Assembly (NCBI GenBank): GCA_015067435.1
Contig: SVMM01000026.1
Coordinates: 1 to 35,415 of the forward strand
DNA length: 35,415 nt
Direction of reading: 5' to 3'
Origin: Oscillospiraceae bacterium
Lineage (GTDB): Bacteria; Bacillota; Clostridia; Oscillospirales; Oscillospiraceae
Numbering within the stretch: the stretch's first letter is position 1; every line of letters begins with the position of its first letter. Below are positions 1 to 35,415 of the stretch, piece by piece. The notes under the pieces were generated by a model. That model searched no databases, was not told where the DNA came from, and saw only the letters and a program-made list of their open reading frames with translations. Position numbers and translations under genes: made by a program.

Positions 1-651
1 AAAACGCTGCAACGGCAGCACAGAAAGAGATATGAATCCGTGACTGCGGACGCGGGATATGAGCGGCTCGGCAACTACCTGTTCCTCGAGAGCAACGGAC
101 AAATAAGCTTTATCAAGCCCGCGAACTACGAATACCAAAAGAGTACAAAGTACAAGAAACAGCTCGGGCGCATGGAAAACATGGCCTATGACGCCGACGA
201 GGACTGCTATATCTGCGCCAATGGACGGAGATTGCCATTACGCAGGGAGTGTACGGAGCTGCAAAACGGGCGTGAGGTGACGACCGCATATTATCGCTGC
301 GAAGACTGCAAGGGCTGCACGCTGCGGGAAAAGTGCTGCCAAGCGAAGGATACGGAGCAGCCAAAGGAACTGCGTGTAAACAAGACGCTGCAAGAGCTGC
401 GCAAGGCCTCGCAGGAAAACATTACCACCGAGCGAGGCATTTATCTACGCCTGTGCCGGTCCATTCAGGTGGAAGGTGCTTTCGGGCTGCTGAAAACCGA
501 CTTCGGCTTCCGCAGATTTCTGACGCGCGGCAAGGCGAACGTGCGGACGGAGCTGTTCTTGCTCGCGTTGGCATTTGACCTGAAAAAGCTCTGGATGAAG
601 CGGGAAAGCGGCAGATTGCAGACGCATCTTTCGCAGCTCAACAGCGCGTAG
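1..651 (+). CDS. IS1182-like transposase, C-terminal part (5' end outside window)
   Basis: The frame is open from base 1, so the gene begins before the window; about 216 residues are visible. A GTG at 40 is only an internal start candidate. A Cys-rich segment (YRCEDCKGC...REKCC) and a C-terminal block VEGAFGLLKTDFGFRRF followed by RG, VRTELFLLALAFDLKKL match the end of IS1182/IS1380-like DDE transposases, where the Glu of the VEGAFG block is the last catalytic acid. It would cut and rejoin DNA during transposition. Downstream lies a small hairpin (681-702) and then the tRNA operon; I could not identify the terminal inverted repeat of the element, so its right boundary is unknown. Whether the element is intact cannot be judged because the N-terminal half is missing. 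Confidence 0.85.
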   Translation, partial: KTLQRQHRKRYESVTADAGYERLGNYLFLESNGQISFIKPANYEYQKSTKYKKQLGRMENMAYDADEDCYICANGRRLPLRRECTELQNGREVTTAYYRCEDCKGCTLREKCCQAKDTEQPKELRVNKTLQELRKASQENITTERGIYLRLCRSIQVEGAFGLLKTDFGFRRFLTRGKANVRTELFLLALAFDLKKLWMKRESGRLQTHLSQLNSA

Positions 652-768
652 CTGAAAAAACTGAATATTTTCCACAGAAAGCGCCGGAAAATGCTCCGGT
701 GCTGGCCTTGCTATGCCCCGAGCGGGAAAAACTGACGTAAATTATCCACAATTAACCGACTTTTGCGT

Positions 769-816
769 AAAAAGGGACGTGCCGCAGAACTTTTTATTCT
801 GCGACACGCCCTTTTT
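769..816 (-). terminator. Rho-independent terminator of the tRNA operon
   Basis: On the minus strand a stem GGGCGTGTCGCAGAA pairs with TTCTGCGGCACGTCCC (one bulge, one wobble), followed by TTTTTA. It starts one base after the encoded CCA of tRNA-Thr. A T run on the plus side as well means it could also stop plus-strand transcripts leaving the transposase. Confidence 0.8.
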
Positions 817-892
<76 letters not shown>

Positions 893-896
893 AAAA

Positions 897-973
<77 letters not shown>

Positions 974-1007
974 ATTTTGCCGCGGCCGCTTTCAACGACC
1001 GCAGTGT

Positions 1008-1037
1008 ATCATACCACAAGCAGTCAGCCGATGTCAA
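1008..1037 (-). promoter_or_regulatory. Promoter of the tRNA-Asp/tRNA-Thr operon
   Basis: A perfect -35 TTGACA (1037-1032), an 18-base spacer and -10 TATGAT (1013-1008) sit about 35 bases upstream of the tRNA-Asp 5' end. This strong sigma-A pattern is typical of stable RNA genes. Confidence 0.75.
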
Positions 1038-1085
1038 GAACTTTTTTCGGCGCGGCGGCACTTTTTTGCCGCACGTCTGTTTCGC

Positions 1086-2156
1086 TCATCCGGCGGAGAC
1101 AGCGTCCAGCTCCGTCACGGCGCCGAGAGGCGCGATGATCCGCGGCGCGGCGGCGGCCCCGCCGCCGGGCACGGGCGGCGCAGAGCCGTCCACATTCCTA
1201 CCAAACTGGAAAAGATGATCGCGCCAGAGCGTGTAGTACGGCGCCTTGACGTGTACGCCGTCGCCGGAGTAGGACGGCGTCAGCGCGCCGGTCTCGTCAT
1301 CGAAGACGACGTTGCAGTCGATGTAGAAGACCTGCTTTCCGTCGGCGATCCCGGCAATCGCCGCGTTGCGGGCGTTGATCGTGTCGTTGTTGTAGACCGA
1401 GCTGTCGGACTTTGCCTTCGTGGTGTGGAAGATCGACTGGATGTAGATCAGTGCGTCGGGCTGAAGGATGCGCAGCTGGTCGACGACCTCGGCGTACTGC
1501 GCGGCAAAGCTCTCGGTCGAGCCGACCATGATCTCGTTGATGCCGAGCATGATGTAGATCTTGCCGAAGCGCCGCTGCGTCAGCGCCTGCGGGATGGTCA
1601 TTTTTCCGTCGACGAAAGCCTTGTCCATGACGCACCAGACGTCCACGCCGCGCTTGAAGTAATAGGTCGCGTTGTTCAGCCCCGCGTAGTCGCAGAAGCC
1701 TTCGGTGTGGGAGTCGCCGATGAACAGCGCGTCGTCGAACCAGCTCTCGTCCACGGGAATGAAGCCGTCGCCCTCGGGCTCCTCCGCGGTATCGAGGGGC
1801 TCGGCGGGCTCAAGGGGCTGCATCTCGGCGGGCGGGACGGGTTCGGGCGCGGCGACCGCGCCGGCGTCCGGAAAGGGCTCGTCGTTGCCGACGGAGGAGC
1901 GCACCTCGTCGTCGGTGACGGTCCCGGTCAGCGGGCGGAAGGACGGCGCGGGCTTTGCCTCTCTCGCAGAGGGCGCCGTCCACGGATAGACGCCGTCCTG
2001 CGCGGCGGTGAACACCGCGGCGATGACCGGCTGGGACTCGTCCAGCGCGTCGACATAGCCGGAGTAGACGCCGTTCGGATCAAGCAGCACGAGCGCCGCG
2101 AGCAGGAGCGTGCCTGCGGCGCACAGCCAGACCAAAGGAGAAAAAGGACGTTTCAT
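1086..2156 (-). CDS. SGNH/GDSL-type hydrolase, membrane-anchored, partner of MBOAT
   Basis: 356 residues. The N terminus has a short basic stretch and one hydrophobic segment (about residues 8-25), then a Pro/Glu-rich low-complexity linker to about residue 135, then an SGNH fold. The nucleophile motif is FIGDSHTEG (Ser about 149); block III-like GINE and a C-terminal GDGVHVK with the Asp/His pair are visible. The ATG at 2156 is chosen over the TTG two codons upstream because GAGG lies 7 bases before it. It begins 17 bases after the stop of the MBOAT gene, so the two are cotranscribed. Such MBOAT plus SGNH pairs (compare AlgI/AlgJ and similar Gram-positive pairs) O-acetylate envelope polysaccharides: the MBOAT protein passes acetyl groups out and the SGNH protein transfers or removes them. 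The polymer acted on is not indicated by neighbours. Confidence 0.8.
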   Translation of the reverse strand: MKRPFSPLVWLCAAGTLLLAALVLLDPNGVYSGYVDALDESQPVIAAVFTAAQDGVYPWTAPSAREAKPAPSFRPLTGTVTDDEVRSSVGNDEPFPDAGAVAAPEPVPPAEMQPLEPAEPLDTAEEPEGDGFIPVDESWFDDALFIGDSHTEGFCDYAGLNNATYYFKRGVDVWCVMDKAFVDGKMTIPQALTQRRFGKIYIMLGINEIMVGSTESFAAQYAEVVDQLRILQPDALIYIQSIFHTTKAKSDSSVYNNDTINARNAAIAGIADGKQVFYIDCNVVFDDETGALTPSYSGDGVHVKAPYYTLWRDHLFQFGRNVDGSAPPVPGGGAAAAPRIIAPLGAVTELDAVSAG

Positions 2157-2173
2157 GGGCAAACCTCAAATCG

Positions 2174-3556
2174 TCAGAATCGGAAGTAAAGGAAGGCGCT
2201 GCCGGTGCCGGTGGAGAGGAAGAAAATGCTCGTCCAGAACAGCGCGAACAAAGGGATCCACACCAGCGCGTTGCCGCGCCAGCGCTCGTACCAGCGCCGC
2301 GGCCACGGAAGGCAGAAGAAGATCGCGATCGCGAAGAGCCACCAGTAGGATGAGAAGTATTTGACAAAATCGCCGTGGTTGATTGCCTCGGAGCTGCCGA
2401 AGAAGGGGTACAGGCGGCGGAAGTAGGCGGCGATGCCGGCGAGATCCTCCACCCGGAAGATTACCCACGTCTGCACGATGACGAACAGCAGATAGAGGTG
2501 CGGCAGCACGCGCAGGGAGCCGAACGCGCGGCGCAGGAAGAGCTTTTCTGACGCGATGAGCACGAACAGCACGCCGCCCCAGAGCAGATAGTTGAGCGTC
2601 GGCCCGTGCCACAGACCCGTCAGGCACCACACGACCGCGAGCGCGAGCAGCGTGCGCGCCGTGCCGTGGCGGCTGCCGCCGAGCGGGATGTACAGGTAGT
2701 CGCGGAACCATGTGCCGAGCGTGATGTGCCAGCGGCGGTAGAACTCGCTGACCGAGCGGGAGAGGTACGGCTCGTCAAAGTTGCGCGCAACGGGCAGCGA
2801 GAGCATACGCCCCAGCCCCATCGCCATGAGCGAGTAGCCCTGGAAGTCGAAGTAGAGCTGCAAGCTGTACCCGACCGCGCCAAGCCACGCAAGCGGTGTG
2901 GAGATATAGTCGAAGCCGATGCGCTCCAGCACCACCCACAGGTAGGCGAGCTGGTCGGCGAGCAGCACCTTGTACGAAAGCCCCACGGCGAAAAGCTGGA
3001 ACCCCTGCTCAATGTCCACGCGGCAGGGCTTGCGCTCCCAGAGCGCCGCGCGCACATCGCCGTAACGCAGGATGGGGCCCATGGTCAGCTGCGGATAGGC
3101 GGAAAGAAACGCGGCGAAGTCGAGGAAATTTTCCTCTGCCTCCGTCGTGCCGCGGAAAACGTCGAAGAGGTACGCCGCCGCCTGAAAAACGTAGAAGCTG
3201 ATGCCCAGCGGCAGCGCGAGGCGCAGGATCAGGGCGTCCGCGTTTGCCGTTCCCAGCAGGAAGAGCGCCGCGGCGAGGTATTTGAAGACGAACAGCGCGC
3301 CGAAATCCAGCAGCAGGCCCAGCCCCAGCGCGGCGCGGCGCATGGACGGGGCGCCTTGTATCCACCGCCCCGCGAGATAGTTGACGACCGTCACGCCGAG
3401 CAGCACGCCCGCCGCCGCAGGTCCCGCGCCAAACGCGTAGACGCCGAGGCTGCCGAAAAAGAGCAGCGCGTTGCGCGCCTTCGGCGGACAGAGCGTGTGC
3501 AGCAGCACGAAGGGGGACAATATATAGAAGATAAATCTCAGATCAGAGAAGCTCAC
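2174..3556 (-). CDS. MBOAT family O-acyltransferase (AlgI-like)
   Basis: 460 residues, a polytopic membrane protein with roughly ten hydrophobic segments. The AlgI/DltB-type signature is present: RRWHITLGTWFRDYLYIPLG around residues 275-295 and TGLWHGPTLNYLLWG with the conserved catalytic His near residue 316. The family moves acyl groups, usually acetyl, from the cytoplasm to an exported polymer. The start is a GTG at 3556, preceded by AAGGA at a spacing of about 7-8; an ATG two bases further upstream is out of frame and runs into a stop. It is the first gene of a two-gene unit with the SGNH hydrolase and is driven by a promoter at 3596-3624. The two genes together suggest envelope glycan O-acetylation; DltB itself is unlikely because no dltA, C or D homologue is nearby. 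Confidence 0.88.
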   Translation of the reverse strand: MSFSDLRFIFYILSPFVLLHTLCPPKARNALLFFGSLGVYAFGAGPAAAGVLLGVTVVNYLAGRWIQGAPSMRRAALGLGLLLDFGALFVFKYLAAALFLLGTANADALILRLALPLGISFYVFQAAAYLFDVFRGTTEAEENFLDFAAFLSAYPQLTMGPILRYGDVRAALWERKPCRVDIEQGFQLFAVGLSYKVLLADQLAYLWVVLERIGFDYISTPLAWLGAVGYSLQLYFDFQGYSLMAMGLGRMLSLPVARNFDEPYLSRSVSEFYRRWHITLGTWFRDYLYIPLGGSRHGTARTLLALAVVWCLTGLWHGPTLNYLLWGGVLFVLIASEKLFLRRAFGSLRVLPHLYLLFVIVQTWVIFRVEDLAGIAAYFRRLYPFFGSSEAINHGDFVKYFSSYWWLFAIAIFFCLPWPRRWYERWRGNALVWIPLFALFWTSIFFLSTGTGSAFLYFRF

Positions 3557-3595
3557 ATCCGATTCCTTGTCACATTATGTCGATTTACTGCGAGT

Positions 3596-3624
3596 ATTGT
3601 ACCCTATATTTTGTGAGAGGGCAA
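3596..3624 (-). promoter_or_regulatory. Promoter of the MBOAT-SGNH unit
   Basis: -35 TTGCCC (3624-3619), a 17-base spacer and -10 TACAAT (3601-3596), about 40 bases upstream of the GTG start. Confidence 0.55.
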
Positions 3625-3685
3625 GAGGAAAAACACAAGAAATATGAAAAATATCTACACTCGTCAACAAAAAATCTATCAAAGG

Positions 3686-3714
3686 TTTACAAACGCGAAA
3701 AAAATATGTATACT
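3686..3714 (+). promoter_or_regulatory. Promoter of birA and the chromate-transporter genes
   Basis: -35 TTTACA (3686-3691), a 17-base spacer and -10 TATACT (3709-3714), about 63 bases before the birA ATG. I looked for a BirA operator (TTGTTAACC-type dyad) here and did not see one, so autoregulation is not indicated. Confidence 0.65.
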
Positions 3715-3776
3715 GCTCCCATAGAAACATCCGGCGCGCCCGCGGACGGCGGCGCGCCGCGGAGGAGTGAGGGGAC

Positions 3777-4778
3777 ATGAGCAAAGAGAGCGTGCTCAAG
3801 CTGCTGCAATCGTGCAGCGGAAAGTATCTTTCCGGCGAGGGGATCAGCGACCAGCTGGGCATCACGCGCGCGGCGGTGTGGAAGGCGGTCAACGGCCTGC
3901 GCCGCGACGGTTACGAGATCGAGGCGCGCAAGAGCCAGGGCTACCGCCTGATGGAGGCGCCCGACCGCCTGAGCGAGACGGAGATCCGCGCGAAGATGGG
4001 CGAGACGAAGCTGGTGGGGCGCAAGCTTGTGTGCTTCGAGACGATCGATTCGACAAATTCGTACTTAAAGCGCGCCGCGTCGGAGGGCGTGGTCGACGGC
4101 GCGGTCGCCGTCGCGAGTGCCCAGACGGGGGGCAGGGGCCGCCGCGGCAGGCGGTTCGAGAGCCCCGCGGGCAAGGGCGTCTACCTTTCGGTTCTGCTGC
4201 GCCCGCCGGTGGAGCCGTCGCATCTGCTGCCCATCACGGGCTTCGGCGCGGTGGCGGTGTGCAACGCCGTCGAGCGCGTGGCGGGCGTCCGCCCGCAGAT
4301 CAAGTGGGCGAACGACCTCGTGCTGGGCGGCCGCAAGCTCTGCGGCATCCTGACGGAGCTGAGCATGGAGGGTGAGAGCGGCGCGCTGCAATACGCCATC
4401 ATGGGCATTGGCGTCAACGTCTCGCAGACGTGGGAGGACTTTGCCGGCGATCTTGCGGACATCGCCACCTCGCTCGATCTGGAGACGGGGAAGGCGATCT
4501 CCCGCGCGGCGCTGGCAGCGGCGATCATCGAGGAGCTGGACGCGCTGTACATGGCGCTGCTGCGCCACCGGATGCAGCCGTATCTCGATGCCTATCGGCG
4601 CGACTGCCTGACCATCGGGAGCGAGGTGCAGCTTTTGTGGGAGGACGTGCACGAGAAGGTGCTCGCAACCGGCGTGGACGACGAGCTGGGCTTGCAGGTC
4701 GTGCGCCAGAACGGCGTGCAGGAGACCATCCGCACGGGCGAGGTCTCGGTGCGCGGCCTGTACGGATACGTGGAGTAA
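3777..4778 (+). CDS. birA: Bifunctional biotin-[acetyl-CoA-carboxylase] ligase / biotin operon repressor
   Basis: 333 residues, the usual length for the long form of BirA. Residues 1-60 form a winged helix-turn-helix (SGEGISDQLGITRAAVWKAV). The ligase core follows: STNSYLK near 92-98, GRGRRGR at 119-125 (biotinyl-AMP binding loop), KWANDLVLGGRKLCGIL from 176, and GIGVNV further on; the C-terminal 50 residues make the small SH3-like domain. It makes biotinyl-5'-AMP from biotin and ATP and attaches biotin to the carrier protein of biotin-dependent carboxylases and decarboxylases; the DNA-binding domain allows biotin-dependent repression. The ATG at 3777 has GAGGGG upstream. The first transporter gene follows after only three bases, so they share a transcript, although a functional link is not obvious. 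Confidence 0.95.
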   Translation: MSKESVLKLLQSCSGKYLSGEGISDQLGITRAAVWKAVNGLRRDGYEIEARKSQGYRLMEAPDRLSETEIRAKMGETKLVGRKLVCFETIDSTNSYLKRAASEGVVDGAVAVASAQTGGRGRRGRRFESPAGKGVYLSVLLRPPVEPSHLLPITGFGAVAVCNAVERVAGVRPQIKWANDLVLGGRKLCGILTELSMEGESGALQYAIMGIGVNVSQTWEDFAGDLADIATSLDLETGKAISRAALAAAIIEELDALYMALLRHRMQPYLDAYRRDCLTIGSEVQLLWEDVHEKVLATGVDDELGLQVVRQNGVQETIRTGEVSVRGLYGYVE

Positions 4779-4781
4779 ACC

Positions 4782-5324
4782 ATGCTCAAGGAACTGTTCA
4801 AACTCTTTTTCGCCTTTGCAAAGGTCGGCGTCATGACCTTCGGCGGGGGCTACGCCATGCTGCCGATCCTGCAGCGCGAGATCGTCGAGGCGCGCGGTTG
4901 GGCGACGGAAGAGGAGCTCGCCGATTACTTCGCCATCGGACAGTGCACCCCCGGCGTCATCGCCGTCAACACCGCGACCTTCATCGGGCGCAAGAAGGAC
5001 GGTATTCCCGGCGCGATTGCCGCGACGCTCGGCGTGGTATTCCCGTCGATCGTTATCATCTCGCTGCTGGCGGGCGTCATCACGCAGTTTTCGGAGCTGG
5101 TGTGGGTCAAAAACGCGTTCGCGGGCATCCGCGTCTGCGTGTGCGTGCTGATCTTCAACGCCGTGTGGAAGCTGGGGAAGAAATCCATCGTCGACAAGTA
5201 TGCGGCGGGCATCTTCGCGCTCGTCGCCGTCGGCGCGATCTTCACCGACCTCTCGCCGGTGGTGTTCATCCTGTTCGCGGCGGTGTGCGGGGTCGTTTTG
5301 CGTGTGCTGCTTGAGAAATCATGA
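4782..5324 (+). CDS. Chromate transporter family protein, single-domain (first of a pair)
   Basis: 180 residues, one CHR domain rather than the fused double-domain ChrA. Family features are KVGVMTFGGGYAMLPIL at the N terminus and IGQCTPGVIAVNTATFIG near residues 50-68, then three to four hydrophobic segments. Paired short CHR proteins act as heteromers and are annotated as chromate exporters, but in anaerobic gut-type bacteria the natural anion is unknown. The ATG starts three bases after the birA stop, and there is no good Shine-Dalgarno, so translation is probably coupled to birA. The last codons (LLEKS, stop) lie inside a perfect 32-bp palindrome at 5306-5337, so the C terminus may have been rewritten by an inserted repeat. 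Confidence 0.85.
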   Translation: MLKELFKLFFAFAKVGVMTFGGGYAMLPILQREIVEARGWATEEELADYFAIGQCTPGVIAVNTATFIGRKKDGIPGAIAATLGVVFPSIVIISLLAGVITQFSELVWVKNAFAGIRVCVCVLIFNAVWKLGKKSIVDKYAAGIFALVAVGAIFTDLSPVVFILFAAVCGVVLRVLLEKS

Positions 5325-5440
5325 TTTCTCAAGCAGCTTTGATGCCATTTCGCTCGCCCCGTGCGGGGCAGCCGCGAAATATGGCGAAGCGCCTCCGCAC
5401 GCGGAGCCGCTTGCGGAAATCCACAACGCAAAATAAGGAG
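5306..5440. repeat. Palindromic insert between the two transporter genes
   Basis: A perfect 32-bp palindrome (half site GCTGCTTGAGAAATCA, 5306-5321, mirrored at 5322-5337) overlaps the end of the upstream gene. It is followed by an imperfect inverted repeat (GCCATTTCGC at 5343-5352 facing GCGAAATATGGC about 20 bases later, with GCCCCGTGCGGGGC inside) and a further small hairpin (CTCCGCACGCGGAG). The whole 120-base gap can fold into nested stems. It has no coding potential that I trust and resembles a MITE- or REP-like miniature element; a role as an intra-operon RNA structure is also possible. Confidence 0.55.
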
Positions 5441-5447
5441 AGCTAAT

Positions 5448-6005
5448 ATGACATATCTGCGCCTGTTCTACGAGTTCTTCAAAACGGGCCTGTTTGCCGT
5501 CGGCGGAGGGATGGCGACGCTGCCGTTCCTCTACGACATCTCCGACCGCACGGGCTGGTTCACGCATGCGCAGCTGGCGGACATGGTCGCGGTGTCGGAG
5601 TCGACGCCGGGGCCCATCGGCGTGAACATGGCGACGTACGTGGGCTTCCTGACCGGCGGCCTCGGCGGCGCGGCAGTCGCGACGCTGGGGCTTATCGCGC
5701 CGAGCATCTGCGTCATTCTGATCGTGTATGCTTTCTTGCAGAAGTTCCGCGACAGCCGCTATGTGAACGGCGCGTTCTACGGCCTGCGCCCCGCCTCGAC
5801 GGCGATGATCCTCGCCGCGGGATTGCTGGTGGTGAAGGCGACGTTCCTCGCGAACGGCGTCGCGGCGTTCGACTGGCGGCTTGCGGCGCTTGCGGCCGTG
5901 CTGGTCGCGCTGACGGACTTCGTCCCGAAGGTCAAATCGCTTCACCCGATCGTGTTCATCCTCGGCTCCGCCGTTGTGGGCGTCGTGCTGAGGCTCGCGG
6001 AGTGA
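5448..6005 (+). CDS. Chromate transporter family protein, single-domain (second of a pair)
   Basis: 185 residues. LFAVGGGMATLPFLYDI at the N terminus and VSESTPGPIGVNMATYVGF near residues 49-67 are the CHR-family signatures in the form typical of the C-terminal half of fused ChrA. Four or five hydrophobic segments follow. The start is the ATG at 5448 with AAGGAG 7 bases upstream; the frame is open further 5' but that part lies in the palindromic insert and is not protein-like. It should form the heteromeric anion transporter with the preceding gene. The strong Shine-Dalgarno of its own fits with the 123-base gap having uncoupled it from the first gene. Confidence 0.85.
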   Translation: MTYLRLFYEFFKTGLFAVGGGMATLPFLYDISDRTGWFTHAQLADMVAVSESTPGPIGVNMATYVGFLTGGLGGAAVATLGLIAPSICVILIVYAFLQKFRDSRYVNGAFYGLRPASTAMILAAGLLVVKATFLANGVAAFDWRLAALAAVLVALTDFVPKVKSLHPIVFILGSAVVGVVLRLAE

Positions 6006-6024
6006 GCTTGTCAACAAGAAAGAA

Positions 6025-6064
6025 GCGGGAGCCTGCATCCGTGCAGGCTCCCGCGGTATTTTTT
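6025..6064 (+). terminator. Terminator after the transporter pair (shared with udk)
   Basis: A perfect 13-bp stem (GCGGGAGCCTGCA facing TGCAGGCTCCCGC, loop TCCG, 6025-6054) is followed by TATTTTTT on the plus strand. The two flanking genes converge on it; the minus-strand T tract is weaker. Confidence 0.85.
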
Positions 6065-6069
6065 GCTTC

Positions 6070-6726
6070 TTACGGCACGATCACGTCCGGCTCCGTGTTC
6101 TCCGGCAGGACTTCGTCCGTGGCGATATGGTTCTCGATGCGCTGCATAATCATGTCCAGCGCCACGAGGTTGCGCCCGCCCTCCAGCACGATGATGTCGG
6201 CGTACTTGCGCGTCGGCTCGACAAACTGCTCATGCATGGGCTTGACGGTCGTGAGGTACTGCGTCACCACGCTCTCCAGCGTGCGCCCGCGCTCGCGGAC
6301 GTCGCGCAGCGCGCGGCGGAGGATGCGCACGTCGGCGTCGGTGTCCACGAAGATCTTGATGTCGAGCATCTGGCGCAGCACGGGGTGCTGGAAGATCAGA
6401 ATACCCTCGACGATCACGACCTTGGACGGGCGCACCAGCTCGGTGTCGTCCGTGCGCTGGTGCTCGGTGAAGGAGTAGACCGGCACGCGGACGGGCTTGC
6501 CCGCCTTGAGCGCGCGCAGATGCTCGACGAGCATCGGCGTGTCGAAGGCGTCGGGGTGGTCGTAGTTCTGCTTGCAGCGCTCCTCAAAGGGCAGATCCTG
6601 CCGCTTGTAGTAGCTGTCGTGGTGGATGACGGTGATGTCCCCGCCGAAGTGCTGCTTGAGGTGTTCGGTCAGCGTGGTCTTGCCCGAGCCGGTGCCTCCG
6701 GCGATGCCGATAAACATGACGCCCAT
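6070..6726 (-). CDS. udk: Uridine kinase / phosphoribulokinase-type nucleoside kinase
   Basis: 218 residues, typical for uridine kinase. A Walker A motif GGTGSGKT lies at 10-17, the IHHDSYYK substrate loop near 38-45, NYDHPDAFD near 55-63, and VIVEGILIF near 110. It phosphorylates uridine and cytidine to UMP and CMP in pyrimidine salvage, in the cytoplasm. The start at 6726 is chosen because GGAGG sits 8 bases upstream; the longer frame would add 39 residues that overlap the promoter. It is monocistronic, with its own TATAAT promoter at 6761-6789 whose spacer carries a TTCGACA motif. Closely related PRK-type kinases of other specificity exist, so exact substrate is inferred. Confidence 0.88.
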   Translation of the reverse strand: MGVMFIGIAGGTGSGKTTLTEHLKQHFGGDITVIHHDSYYKRQDLPFEERCKQNYDHPDAFDTPMLVEHLRALKAGKPVRVPVYSFTEHQRTDDTELVRPSKVVIVEGILIFQHPVLRQMLDIKIFVDTDADVRILRRALRDVRERGRTLESVVTQYLTTVKPMHEQFVEPTRKYADIIVLEGGRNLVALDMIMQRIENHIATDEVLPENTEPDVIVP

Positions 6727-6760
6727 CGCGTTCCCTCCCGCGTTTTGATTTTTCCTGAAT

Positions 6761-6789
6761 ATTATAGGCGGATTTTGTCGAAAAATCAA
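6761..6789 (-). promoter_or_regulatory. Promoter of udk with an embedded 0A-box-like motif
   Basis: -35 TTGATT (6789-6784), 17-base spacer, -10 TATAAT (6766-6761). The spacer contains TTCGACA (minus strand, 6782-6776), an exact match to the Spo0A 0A box. Confidence 0.7.
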
Positions 6790-6829
6790 GGGCGCGCGCC
6801 GCGCGGACGAAAAAAAGCTGAAAGAGAGG

Positions 6830-6857
6830 TTGACGTGCGGCAAAAACGTGATATTAT
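6830..6857 (+). promoter_or_regulatory. Promoter of the zinc-ribbon/Ig-like gene
   Basis: -35 TTGACG (6830-6835), a 16-base spacer and -10 TATTAT (6852-6857). The -10 overlaps the left arm of a perfect dyad (6853-6884). Confidence 0.65.
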
Positions 6858-6884
6858 GTAAATAACTGTGGATATTTACATAAT
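6853..6884. promoter_or_regulatory. Candidate operator: perfect 12-bp inverted repeat
   Basis: ATTATGTAAATA (6853-6864) is mirrored exactly by TATTTACATAAT (6873-6884) with eight bases between. It spans the -10 element and the predicted transcription start, 16 bases before the ATG, where a bound repressor would block initiation. It lacks a GC-rich stem and a T run, so a terminator is unlikely. The regulator is unknown. Confidence 0.55.
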
Positions 6885-6899
6885 GTTAAGGAGTACGGC

Positions 6900-8012
6900 A
6901 TGGACCTGATAAAATGCCCGGACTGCGGGGAAATGTATTCCTCGACCTATCCGCGCTGCCCATTCTGCGAGGAGGACGGGGACAGCTCCCGAAAAATCCG
7001 ATACAAGCCCAAGCGGCGCCTCGCGGACAGGCACAAGGCGCAGTCCGCCCGCGGCGCGCTGATCGCCGTGCTGGTGCTGGTGCTGGCGCTGCTGGGGTTC
7101 TACCTCTTCGGCGACGATATCATCCGCGCCGTGGACAAGCCCGCCGCGGCGCAGCAGGGCGGGGAGCCGGTCGCGCCCGTGGGCGTTCCCGTGGCGAACG
7201 AGGACCCGTTCTACCAGCCCGCCGACCCCAACGCGCCCGTCGATCCGGACGCTTTGGACGTTCCCCCGCCCGACGGCGCGGAGCCGACGCCGGGCGAGCC
7301 GGCCGCGGGCGGGGACGGCGTCGACGTCTCGAACGCGAAGCTCAACCGCGACGACTTCACGCTCGGCTACGCGGGCGAGAAGTTCACCATCCAGCTCTCC
7401 GGCACGGAGGCGGAGCCTCGCTGGAGCATCGACAACGGCAACGTCGCCTCGATTGCCGCCGACGGCACCGTGCGGGCGCTCGCGAACGGAACGACCACGG
7501 TGCACTGCCAGGTCGGCTCACGCGACCTCACGTGCACGGTGCGCGTGTGCAACACCGGCAAGACCGCCCAGAGCGCCGATGCGCCAACGGTCGCGGAGGT
7601 GATCGTGCCCACCGCGCCCGCGCAGCCGTCATCGCCCGAGCCGCCCGCGGCTCCCTCGGAGCCGGCGACGCCCGCGGAACCCGCCGCACCCGCGCAGCCG
7701 ACGACCCCCGCGCAGCCGTCCTCCGGGACGCACGTGGACGCTTCGGCGCTGAAGGTCAAGACCAGCTACGGTACGGTGCTGCAAAAGGATCCCCACACGG
7801 GATACCCCGACTGCACGATGAGCCTCGGCGGCGGTTCGCTCACCCTGCAGATCACCGGCACGGGCGTGCCCGTCTCCTCATGGAGCTCCGACAAGACCTC
7901 GGTGGTCGAGGTCAGCGCCGACGGCAAGCTCAAGCCCGTCGCGCGCGGCACGGCGCACGTCACCGCCAAGGTCGGCGACGCCGAAGTCATCTGCATCATC
8001 CGCGTCCAGTGA
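6900..8012 (+). CDS. Zinc-ribbon, single-TM protein with two Big2-like Ig domains
   Basis: 370 residues. The N terminus carries two CxxC knuckles (C6/C9 and C20/C23), a zinc ribbon expected in the cytoplasm. A basic stretch (RYKPKRRLADRHK) precedes one membrane segment at about 50-70. Outside follow a Pro/Ala-rich linker, a Big2-like domain at about 140-215 (WSIDNGNVASIAADGTVRAL), a long Pro/Ala/Glu linker, and a second Ig-like domain at about 280-370 (WSSDKTSVVEVSADGKLKPV). Such domains usually bind surface ligands or act as spacers. AAGGAG lies 7 bases before the ATG. It is monocistronic between two hairpins. The function is unknown; the shape suggests a cell-surface sensor or stalk that couples outside binding to a cytoplasmic zinc knuckle. 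Confidence 0.8.
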   Translation: MDLIKCPDCGEMYSSTYPRCPFCEEDGDSSRKIRYKPKRRLADRHKAQSARGALIAVLVLVLALLGFYLFGDDIIRAVDKPAAAQQGGEPVAPVGVPVANEDPFYQPADPNAPVDPDALDVPPPDGAEPTPGEPAAGGDGVDVSNAKLNRDDFTLGYAGEKFTIQLSGTEAEPRWSIDNGNVASIAADGTVRALANGTTTVHCQVGSRDLTCTVRVCNTGKTAQSADAPTVAEVIVPTAPAQPSSPEPPAAPSEPATPAEPAAPAQPTTPAQPSSGTHVDASALKVKTSYGTVLQKDPHTGYPDCTMSLGGGSLTLQITGTGVPVSSWSSDKTSVVEVSADGKLKPVARGTAHVTAKVGDAEVICIIRVQ

Positions 8013-8022
8013 CAACAAAGCC

Positions 8023-8059
8023 AAACGGCAGCCATCCTCTTCGGGTGGCTGCCGTTTTT
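8023..8059 (+). terminator. Terminator of the Ig-like gene
   Basis: AACGGCAGCCA faces TGGCTGCCGTT around a short loop, followed by TTTTTC on the plus strand. The minus-strand gene ending at 8066 converges on it. Confidence 0.85.
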
Positions 8060-8065
8060 CGCGCT

Positions 8066-11000
8066 TTATTCGGTTTCCGTGAGGCCGAGCACCGAGAGCA
8101 CCTTCTCCGACGGCGTGTAGAACGCACCGTCCTCGCGGAAAGTCATGCTCGCACCGACCGACGCGGGAACGTCCGTGCGCACCACGCGCACGTTGCCGCG
8201 GCACTGCACGGCGACGGAGGAGACGGAGTTTCCGGACAGCTCCAGCCGGATCGAGCCCTCATCGGGCGCGAGACCCATGCTGCGCGTCTCCGGCGCGATC
8301 GCCGCGGCGAAATCCGCCATGGCGTTCTCGTCCAGCTCCACGTCGTAGCGCCAGCCGTATACAGTCTCCGTGCACGTTGCCTCGCCCAGCAGGAACGCCT
8401 CGTAGGCGAGGTGCAGGAGCTTCGGCGCGTTGGTCAGTCCGTCGCCGCCGGCGACGAGCGGCGCGCCGCTGCCCGTGCACGCGGCGTCGTCCGTGTAGTA
8501 CAGGCGCGTGCCGCGGCGGGAGACGCAGGAGAGCTGCGTACCGTTCCAGCGCGCGCGCTGCCAGTCGAGCGTCTCGTCCAGCAGCAGCGGGCCGCAGTTT
8601 GCCGTCAGCGTGACGTCCGCGTCCAGCGGGTCGCGCGTGACGAGCTCGGTCCAGGCGAGGATCAGGCGTTTGAACTCTTCGCCGACCGCATCGGCGTTCA
8701 CGTACTCGCCGGAGGAGACGACCGCCTGCACCTGCTGGGGCAGGCTGTGCTCGTGCTCGCCGCCGACGGGGCGCAGCTCCGCCGACGCGCTGCCGTTCTC
8801 CCCGGCCCAGCTGACGCGCAGGCTCGTCGGCTCGCCGTCGGTGAGGACGAGGTCGAGCGTCACGGTCTCCGTCTCCGCAAACAGCGGCACGGCGTCGGGC
8901 AGCAGCGCCGAGAGGATCTGCTTCGCGGCGTCGCCCTGCGCGGCGGCGTGATAGGTCTTGACGCCGTTTTCCTCGCTGACGGTGACGTCCACCGCGCGGA
9001 ACAATCCCGCGGCGTGGGACAGCAGCTTCGTGTAGTCGGGCAGGACGTCGCCCGCGCGGTATGCCCTGCCGTTTTCCAGCAGCAGGATGCCGTCGCAGTA
9101 GTACAGCGGGATGTCCTCCCACATCACGCAACTCACACGCTTGCCGGAGCACGACGTCGTGAACACGTTGATGTCCGCGTCGAATTTCCGGCCGCCCAGC
9201 TCGGTCGAGACGGACAGCTCCATGTCGAGGTCGTCGCGCTCGGCGTAGTTGTGCAGCAGCATGTAAAGCCCCATGCTGTCCGTCAGCCCCGGCGCGAACA
9301 GGAGCACCGCGCCGACGGCGCAGCCGAGCGCCAGCGCCGCCGCAATGAGCGCGACGCGGATATTCCGGCGCTTTTTGCGCAGCGCGGCGAGTTTTTTCTT
9401 CTCCTCGTCGCTCAGCTCCTGCGGCGCGGCGGGGTGCACGCGCTTGTGCCGGATCGCAAGCAGCAGCGCCAGAAGCACCGCCGCGACCAGCACGAAGCCG
9501 CCTACCAGCGCCCACACCCACCACGGCGTCGCGGTGGACACCACGGTCAGCTCGACCGTGCGCGCCGTTGCCGCGAAGGTGAGGTAGCTGCCCATCTCGC
9601 CGGTGTTGAGGCGCTGCCAGCGGCCGCCCTCGTTTGCGTAGAGCTCCAGATGGCCCCACGTGCCCTCCGGCGGGAGATAGCGGACGGTGTTGTACGGCGC
9701 GCCGTCGTCCGGGAATTCCAGCAGCCACTGCTCCAGCAGCGTCCGCCGGTAGGAGCGCAGGCGGTGCAGCAGGTCGTCCTGCCCGTCGTCGAAGTCGAAG
9801 ATCGCGGGCTCCGCCGTCAGCGCCTCGTCGTCGGCGAACGCGCCCTCGACAAAAAAGGTCGGGCGCGAGGCGCTGCGCGCGATGTCGCTCGCGAGCGCGC
9901 TGACGCAGGTTTCGTACACTGCCGTGACCGTCGTGTCAAAGCAAAGGTTTTGAAGCTCCGTGCGGTCCCAGCGCCCGTACTTGCCCGCGACCGCGGGGAT
10001 CTCCGGAAACACGTCGTCGCCGAAGCTGTCGCCGTAGGAAAAGCGCTGGGAGCTGATCGTCTCGCCGTTCGCGACGAATTTGAGCTCGAAGTGGCGAAAC
10101 TCCGCCGGAAGACCCTCCTCGCCGAGCAGGTCTTCAAACGCCATCGGCTCGGCCCGGCCGCGCTCGCTGATGCGGTTGATGCCGGGGAGCGTGTCGCTGA
10201 CGAACAGGTTGCCGGTCAGGTGGCCGCGGTCCTCGCCCGCGATCGAACCGATCTGCTCGCCGCCGTCCTCGACCTCGACCATGGCGCAGCAACCCTCGAC
10301 GCGGAGGTTGGAGCCCTCCTCCTTGCCCGCGCCGACGACGCCGCCGATGTACTTGAGCCCCGCGAGCGTGCACTTCGACCAGCATTTGCGCACGATGTTG
10401 TCCGCGTAGCCGGCGACGCCGCCGACGTAGTCGCCGCCCTCGCTGCGCGCGGAGCCGTACGCCTCGCACCCGCTGATGACGCCCATCGTCGCGCTGCCGC
10501 ACACGGCGCCGACGTTGTCGCGCTTGCCCGTGACCGTGCCGCTGTTGGTGCAGTCCTGCACCACACACTTGAGCTCGTAGCGCTTGTGGAACGCCGAGGA
10601 CGTCAGGTTCTCGTCGTTCTCGGGGTCCAGCTCGTTGTAGATCATCATTGCGCCGACGACGCCGCCGACGTCGATGTCGCCGCTGATCTCACCGGTGTTG
10701 CTGCACAGCAGCACCTTGCCGTTGACCACGGCGTCCACGTCGTCGTCGGACGTGTCCTCCACCACCGTCGTGACGGACGCGCCCTCCGCGTCCTCCACCA
10801 CGTCGAGCAGCGTGTCCATCAGCGTGGTGAACTGGCGGTTGATCGCCCGCACGTCCTCCAGCACCTGATCGGACGCCGTCTTTGCCTCGCGGTTGAGAAG
10901 ATCGACGGCGTTGGAGATGCCGCGCACGGAGTTGTAGAGCGTGTTCGCCGCGCCCTCGGTCTCCTCGCCGAGCGAATTGAAGTGCAGCGCCTCCTGATTG

Positions 11001-13021
11001 CGCAGGTAGTCGAGCAGACGCGCGGTGTCGCCGAGCGCGGTGGTCATGCCGTTCGACGCGTCGCGGAACCACATCGCCGACTCGCGCAGCGCGCTGAGCG
11101 GCGCCTCCGCGTTGTCCAGCTCCGCCTGCAGGTCGTTCATCGCCTTCGCCGCGGCGTCGCACGCGCGGCTGAGGCTGTCGAACGCGGAAGCAAAGTAGGT
11201 AAACGCGCCGCCGTTGTCGCCCGCGCGTCCCTCTGTCATGATGCGCAGGCCCTCGCGCACGCCCGCAAGGCCGTCGCTGAGGTTTTCGGGGTGGGTCTCC
11301 GTGTTTGCCGCGATGACGTCCAGCCCCTCGTTCGCGCTGCGCAGGCCGTCTCCGATCTGTGCGAGCGCGCCGACGGCGTCGTGCGCATCCAGAAACGCCT
11401 GCAAGTCCGTTATGTCGGTGATCGAGCCGTTCGCCGCGGCGGCGGCAAGCTCGCCAAGCACCGATGCCAGTGTGCCCGTGCCGTTCGCCGCGTCGCGCAG
11501 GCCCTGCGCGGTCTTGCCCAGAGCGCCGCCGGAGCGTTTGCCGTTTGCGTCGGCGGGGCCGTAGATGATATCGCGCCACTGATCTTCGGTCAGCCCCTCC
11601 TTGGGCGCGACCGTGCCCTCCAGCGTCTTCATGCCGTTCTGGAGCTGGCGCGTGCCGGCGTCGAGAATGAGCGTGCCGGTGCGCAGCTCCTGCGCCATCT
11701 GCGAGAGGGCGGCAAAGGCGTCGCCGTTGACGCTGTCGGGAAGGTCTGTCTCGCCCAGCGCCTGCTCCAGCGATTCAAGCCCCTTGGTCGCCAGCTCGGT
11801 CACGTCGCTCAAGTCCTGCGTGATATCGTAGAGCTGGGGGATGACGACGCTTAAAATCTCGCTGCCGCGGTTGACCTCCTCCACCGTGCCGTCCCAGTAG
11901 TCGCCGAGCTGCGTGGACAGCGCCCGCGCGCTGTCCGCCGCATCCTCCACGCTGCGGTTGACGTCGCTCAGGCGCGTGGAGATCGCGCCCGTACCCGCCT
12001 CGGCGTCGTTCACCGTGCGGTCGATCAGGCTCGCGAGGGCGTCCAGCTCACGGCGCACCTGCTCGACAGAGCTCTCCTTGAGGTCGAGCTTGACGTACGG
12101 CTCCGCGACGCCCGCGACGCCGCCGACCTCGCGCCTGCCGTAGACGCTGCCCTCGTTGCCGCAGGAGGCGACGTGACCGCTGCTGCGGCCCACGACGCCG
12201 CCGACGTTGTAGCCGATGTGCTGGTAGCCGACGCTGCCGTAGTTGCGGCAGCCGAAGAGCGCGCCGTCGGAGAAGCCCGCGACGCCGCCGCTGTCAACGG
12301 TGACGTTGTAGACGTCGGGGCTGACGAGGCTGCTCAATCCCCCCGAAAGGCTCAGGTCGAGCTTTTCAAAGCTGAGCGAGGGGTCGATGGTGTTCGTGTT
12401 GACGTAGGCGCGGTTGACGCAGAACGACAGCGCGCCGTGGTTCATGCCCGCGACGCCGCCGGTCATGTTCTTGCCGAACACGCCACCGTTGCAGTCGCAG
12501 CGGCGCACCGTGCCGGAGAGCGCGTTTTCGCCGACGACGCCGCCGGTGCGCTTCTCGCCGTTGACCGTGCCGGTGAACGTGCAGTCGACGAGCGTGCCGC
12601 GGTTGCGCCCCGCGATGCCGCCCACGACGTCCGCCCCGCCCGACGGGGCGACGCTGCCCTCGACGTTGAGGTTCTGCACGACGCCGGAGGGCGCGATCGT
12701 GCCGAACAGTCCCGCCGGAGAGACACCGGAGGAGACGTTCAGCCCGGAGATCGTGTGTCCGTTGCCCTCGAACGTGCCGCCGAAGCTGGCGATGGGCAGG
12801 AAATCGACGCCGCCGAGCGCGACGTCGCGCTGCAAAATGACGGTCTTGCCCTCCGACCATGCGTCGTAGGCGCAGCGTTCGGCGAACGCGCGCAGATCGT
12901 TCGCGTCGCCGATGTAGATCGTGTCGCCCTCGCCCGCCGCGGCGGCGGCGCCGCCGAGCTGCGCGCACAGCGTCAGCGCCAGCAGGAGGCTCAGCGCGCG
13001 GGAAGCGTATTTAGTGTTCAT
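8066..13021 (-). CDS. Giant GLUG-repeat / coiled-coil membrane protein paired with MMPL exporter
   Basis: 1651 residues. A signal peptide (1-30) is followed by GLUG-type beta-helix repeats (about 35-305; repeats such as VVGGIAGRN, TGGVVGEN, VGGVVGRS), a long helical and probably coiled-coil region (about 311-757), more GLUG-like repeats (760-960), a short InlB-B-like stretch (about 1000-1040), a membrane segment (about 1164-1190), a basic loop (KKKLAALRKKRR), a second membrane segment (1221-1246) and a C-terminal domain of about 400 residues without a family I recognise. Both ends would face outside. Its start codon overlaps the end of the MMPL gene by 11 bases, so the two are translationally coupled. 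By analogy with other MMPL operons in Gram-positives that encode long helical partners, it may be the periplasm- or wall-spanning component of an exporter; that role is inference. A nearby AGGCGGACGGAA serves as Shine-Dalgarno. Confidence 0.75.
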   Translation of the reverse strand: MNTKYASRALSLLLALTLCAQLGGAAAAAGEGDTIYIGDANDLRAFAERCAYDAWSEGKTVILQRDVALGGVDFLPIASFGGTFEGNGHTISGLNVSSGVSPAGLFGTIAPSGVVQNLNVEGSVAPSGGADVVGGIAGRNRGTLVDCTFTGTVNGEKRTGGVVGENALSGTVRRCDCNGGVFGKNMTGGVAGMNHGALSFCVNRAYVNTNTIDPSLSFEKLDLSLSGGLSSLVSPDVYNVTVDSGGVAGFSDGALFGCRNYGSVGYQHIGYNVGGVVGRSSGHVASCGNEGSVYGRREVGGVAGVAEPYVKLDLKESSVEQVRRELDALASLIDRTVNDAEAGTGAISTRLSDVNRSVEDAADSARALSTQLGDYWDGTVEEVNRGSEILSVVIPQLYDITQDLSDVTELATKGLESLEQALGETDLPDSVNGDAFAALSQMAQELRTGTLILDAGTRQLQNGMKTLEGTVAPKEGLTEDQWRDIIYGPADANGKRSGGALGKTAQGLRDAANGTGTLASVLGELAAAAANGSITDITDLQAFLDAHDAVGALAQIGDGLRSANEGLDVIAANTETHPENLSDGLAGVREGLRIMTEGRAGDNGGAFTYFASAFDSLSRACDAAAKAMNDLQAELDNAEAPLSALRESAMWFRDASNGMTTALGDTARLLDYLRNQEALHFNSLGEETEGAANTLYNSVRGISNAVDLLNREAKTASDQVLEDVRAINRQFTTLMDTLLDVVEDAEGASVTTVVEDTSDDDVDAVVNGKVLLCSNTGEISGDIDVGGVVGAMMIYNELDPENDENLTSSAFHKRYELKCVVQDCTNSGTVTGKRDNVGAVCGSATMGVISGCEAYGSARSEGGDYVGGVAGYADNIVRKCWSKCTLAGLKYIGGVVGAGKEEGSNLRVEGCCAMVEVEDGGEQIGSIAGEDRGHLTGNLFVSDTLPGINRISERGRAEPMAFEDLLGEEGLPAEFRHFELKFVANGETISSQRFSYGDSFGDDVFPEIPAVAGKYGRWDRTELQNLCFDTTVTAVYETCVSALASDIARSASRPTFFVEGAFADDEALTAEPAIFDFDDGQDDLLHRLRSYRRTLLEQWLLEFPDDGAPYNTVRYLPPEGTWGHLELYANEGGRWQRLNTGEMGSYLTFAATARTVELTVVSTATPWWVWALVGGFVLVAAVLLALLLAIRHKRVHPAAPQELSDEEKKKLAALRKKRRNIRVALIAAALALGCAVGAVLLFAPGLTDSMGLYMLLHNYAERDDLDMELSVSTELGGRKFDADINVFTTSCSGKRVSCVMWEDIPLYYCDGILLLENGRAYRAGDVLPDYTKLLSHAAGLFRAVDVTVSEENGVKTYHAAAQGDAAKQILSALLPDAVPLFAETETVTLDLVLTDGEPTSLRVSWAGENGSASAELRPVGGEHEHSLPQQVQAVVSSGEYVNADAVGEEFKRLILAWTELVTRDPLDADVTLTANCGPLLLDETLDWQRARWNGTQLSCVSRRGTRLYYTDDAACTGSGAPLVAGGDGLTNAPKLLHLAYEAFLLGEATCTETVYGWRYDVELDENAMADFAAAIAPETRSMGLAPDEGSIRLELSGNSVSSVAVQCRGNVRVVRTDVPASVGASMTFREDGAFYTPSEKVLSVLGLTETE

Positions 13022-15455
13022 TTCCGTCCGCCTCCTCCACAGCGCCGGAGAGCAGCTCCAGCCTGGCAGTTCCCTCGACCGTGGCGTGCATGATGCCGGT
13101 CACGGTGCCGTTGATCTCGCCGCGCACCATGCCGTCCACCGCGATGCGCCCGTGCCCCTCGTGCCGCCGCAGCGGCGCGGGCACGGAGAACGAGGTCTTT
13201 TCGATGATGCGCCCGCCCAGCAGCAGGATCTGCGGCAGGCAGAACATGACGAGAATGATCGAGATGATCGTGCCGCGTCCGAGACTCTCGCCGATGCCGA
13301 CGATCGTGCCCTCCGAGCTGATCTGCCCGAGGATGAAGCCGGCGGAGGCCAGGATGGAGCCGGAGGTCAGGATGGTGGGGAAGGCGAAGTTCATCGTCTC
13401 GATGATCGCGTCGCGCGGCTCCATCTGGTGCTGGAGCTCGCTGTAGCGGCTGGCGATGACGATGGCGTAGTCGATGTTCGCGCCCATCTGGATGGACGAG
13501 ACGATCAGGTATGCTATGAAGAACAGGTCCACATGCGTGAACACCGGGATCGAGAAGTTGATCCAGATACTGCCCTGGATGACCACAATCAGCAGCACCG
13601 GCATGCCCGCCGACTTGAACGTGAACAGCAGCACCACCAGCACGATCAGGATGGACATGACGCTGACGACCACGTTGTCGCGGGCGAAGGATTTCTTGAA
13701 TTCGTAGGCGTTCGTGGAGTTGCCGACGACGTAGATGCGCCCGTCGGGGTACTGCTCCTGCGCGACGGCGGCGATCAGGTCGGTGAACGAGTACGTCTCG
13801 TCGCCGCTCTCCGGCAGGTTGAGGTAGATGAGCATCCGGCTGAAGTCCTCGCCCTGCAATTGGAGCTTGCCGTTGCGCATCTGCTGCGCCGCGTCGTCGA
13901 GCTTGTCGCGCGTTTCATCCGAGAGCGTGACGTAGCCCTGATCGACGTAGTCGCAGACGAAGAGGAAAATGTCGATCAGCGGCACGCCGTAGCCCGCGAC
14001 ACCGCTCACCAGCTTGCCGTACTCGCCGTTTTCGGTGGCGTAGGCGGTGTAGACCAGCTGGGCGAGCTCATAGTCGACGTCGGCAAGCTCCGCGAACTGG
14101 CGCGGCGTCAGTCTGTCGGTCAGTGTGTAACCGTCCATCGCCTCGATGTTGGAAAGCCCCATGGTCGAGTTGACCTGCGGCATGGCGTCCAGCCGCTTTA
14201 AGATCGTGCGTTCCTTCTCATAGTCGCCCGACGGCACGACCAGCGCCACGAGGTTGGAGGACGTGAAGTTCTCTTTAATCATGTTCGCCGCGACCTGCTG
14301 CTCATTGAGCTTGGGCGTGACGATGGTGTCATAGCCGTAGACATAGGGGCAGTATTTCGAGGTGAGATACCCACCCGCGACCAGCAGCGCGAAGACGATC
14401 GGCACGACGTGGCGCGTGGCGTAGGCGAACTTGCCGACAAAGGGGATCTTCGGCACAAAGTCCTTGTGCTTTGTCTTATCCATCAGCGGCCCGAACAGCA
14501 CCAGCAGGCCCGGCATGAACACGAACACCGAGAACAGCGCGTAAAAAATCGCCTTGATGAGGCAGATGCCCATGTCGGGGCCGAGGCGGAACTGCATGAA
14601 GAGCATCGCCACGAGGCCGCCGATGGTCGTCAGGCTGCTCGCGCCGATCTCCGGGATGCCCTTTGAGAGCGCGACGATCGCCGCCTCGCGGATGTCGTGG
14701 GTCTGGCGCTCCTCCTTGAAGCGGTTGCAGAGGATGACCGCGTAGTCCAGCGACAGCGCGAGCTGGAGGATGCTGGTAACGGAATTGGACACGAAGGAGA
14801 TCTTGCCCAGCAGGAAGTTCGTGCCCATGTTGAGCACCATCGCGCTCACAAACGTCAGTGCCAGCACGGGGATCTCGGCGTAGGTCTGGGACGTGAGCAC
14901 CAGCACCGAGACGACGATGATCGCCACGATCACCATGATGACGTTGACCTCGGACTGGATGATCTCGGCGAGCTGGTTGCCGAGCGTTGTGCTCAGGTAG
15001 GTGTCATACGCGGCGTAACGGTCGAGAATGACGTTCAGCGAGTCGAGGCAGCGTTCGTCCTCCTCCGGATAGTCGAACGTGATGTCGTAGAGCGCGGATA
15101 CGTTGTTGTAGTGGTCGGTCGTGTCGTCGAAGGTCACGCCCTGCACGCCCTTGACGGCGGCGATCTCGTCCGCGATCTCCAGCGCGCGCGTGTAGGTCAC
15201 GTTCGCCACCATCAGCTTCGCCGAGCCGAAGGTCGTGAACTGCTCCTCCATCACGTCGAGGCCCTTGCGCGTCTCCGACGTCTCGGGCAGGTAGGCGGTG
15301 AGGTCGTTTTCCACCTCGACCCAGCTGCGCGAAACCGCTGAGAAGATCAGCGAGATCCCCATCAGCAGGAACACGAGGTTGCGCTTGTCGACAATAAAGG
15401 TAGCGAGCTTCATCATAAAGCCCGCCTGCTTTTTCTCTTCTTTCGGTTCGCTCAC
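13011..15455 (-). CDS. MMPL/RND-superfamily transporter (HAE3/YdfJ-like)
   Basis: 814 residues with the duplicated RND layout: TM1 near residue 30, an extracytoplasmic domain (about 50-160), TM2-6 (about 165-330), a second outer domain (about 370-570) and TM8-12 (about 580-755). MMPL motifs are LSLDYAVILCNRFKEER in the first half and GANIDYAIVIASRYSELQ in the second, where the Asp carries protons. Substrates of the family are lipids or hydrophobic compounds. The start is a GTG at 15455 with AAGGAG 8 bases upstream. The last 60 residues are not membrane: they hold a Gly/Val periodic stretch (AVDGMVRGEINGTVTG) reminiscent of a small beta-solenoid or bactofilin-like tail, expected in the cytoplasm. 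The downstream GLUG protein overlaps it by 11 bases. The pair stands alone between a promoter and a terminator. Confidence 0.88.
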   Translation of the reverse strand: MSEPKEEKKQAGFMMKLATFIVDKRNLVFLLMGISLIFSAVSRSWVEVENDLTAYLPETSETRKGLDVMEEQFTTFGSAKLMVANVTYTRALEIADEIAAVKGVQGVTFDDTTDHYNNVSALYDITFDYPEEDERCLDSLNVILDRYAAYDTYLSTTLGNQLAEIIQSEVNVIMVIVAIIVVSVLVLTSQTYAEIPVLALTFVSAMVLNMGTNFLLGKISFVSNSVTSILQLALSLDYAVILCNRFKEERQTHDIREAAIVALSKGIPEIGASSLTTIGGLVAMLFMQFRLGPDMGICLIKAIFYALFSVFVFMPGLLVLFGPLMDKTKHKDFVPKIPFVGKFAYATRHVVPIVFALLVAGGYLTSKYCPYVYGYDTIVTPKLNEQQVAANMIKENFTSSNLVALVVPSGDYEKERTILKRLDAMPQVNSTMGLSNIEAMDGYTLTDRLTPRQFAELADVDYELAQLVYTAYATENGEYGKLVSGVAGYGVPLIDIFLFVCDYVDQGYVTLSDETRDKLDDAAQQMRNGKLQLQGEDFSRMLIYLNLPESGDETYSFTDLIAAVAQEQYPDGRIYVVGNSTNAYEFKKSFARDNVVVSVMSILIVLVVLLFTFKSAGMPVLLIVVIQGSIWINFSIPVFTHVDLFFIAYLIVSSIQMGANIDYAIVIASRYSELQHQMEPRDAIIETMNFAFPTILTSGSILASAGFILGQISSEGTIVGIGESLGRGTIISIILVMFCLPQILLLGGRIIEKTSFSVPAPLRRHEGHGRIAVDGMVRGEINGTVTGIMHATVEGTARLELLSGAVEEADGNEH

Positions 15456-15515
15456 TCAAACATCTCCTTGCGATATCGGTTGAACCCCACCAATATGCGA
15501 TATTTACAACCTTTC

Positions 15516-15543
15516 ATAATATCACGATTTTGACCAATTGCAA
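15516..15543 (-). promoter_or_regulatory. Promoter of the MMPL-GLUG operon
   Basis: -35 TTGCAA (15543-15538), a 16-base spacer and -10 TATTAT (15521-15516). A 6-bp dyad (GATATT...AATATC) lies across the -10. It overlaps, on the other strand, the region upstream of the CDF gene. Confidence 0.5.
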
Positions 15544-15546
15544 GCT

Positions 15547-15575
15547 TTGATTTTTTGAGCCGCCGCGCATATGAT
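15547..15575 (+). promoter_or_regulatory. Promoter of the CDF transporter, possibly leaderless
   Basis: -35 TTGATT (15547-15552), 17-base spacer, -10 TATGAT (15570-15575). Only six bases separate the -10 from the ATG at 15582, so the expected start of transcription falls on the start codon. Confidence 0.6.
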
Positions 15576-15581
15576 ATTGAT

Positions 15582-16454
15582 ATGGAAAATCAGACGAAAA
15601 TTGCACAGCGTGTCTCCCTTGTCACCATCGCGGGCAATCTGCTGCTCTCGCTCGTAAAGCTCGCCGCGGGGCTTGTGGCGCACTCGGGCGCCATGGTCTC
15701 CGACGCGGTGCACTCCGCGTCGGACGTGTTCAGCACGGTCATCGTGCTCATCGGCGTGCGCATCTCCGCGAAGGCGTCCGACCGCGAGCATCCCTACGGG
15801 CATGAGCGGCTGGAGTGCGTCGCGGCGATCGTGCTGTCGGTGATCCTGCTCATCACGGGGCTATTCATCGGCTACGGCGGCCTTCACAAGATCGTGGGCG
15901 CGGCGGTCGAAACGCCGGTCGTGCCGGGCGCGGCGGCGCTTGGCGCGGCGATCCTCTCCATCGCCGTCAAGGAGGCGATGTTCTGGTACACGCGCCGTTG
16001 GGCGAAGGCGATTGACTCCGCCGCGCTGATGGCGGACGCGTGGCACCACCGTTCCGACGCGCTCTCGTCCGTCGGCGCGCTGATCGGCGTCGCGGGCGCG
16101 CGGATGGGCTTTCCGGTGCTCGACCCGCTGGCGAGCGTCGTGATCTGTGTCTTCATCGGCAAGGCGGCGGCGGACATCTTCATCGACGCCGTCAACAAGA
16201 TGATCGACCGCAGCTGCGATGAGGAGACGGAGCGCGCGATCCGCGAACGCATCCTCGCGAACGCCGACGTCGCGCGCGTCGACCTGCTGCGCACGCGCGA
16301 GTTCGGCAGCCGCATCTATATCGAGCTGGAGATCGCCGTGGACGGCGAGCTGCCGCTGCGGCGCGCGCACGCGGTCGCCGAGGCGGTGCACGACGACGTG
16401 GAGGCGGCGTTCCCGAAGGTCAAGCACATCATGATCCACGTCAATCCGGCGTAA
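15582..16454 (+). CDS. Cation diffusion facilitator family metal exporter
   Basis: 290 residues from the ATG at 15582, the usual size for a CDF protein. Six membrane segments lie in the first 205 residues and a cytoplasmic ZT-dimer domain in the last 85. The metal-site motifs are HSASD in TM2 (H44, D48) and HHRSD in TM5, the HD/HD arrangement usually linked to Zn2+ (also Cd2+ or Co2+) rather than the DD type of Mn2+ exporters. It would export divalent metal in exchange for protons. A TTG nine codons upstream keeps the frame open, but that segment overlaps the -10 box, so I prefer the ATG even though no Shine-Dalgarno precedes it. Divergent from the MMPL operon, with terminator hairpin downstream. 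Confidence 0.88.
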   Translation: MENQTKIAQRVSLVTIAGNLLLSLVKLAAGLVAHSGAMVSDAVHSASDVFSTVIVLIGVRISAKASDREHPYGHERLECVAAIVLSVILLITGLFIGYGGLHKIVGAAVETPVVPGAAALGAAILSIAVKEAMFWYTRRWAKAIDSAALMADAWHHRSDALSSVGALIGVAGARMGFPVLDPLASVVICVFIGKAAADIFIDAVNKMIDRSCDEETERAIRERILANADVARVDLLRTREFGSRIYIELEIAVDGELPLRRAHAVAEAVHDDVEAAFPKVKHIMIHVNPA

Positions 16455-16533
16455 GGAAAAGCGAAAACCCCCGTTGGCCGCATAAGCGACCGAGCGGAGG
16501 CGAGGGAGCCGCGCGTCAGCGCGTATCAAAATC

Positions 16534-16587
16534 ATGGGACTGTGAAAAATGAGAGTTCATCTTCATTTTCACAGTCCCATTTTTGGC
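16534..16587. terminator. Bidirectional terminator between CDF and DUF212 genes
   Basis: ATGGGACTGTGAAAA (from 16534) faces TTTTCACAGTCCCAT (to 16580), an 18-bp stem with one bulged A and a 10-base loop, then ATTTTTGG on plus and GATTTTG on minus. The two flanking genes converge on it. The GC-rich 80 bases before it (16455-16533) hold no gene that I can support. Confidence 0.8.
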
Positions 16588-16590
16588 TTG

Positions 16591-17040
16591 TCAAAGCCAA
16601 AAGTGCATCGCGCAGGCGACGAGGATGCCGAGCAAAATGCCCGCGCACACCTGAAACGGCGTGTGGCCGACAAATTCCTCCAGCACGGTCTCGGGGTCGC
16701 CGCCCTCGAACATGTCGCGGATGAGCTGGTTGAGCACCACCGCCTGCTTGCCGATCTCCTGCCGCGCGTTCATCGCGTCGTGGCAGGTGATGATGGCGAG
16801 GATGGCACTGACGGCGAAGATGGGGGAGTCCGCGCCGTATTGCAGGGCGCACATCGCCGCCACCGCCGACACCGTGGCGGAGTGGCCGCTGGGCATCCCG
16901 CCGTCGCCCACCAGCCGGCTGAGGTCGAGGCTCTTGTGCACAATGGCGTGGATGATCGTCTTGAGCACCTGCGCCGTCAGCCACGCGCCGACGCCCGCGA
17001 GCAGTATCCGGTTTTGTAGCAGCAGGCGGAAAAAGCCCAT
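16591..17040 (-). CDS. Divergent PAP2 family protein (DUF212, YuiD-like)
   Basis: 149 residues, four or so membrane segments. The diagnostic GGMPSGHSATVSAVA stretch and the following ITCHDAMNAR...GKQAVVLNQL match the DUF212/YuiD family, distantly related to PAP2 phosphatases and vanadium haloperoxidases. A lipid or polyprenyl phosphate phosphatase activity is often suggested but unproven. The ATG at 17040 has AAGGGG about 8 bases upstream; a GTG three codons earlier abuts the Shine-Dalgarno and is less likely. It follows the EAL gene after 28 bases, so it is likely cotranscribed with c-di-GMP signalling, which may be incidental. Confidence 0.85.
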   Translation of the reverse strand: MGFFRLLLQNRILLAGVGAWLTAQVLKTIIHAIVHKSLDLSRLVGDGGMPSGHSATVSAVAAMCALQYGADSPIFAVSAILAIITCHDAMNARQEIGKQAVVLNQLIRDMFEGGDPETVLEEFVGHTPFQVCAGILLGILVACAMHFWL

Positions 17041-17068
17041 TGCGATCACCCCTTCTTTCGCCGCGCCG

Positions 17069-19990
17069 TTATTCGTCGAAGCCGGCGTGGCGCGGGTCCG
17101 CCTCCTGATACGTAAACGCGCAGAAGCCGGGGCCGATGACCTGCGACGCCGTCATGGTCATGTGGAGCCCCACGTAGCCGTAGAACGTCGTCTCCGTCAC
17201 CGTTTCGCCCGCCGAGGCGCGCCGCGCCGCGTCCCACCATGCGTCGGTCTGCATGGGGAACGCGCGCTCCACGCGCTCGCCCACCAGCCGCTCGCGGTTC
17301 ATGCCGGTGAGCTTTGTGTAGTGGTCGTTGACGTAGAGGATCACCGCGTCCGTTTTGCCGTCCTCCTCCAGTACCTTGTACACCGCGTAGGCGACGGGCA
17401 GGGTCTCGTAGAGGTAGAAGACCTGCTCCATATTCTCGCGCAGGTGGCGCTGGGGGATGCGCTCGACGTCGTCGGTCATGCGGCGCATCCGCGACTGGAA
17501 CATCTGCTTTTCCAGATTCTCCGTCTCGGAATAGAGCGACGTGCCCACGGAGAGATAGGTCGTGAACGGAACGCCGTCCACCGTCTGCTGTTCGTCGGAG
17601 ATGGCGCGTATCCTGCCGGCGAGCGCCGCCGCCTCTGCGGCGTCCTCCACCTGCGCGAAGACCACGAACTCCGTGCCGGTCAGGCGACCGACCGTCGAGG
17701 TGCTGCCGCAGCAGCGCAGCAGCGCGCGCGCGACCGCGCGCAGCACGCCGTCGCCGAAGTCGTAGCCGTAGCGGCGGTTGAGGTCGCCCATCTCCTCCAT
17801 GCAGACGTCGATGCGCACAAAATCCGTCCCGCGCAGCTCGTACTCGTCGCGGAAGGCGTACATGTCCTCGTCCAGCCCGCGGCTGTTGGAAAGTCCAGTC
17901 AGCCGGTCGACGCGCGCGTGTCCGGGCTTCTCCCGCGCGCCGCCGCGGCCGCTGTCCGCCTCGTCGAAATAGCCGATCAGGCCGATGATCTCGCCGTCGG
18001 GGCTGTGGAGCGGCATCTTGCTGGCGACGATGTTGCGGTTCTCGCCGTGCACGATGCAGCTGCCGGGCTTGTTGACCGACGCGGCGCCCTCGTTGAGCAC
18101 CTCCCACTCGCAGTTGCGGTACTCGTCCGGATGGATGTGCCAGCCCATGTCCTCGTCGGTCTTGCCGATCACGTCCTCCAGCGAGGAGAAGCCGTAGAAG
18201 TCCAAAAAGCTCTGGCTGACACCGAGGAAGCGACGCTCCTTGTCCTTCCAGAAGAACTTGAGCGGGCTGTTGCGCTTGACATTCTCCCACAGGATTTCGA
18301 GGGGGATGCCGCTCTGCCCGGTTTCCCCGCCGGCGAAGCGGTAATAGGACTCCAGCTCGTGGATCTCCGCCTCCGTGTCGCGGATCAGGTTGTAGAACAC
18401 GTTGTCGCGCACGTGGATGACCGTGTGGCACTTCCACGAGTACGCGCCGTGCAGGCCGAGCGTGCGGAAATAGCCGGTGATGATCCCCTCGCCCAGCCGC
18501 TCCACGCGGTAGGCGAGCGTGTCGGCATCGGCGAAGCGCAGAAAGCGTGCGCGGTCCTCCGGGAAGACGCACTTCTCGGCGTAGAGCTGCATCGCCTCCT
18601 TTACCGGCCGCTTGGGGAACTTCTTGTCGTTCTGCGAATCGAGGTACAGCACCTCCACCGTGCCCTTTTCCAGATCGAGCAGCGATACGCGCTCGTAGAC
18701 GGAATAGAGCTGCCGCAGCCCGCCGTCCAGCGCGCCCTGCCGCGCGAGCTCCGCCGCCTCCGAGAGGTTGAGAACACAGGCGAGAATGGCGCAGCGGTCG
18801 CCGTAGCGCGCGAGGCGCTTGGTCGAGATCTCAAAATACTCCTCGTTGTAGACGAAGTTCAGGCTGCCGCCGCCCTCCTCGCGCGTCTCCAGCAGGAGGC
18901 GGCGCAGCGAGCCGCTCAGCGCGTCCATGCGCACCGCGCCGCCGCCGCCGGACGACGGGTCCGTTTCCGCCTCGAACAGGCGGTTCCAGTCCACGCCCTT
19001 TGCCGTGTCCTCGAACGAGCGGTTGGCGTAGAGGAACGACACTCCGTCGCCGCGCAGCTCCAGCACCGCGATGGGGATGCTGTTGAGCGAACGGCCCGAC
19101 TCGGGGTCCTCCTGCGCGCCGAGGACGAAGGGCGTGGCGCTGAGCACGTTCAGCTTGCCCAGATCGTCGTAATACTTGCGGTAGCGCGGGGATTCCCACT
19201 GCATGCTGCGCTCCTGCGCGAAGCGCAGCAGCTCATCAAAGGGCATGGCGCGGCCGAACAGGTGACCCTGCACCTTCTCGCAGCCGATGTTGCGCAAAAA
19301 TTCCATCTGCTCGCGCGTCTCCACGCCCTCGGTGAGCGTCTGGATGCCGATTTCCTTCGCCATATGGATGATGGCGGAGAGGATCTTCTTCGAGCGCATG
19401 CCGAAATCGCTGAGGAACTCCATGTCGATCTTCAGCTCGTCGAAGGGGTAGTCCTTGAGGACGTTGAGCGAGGAGTAGCCGCTGCCGAAGTCGTCCATCC
19501 ATACGCTGTAGCCCGCGGCGCGGAACCGTTCGACATATCCGCGCATCACGTCGTTCCCGCCGCCGAGCACGCTCTCCGTGATCTCGATGCACAGGCTGCT
19601 GCGCGGGAGCTTGTTCGCGCGCACGGATTTCTCCACTATCTCGAACACGTCGCACAGCTCGTAGTCCAGCCGCGAGAGGTTGACCGACACGGGCACAAAC
19701 GCGTCGTCCGCCATGGACGGCAGGATCTCGTCGCAGACCTTGCACACGACGTAGGTGTCCAGCTCGTGGATGCGGCGGTGCTTTTCCAGCACGCCGATAA
19801 AGCTGTTGGGCATCAGCAGGCCCATTTCCGGGTCGTTCCAGCGCGCAAGCGCCTCAAGCCCGCAGATCTGCCCGGAGGCGACGCGGATGACGGGCTGGCA
19901 GTATACGGTGATGTAACCGCGCGTCAGCGCCTCATTGAAATGATCGAGGATATACTGCTCCATCTCGGGCGATTGTGTCGTGTACGGCAT
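17069..19990 (-). CDS. EAL phosphodiesterase with PAS-like modules and degenerate GGDEF
   Basis: 973 residues, no membrane segment. The EAL domain is N-terminal (1-255), which is unusual. Its catalytic set looks complete: EAL at 46-48, N104, E139, DDFGSGYSS with D166/D167, K187, EGVE at 221-224, Q241. PAS-like regions follow (about 300-420 and 575-665, FFWKDKERRFLGVSQSF), then a GGDEF-fold domain (about 680-800) whose active site reads RLTGTEF, so cyclase activity is unlikely and it may bind GTP instead. A last PAS-like domain (about 830-965, YVNDHYTKLTGMNRERLVG) ends the protein. It should hydrolyse c-di-GMP to pGpG under control of soluble signals. GGAGG lies 7 bases before the ATG. Its promoter region is shared with the divergent diguanylate cyclase gene. 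Confidence 0.9.
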   Translation of the reverse strand: MPYTTQSPEMEQYILDHFNEALTRGYITVYCQPVIRVASGQICGLEALARWNDPEMGLLMPNSFIGVLEKHRRIHELDTYVVCKVCDEILPSMADDAFVPVSVNLSRLDYELCDVFEIVEKSVRANKLPRSSLCIEITESVLGGGNDVMRGYVERFRAAGYSVWMDDFGSGYSSLNVLKDYPFDELKIDMEFLSDFGMRSKKILSAIIHMAKEIGIQTLTEGVETREQMEFLRNIGCEKVQGHLFGRAMPFDELLRFAQERSMQWESPRYRKYYDDLGKLNVLSATPFVLGAQEDPESGRSLNSIPIAVLELRGDGVSFLYANRSFEDTAKGVDWNRLFEAETDPSSGGGGAVRMDALSGSLRRLLLETREEGGGSLNFVYNEEYFEISTKRLARYGDRCAILACVLNLSEAAELARQGALDGGLRQLYSVYERVSLLDLEKGTVEVLYLDSQNDKKFPKRPVKEAMQLYAEKCVFPEDRARFLRFADADTLAYRVERLGEGIITGYFRTLGLHGAYSWKCHTVIHVRDNVFYNLIRDTEAEIHELESYYRFAGGETGQSGIPLEILWENVKRNSPLKFFWKDKERRFLGVSQSFLDFYGFSSLEDVIGKTDEDMGWHIHPDEYRNCEWEVLNEGAASVNKPGSCIVHGENRNIVASKMPLHSPDGEIIGLIGYFDEADSGRGGAREKPGHARVDRLTGLSNSRGLDEDMYAFRDEYELRGTDFVRIDVCMEEMGDLNRRYGYDFGDGVLRAVARALLRCCGSTSTVGRLTGTEFVVFAQVEDAAEAAALAGRIRAISDEQQTVDGVPFTTYLSVGTSLYSETENLEKQMFQSRMRRMTDDVERIPQRHLRENMEQVFYLYETLPVAYAVYKVLEEDGKTDAVILYVNDHYTKLTGMNRERLVGERVERAFPMQTDAWWDAARRASAGETVTETTFYGYVGLHMTMTASQVIGPGFCAFTYQEADPRHAGFDE

Positions 19991-20054
19991 GGCGATCCCT
20001 CCGTATGCGCGGCGAACCGACGCTCATCGTGAAGTGTGGATATATTTTCAGCAT

Positions 20055-20084
20055 ATTTTACCATACGCGGAGCGTTCACGTCAA
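20055..20084 (-). promoter_or_regulatory. Promoter of the EAL-DUF212 unit
   Basis: -35 TTGACG (20084-20079), an 18-base spacer and -10 TAAAAT (20060-20055), about 65 bases before the ATG. Confidence 0.6.
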
Positions 20085-20113
20085 CAGATTTCGGCGGATT
20101 TTACGAAAAGCTC

Positions 20114-20142
20114 TTGCGCTCAATTGGCAATTGTGCTATAAT
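20114..20142 (+). promoter_or_regulatory. Promoter of the diguanylate cyclase gene
   Basis: -35 TTGCGC (20114-20119), a 17-base spacer containing CAATTGGCAATTG, and a perfect -10 TATAAT (20137-20142). The leader is about 60 bases and carries a hairpin CCGGC-TATT-GCCGG (about 20179-20192). Confidence 0.7.
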
Positions 20143-20210
20143 TATGTCGACGAAATTTGCATTGACGGCAAAGGCGCGTCCGGCTATTGCCGGAGCGTAT
20201 AGGTAGAGCT

Positions 20211-21596
20211 ATGAGCGAACCCACCGAAAAAGCCAAAACCGAACATGCGGGAAAGGAAAAGAAGCGCGGACTGTCGCTGGGCAGGTTGAACCTGATCCTG
20301 GCCACGATTGCGCTGCTTCTCACCGCACTGCTGCTGGTGGCGACCTATCGCGCGGACATCGGCTATTCCTCCATGCGCAACTCCACCGAGAACTACATCA
20401 GCTGGCAGCAGAGCGCCTACAAGATGCAGTCCGCCTCCGACTACCTGACCGATCAGATACGCAACTTCGTCGTCACGGGCAAGCGCGAGTATCTGACCAA
20501 CTACTTCAAGGAGGTCAACGTCACGCGCCGGCGCGATGCGGCGCTGGTGGAGCTGCGCGCCGCGCTGGGCGATTCGCAGGCCTACGCGGAGCTGGCGAAG
20601 GTCATGGAGAAGTCCGAGTCGCTGGCGCAGCGCGAGCTGTACGCCGCGCGGCTGATGATCGAGTCGCTGAACTACGACGTGACGACCTTCCCGCCGGAGA
20701 TCCAGGACGTTGAGCTGGAGGCGCGCGACCTCTCGATGTCCAAGGTGCGCCAGTCGGAGCGCGCGCGCAACATGGTGGTCGACGCGACCTATGTGCAGAA
20801 GAAGGCGGAGATCAACGAGGGCATCCAGAACTGCTACGCCCTGATGATCGACCAGACCGAGAGAATGCAGTCGGAGGCGCTGCGCGCGCTGGACGAGCTG
20901 ATGTACACGCAGCGCGCGCTGATTTTGGGGCTCATTTTCATCGTGCTTGCCATCGTGTCGATGACCTCGTTTCTGGTCATCAATCCGCTCGTCCGCTGCG
21001 TGCAGCACATCCGCGCGGAGCAGTCGATCCCGGAGTCGGGCTCCTACGAGTTCCGCTTCCTTGCCAAAACCTACAACCATATGTTCGAGGCGAGCCGCCA
21101 GAAGAAGGAGAAGCTCGCCTACGACGCCTCGCACGACAAGCTGACGGGGCTTTACAACCGCGCGGGCTACGATTACCTGATGGGCGACGTGGAGCTGGAA
21201 ACCTCCGCGCTGCTGCTCATCGACGTGGACAAGTTCAAGCACATCAACGACACCTACGGCCACGAGATGGGCGACCGGGTGCTCAAGAACATCGCGCATG
21301 TGCTGCGCGAGGCGTTCCGCTCGGACGACTACGTCTGCCGCATCGGCGGCGACGAGTTCGCGACGATCATGGTGCGCTCCGGCCCGCAGTTCACCGACCT
21401 GATCCGCGGGAAGATCGAGCGCGTCAACGACAAGCTCCTGCACCCGACGGACGACCTGCCGCCCATCTCCGTCAGCGTGGGCGTCGCGTTCGGCTCGGAC
21501 GATCACGACAAGAGCGGCATCGTCAAGCACGCCGACCGCGCGCTCTATCAGGTGAAGGAAAACGGGCGCTGCGGCTGCGCGTTCTACGAGGGCTGA
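20211..21596 (+). CDS. Membrane-bound diguanylate cyclase (GGDEF)
   Basis: 461 residues from the ATG at 20211. A basic start leads into TM1 (about 27-48), a helical extracytoplasmic domain of about 190 residues resembling four-helix sensor bundles, TM2 (about 235-258), a short linker and the GGDEF domain (about 300-460). The active site is GGDEF at 379-383, with D in LLIDVDKFKHIND for metal binding. An inhibitory I-site, RSDD (370-373), sits exactly five residues before GGDEF, so feedback inhibition by c-di-GMP is expected. It makes c-di-GMP from two GTP in response to an outside signal. The Shine-Dalgarno is weak (GGTAGAG). It is divergent from the EAL phosphodiesterase and followed after 21 bases by the repeat protein gene. 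Confidence 0.92.
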   Translation: MSEPTEKAKTEHAGKEKKRGLSLGRLNLILATIALLLTALLLVATYRADIGYSSMRNSTENYISWQQSAYKMQSASDYLTDQIRNFVVTGKREYLTNYFKEVNVTRRRDAALVELRAALGDSQAYAELAKVMEKSESLAQRELYAARLMIESLNYDVTTFPPEIQDVELEARDLSMSKVRQSERARNMVVDATYVQKKAEINEGIQNCYALMIDQTERMQSEALRALDELMYTQRALILGLIFIVLAIVSMTSFLVINPLVRCVQHIRAEQSIPESGSYEFRFLAKTYNHMFEASRQKKEKLAYDASHDKLTGLYNRAGYDYLMGDVELETSALLLIDVDKFKHINDTYGHEMGDRVLKNIAHVLREAFRSDDYVCRIGGDEFATIMVRSGPQFTDLIRGKIERVNDKLLHPTDDLPPISVSVGVAFGSDDHDKSGIVKHADRALYQVKENGRCGCAFYEG

Positions 21597-21617
21597 GTAC
21601 AGCCGGGGAGACGTAGC

Positions 21618-22163
21618 ATGGCGAGAAAAGAAAAAAAAGCAAAAGCGAAAAAGGAAAAGAAGGAAAAGCGGCGCAGGGGCAGGGAAGAGTCGTTCGAGGA
21701 ATCCGCGAACATACCCTATCCCGGCTCGGACAAGGCGAAGGACTTTGTCGCGCGGGTCCTCATCGTGCTGTGCTTTGTCACGGTGGGGCTGATGTTCTAC
21801 ACCGTGCACTATATCCGCTTCGTCGACAAGGGCTCCAAGACCGTCGCGCAGCAGGAGACTGAGGCGACGGCGGCCGCTGCCGCAGCCGCGTCCGCCGAGC
21901 CGGTGGGCACGATCTGGTTCACAAACCCGGACGGCACCGTCACCACGCTGGGCGGGGGCGCGTCCGCGCCGCCGCTGCCGTCACAGTCGGCGTCCGCCGC
22001 CGGCGAAACGCCCACCGAGGGCGAGACTCCCGCGGAAGGTGAAGCGCCCGCGGAAGGCGAAGCGCCCGCGGAGGGCGAGGCGCCCGCCGAGGGCGAAACA
22101 CCCGCGGAAGGCGAGGCGCCCGCCGAGGGTGAAGCTCCCGCCGAGGGCGAGACGCCCACATAA
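21618..22163 (+). CDS. Small single-TM protein with Lys-rich head and hexapeptide-repeat tail
   Basis: 181 residues. The first 35 are almost all Lys, Arg and Glu; a membrane segment lies at about 48-66 (VARVLIVLCFVTVGLMFY); the outer part contains IWFTNPDGTVTTLGG and then eight hexapeptide units of GE(T/A)P(A/T)E plus a partial ninth. I do not recognise a family. It follows the diguanylate cyclase gene by 21 bases, with a Shine-Dalgarno GGGGAG, so the two are cotranscribed; it may be an accessory membrane protein of that sensor, which is inference. The tail is acidic and proline-rich and probably extended in the wall. Confidence 0.7.
   Translation: MARKEKKAKAKKEKKEKRRRGREESFEESANIPYPGSDKAKDFVARVLIVLCFVTVGLMFYTVHYIRFVDKGSKTVAQQETEATAAAAAAASAEPVGTIWFTNPDGTVTTLGGGASAPPLPSQSASAAGETPTEGETPAEGEAPAEGEAPAEGEAPAEGETPAEGEAPAEGEAPAEGETPT
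22002..22160 (+). repeat. In-frame 18-bp tandem repeat (GE[A/T]PAE units)
   Basis: Eight full 18-base units and a 15-base remainder run to the stop codon of the small membrane protein. Units differ mainly at third positions, which points to repeated duplication followed by some drift. Copy-number change would keep the frame. Confidence 0.85.
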
Positions 22164-22166
22164 CAG

Positions 22167-22197
22167 AAAAAACGCCGGCCTTGCGGTCGGCGTTTTC
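22167..22197 (+). terminator. Terminator of the diguanylate cyclase operon
   Basis: AACGCCGGCC pairs with GGTCGGCGTT (one G-U), preceded by AAAA and followed by TT, four bases after the stop codon. Confidence 0.85.
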
Positions 22198-22224
22198 GTA
22201 TGCTTCGCGTGTGATGCGATTTTC

Positions 22225-22842
22225 TTATGCGTTGGCCTCCAGCCCCTTGAGCCGGAGCATCGCCACCAGCAGCTCCACCGTGCCGTCGATGCCCAGCAGC
22301 GAGCTGTCGATGCACATGTCGTAGCTCTTGGCGTCGCCCCACTCCTTTGCGGAGTAGAAATTGTAGTAGGCGGCGCGGTCCTTGTCGCGGCGGCGGATGC
22401 GCTCCTTCGCCTCGTCCTCGGAGATGCCGTTGCGCATGGCAACGCGCTTGATGCGGTTCGGCAGCGGCGCGGTGACGAACAGGTTGACGACGTCCGTGCG
22501 GTCCTTGAGCGCGTAGTCCGCGCAGCGCCCGATCAGCACGCAGGAGCCCTGATCGGCGAGCTTTTTGATCGTGTCGTACGTCGCGAGATACACCTGCTGC
22601 TCGATGGAGCCCTTCGAGGTGATGTGGCTGAGCGAAAATGAGTACGGATCGAGCGCGATGGAGTAGAGGAAGCTCTTCGGCCGCTCGTCGAACGAGTGGA
22701 ACAGCTCCTCGCACAAGCCGCTCTCCTCCGCGGCTTTTTTCAGCAGCAGATCGTCGTAATAGGCGATGCCGAGTTTTTCCGCGAGCTTTGTTCCGATCTC
22801 GCGCCCGCCGCTGCCGTACTGTCTGCCGACCGTGATAACCAT
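22225..22842 (-). CDS. Cytidylate kinase-like family protein
   Basis: 205 residues. The N terminus ITVGRQYGSGGREIG is the P-loop variant of the cytidylate-kinase-like family (Cytidylate_kin2), followed by KLAEKLGIAYYDDLLL. Further signatures are CVLIGRCADY near 95-105 and RIKRVAMRNGISEDEAKERIRRRDKDRAAYY near 127-155, the lid region. It is expected to be a nucleoside monophosphate kinase, but this branch differs from the essential Cmk and its substrate is not established. The ATG at 22842 follows GGGGG at a usable distance. Its own promoter with a perfect TATAAT lies at 22864-22892, so it is separate from spo0A. Confidence 0.85.
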   Translation of the reverse strand: MVITVGRQYGSGGREIGTKLAEKLGIAYYDDLLLKKAAEESGLCEELFHSFDERPKSFLYSIALDPYSFSLSHITSKGSIEQQVYLATYDTIKKLADQGSCVLIGRCADYALKDRTDVVNLFVTAPLPNRIKRVAMRNGISEDEAKERIRRRDKDRAAYYNFYSAKEWGDAKSYDMCIDSSLLGIDGTVELLVAMLRLKGLEANA

Positions 22843-22863
22843 GCGATCGCCCCCTTTGCGGAA

Positions 22864-22892
22864 ATTATAGCATAATTATCCGCGCGCGGCAA
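22864..22892 (-). promoter_or_regulatory. Promoter of the cytidylate kinase-like gene
   Basis: -35 TTGCCG (22892-22887), 17-base spacer, -10 TATAAT (22869-22864), roughly 22 bases before the start codon. Confidence 0.65.
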
Positions 22893-22933
22893 GAAGAAAT
22901 CGCGCGGCTCCTGACAAAGCAGCGCTTTTGCCC

Positions 22934-23689
22934 TTATGCCCTTCGTTTCCCCTCTAATCGGATCTTATCCGCGATCATCGCGATAAATTCCGAGTTTGTG
23001 GGCTTTCCCTTGGTGTTCGAGACGGTGTAGCCGAAGTAGCGCTGGAGCGTTTCGAGGTCGCCTCGGTCCCACGCGGTCTCGATGGCGTGGCGCACGGCGC
23101 GCTCGACGCGCGAGGGCGTGGTGTTGAAGCGGCGCGCGACCTCGGGGTAGAGCACCTTCGTCACCGCGTTGATGACATCCATGTCCTGCACGGCGAGGAT
23201 GATCGCCTCGCGCACGTACTGGTAGCCCTTGATATGCGCGGGGACGCCGACCTCGTGGATGACCGCCGTCACCTCGCGCTGGAGCGCGTGCAGCTCGTCC
23301 TCTTCGCCGGCGTTCTCCACACCGGCGGCCTGCCGCAGCCGCTCCAGAAGCGACTCCGTCTCGCACGGCTTCGGCATGAAGAACGACACGCCCTTTTCCA
23401 TCGCCAGCGCGATGATCTCGCCGCGGTAGGCGGCGGTCAGCAGGACGGTCTTCGGCTTCTGGGGAAGCGCTGCCATGCGGTCGAGCAGGCCGAAGCCGTC
23501 CAGCTCCGGCAGCACCACGTCCGTCAGCAGCAACTGGGGCTTTTCCGTCTCCACGGCGCGCAGGGCGCTCAGCCCGTCGCCCACGGCGGCGACGACCGCG
23601 AACTCGCCGGTCGCCTCGATGTTTTCCCGCAGCGTCGCGCGGAACTCCTCGTCCGCGTCCGCGAGCACAAGCGTGATCTTGTTGTCCAT
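22934..23689 (-). CDS. spo0A: Sporulation master response regulator Spo0A
   Basis: 251 residues. The receiver domain (about 4-122) has the acidic pair at D11/D13, the phospho-acceptor Asp57 in [13 protein letters not shown] and the conserved Lys in FMPKP. After a variable linker, the effector domain (about 145-251) is unmistakable: [37 protein letters not shown] and [20 protein letters not shown]. Phosphorylated Spo0A starts sporulation by binding 0A boxes. The ATG at 23689 has AAAGGA 8 bases upstream; the frame is open 30 codons further but that part overlaps the promoter. Three exact 0A boxes lie upstream of the promoter, which points to autoregulation. spoIVB is close by, as in many Firmicutes, here separated from it by the TSCPD-ohrR unit. 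Confidence 0.97.
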
Positions 23690-23769
23690 AATGATATTCC
23701 TTTCCTGACGGGGCGGCGGCCGCCCGCCCGCTGCGGCAAAAAACGGACGTCTTCGTTTTGCTTGGCTAT

Positions 23770-23798
23770 AAACTAGCATAATCGGACAGCGTTTTCAA
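23770..23798 (-). promoter_or_regulatory. Promoter of spo0A (extended -10)
   Basis: -35 TTGAAA (23798-23793), a 17-base spacer ending in TGC, and -10 TAGTTT (23775-23770), giving an extended -10 (TGCTAGTTT). I did not find a sigma-H type promoter. Confidence 0.6.
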
Positions 23799-23807
23799 GC
23801 AGAAACC

Positions 23808-23845
23808 TGTCGAACGGATCGAGAATCGTTCGACAGGTTTCGACA
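23808..23845. promoter_or_regulatory. Cluster of three 0A boxes upstream of spo0A
   Basis: TGTCGAA at 23808-23814 and TTCGACA at 23829-23835 form a perfect 10-bp dyad (CCTGTCGAAC ... GTTCGACAGG, 12 bases between); a third TTCGACA lies at 23839-23845. The nearest is ten bases upstream of the -35. An 8-bp inverted repeat (CGACAAAT ... ATTTGTCG, 23841-23870) overlaps the third box. Confidence 0.75.
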
Positions 23846-23921
23846 AATTGTTTACATAACGCATTTGTCGCCAAAATGCCCACAATATCTTGTATTTGCA
23901 ACAAAAAGCGCCCACAATTGA

Positions 23922-23955
23922 GAAAATCCCCCCGAAAGCGGACTTTCGGGGGGAT
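23922..23955 (-). terminator. Terminator of the TSCPD-ohrR unit
   Basis: ATCCCCCCGAAAG faces CTTTCGGGGGGAT around a four-base loop (23926-23955), followed on the minus strand by TTTC, 11 bases after the ohrR stop. Confidence 0.85.
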
Positions 23956-23966
23956 GGGGAAACGCG

Positions 23967-24413
23967 TCATTCGAGACGTCCGAGCAGCTTGTAGAGCAGG
24001 GTGTAAAGCTTCTCCGCCTCGCCCGCGTCCAGCCGGACGCAGCCGCTGATCTTCGTGGGCACCTCCAGCGCCTTGTCGCGCAGCTGTTCGCCCTGCTCCG
24101 TGACCTCGACGAGCAGCACGCGCTCGTCCTCCGTGGAGCGGAAGCGCCGCACAAGGCCCTTTGCCTCAAGGCTCTTGAGCACGGGCGTCAGCGTCCCCGA
24201 ATCCAGGTACAGCTTTTCGCCCAGCTCCTTGACGCTGCATTTCTTGTGCTCCCAGAACACCATCATGGCGATGTACTGCGTGTAGGTCAGGCCCAGCGGG
24301 TCAAGATAGGGGCGGTAGCGCTTCACGACCTCGCGCGAGGCGGCGTAGAGCGGGAAGCAGAGCTGGTTTTCCAGCTTCAGGGCATCGTATTTCGCATCCG
24401 ACACAGCACTCAT
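23967..24413 (-). CDS. ohrR: MarR-family organic peroxide sensor, OhrR-type
   Basis: 148 residues. LENQLCFPLYAASREVVKRY at the N terminus is the OhrR signature, with the peroxide-sensing Cys at position 19 (equivalent to C15 of Bacillus subtilis OhrR). The winged helix (about 55-105) includes VKELGEKLYLDSGTLTPVL and the wing RSTEDERVL. A Cys at 125 lies where the two-Cys OhrR of Xanthomonas has its resolving Cys (C127), so disulfide-based sensing is possible; C59 is a third Cys. Oxidation would release it from DNA. AGGAGG is 5 bases before the ATG at 24413. It is the second gene after the TSCPD gene (72 bases apart), behind an OhrR-like palindrome. No ohrA/osmC peroxidase gene is in the window. 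Confidence 0.88.
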   Translation of the reverse strand: MSAVSDAKYDALKLENQLCFPLYAASREVVKRYRPYLDPLGLTYTQYIAMMVFWEHKKCSVKELGEKLYLDSGTLTPVLKSLEAKGLVRRFRSTEDERVLLVEVTEQGEQLRDKALEVPTKISGCVRLDAGEAEKLYTLLYKLLGRLE

Positions 24414-24485
24414 AATATCCTCCTGTATGTGCGTATTTCTCTTTTCGTTCAAGATGGGAGCCGCGGAGCGTTGCCGCGGCGGCCG

Positions 24486-24740
24486 TCACAGCTTGCCGTC
24501 GTAAGCCTGCCGCACGGCCCGCGCCAGCTGATCGGCGCAGGAGGTCGGCTTATAGCCGCAGGTGTTGCCCGCGAGCTTCTCCTCGATCTCGTCGACGGTC
24601 ATGCCGTCGCACAGCTTGGAGATCGCCTTGAGATTTCCGTTGCAGCCGCCGACAAACTCAATGTCCGTCACGACATCGTCGTCGAGACGGAAATGGATCT
24701 CCATCGAGCAGACGCCGCTGGTCTGGTAGCTGTAGTCCAT
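24486..24740 (-). CDS. TSCPD domain protein (TIGR03905 family)
   Basis: 84 residues, small and soluble. YSYQTSGVCSMEIHFRLDDDVV, VGGCNGNLKAI and a C-terminal GYKPTSCADQLA are the marks of the TSCPD domain, also found at the C terminus of some ribonucleotide reductases. Four Cys residues are conserved-looking (CS, GGCNG, LCDG/TCG, TSC), which suggests metal or redox chemistry, but the function is not known. The ATG at 24740 is favoured over one four codons upstream because GAGG stands 6 bases before it. It is the first gene of a unit with ohrR and is controlled by a near-consensus promoter overlapped by a palindrome, so it is the best candidate target of OhrR here. Confidence 0.85.
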   Translation of the reverse strand: MDYSYQTSGVCSMEIHFRLDDDVVTDIEFVGGCNGNLKAISKLCDGMTVDEIEEKLAGNTCGYKPTSCADQLARAVRQAYDGKL

Positions 24741-24758
24741 GACCCACCTCATTTCGAA

Positions 24759-24776
24759 TTAATTGTATACAATTAA
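24759..24776. promoter_or_regulatory. Perfect 18-bp palindrome, candidate OhrR operator
   Basis: TTAATTGTATACAATTAA. Its core contains AATTGTA and TACAATT, the half-sites described for OhrR operators (TACAATT-AATTGTA arrangement) in Bacillus. It touches the last base of the -10 box and covers the transcription start. Confidence 0.7.
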
Positions 24777-24803
24777 GTATAACGTGTTTGCGCAACTTGT
24801 CAA
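24776..24803 (-). promoter_or_regulatory. Promoter of the TSCPD-ohrR unit
   Basis: A perfect -35 TTGACA (24803-24798), 16-base spacer and -10 TATACT (24781-24776). Strong by sequence, with the palindrome placed to repress it. Confidence 0.8.
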
Positions 24804-24835
24804 GGACAAAAAGCGCACTAAAAAGAGTATAAAAA

Positions 24836-24872
24836 TGCAAAAAGGCGGAGAGGGCGCCGCAGCGCCCCCTCC
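24836..24872 (-). terminator. Terminator after spoIVB
   Basis: On the minus strand GGAGGGGGCGC pairs with GCGCCCTCTCC (one mismatch), loop TGCG, then GCCTTTTTGCATTTTT. It separates spoIVB from the TSCPD promoter. Confidence 0.75.
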
Positions 24873-24952
24873 GAAGCGGGGTTTGCCCGGGAAAAAGCTC
24901 GTGCCGCATGCCGCGCGGGGAAACGGGAGGACGCGCGGGGCGGCACCGCCGT

Positions 24953-25990
24953 TCAGCCCGCGGCGGCGAGCGGCTCGCCCGCGGCGGAGAGCATGTTCTC
25001 GATAAAAATGCCGTAGCCTCTGGCACTGTCGCTCAGGAGGACGTGCGTCACCGCGCCGATCAGCTTGCCGTTTTGCAGGATCGGGCTGCCGCTCATGCCC
25101 TGCACGATGCCGCCGGTCGTCTCCAGCAGCGCCTCGTCCGTCACGCGCAGCAGGAGGTTGCGCGTCGGCGCGCCGCCGGAATAGACGCGCTCGATCTCCA
25201 CGGCGTACTCGCGCACCTCATCGCCGCCGCAGTTGGCGAGGATCGTCGCCGGCCCCGTGCGCACCTCGCTCTTATCCGCCACGGGCACGGCGCGCTGCGT
25301 GGTGATGGCGTTGCTCTCGCCCTCGATGACGCCGAAGAGCCCGCAGTCGGTGTTGGCGTACAGGGTGCCGCTGTCGCGCGTCAGGTCAAAGCTGCCGCGC
25401 AGCTCGCCCGGAGAGCCGGATTCGCCGCGCTTGACCGCCTTGACCGTCGCGTCCATGACGCTGCCGCTCTCCAGCGGGAGCAGCCTGCCCGTGTCCACGT
25501 CCGAGACGCCGTGGCCCAGCGCGCCGAAGACGCCGCTTTCGGGATCGTAAAACGTCATCGTGCCGATGCCCGCCATGCTGTCGCGGATCCAGGCGCCGAG
25601 GCGGCAGCCGCCGTCCTCGTCCGCCTCGGGCGTGACGGAGAGCGTCAGCGTGCGCGCTCCGCGCCGGACGGAAAGCGCCGCGCCTGCCGTGCCGTTTTCG
25701 GCGAGCAGGGCGCGGAACTGCTCGATGGACTCGACGTCCGCGCCGTTGAAGCGCAGCACGACGTCGCCCTCGCGCAGCCCGCCGCGCTTCGCGGGCGTGT
25801 CCCCGTCCGAGAGACCGACGACCAGCACGCCGTCGGCGAAGAGCTTCACGCCGATCGTGTGGCCGACGGGAACGAGGCAGCGGACCGCCTCGTCCTCCGC
25901 GCCGAGCGCGCGCACGCCGGGCGCGTACGCCGTCAGCGTGAAGAGAAGCCCCAGACAGACCGCGGCGACGCGGTTGGAAAGAGAATGCAT
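24953..25990 (-). CDS. spoIVB: SpoIVB peptidase (S55), sigma-K checkpoint protease
   Basis: 345 residues, somewhat shorter than Bacillus SpoIVB. A signal anchor (about 5-25) is followed by a PDZ domain (about 45-120; GGLREGDVVLRFNG) and the S55 serine protease domain (about 130-340). Catalytic residues visible are His160 in FGALGHGVSD and the Ser of GGIVQGMSGSP (300 or 302); THVLLSDSARGYGIFIENML near the end is also typical. In the forespore it is secreted to the intermembrane space, where it triggers processing of pro-sigma-K. The ATG at 25990 has GGAGG 6 bases before it. In most sporulating Firmicutes spoIVB is directly upstream of spo0A; here the TSCPD-ohrR unit lies between, and a terminator separates them. 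I could not identify a clear sigma-F or sigma-G promoter. Confidence 0.95.
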   Translation of the reverse strand: MHSLSNRVAAVCLGLLFTLTAYAPGVRALGAEDEAVRCLVPVGHTIGVKLFADGVLVVGLSDGDTPAKRGGLREGDVVLRFNGADVESIEQFRALLAENGTAGAALSVRRGARTLTLSVTPEADEDGGCRLGAWIRDSMAGIGTMTFYDPESGVFGALGHGVSDVDTGRLLPLESGSVMDATVKAVKRGESGSPGELRGSFDLTRDSGTLYANTDCGLFGVIEGESNAITTQRAVPVADKSEVRTGPATILANCGGDEVREYAVEIERVYSGGAPTRNLLLRVTDEALLETTGGIVQGMSGSPILQNGKLIGAVTHVLLSDSARGYGIFIENMLSAAGEPLAAAG

Positions 25991-26130
25991 CCCATCCCTC
26001 CTTTGTCCAGTCTGCAATTTTGCCGCTTTTTTTCGCGGCGCTGATAATTTCTGCGGTTTTGCGCAAACTATCGTGTCTAAAATTTAACCGCACTTACATG
26101 GAAAAATGTGTCGAAGGCGGCGGCGCGGAC

Positions 26131-26168
26131 AAAAAAGGACCCCGCGGAACCAAGTTCTGCGGAGCCCG
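26131..26168 (-). terminator. Terminator of the kinase-feo-nucleotidase operon
   Basis: CCGCAGAAC and GTTCCGCGG pair (one G-U) on the minus strand and are followed by GGTCCTTTTTTG, about 20 bases after the nucleotidase stop. Confidence 0.8.
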
Positions 26169-26189
26169 GTACTTTTTGCCGTTTTTGGA

Positions 26190-27641
26190 TCAGTCGAGAA
26201 TGACGAGCCGGCCTTCGACGTGGGCGTCCAGCCCCGTGTGGGTGGTCAGCAGCTCTTCGAGCACGCCGAGCAGCGACGTCGCGACGACGCGCGGCTTCAT
26301 GTTGGCGGCGACCTCCTCCAGCGGCACGTTGAAAAACTCGGAAAAGCTGCCGTAGTGGAAGGATTGCAGGCAGATCAGGATCTCCTGTTCGTCGCGGATA
26401 TCCTCGCCGCGGAACTGGAATTCCTCAATCGTGTGCGTGCTCTTGCGGTAGACGATGTGGATGCCCTTGGAGAACTGGTAGAACTCCGTGTGCCCGCCCC
26501 ACGCCTCGTCGCGCAGCATGTACTGCACCATGCGCCGCAGCTGCGCGCCCGTGACCTTGAGCATCCACAGCTGGTCGTCGTAGGGCGTCGCCTCGACCAT
26601 ATCCTGATATTCGAGGATGGGACCCAGCTCGTCGCGGCGGATGCTGCCGGAGCCGAGGAGCATCAGGTCGAAGCTGCTGTCCTGCTGCAGAAGGTCGGCG
26701 TAGAGGTTGCCGAGCTCGGTCTCCTGCGTGCGCTTGGGATGCGTCAGCTTGCGGGCGAAATGCGTGACGATGCGGCGGTACTTCTCGTCGGTCTGGGACT
26801 TGTAGTCGGAGAGGAGCTGCGCCATGACCGGGTCCTCCGGCGCGGTGTCCGGCGTGATGGGGACGCACTGCCACTTCCAGCCTGCGAGCTTGTGCTTCGC
26901 CGTGTCATACACGAGGTCGAAGCGCCCGATCTGCCCGCTGCCGACGCCCGCCTGCACGATGGGCACGCCGTTCACGACCTCCGGCTCGTCCATGAAGGTG
27001 TGGGTGTGACCGCCGATGATGAGGTCCACGCCCCAGTCGGGGTTGAGCATCCCGGCGAGCTTCCGGTCGGCGTCGATGCCGATGTGCGTCAGCAGCACCA
27101 CGAGGTCGGTGTCCTTCGTGCGGTAGCTGTCGCAGATGATACCGACCTGCTTGGCGGCGTCCGCCACGTCGATGAACGAGCCGATGACCTTCTCGTTCTT
27201 TGTCGACGAGATGACCTCCTGCGTCAAAAGCGCGATGAACAGCACGCGTATCCCGTCGCGCTCGATGTTGAGGTACGGCGTGAAGAGGCGCGCGTTGTTG
27301 ACCGTGACATAGAGGTCTGCGTTGATGATGGGGAAGCGCGCGCACTTTTCGAGGAACAGCAGGTGCGCGATGCCGTAGTCGACCTCGTGGTTGCCCACCG
27401 CCGAGACGTCGGGGTCGAGCAGGTTCATCATCTCGATCGTCGAAAGCCCCAGATACTCCGAGTCAATGATCGAGCCGCGGAACATGTCGCCGGCGTTGGC
27501 GTAGATGACGTTTTTCTCCTCCGCGCGCGTCTTTTTGACGTAGCCGGACAGGCGCGAAAGGCCGCCCGTGCCGTCCTCATGCGGCAGGAAGTCGCCGTGC
27601 AGGTCGTTGGAGTGCAGAATGGTCAGGTGCTTCTCGCTCAT
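26190..27641 (-). CDS. Bifunctional metallophosphatase / 5'-nucleotidase
   Basis: 483 residues. The N-terminal calcineurin-like phosphoesterase domain has HSNDLHGD (D13, H15), AGDMFRG (D52), GNHEVDYG (N84, H85) and GGHTHTF (about 210-216), the full dinuclear metal set. The C-terminal 5'-nucleotidase domain occupies about 290-440. Relatives hydrolyse nucleoside monophosphates or nucleotide sugars; most are secreted, but this one has no signal peptide and so should act in the cytoplasm. The ATG at 27641 has GGAGG 7 bases upstream and overlaps the stop of the Cys-rich gene (ATGA), so it is coupled to the feo genes. Since these enzymes need Fe/Zn/Mn, and the first gene of the operon makes pGpG or GMP through an HD-GYP domain, either metal supply or nucleotide turnover could explain the link; both are inference. 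Confidence 0.88.
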   Translation of the reverse strand: MSEKHLTILHSNDLHGDFLPHEDGTGGLSRLSGYVKKTRAEEKNVIYANAGDMFRGSIIDSEYLGLSTIEMMNLLDPDVSAVGNHEVDYGIAHLLFLEKCARFPIINADLYVTVNNARLFTPYLNIERDGIRVLFIALLTQEVISSTKNEKVIGSFIDVADAAKQVGIICDSYRTKDTDLVVLLTHIGIDADRKLAGMLNPDWGVDLIIGGHTHTFMDEPEVVNGVPIVQAGVGSGQIGRFDLVYDTAKHKLAGWKWQCVPITPDTAPEDPVMAQLLSDYKSQTDEKYRRIVTHFARKLTHPKRTQETELGNLYADLLQQDSSFDLMLLGSGSIRRDELGPILEYQDMVEATPYDDQLWMLKVTGAQLRRMVQYMLRDEAWGGHTEFYQFSKGIHIVYRKSTHTIEEFQFRGEDIRDEQEILICLQSFHYGSFSEFFNVPLEEVAANMKPRVVATSLLGVLEELLTTHTGLDAHVEGRLVILD

Positions 27642-27838
27642 ATCGAATCCTCCGTCGTATTTTGATTGTCGGGCGGCGTTGTTTTATCCCTGCGCGGGGC
27701 GTTTGTGCACGTTCCGGCGGTACAGCCCGCGCAGCCGCAGCCGCACCCGCCGCGGCGCCTCGTTTTCACGCAGCGCACCGCCGCCCAGACGAGCGCGGCG
27801 GCAAGCAGCAGGATCAAAAGAATGTCCGCGCCGTTCAT
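27638..27838 (-). CDS. FeoB-associated Cys-rich membrane protein
   Basis: 66 residues. One membrane segment at about 5-22 (ADILLILLLAAALVWAAV), a basic turn (KTRRR) and a cluster of five Cys in GGCGCGCAGCTAGTCT; the tail is polar. It matches the small FeoB-associated proteins found after feoB in Firmicutes, thought to help ferrous iron pass or to regulate FeoB; the mechanism is unproven. Its ATG shares an A with the feoB stop (TGATG), and its own stop overlaps the nucleotidase start, so all three are translationally coupled. Confidence 0.85.
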   Translation of the reverse strand: MNGADILLILLLAAALVWAAVRCVKTRRRGGCGCGCAGCTAGTCTNAPRRDKTTPPDNQNTTEDSI

Positions 27839-30183
27839 CAGCCTGCCCCCAGCACGATCAGCGCGGCGCGCACGAGCAGCGCGGCGATCCACGCGAGCAC
27901 GCACTGCCACGCCACGACGCCCAGCGCCCATTTCGCGCCCAGCTCGCGCCGGATGGACGCGATGGCGGCGACGCAGGGCGTGTAGAGCAGGGAGAACACC
28001 AGCAGCGCCGCGGCGGAGAGCGTGTCGAGCGCGGCGCCGACGTTTTGCTCGAAGAGGATCTCCAGCGTGGACACGACGCTCTCCTTCGCCATGAAGCCGG
28101 TGATGAGCGACGTGCAGATGCGCCAGTCGCCCAGCCCCAGCGGGCGCATGACAGGCGCGATCGCGCCCGCGAGCAGGGCGAGGATGCTCTCCTGCGAGTC
28201 GGCGACCATGTTGAAGTGCGTGTCAAAGCTCTGGAGGAACCAGACCACGACCGTCGCGATCAGAATGACGGAAAACGCGCGCTGCAAAAAGTCCTTCGCC
28301 TTCTCCCACAGGAGCTGCGCGACGTTCTTCGCGCTCGGCAGGCGGTAGTTCGGCAGTTCCATGACGAAGGGCGCGGGCTCGCCGCGGAAAAATGTGTCCT
28401 TGTAGAGGAACGCGGCGAGGATGCCGAACAGGATGCCGAGCAGATACAGCCCCGTCATGATGAGCCCGCCGCGCCCGGGGAAGAACGCGCCGACGAAGAA
28501 CGCGTAGATCGGCAGCTTCGCCGTGCAGCTCATGAACGGCGTGAGCAGGATCGTCATGCGGCGGTCACGGTCGCTCGGCAGCGTGCGCGTCGCCATGACC
28601 GCGGGCACCGTGCAGCCGAAGCCGATGAGCAGCGGCACGATGCTGCGCCCCGACAGGCCGAGGCGGCGCAGCAGCTTATCCATAAAGAACGCGACGCGCG
28701 CGATGTAGCCGCTGTCCTCCAGAATGGAGAGGAAGAAAAAGAGCGTCACGATGACGGGCAGGAAGCTCAGAACGCTCCCCACGCCCGCGAAGACGCCGCT
28801 GACGATCAGGTCGTGCAGCGTTTCATTGACGCCGGCGGCGGTCAGCGCGGCGTCCGTCCATCCGGTCAGCGCGTCGATGCAGCTCTCCAGCACGCCCTGC
28901 AAAAACGCGCCCACGACATTGAACGTCAGATAGAACACCAGCGCCATGATGCCGATGAACATCGGGATGGCGGTGTACTTGCCGGTCAGCACGCGGTCGA
29001 GCCTTTCGCTGCGGGCGCGCTCGCGGCTCTCGCGCGGCTTTTTGACCGTCCCGTCGCACACGCGGCGGATGAAGGCGAAGCGCATGTCCGCGATGGCGGC
29101 GCTGCGGTCAAGCCCGCGCTCCGCCTCCATCTGCAAAACGATGTGCTCGATCATCTCCTTCTCGTTCTGGTCGAGTTCGAGCCGGGAGAGGATCAGCGGG
29201 TCGCCCTCGACGACCTTGCTCGCGGCGAAGCGCAGGGGCAGTCCCGCGGCGAGAGCGTGATCCTCGATCAGATGGCAGATCGCGTGCAGGCAGCGGTGCA
29301 CCGCGCCGCCGCAGTCGTGCTCGTCGCAGAAGTCCTGCCGCAGCGGGCGCTCCTGATAGTGCGCGACGTGGATCGCGTGGTCGACCAGCTCATCCACGCC
29401 GTAATTCTTCGCCGCCGAGATCGGCACCACCGGCACGCCCAGCGCCGCCTCCATGGCGTTGACGTCGATCGAGCCGCCGTTCTCCGTCACCTCGTCCATC
29501 ATGTTCAGCGCCACGACCGTCGGCAGGTTCATCTCCAGCAGCTGCATCGTGAGATAGAGGTTGCGCTCGATGTTCGTCGCGTCGACGATGTTGATGATCG
29601 CGCGCGGCTTTTCGTCCAGCACGAAGTTGCGCGAGACGATCTCCTCGCTTGAGTAGGGCGACATGGAGTAGATGCCCGGCAGGTCCGTCACCAGCGTGTC
29701 CGGATGCTGCTGGATGGGGCCGTCCTTGCGGTCGACGGTCACGCCGGGGAAATTGCCGACGTGCTGGTTCGAGCCGGTCAGGCGGTTGAAGAGCGTCGTC
29801 TTGCCGCAGTTCTGGTTGCCCACCAGCGCGAAGGTCAGAAGCGTGCCGTCGGGCAGGGGGTCGCCGCTGCCCTTGGGGTGGAATTTGCCGCCCTCGCCGA
29901 GGCCGGGGTGCTCCGACGGGCGCGCGGGCGCCTCCGCCGCCTCCGCCGCCTCCGCCTTAGCGAGCGGCGCCACCTCGATCTGTGCCGCGTCCGCGAGGCG
30001 GAGCGTCAGCTCGTAGCCGTGGAGCCGGTATTCGGCGGGGTCGCCCATCGGCGCGAGCTTGATGAGCGCGACCTCCGCGCCGGGGATCACCCCCATGTCC
30101 AGAAAATGCTGGCGCAGCGCGCCCTCGCCGCCCACCGCGACGACGGAGCACGCCTCGCCCGCCTTGAGTTGATCCAGAGTCAT
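27838..30183 (-). CDS. feoB: Ferrous iron transporter FeoB with fused N-terminal FeoA domain
   Basis: 781 residues. Residues 1-75 are a FeoA/SH3-like domain (LKAGEACSVVAV, LDMGVIPGAEV). After an Ala/Glu linker comes the G domain: G1 NQNCGKTT at about 124-131, TVDRKDG switch I, DLPGIYS for G3 near 168, and NMMD for G4 in place of NKxD. The membrane domain (about 350-775) carries two Gate motifs with conserved Cys: GFGCTVPAVMATR and LYTPCVAAIASIRRE. It imports Fe2+ across the cytoplasmic membrane, gated by GTP hydrolysis. The ATG at 30183 is preferred; a TTG 16 codons upstream overlaps the preceding gene. No Fur-like dyad was found in the 40-base gap to the response regulator gene, and no terminator either, so it is probably read from the kinase promoter. 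Confidence 0.95.
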   Translation of the reverse strand: MTLDQLKAGEACSVVAVGGEGALRQHFLDMGVIPGAEVALIKLAPMGDPAEYRLHGYELTLRLADAAQIEVAPLAKAEAAEAAEAPARPSEHPGLGEGGKFHPKGSGDPLPDGTLLTFALVGNQNCGKTTLFNRLTGSNQHVGNFPGVTVDRKDGPIQQHPDTLVTDLPGIYSMSPYSSEEIVSRNFVLDEKPRAIINIVDATNIERNLYLTMQLLEMNLPTVVALNMMDEVTENGGSIDVNAMEAALGVPVVPISAAKNYGVDELVDHAIHVAHYQERPLRQDFCDEHDCGGAVHRCLHAICHLIEDHALAAGLPLRFAASKVVEGDPLILSRLELDQNEKEMIEHIVLQMEAERGLDRSAAIADMRFAFIRRVCDGTVKKPRESRERARSERLDRVLTGKYTAIPMFIGIMALVFYLTFNVVGAFLQGVLESCIDALTGWTDAALTAAGVNETLHDLIVSGVFAGVGSVLSFLPVIVTLFFFLSILEDSGYIARVAFFMDKLLRRLGLSGRSIVPLLIGFGCTVPAVMATRTLPSDRDRRMTILLTPFMSCTAKLPIYAFFVGAFFPGRGGLIMTGLYLLGILFGILAAFLYKDTFFRGEPAPFVMELPNYRLPSAKNVAQLLWEKAKDFLQRAFSVILIATVVVWFLQSFDTHFNMVADSQESILALLAGAIAPVMRPLGLGDWRICTSLITGFMAKESVVSTLEILFEQNVGAALDTLSAAALLVFSLLYTPCVAAIASIRRELGAKWALGVVAWQCVLAWIAALLVRAALIVLGAG

Positions 30184-30223
30184 TGTGCCATCCCCTGCTT
30201 TTTGAGATTGTCCGATATGCGCT

Positions 30224-31003
30224 TCAGTCAAAGATCTCCTTCCACTTCTTCGTTTCGAAGAAGTGGTCGATGGAGCTCATGATGTCCTCCTTGCTCATGG
30301 ACTTGAGCAGATATCCGTCCGGCTTGAGGCGCATGACGCGCATCACGCTCTCGCGGTCGTTCTTGCCCGTGAGGAAGATGACGGGGATCTGTGCGGAGTT
30401 CTGCTCGCTGCGGATCATCTCCAGCACCTGCGGCCCAGGCGTGATGGGCATGTCGTAATCCAGCAGGATAAGGTCGGGCGTGTGCCCGGCGATGTAGGTG
30501 ATCGCCTGCATGCCGGACTTGACCACCGTCACGCGGTACTTGGTCTTGAGCCAGCCCTGCATCATCTGCAAAAACATGACGTCGTCGTCTACCAGAAGGA
30601 TGTGCTTCTCACGCTTCTGCCCATCCTCCGAGCGGATGAGGTTATACAGCGAGGCGGAGAGGTTCTTGACGTCGATGGGGCGCGCAAAGGCGTGTCCGAT
30701 CATGGTCTTGGGGATGGTCTCCTCGATCTCGTTGAGTTCCTTTTCATAGCCCACGACGCACAGGGACTTCTCCTCGCCGAAGCACAGGTCCTTCAGATAG
30801 ACCAGCAGCTCCGGTGAATTGTACACAAAGTCGCCCGCGAAGAGCAGGAACACGTCCACGCCCTCCTTCTGCGCATCGATCTGCGCGATGACCGGCTCGA
30901 CCTGCGTCGCCTGAATGTCCGCGTTCCTGAGGCTGGAGATCAGCGCGTCCGTCATCAGCGCCGCGCCGTGGTTGATGAGCAATACCTTTCCTGTGCCTGT
31001 CAT
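30224..31003 (-). CDS. Double receiver response regulator (pseudo-REC plus REC)
   Basis: 259 residues, no output domain. The first 125 residues are receiver-like but the usual phospho-acceptor place reads LFAGD, so it is probably a pseudo-receiver. The second receiver (about 133-255) has LLVDDD (139-141), Asp182 in LLDYDMP and a Lys in GYLLKS. It overlaps the end of the hybrid kinase by 4 bases (ATGA), with GGAGG 7 bases before its ATG, so it is coupled and likely the phosphorylation partner of that kinase's HPt domain. As a stand-alone receiver it should act by protein contact. The target is unknown; the next gene is feoB. Confidence 0.88.
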   Translation of the reverse strand: MTGTGKVLLINHGAALMTDALISSLRNADIQATQVEPVIAQIDAQKEGVDVFLLFAGDFVYNSPELLVYLKDLCFGEEKSLCVVGYEKELNEIEETIPKTMIGHAFARPIDVKNLSASLYNLIRSEDGQKREKHILLVDDDVMFLQMMQGWLKTKYRVTVVKSGMQAITYIAGHTPDLILLDYDMPITPGPQVLEMIRSEQNSAQIPVIFLTGKNDRESVMRVMRLKPDGYLLKSMSKEDIMSSIDHFFETKKWKEIFD

Positions 31004-34000
31004 TGCGATACCTCCGATTGTGTTGATGAAAGGATCGGACCGACCTGATCCCAGTCAAAGCTGTCCACCGCCCGCCGCACGCGCTCGACACGCGCGCGCT
31101 CGTCCTCCGGCAGGCGGAAGCCGTCCAGATAACCCAGAACATACGCCGCGCCGTCGGAGTCGAAGCCGGCCGCGAACTCGCGCAGGCTGTCGTACGCCTC
31201 GCGCAGCTTTTCGGGCGTGATCTCCGGCTTGCCGTCCGCGTCCGCGGCATCCCCGGCGGGGGCGTAGAGCGGCGCGAGCGCCGCGCCGAGTGCGCGGAAG
31301 CGAGTCAGCAGGCCGCCAAGCTCCGCGCCCAGCGTCTGCGTGTCGCCCGCCTTGCCCGCCATCTCCAGCTTTTCGGCGAGCGCACCCAGCTCCTCCGCGC
31401 CGACGGCGCGGGACGTGCTCTTGAGCGCGTGTACCTTCACCGTCGTGTTCGCGGTGTCGCCCGCGCGCCAGAAGCCCTCGATCTCGTCCGCGGCGGCAGC
31501 GGCGTTCTTCCCGTAGACCGTCAGCGTTTCGAGGTAGGTTTCCTCCGTGCCGCAGTGGCGCAGGCCGGAGTCGATGTCCAGCTCGCCGATGCCGCGCAGC
31601 CAGTCGGGCAGCTCGACGTCCTGCGGTTCCGGTTCCGCCGCGGCGGGCGCGGACGCGTCCGGCACGGGTGCGTCCGGCACGGGCGGCGCGTCCTCCGTCG
31701 ACCACAGCCTGTCGCTGTTCTTCCACACGCGGATGTCCGCCGTGCGCTCGTTCATGCGGTAGTCCGTGTCCTCGTCGATCATCTGGAGGAACACCGCGGC
31801 GATCTCCGGGTCGAACTGCGTGCCGCTGCACCGGACGATCTCCGCGCGCACGACGCTCTGGGCCTTGGGCGTGGAGTAGGTGCGCGTCGAGGTCATGGCG
31901 TCGTAGGCGTCCGCAAGCCCGATGATGCGCGCCGGCTCCGGAATGTCGCGGCCCTTGAGGCCGTCGGGATAGCCGGTGCCGTCGAAGCGCTCGTGGTGCG
32001 AGCGCGCGCCGTAGGCCAGCTCCGGCATCTCGGAGATCTGGCTCAAAATCTCGCTGCCGATCACGGTGTGGCGCTGGATGAGAGCGAATTCCTCATCCGT
32101 CAGGCGGGTGGTCTTGTTGATGATCTCCTCGCTCACGCCGATCTTGCCCACGTCGTGCAGCAGTCCCATTTCGTAAATATGCACCTGTTCGCGCGCGCTC
32201 TTGCCCATGCGCCGCGCGATCTCCGCGCTGTACGCCGCCACGCGTTCGGAGTGGCCGTTGGTGTAGTGGTCCTTGGCGTCGACGGTCTTTGACAGTGCGA
32301 GCATCATCTCCTTGGTCAGGCGCTGCGCGCGGCGGCTCTGCCGCCGAACCTCGCTTTGCAGGCTGCGCTGGAGCCGGTCGAGCGCGATGACGCGCCGCGT
32401 GCGCTGCAACAGCACCTCCGGTACGAAGGGCTTGCGCACGAAGTCCGCCGCGCCGCGGCGGAAGCAGGTGATCTCGGTCTCCTCGTCGCCGTCGCCCGTG
32501 AGGAAGATCACGGGGATGCTGCCCGTCGCGCTGTCGCGCCGCAGGGCGGCGAGCACGTCGAAGCCGGTCATGGCGCCGAGGTTGATGTCCAGCAGGATGA
32601 GGTCGGGGCGCAGCCGCTGCGCCTCCTGTGCAGCCGCCGCGCCGTCCTGGCAGGCTTCCACGCGGCAGATCTTACCGAGGATGCTCCCCGCGAGGGACGT
32701 GATGAGCGCGTCGTCGTCCACAATAAGCACCAGCGGCTTTTCGGCGGACACGGGCGCCGCGGGTGCCGCGGGCGCGGGCGCCTCCGGCTCGTGGACCTTC
32801 TCCGGCGGGAGGCAGCGAATGAGCAGTTCCTCCAGCGCCGCGCCGTCCACGGGCTTGGGGAGGTAGTCGTCGAAGCCCACCTCAAGATACCGCTCGCGCG
32901 AGCCCGTGACCGCGTTGGCGGTCAGCGCGACGCAGACGCTCTCCGCTGTGCCGGGCAGCTCGCGCAGGCGCCGCAGCGTCTCGACGCCGTCCATACCCGG
33001 CATCATGTGGTCGATGAAGATCACGTCGTAGCGCTCGCCCGCCGCCTTTTGAAGCGCCTCCGGCCCGGATTCCGCCGTGTCCACGCGCACCTGCGTCTTC
33101 TTGAGCAGACCCTGCACGACGGTCAGGTTCACGGGCGTGTCGTCCACCACCAGCACGCGCGCCTCCGGCGCGTGGAAGCGCTCGCGGTACGCCTTGCGCT
33201 GCGCGGCGGCGGTCTCAAAGCGGCCGGAGAATTTGCCGATGGGCGTCCAGCGCACGACCGGCTGCTCCACCGCGAAGGAGAAGGTCGAGCCTTCGCCGTA
33301 GACGCTCTCCACCTCCAGTTCGCTGCCCATGAGACCGAGGAGCCGGCGCGTGATGCTCATGCCCAGCCCCGTGCCCTCGATAGCGCGGTTGCGCGCCTCC
33401 TCGATGCGGGCGAAGGGGGCGAAGAGGGTATTCATGTTCTCGTGCTTGATGCCGATGCCCGTGTCGACGACGCGGAAGCGCAGGGATATCTTGTCGTCGG
33501 AGAGCTTTTCAAAGCCGACGTCCAGCGTCACCGAGCCCTTTTCCGTATACTTCACGGCGTTTGTCAGCAGGTTCAGCGCGCACTGGCGGATGCGGATCTC
33601 GTCGCCGAGAAGCAGGTCGGGAATGTTCTCGTCCACCTGCACGGCGAAGTGCAGGCCCTTTTTCTCCGCGCGCTCGCGCACCATGTTCACAAGATCGTTG
33701 ACGACGGAGCTGAGGTCGTACTGCGCGGGGATGATCTCCAGCTTGCCCTCCTCGACCTTGGAGAAGTCCAGAATGTCGTTGACGAGCGAGAGCAGCGTCT
33801 TGCCCGCGCTCTGGATGTCCTCGGCGTAGGAGCGCGTCACCTTTTCGGCGCTCTCGCGCAGGATCATTTCGTTCATGCCGAGCACCGCGTTGATCGGCGT
33901 GCGAATCTCGTGGGACATGCTGGAGAGGAAGTTGGATTTCGCCTTGCTCGCCGCGTTGGCGCGCTCCGTCATCTCCAGAAGGTCGGACGAGGTGGCGTTG

Positions 34001-35253
34001 AGGAACGCCATGATGCGGTATTCCAGCGGCACAACGTAGTTTGAGCGCTCCGCGTCCTCGCGCAGGGCGTATTTGTCGAGCTGCGCCTCCCGCCGCTCCG
34101 GCTCGCCCTCGCGGATGCCGAAGGCGACCAGCGCGCTGTTGAGCTCGCCGCCCTGCCCATGGAAGCGGAACAGCTCGGAGCTGCCGTGCTGGAACGCCGT
34201 ATCGGACGCGACCTGCGAATAGTAGTTGATCTCATGCCGCTCCTGCTCTTTTAAGAAGATCAGGCGGTTCATGCAGATGAACAGCAGCATCCCCTGCGGC
34301 GCGAAAGCCAGACACTCTTCGGCGTCATCGTGGATCTGCGAGAGGATGCGCGTTTGCAGGCCGTAGGAGAAGCGGAACTGCTCGCCGGCGCGCATCGCCG
34401 CGCCGAAGTGAAGGCGCCCCTCCTCGTCGCACAGCAGCGGGACGCGCCCGACGGTCATGCCGTCGCGGTCGACGGCAAAGGGAAACTCGCAGATGTTGGG
34501 AACCTGGATCAGCGAGGGGATGCTCAGACCCAGATACTTCCGGTAGATATCCAGCGCGCTCTGCCCGTCGATCTCCGTGACGCAGAAGTCCCCGTCCGTG
34601 GCGGTGACGGTCATTGTCCGGCCCACGGGCGTCCAGCCGAAGTTTACGGTCGTGCGCACGGAGAGCCCGCTCCCGTGGAACAGCACGGCGAGGAGCGTGT
34701 CCTCGTAGACGCCGTCGCTGTCGAACACGAAGCACAGCGGGCGCTGCGGCTCCGCGGGATCGAGGCTCGCCGTCCCGCCGAAGATGGGGATATCCGCAGC
34801 GCCGCGATCCGCCTCGGCGAGCACCGTGTCCAGATTCCGCCCGAAAGCGGCGGCGAGCGTCAGCACACCCTTGCAGTTCTCCTGCGCGAGGATATCGCGG
34901 TTGAGCCGCCTGCCCAGCAGCGTGTCCGTATCGCCCTGTCCGGCGAGGCGGCGCAGCGTGAAGGCGGGATGCTCAAAGAAAAAGAAGCTGAACACCGCGC
35001 GCGGCGAATCATCCTGCTGCCCGAACGCGCCCAGCGTGTCGAAGTGCGTGACGCCGGCGACCTCCGCCTTGGGCAGCGCCGCGCACACCGCCTGCACGTG
35101 CCGCGCGAGCGCGTCCCTGTCCCACAGCTGGGCGAAGACGACCGCCAGCACCTGTGATGCGCCGCGGTACGCGTCCAGCGCGGCGACCTCGGAGAGCGCC
35201 CGTTCCAGCGAGCCGTCCGTAAAGTCGGTGATGTGATAGGTTTTCTGTATCAT
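31000..35253 (-). CDS. Hybrid histidine kinase: FIST-HisKA-HATPase-REC-REC-HD-GYP-HPt
   Basis: 1417 residues, no membrane segment. FIST_N and FIST_C (about 1-385; GWTPVGRTMTVT, IDGQSALDIYRKYLG) are a cytoplasmic small-ligand sensor. HisKA has FLSSMSHEIRTPINAVLG with His448; the ATPase domain (about 555-665) has NLLTNAVKY, DTGIGI and GTGLGMSI. REC1 (about 698-815) has Asp748 and REC2 (about 838-960) Asp889. The HD-GYP domain (about 990-1165) keeps LLHDVGKIG (H1033, D1034), HH, and HHERFDGTGYPDGLKG, so it should hydrolyse c-di-GMP. HPt (about 1225-1325) has His1275 in VHALKS. A helical tail follows. This puts sensing, phosphorelay and c-di-GMP hydrolysis in one chain. The ATG at 35253 has GGGGG upstream. 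It heads a five-gene run with the response regulator, FeoAB, a Cys-rich protein and a nucleotidase. Confidence 0.92.
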   Translation of the reverse strand: MIQKTYHITDFTDGSLERALSEVAALDAYRGASQVLAVVFAQLWDRDALARHVQAVCAALPKAEVAGVTHFDTLGAFGQQDDSPRAVFSFFFFEHPAFTLRRLAGQGDTDTLLGRRLNRDILAQENCKGVLTLAAAFGRNLDTVLAEADRGAADIPIFGGTASLDPAEPQRPLCFVFDSDGVYEDTLLAVLFHGSGLSVRTTVNFGWTPVGRTMTVTATDGDFCVTEIDGQSALDIYRKYLGLSIPSLIQVPNICEFPFAVDRDGMTVGRVPLLCDEEGRLHFGAAMRAGEQFRFSYGLQTRILSQIHDDAEECLAFAPQGMLLFICMNRLIFLKEQERHEINYYSQVASDTAFQHGSSELFRFHGQGGELNSALVAFGIREGEPERREAQLDKYALREDAERSNYVVPLEYRIMAFLNATSSDLLEMTERANAASKAKSNFLSSMSHEIRTPINAVLGMNEMILRESAEKVTRSYAEDIQSAGKTLLSLVNDILDFSKVEEGKLEIIPAQYDLSSVVNDLVNMVRERAEKKGLHFAVQVDENIPDLLLGDEIRIRQCALNLLTNAVKYTEKGSVTLDVGFEKLSDDKISLRFRVVDTGIGIKHENMNTLFAPFARIEEARNRAIEGTGLGMSITRRLLGLMGSELEVESVYGEGSTFSFAVEQPVVRWTPIGKFSGRFETAAAQRKAYRERFHAPEARVLVVDDTPVNLTVVQGLLKKTQVRVDTAESGPEALQKAAGERYDVIFIDHMMPGMDGVETLRRLRELPGTAESVCVALTANAVTGSRERYLEVGFDDYLPKPVDGAALEELLIRCLPPEKVHEPEAPAPAAPAAPVSAEKPLVLIVDDDALITSLAGSILGKICRVEACQDGAAAAQEAQRLRPDLILLDINLGAMTGFDVLAALRRDSATGSIPVIFLTGDGDEETEITCFRRGAADFVRKPFVPEVLLQRTRRVIALDRLQRSLQSEVRRQSRRAQRLTKEMMLALSKTVDAKDHYTNGHSERVAAYSAEIARRMGKSAREQVHIYEMGLLHDVGKIGVSEEIINKTTRLTDEEFALIQRHTVIGSEILSQISEMPELAYGARSHHERFDGTGYPDGLKGRDIPEPARIIGLADAYDAMTSTRTYSTPKAQSVVRAEIVRCSGTQFDPEIAAVFLQMIDEDTDYRMNERTADIRVWKNSDRLWSTEDAPPVPDAPVPDASAPAAAEPEPQDVELPDWLRGIGELDIDSGLRHCGTEETYLETLTVYGKNAAAAADEIEGFWRAGDTANTTVKVHALKSTSRAVGAEELGALAEKLEMAGKAGDTQTLGAELGGLLTRFRALGAALAPLYAPAGDAADADGKPEITPEKLREAYDSLREFAAGFDSDGAAYVLGYLDGFRLPEDERARVERVRRAVDSFDWDQVGPILSSTQSEVSQ

Positions 35254-35299
35254 GCATATGCCCCCGAAACGAATCGCGCCTCATTCTTACCCATAATAC

Positions 35300-35329
35300 T
35301 ATATAGCACAGGCGCGCCGCGCTTGTCAA
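35300..35329 (-). promoter_or_regulatory. Promoter of the kinase-feo operon
   Basis: A perfect -35 TTGACA (35329-35324), 18-base spacer and -10 TATATA (35305-35300), about 47 bases before the kinase ATG. Confidence 0.7.
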
Positions 35330-35379
35330 TGACGCGCGGTCCGTGTCAACTTGTTGTAGGACCTTTTTTCAGGAATATC

Positions 35380-35415
35380 TCAAAAGCGCCTGAGCGCGTT
35401 GAACAGCGGCGTTAC
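35380..35415 (-). CDS. Possible C-terminal end of a further minus-strand gene
   Basis: The last bases read on the minus strand as VTPLFNALRRF and a stop at 35380. Only 11 codons are visible, so this may be chance; nothing about function can be said. Confidence 0.25.
   Translation of the reverse strand, partial: VTPLFNALRRF

Follow-up and report, generated by a model that had tools for sequence, protein, structure and literature searches.

The window analysed here is one entire draft contig of 35,415 bases from an uncultured gut-type bacterium. It carries a cluster of five genes, all on the minus strand (Table 1). The kinase and regulator genes overlap by 4 nt, feoAB and the gene for a 66-aa protein by 1 nt, and the latter and the nucleotidase gene by 4 nt, while a 40-nt gap separates the regulator from feoAB. 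Both this layout and the domain content of the five genes had been described in an earlier, sequence-only reading, and were borne out by the open reading frames and the sequence, and by Pfam, respectively. Because the window is a single whole contig, the kinase starts only 162 nt from the contig end. The same window also encodes GGDEF proteins. At the Rfam gathering threshold there was no match within the cluster, and the only matches in the window were two tRNAs (820-973).

Table 1. Features of the five-gene cluster, by position in the window.
Feature	Position	Strand	Basis
Terminator hairpin and T run, similar to the terminator of ftsZ in genus mates	26131..26167	(-)	fold; alignment
Metallophosphatase / 5'-nucleotidase, 483 aa, no signal peptide by eye	26190..27641	(-)	Metallophos PF00149, 5_nucleotid_C PF02872
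FeoB-associated Cys-rich membrane protein, 66 aa	27638..27838	(-)	FeoB_associated PF12669, over cut-off
feoAB fusion, ferrous iron importer, 781 aa	27838..30183	(-)	PF04023, PF02421, PF07670, PF07664; TIGR00437
40-nt gap without a listed terminator-like site or a promoter above shuffles	30184..30223	(-)	sequence scans
Regulator, 259 aa: N-terminal half without Pfam match, then REC	30224..31003	(-)	Pfam
FIST - HisKA/HATPase - REC - REC - HD-GYP - Hpt hybrid kinase, 1417 aa	31000..35253	(-)	Pfam, NCBIfam
Hpt domain	31294..31509	(-)	PF01627, 24.8 bits (cut-off 24.6)
HD-GYP domain	31801..32292	(-)	Pfam; alignment to 4mcw and 5z7c
FIST_N and FIST_C sensor region	34204..35148	(-)	PF08495 1.9e-22, PF10442 1e-12
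Possible promoter, TTGACA - 18 nt - TATATA	35300..35329	(-)	sequence; score 9.7, p 0.08 against shuffles

In the kinase, Pfam recognizes FIST_N, FIST_C, HisKA, HATPase_c, two Response_reg stretches, HD_5 and a marginal Hpt, and both FIST domains exceed the Pfam cut-off. The excerpts consulted of two papers (PMC12570481, PMC8846402) describe FIST as a ligand-binding sensor domain, in agreement with the earlier claim that such domains bind small ligands. The FIST region had no NCBIfam match at 1e-3, hence none to the NosP model NF041558, and at E 1 no relative of known structure. In this genus, two FIST proteins that stand alone do match NF041558, though far under its cut-off, with 59.7 and 50.6 bits against 450. 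Our best guess for the ligand here is heme or NO. Conservation did not single out a heme ligand, as no histidine is invariant across the eight aligned FIST regions.

When aligned with 4mcw and 5z7c, the HD-GYP domain retains the HD and HHExxDGxGYP motifs and the residues which we take to be the metal ligands, with the third-metal Glu replaced by Tyr. On this alignment, the active site looks intact. The closest solved match, 5z7c, is deposited as a 3'3'-cGAMP-specific phosphodiesterase, and therefore we do not assume c-di-GMP as the substrate.

Judging from sequence matches, the kinase belongs to a family of large hybrid kinases that is present in many copies and exchanges its sensors; the partner of this copy is receiver-only. 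Within the present genome, 23 places match the kinase C-terminus. Among 17 genus mates, six have 8-18 matches, two have one each and nine have none. The regulator family is likewise multi-copy. The sensor is less widespread: the best near-full-length FIST match in the 17 genus mates reaches 34% identity, a FIST remnant of 98 residues in G071 reaches 39%, and sensor matches at E 1e-20 occur in 3 of 200 drawn family genomes, this genome counted. Across 245 genomes of the order, only this kinase itself, among the matches listed, matches over the whole kinase. In the 259-aa regulator, Pfam finds only Response_reg and no DNA-binding domain, which makes direct control of feoAB transcription by the kinase/regulator pair unlikely. 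The proposal that the signalling pair controls iron entry is thus improbable in its direct transcriptional form.

The feoAB gene encodes a fusion of FeoA, FeoB_N, Gate and FeoB_C domains (Pfam) and scores 571.2 bits against TIGR00437 (cut-off 315.65). Fused feoAB is frequent among relatives, where the flanking genes differ. Together with the FeoB-associated gene, it is an ordinary unit of gut Clostridia.

The sequence-only reading had proposed joint expression of the five genes from one near-consensus promoter. The hexamers are present ahead of the kinase, but the candidate is modest against shuffled sequence, and the consensus scan does not list it because its rule demands a T ending the second hexamer. 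A single transcription unit is plausible, since neither within the gap nor close to it do the scans give a terminator-like site or a promoter that beats shuffled sequence. A promoter at this place is common in relatives: of 123 upstream stretches, mostly those before feoAB in relatives, 72 carry a scored one (p<=0.05) within 150 nt; in G247 it reads TTGACG-17-TATAAT. The feoAB studied here has none (p 0.26), which is not rare, since the other 51 stretches likewise have none. This test used unfitted score weights, stretches under 120 nt were dropped, and the groups of the Fisher test were set after the data had been seen. Most likely, the feoAB transcript would come from read-through that starts at the promoter of the kinase. 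A Fur or DtxR box before feoAB was also considered and rejected; in approximately 260 nt, the best matches to two 19-mer box sequences still differ from them at 9 and 10 positions, as raw counts.

At the other end of the cluster, the claimed terminator was confirmed as a strong one: the region has a folding energy of -28.2 kcal/mol, with a z of -2.24, and 6 of 200 shuffles do equally well. Upstream of spoIVB, homology to the genus mates extends as far as the hairpin that follows the nucleotidase stop. All 11 genus mates examined have ftsZ (identified by eye) ahead of spoIVB, G248 with an ftsZ tail only, and here ftsZ sits on another contig, C34. By this alignment, the nucleotidase end of the cluster is a rearrangement breakpoint, at the place where ftsZ stood in 11/11 mates. 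The nearest solved nucleotidase is 3ivd (4.6e-32), and the UshA equivalog model is matched under its curated cut-off (125.4 of 600 bits). Paralogues with 53-56% identity were found away from feoAB, and a nucleotidase beside feoAB was seen in no relative examined. As regards the nucleotidase as a candidate partner of HD-GYP, two paralogues adjoin a kinase array in G258 (contig C22), two lie approximately 5 kb from a kinase on contig C10 of the present genome, and others are found elsewhere.

The sequence-only reading took the five genes for a signalling-plus-iron module that might be conserved. The order did not turn up in any of the 17 genus mates (several of these genomes are incomplete) or in the other relatives examined, and neither a FIST sensor nor the nucleotidase is seen nearby at any of the 80 named feoAB loci. 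Within the genomes searched, the FIST-kinase/feoAB neighbourhood was found only here, the outcome that the sequence-only reading had itself named as refuting its proposal. A conserved operon is rejected for the loci examined, as the order is not kept in relatives. On this result, the five-gene set looks more like familiar parts brought together locally than like a new system.

With a probability of roughly 0.6, the locus is a local composite of a kinase pair with a one-chain kinase like NosP-NosK-NosR, an ordinary feoAB unit transcribed by read-through, and a nucleotidase with paralogues elsewhere. Binding of a small ligand by the FIST region would change kinase autophosphorylation, and phosphate would then move through REC and Hpt in a putative phosphorelay, with the partner regulator as a further acceptor. 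The HD-GYP domain would hydrolyse a cyclic dinucleotide. Iron import would be expressed along with the sensor, but the sensor would not regulate it directly. The purpose-built pathway proposed earlier, in which a single module unites sensing by FIST, the breakdown of c-di-GMP, iron import and GMP clearing, would fit the close junctions, the possible co-transcription, the HD-GYP site that is intact by alignment and the GGDEF proteins in the window. Yet the set was not found in relatives, a breakpoint lies behind the nucleotidase, the regulator is receiver-only and the nucleotidase paralogues lie away from feoAB, which together make such a pathway improbable. Even less credible is an assembly artefact, in which a false join would link the cluster with spoIVB, or the kinase pair with feoAB. 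The draft contig does end 162 nt above the kinase, and many alike kinase copies could mislead an assembler, but the regulator-feoAB junction is approximately 5 kb away from the contig end, and the broken ftsZ-spoIVB junction has each of its two sides within a contig (C34 and C6).

The placement of the kinase may also have been selected, either to tie iron import to sensor expression or for sensing near iron entry, with FIST here reading heme or NO. Signal genes precede feoAB at several other loci: a hybrid kinase and GGDEF regulator ending 17 nt before it (L343), a Reg_prop kinase and BMP lipoprotein ending 6 nt before it (L317), a Reg_prop-HD-GYP protein and BMP lipoprotein (L332), a hybrid kinase 99 nt (L286), the kinase of a two-component pair 150 nt (L303) and an MCP 217 nt before it (L341). 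In the genus mate G255, a 7TM kinase lies 95 nt before feoAB; it is another paralogue within the family of the present kinase and was rejected as an ortholog, since the tree needs two changes and 0 of 200 bootstrap trees join the two. This genome (G000), G255, L343, L317, L286 and L303 have no scored feoAB promoter, but L341, L332 and L327 retain one. Signal genes ended just before feoAB in 4 of 73 named loci, against 0.77 expected (P 0.008), in a six-frame test that was run because gene calls miss the G255 kinase in high-GC DNA (L386); the gene-call version gave p 0.044. In the pooled test one locus was entered twice (L388 = L278), and rows without a called feoAB gene (L268, L274, L336) or without feoA (L387) were dropped, the last of these, the G247 locus, entering the promoter test via L114. 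This excess and the G255 paralogue suggest that the kinase-feoAB adjacency is not wholly accidental. However, the statistics are weak and partly post hoc, and the order sample gave one locus in 37 with an upstream signal gene, namely G255, known beforehand. In addition, sensors and outputs vary between the loci, so that there is no common signal. A selected, convergent placement is accordingly possible but unlikely. It is likewise possible but unlikely that sensors of gut Clostridia (different kinases, HD-GYP proteins, a chemoreceptor) independently and repeatedly came to lead feoAB, in several cases where feoAB has no promoter of its own, with iron import then expressed jointly with a sensor, here one resembling NosP-NosK-NosR in one chain.

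Provided that read-through does occur, a sensor that degrades cyclic dinucleotides and the import of ferrous iron would both be set by one promoter, a simple form of coupling. Should the recurrence of sensors before feoAB hold in a larger survey, it would reveal how Feo is controlled in anaerobes without the usual promoter there. Should it fail, the locus would call for caution, as tight overlaps and a shared terminator can come from rearrangement and are not alone proof of a conserved system.

Among known systems, the iron unit corresponds to FeoAB with the FeoB-associated Cys-rich protein (PF12669, TIGR00437), having the same fused importer and small partner, but unlike the usual unit it has a kinase pair ahead and a nucleotidase behind. 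BqsRS/CarRS also link a histidine kinase pathway with ferrous iron; as excerpted, they combine a membrane kinase, an extracytoplasmic Fe2+ site and a canonical regulator (PMC12666569), whereas a FIST sensor and a receiver-only partner are found here. The DNA-binding regulator output of a BqsRS-like operon is absent, the 259-aa partner showing Response_reg only. IsmP-ImcA of Pseudomonas aeruginosa likewise ties iron to c-di-GMP turnover, but through a CHASE4 iron sensor that controls a diguanylate cyclase, and the excerpt mentions no feo operon (PMC10904736). Closer in architecture is the FIST-EAL protein CdpA of Vibrio cholerae, which joins FIST and a cyclic-dinucleotide phosphodiesterase in one chain and is inhibited by heme; it has EAL instead of HD-GYP, and the excerpted text mentions no kinase or receiver for it (PMC8846402). 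The sequence-only reading knew of no comparable system, yet NosP-NosK-NosR already ties FIST, kinase and HD-GYP together (PMC12570481). In the excerpts, this and NosP-NahK-NarR are nitric oxide systems with a heme/NO sensor, a kinase and a c-di-GMP output (PMC12570481, PMC8846402), the output domain being HD-GYP in NosR. There the parts are separate genes, and the NosR HD-GYP of B. pseudomallei is described as degenerate; here they form one 1417-aa polypeptide with extra REC and Hpt domains, a FIST region without a NosP model match and an HD-GYP domain intact by alignment, followed by feoAB. By analogy, the kinase looks like NosP, NosK and NosR fused into one chain.

The gene cluster is real and had been read correctly: the five genes of the sequence-only reading, their shared strand, junctions and domains were all borne out by open reading frames, sequence and Pfam. 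The window is one complete contig. The site listing holds no terminator-like site in the 40-nt gap ahead of feoAB, the terminator 3' of the nucleotidase has a folding energy of -28.2 kcal/mol (z -2.24), and the promoter reported as near-consensus 5' of the kinase is present but modest, not strong. The cluster is probably one transcript. The wider proposal of a conserved module joining signalling to iron import did not hold in the loci examined, and instead the five-gene cluster is a local arrangement assembled from common parts.

Location of the cluster genes and of related features (G000, present genome; other G numbers, genus mates and relatives; C, contig; L, fetched locus)
Feature	Location	Description
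Kinase	window 35253-31000, minus strand	1417 aa; FIST_N, FIST_C, HisKA, HATPase_c, two receivers, HD-GYP, Hpt (marginal)
Regulator	window 31003-30224, minus strand	259 aa, receiver-only
feoAB	window 30183-27838, minus strand	FeoA-FeoB fusion
66-aa gene	window 27838-27638, minus strand	FeoB-associated Cys-rich protein
Nucleotidase	window 27641-26190, minus strand	
Cyclic-dinucleotide genes	window 17069-19963; 20211-21596	EAL-PAS-GGDEF; GGDEF, divergent; few kb from spo0A
Stand-alone proteins near family kinases	L168:9140-13823 (G000:C2); L181, L187, L188, L189, L190	~394-400 aa
Kinase arrays	G000:C19, C13, C26, others; L128, L131, L166, L170	paralogous hybrid kinases with differing sensors
FIST-region and regulator remnants	G071:C40:52916-53660	short; apparently a decayed cassette
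Tandem nucleotidase paralogues	G258:C22:1072-4081; G000:C10:5576-8530; G247:C63:9472-12427	54-56% identity; the G258 pair adjoins a kinase array
Second feoA-feoB locus	G000:C7:165700-169304 (L195)	
Lachnospiraceae RUI509 locus	L343:3420-10343	GGDEF response regulator, hybrid kinase (PDC-like sensor, ends 17 nt before feoAB), feoAB; co-directional
Reg_prop sensor, BMP-type lipoprotein, feoAB	L317:2618-10343; L332:2852-10346	identical order in two genomes; the sensor is a kinase in one genome and an HD-GYP protein in the second
Long inverted repeat	L117:3825-3921 (G255)	between kinase and feoAB; recognised by eye in upstream stretch L078

The feoAB fusion is common, being found in eight of the 18 genus genomes including the present one (the other seven at 81-88% identity; a contig end truncates one copy, and another is divided between two contigs). 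What precedes feoAB can be read in six of the seven mates carrying it (the G259 contig stops 149 nt upstream), and one of the six, G255, has a kinase from the cluster kinase's family 95 nt ahead, bearing a 7TM sensor but lacking HD-GYP. No nucleotidase was found behind feoAB in the six mates with that side visible (the G246 contig ends within feoB), nor, at E 1e-3, near any of the 80 feoAB loci of named genomes retained by the scan, some with short flanks and possibly excluding the present genome. The FeoB-associated gene was detected at 10 of these 80 loci (E 1e-3), a count that is probably too low because the gene is short and variable. Contig C7 of the present genome has two more FeoB_C matches, so the window's feoAB is probably not its only importer; a small gene upstream in the second feoA-feoB locus, on C7, looks DtxR/MntR-like when judged by eye. 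Some relatives (L091, L084, L047) have inverted repeats of the GTTAGC...GCTAAC kind ahead of feoAB or feoA, also seen by eye; these are possible metal-regulator sites.

The kinase belongs to a multi-copy family. Its C-terminus matches 23 places in the present genome, 18 in G246, 12 in G247, 14 in G250, 11 in G258, and eight each in G255 and G256; G251 and G259 have a single match apiece, and nine of the 18 genus genomes have none. Kinase cassettes are often trailed by a co-directional gene, which lies within 200 nt of 22 of the 48 family 3' ends at which the following gene can be seen (loci picked for family members, some overlapping, window excluded). Outside its own gene, near-full-length relatives of the FIST region in the 18 genus genomes, the present one included, reach at most 34% identity, and a 98-residue remnant in G071 reaches 39%. 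Among the matches listed for a drawn sample of 200 family genomes, the FIST region was matched at E 1e-20 in three, including the present genome. In 245 order genomes, with two candidates scored per genome, the whole kinase had its own gene alone among the matches listed. The FIST region occupies three separate positions in a tree built from 52 kinase cores. Stand-alone proteins of ~394-400 aa, alike by eye, occur near family kinases at six places (G000:C2, G250:C158, G258:C15, G258:C4, G255:C28 and G255:C154). Two of them (G000:C2 and G258:C15) have a Pfam FIST match, and the G258:C4 protein is assigned to FIST by alignment with these two; for the other three the assignment is by eye.

At the nucleotidase end the cluster borders a rearrangement. 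spoIVB was found in 16 of the 18 genus genomes, and a gene reading by eye as ftsZ precedes it in all 11 mates with a fetched spoIVB region (in G248 only the ftsZ tail is on the contig). In the present genome the nucleotidase takes this place, and ftsZ lies on contig C34, with an unrelated gene in convergent orientation behind it. In an alignment with six mates, the sequence upstream of spoIVB is homologous as far as the hairpin beside the nucleotidase stop codon, which resembles the mates' ftsZ terminator. Since ftsZ on C34 retains a similar hairpin, the break lies at or near such a hairpin. An 84% relative of the nucleotidase in G250 sits at a contig start, with different genes behind it.

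Signal genes do recur ahead of feoAB. In a six-frame search of named loci that have 1 kb or more of upstream sequence, a same-strand signal ORF ended within 500 nt before feoAB at 4/73 (L286, L303, L341 and L343; 0.77 expected, Poisson P 0.008). The order sample gave 1/37, namely G255, known beforehand, and the pooled figure is 5/110 with one locus counted twice (0.95 expected, P 0.003). By gene calls, signal genes form 4/42 of the co-directional upstream neighbours within 500 nt versus 22/747 others (p 0.044), and 0/29 of the co-directional downstream neighbours. Left out of these counts, L317 and L332 carry their Reg_prop sensor one gene further upstream, beyond the lipoprotein. Because the sensors differ in kind between loci, this recurrence is a lead, not a system.

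Under a simple promoter score, each stretch set against 60 shuffles, 72 of 123 upstream stretches reached p<=0.05, against ~6 expected (stretches of at least 120 nt, nearly all before feoAB and one before the cluster's kinase, with G246 and G259 entered twice). The window's feoAB scored p 0.26 at best. Other sensor-led feoAB loci without a scored promoter are G255 (0.30), L343 (0.20), L317 (0.80), L286 (0.18) and L303 (0.51); L341, L332 and L327 retain one. Overall, 51/123 stretches are without a scored promoter, and a small Fisher test, on groups drawn up after the data were seen, gave p 0.04.

The window also encodes an EAL-GGDEF and a GGDEF protein, so cyclic-dinucleotide signalling in this cell is likely. 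The metal ligands of the HD-GYP site are kept in the kinase apart from the third metal's. Among solved enzymes, the nearest was deposited as specific for 3'3'-cGAMP. No description of the FIST-kinase-feoAB set was found in the open-licence papers surveyed. According to two papers, FIST proteins bind heme, with reported NO sensing, and control kinases with regulators acting on c-di-GMP (PMC12570481, PMC8846402); the binding evidence is there termed suggestive (PMC8846402), and the Burkholderia pseudomallei regulator has a degenerate HD-GYP domain (PMC12570481). The cluster's kinase combines the same FIST, kinase and HD-GYP parts, fused in one chain, and its FIST region has no match to the NosP model; it belongs, as a variant, with the NosP-NosK-NosR systems.
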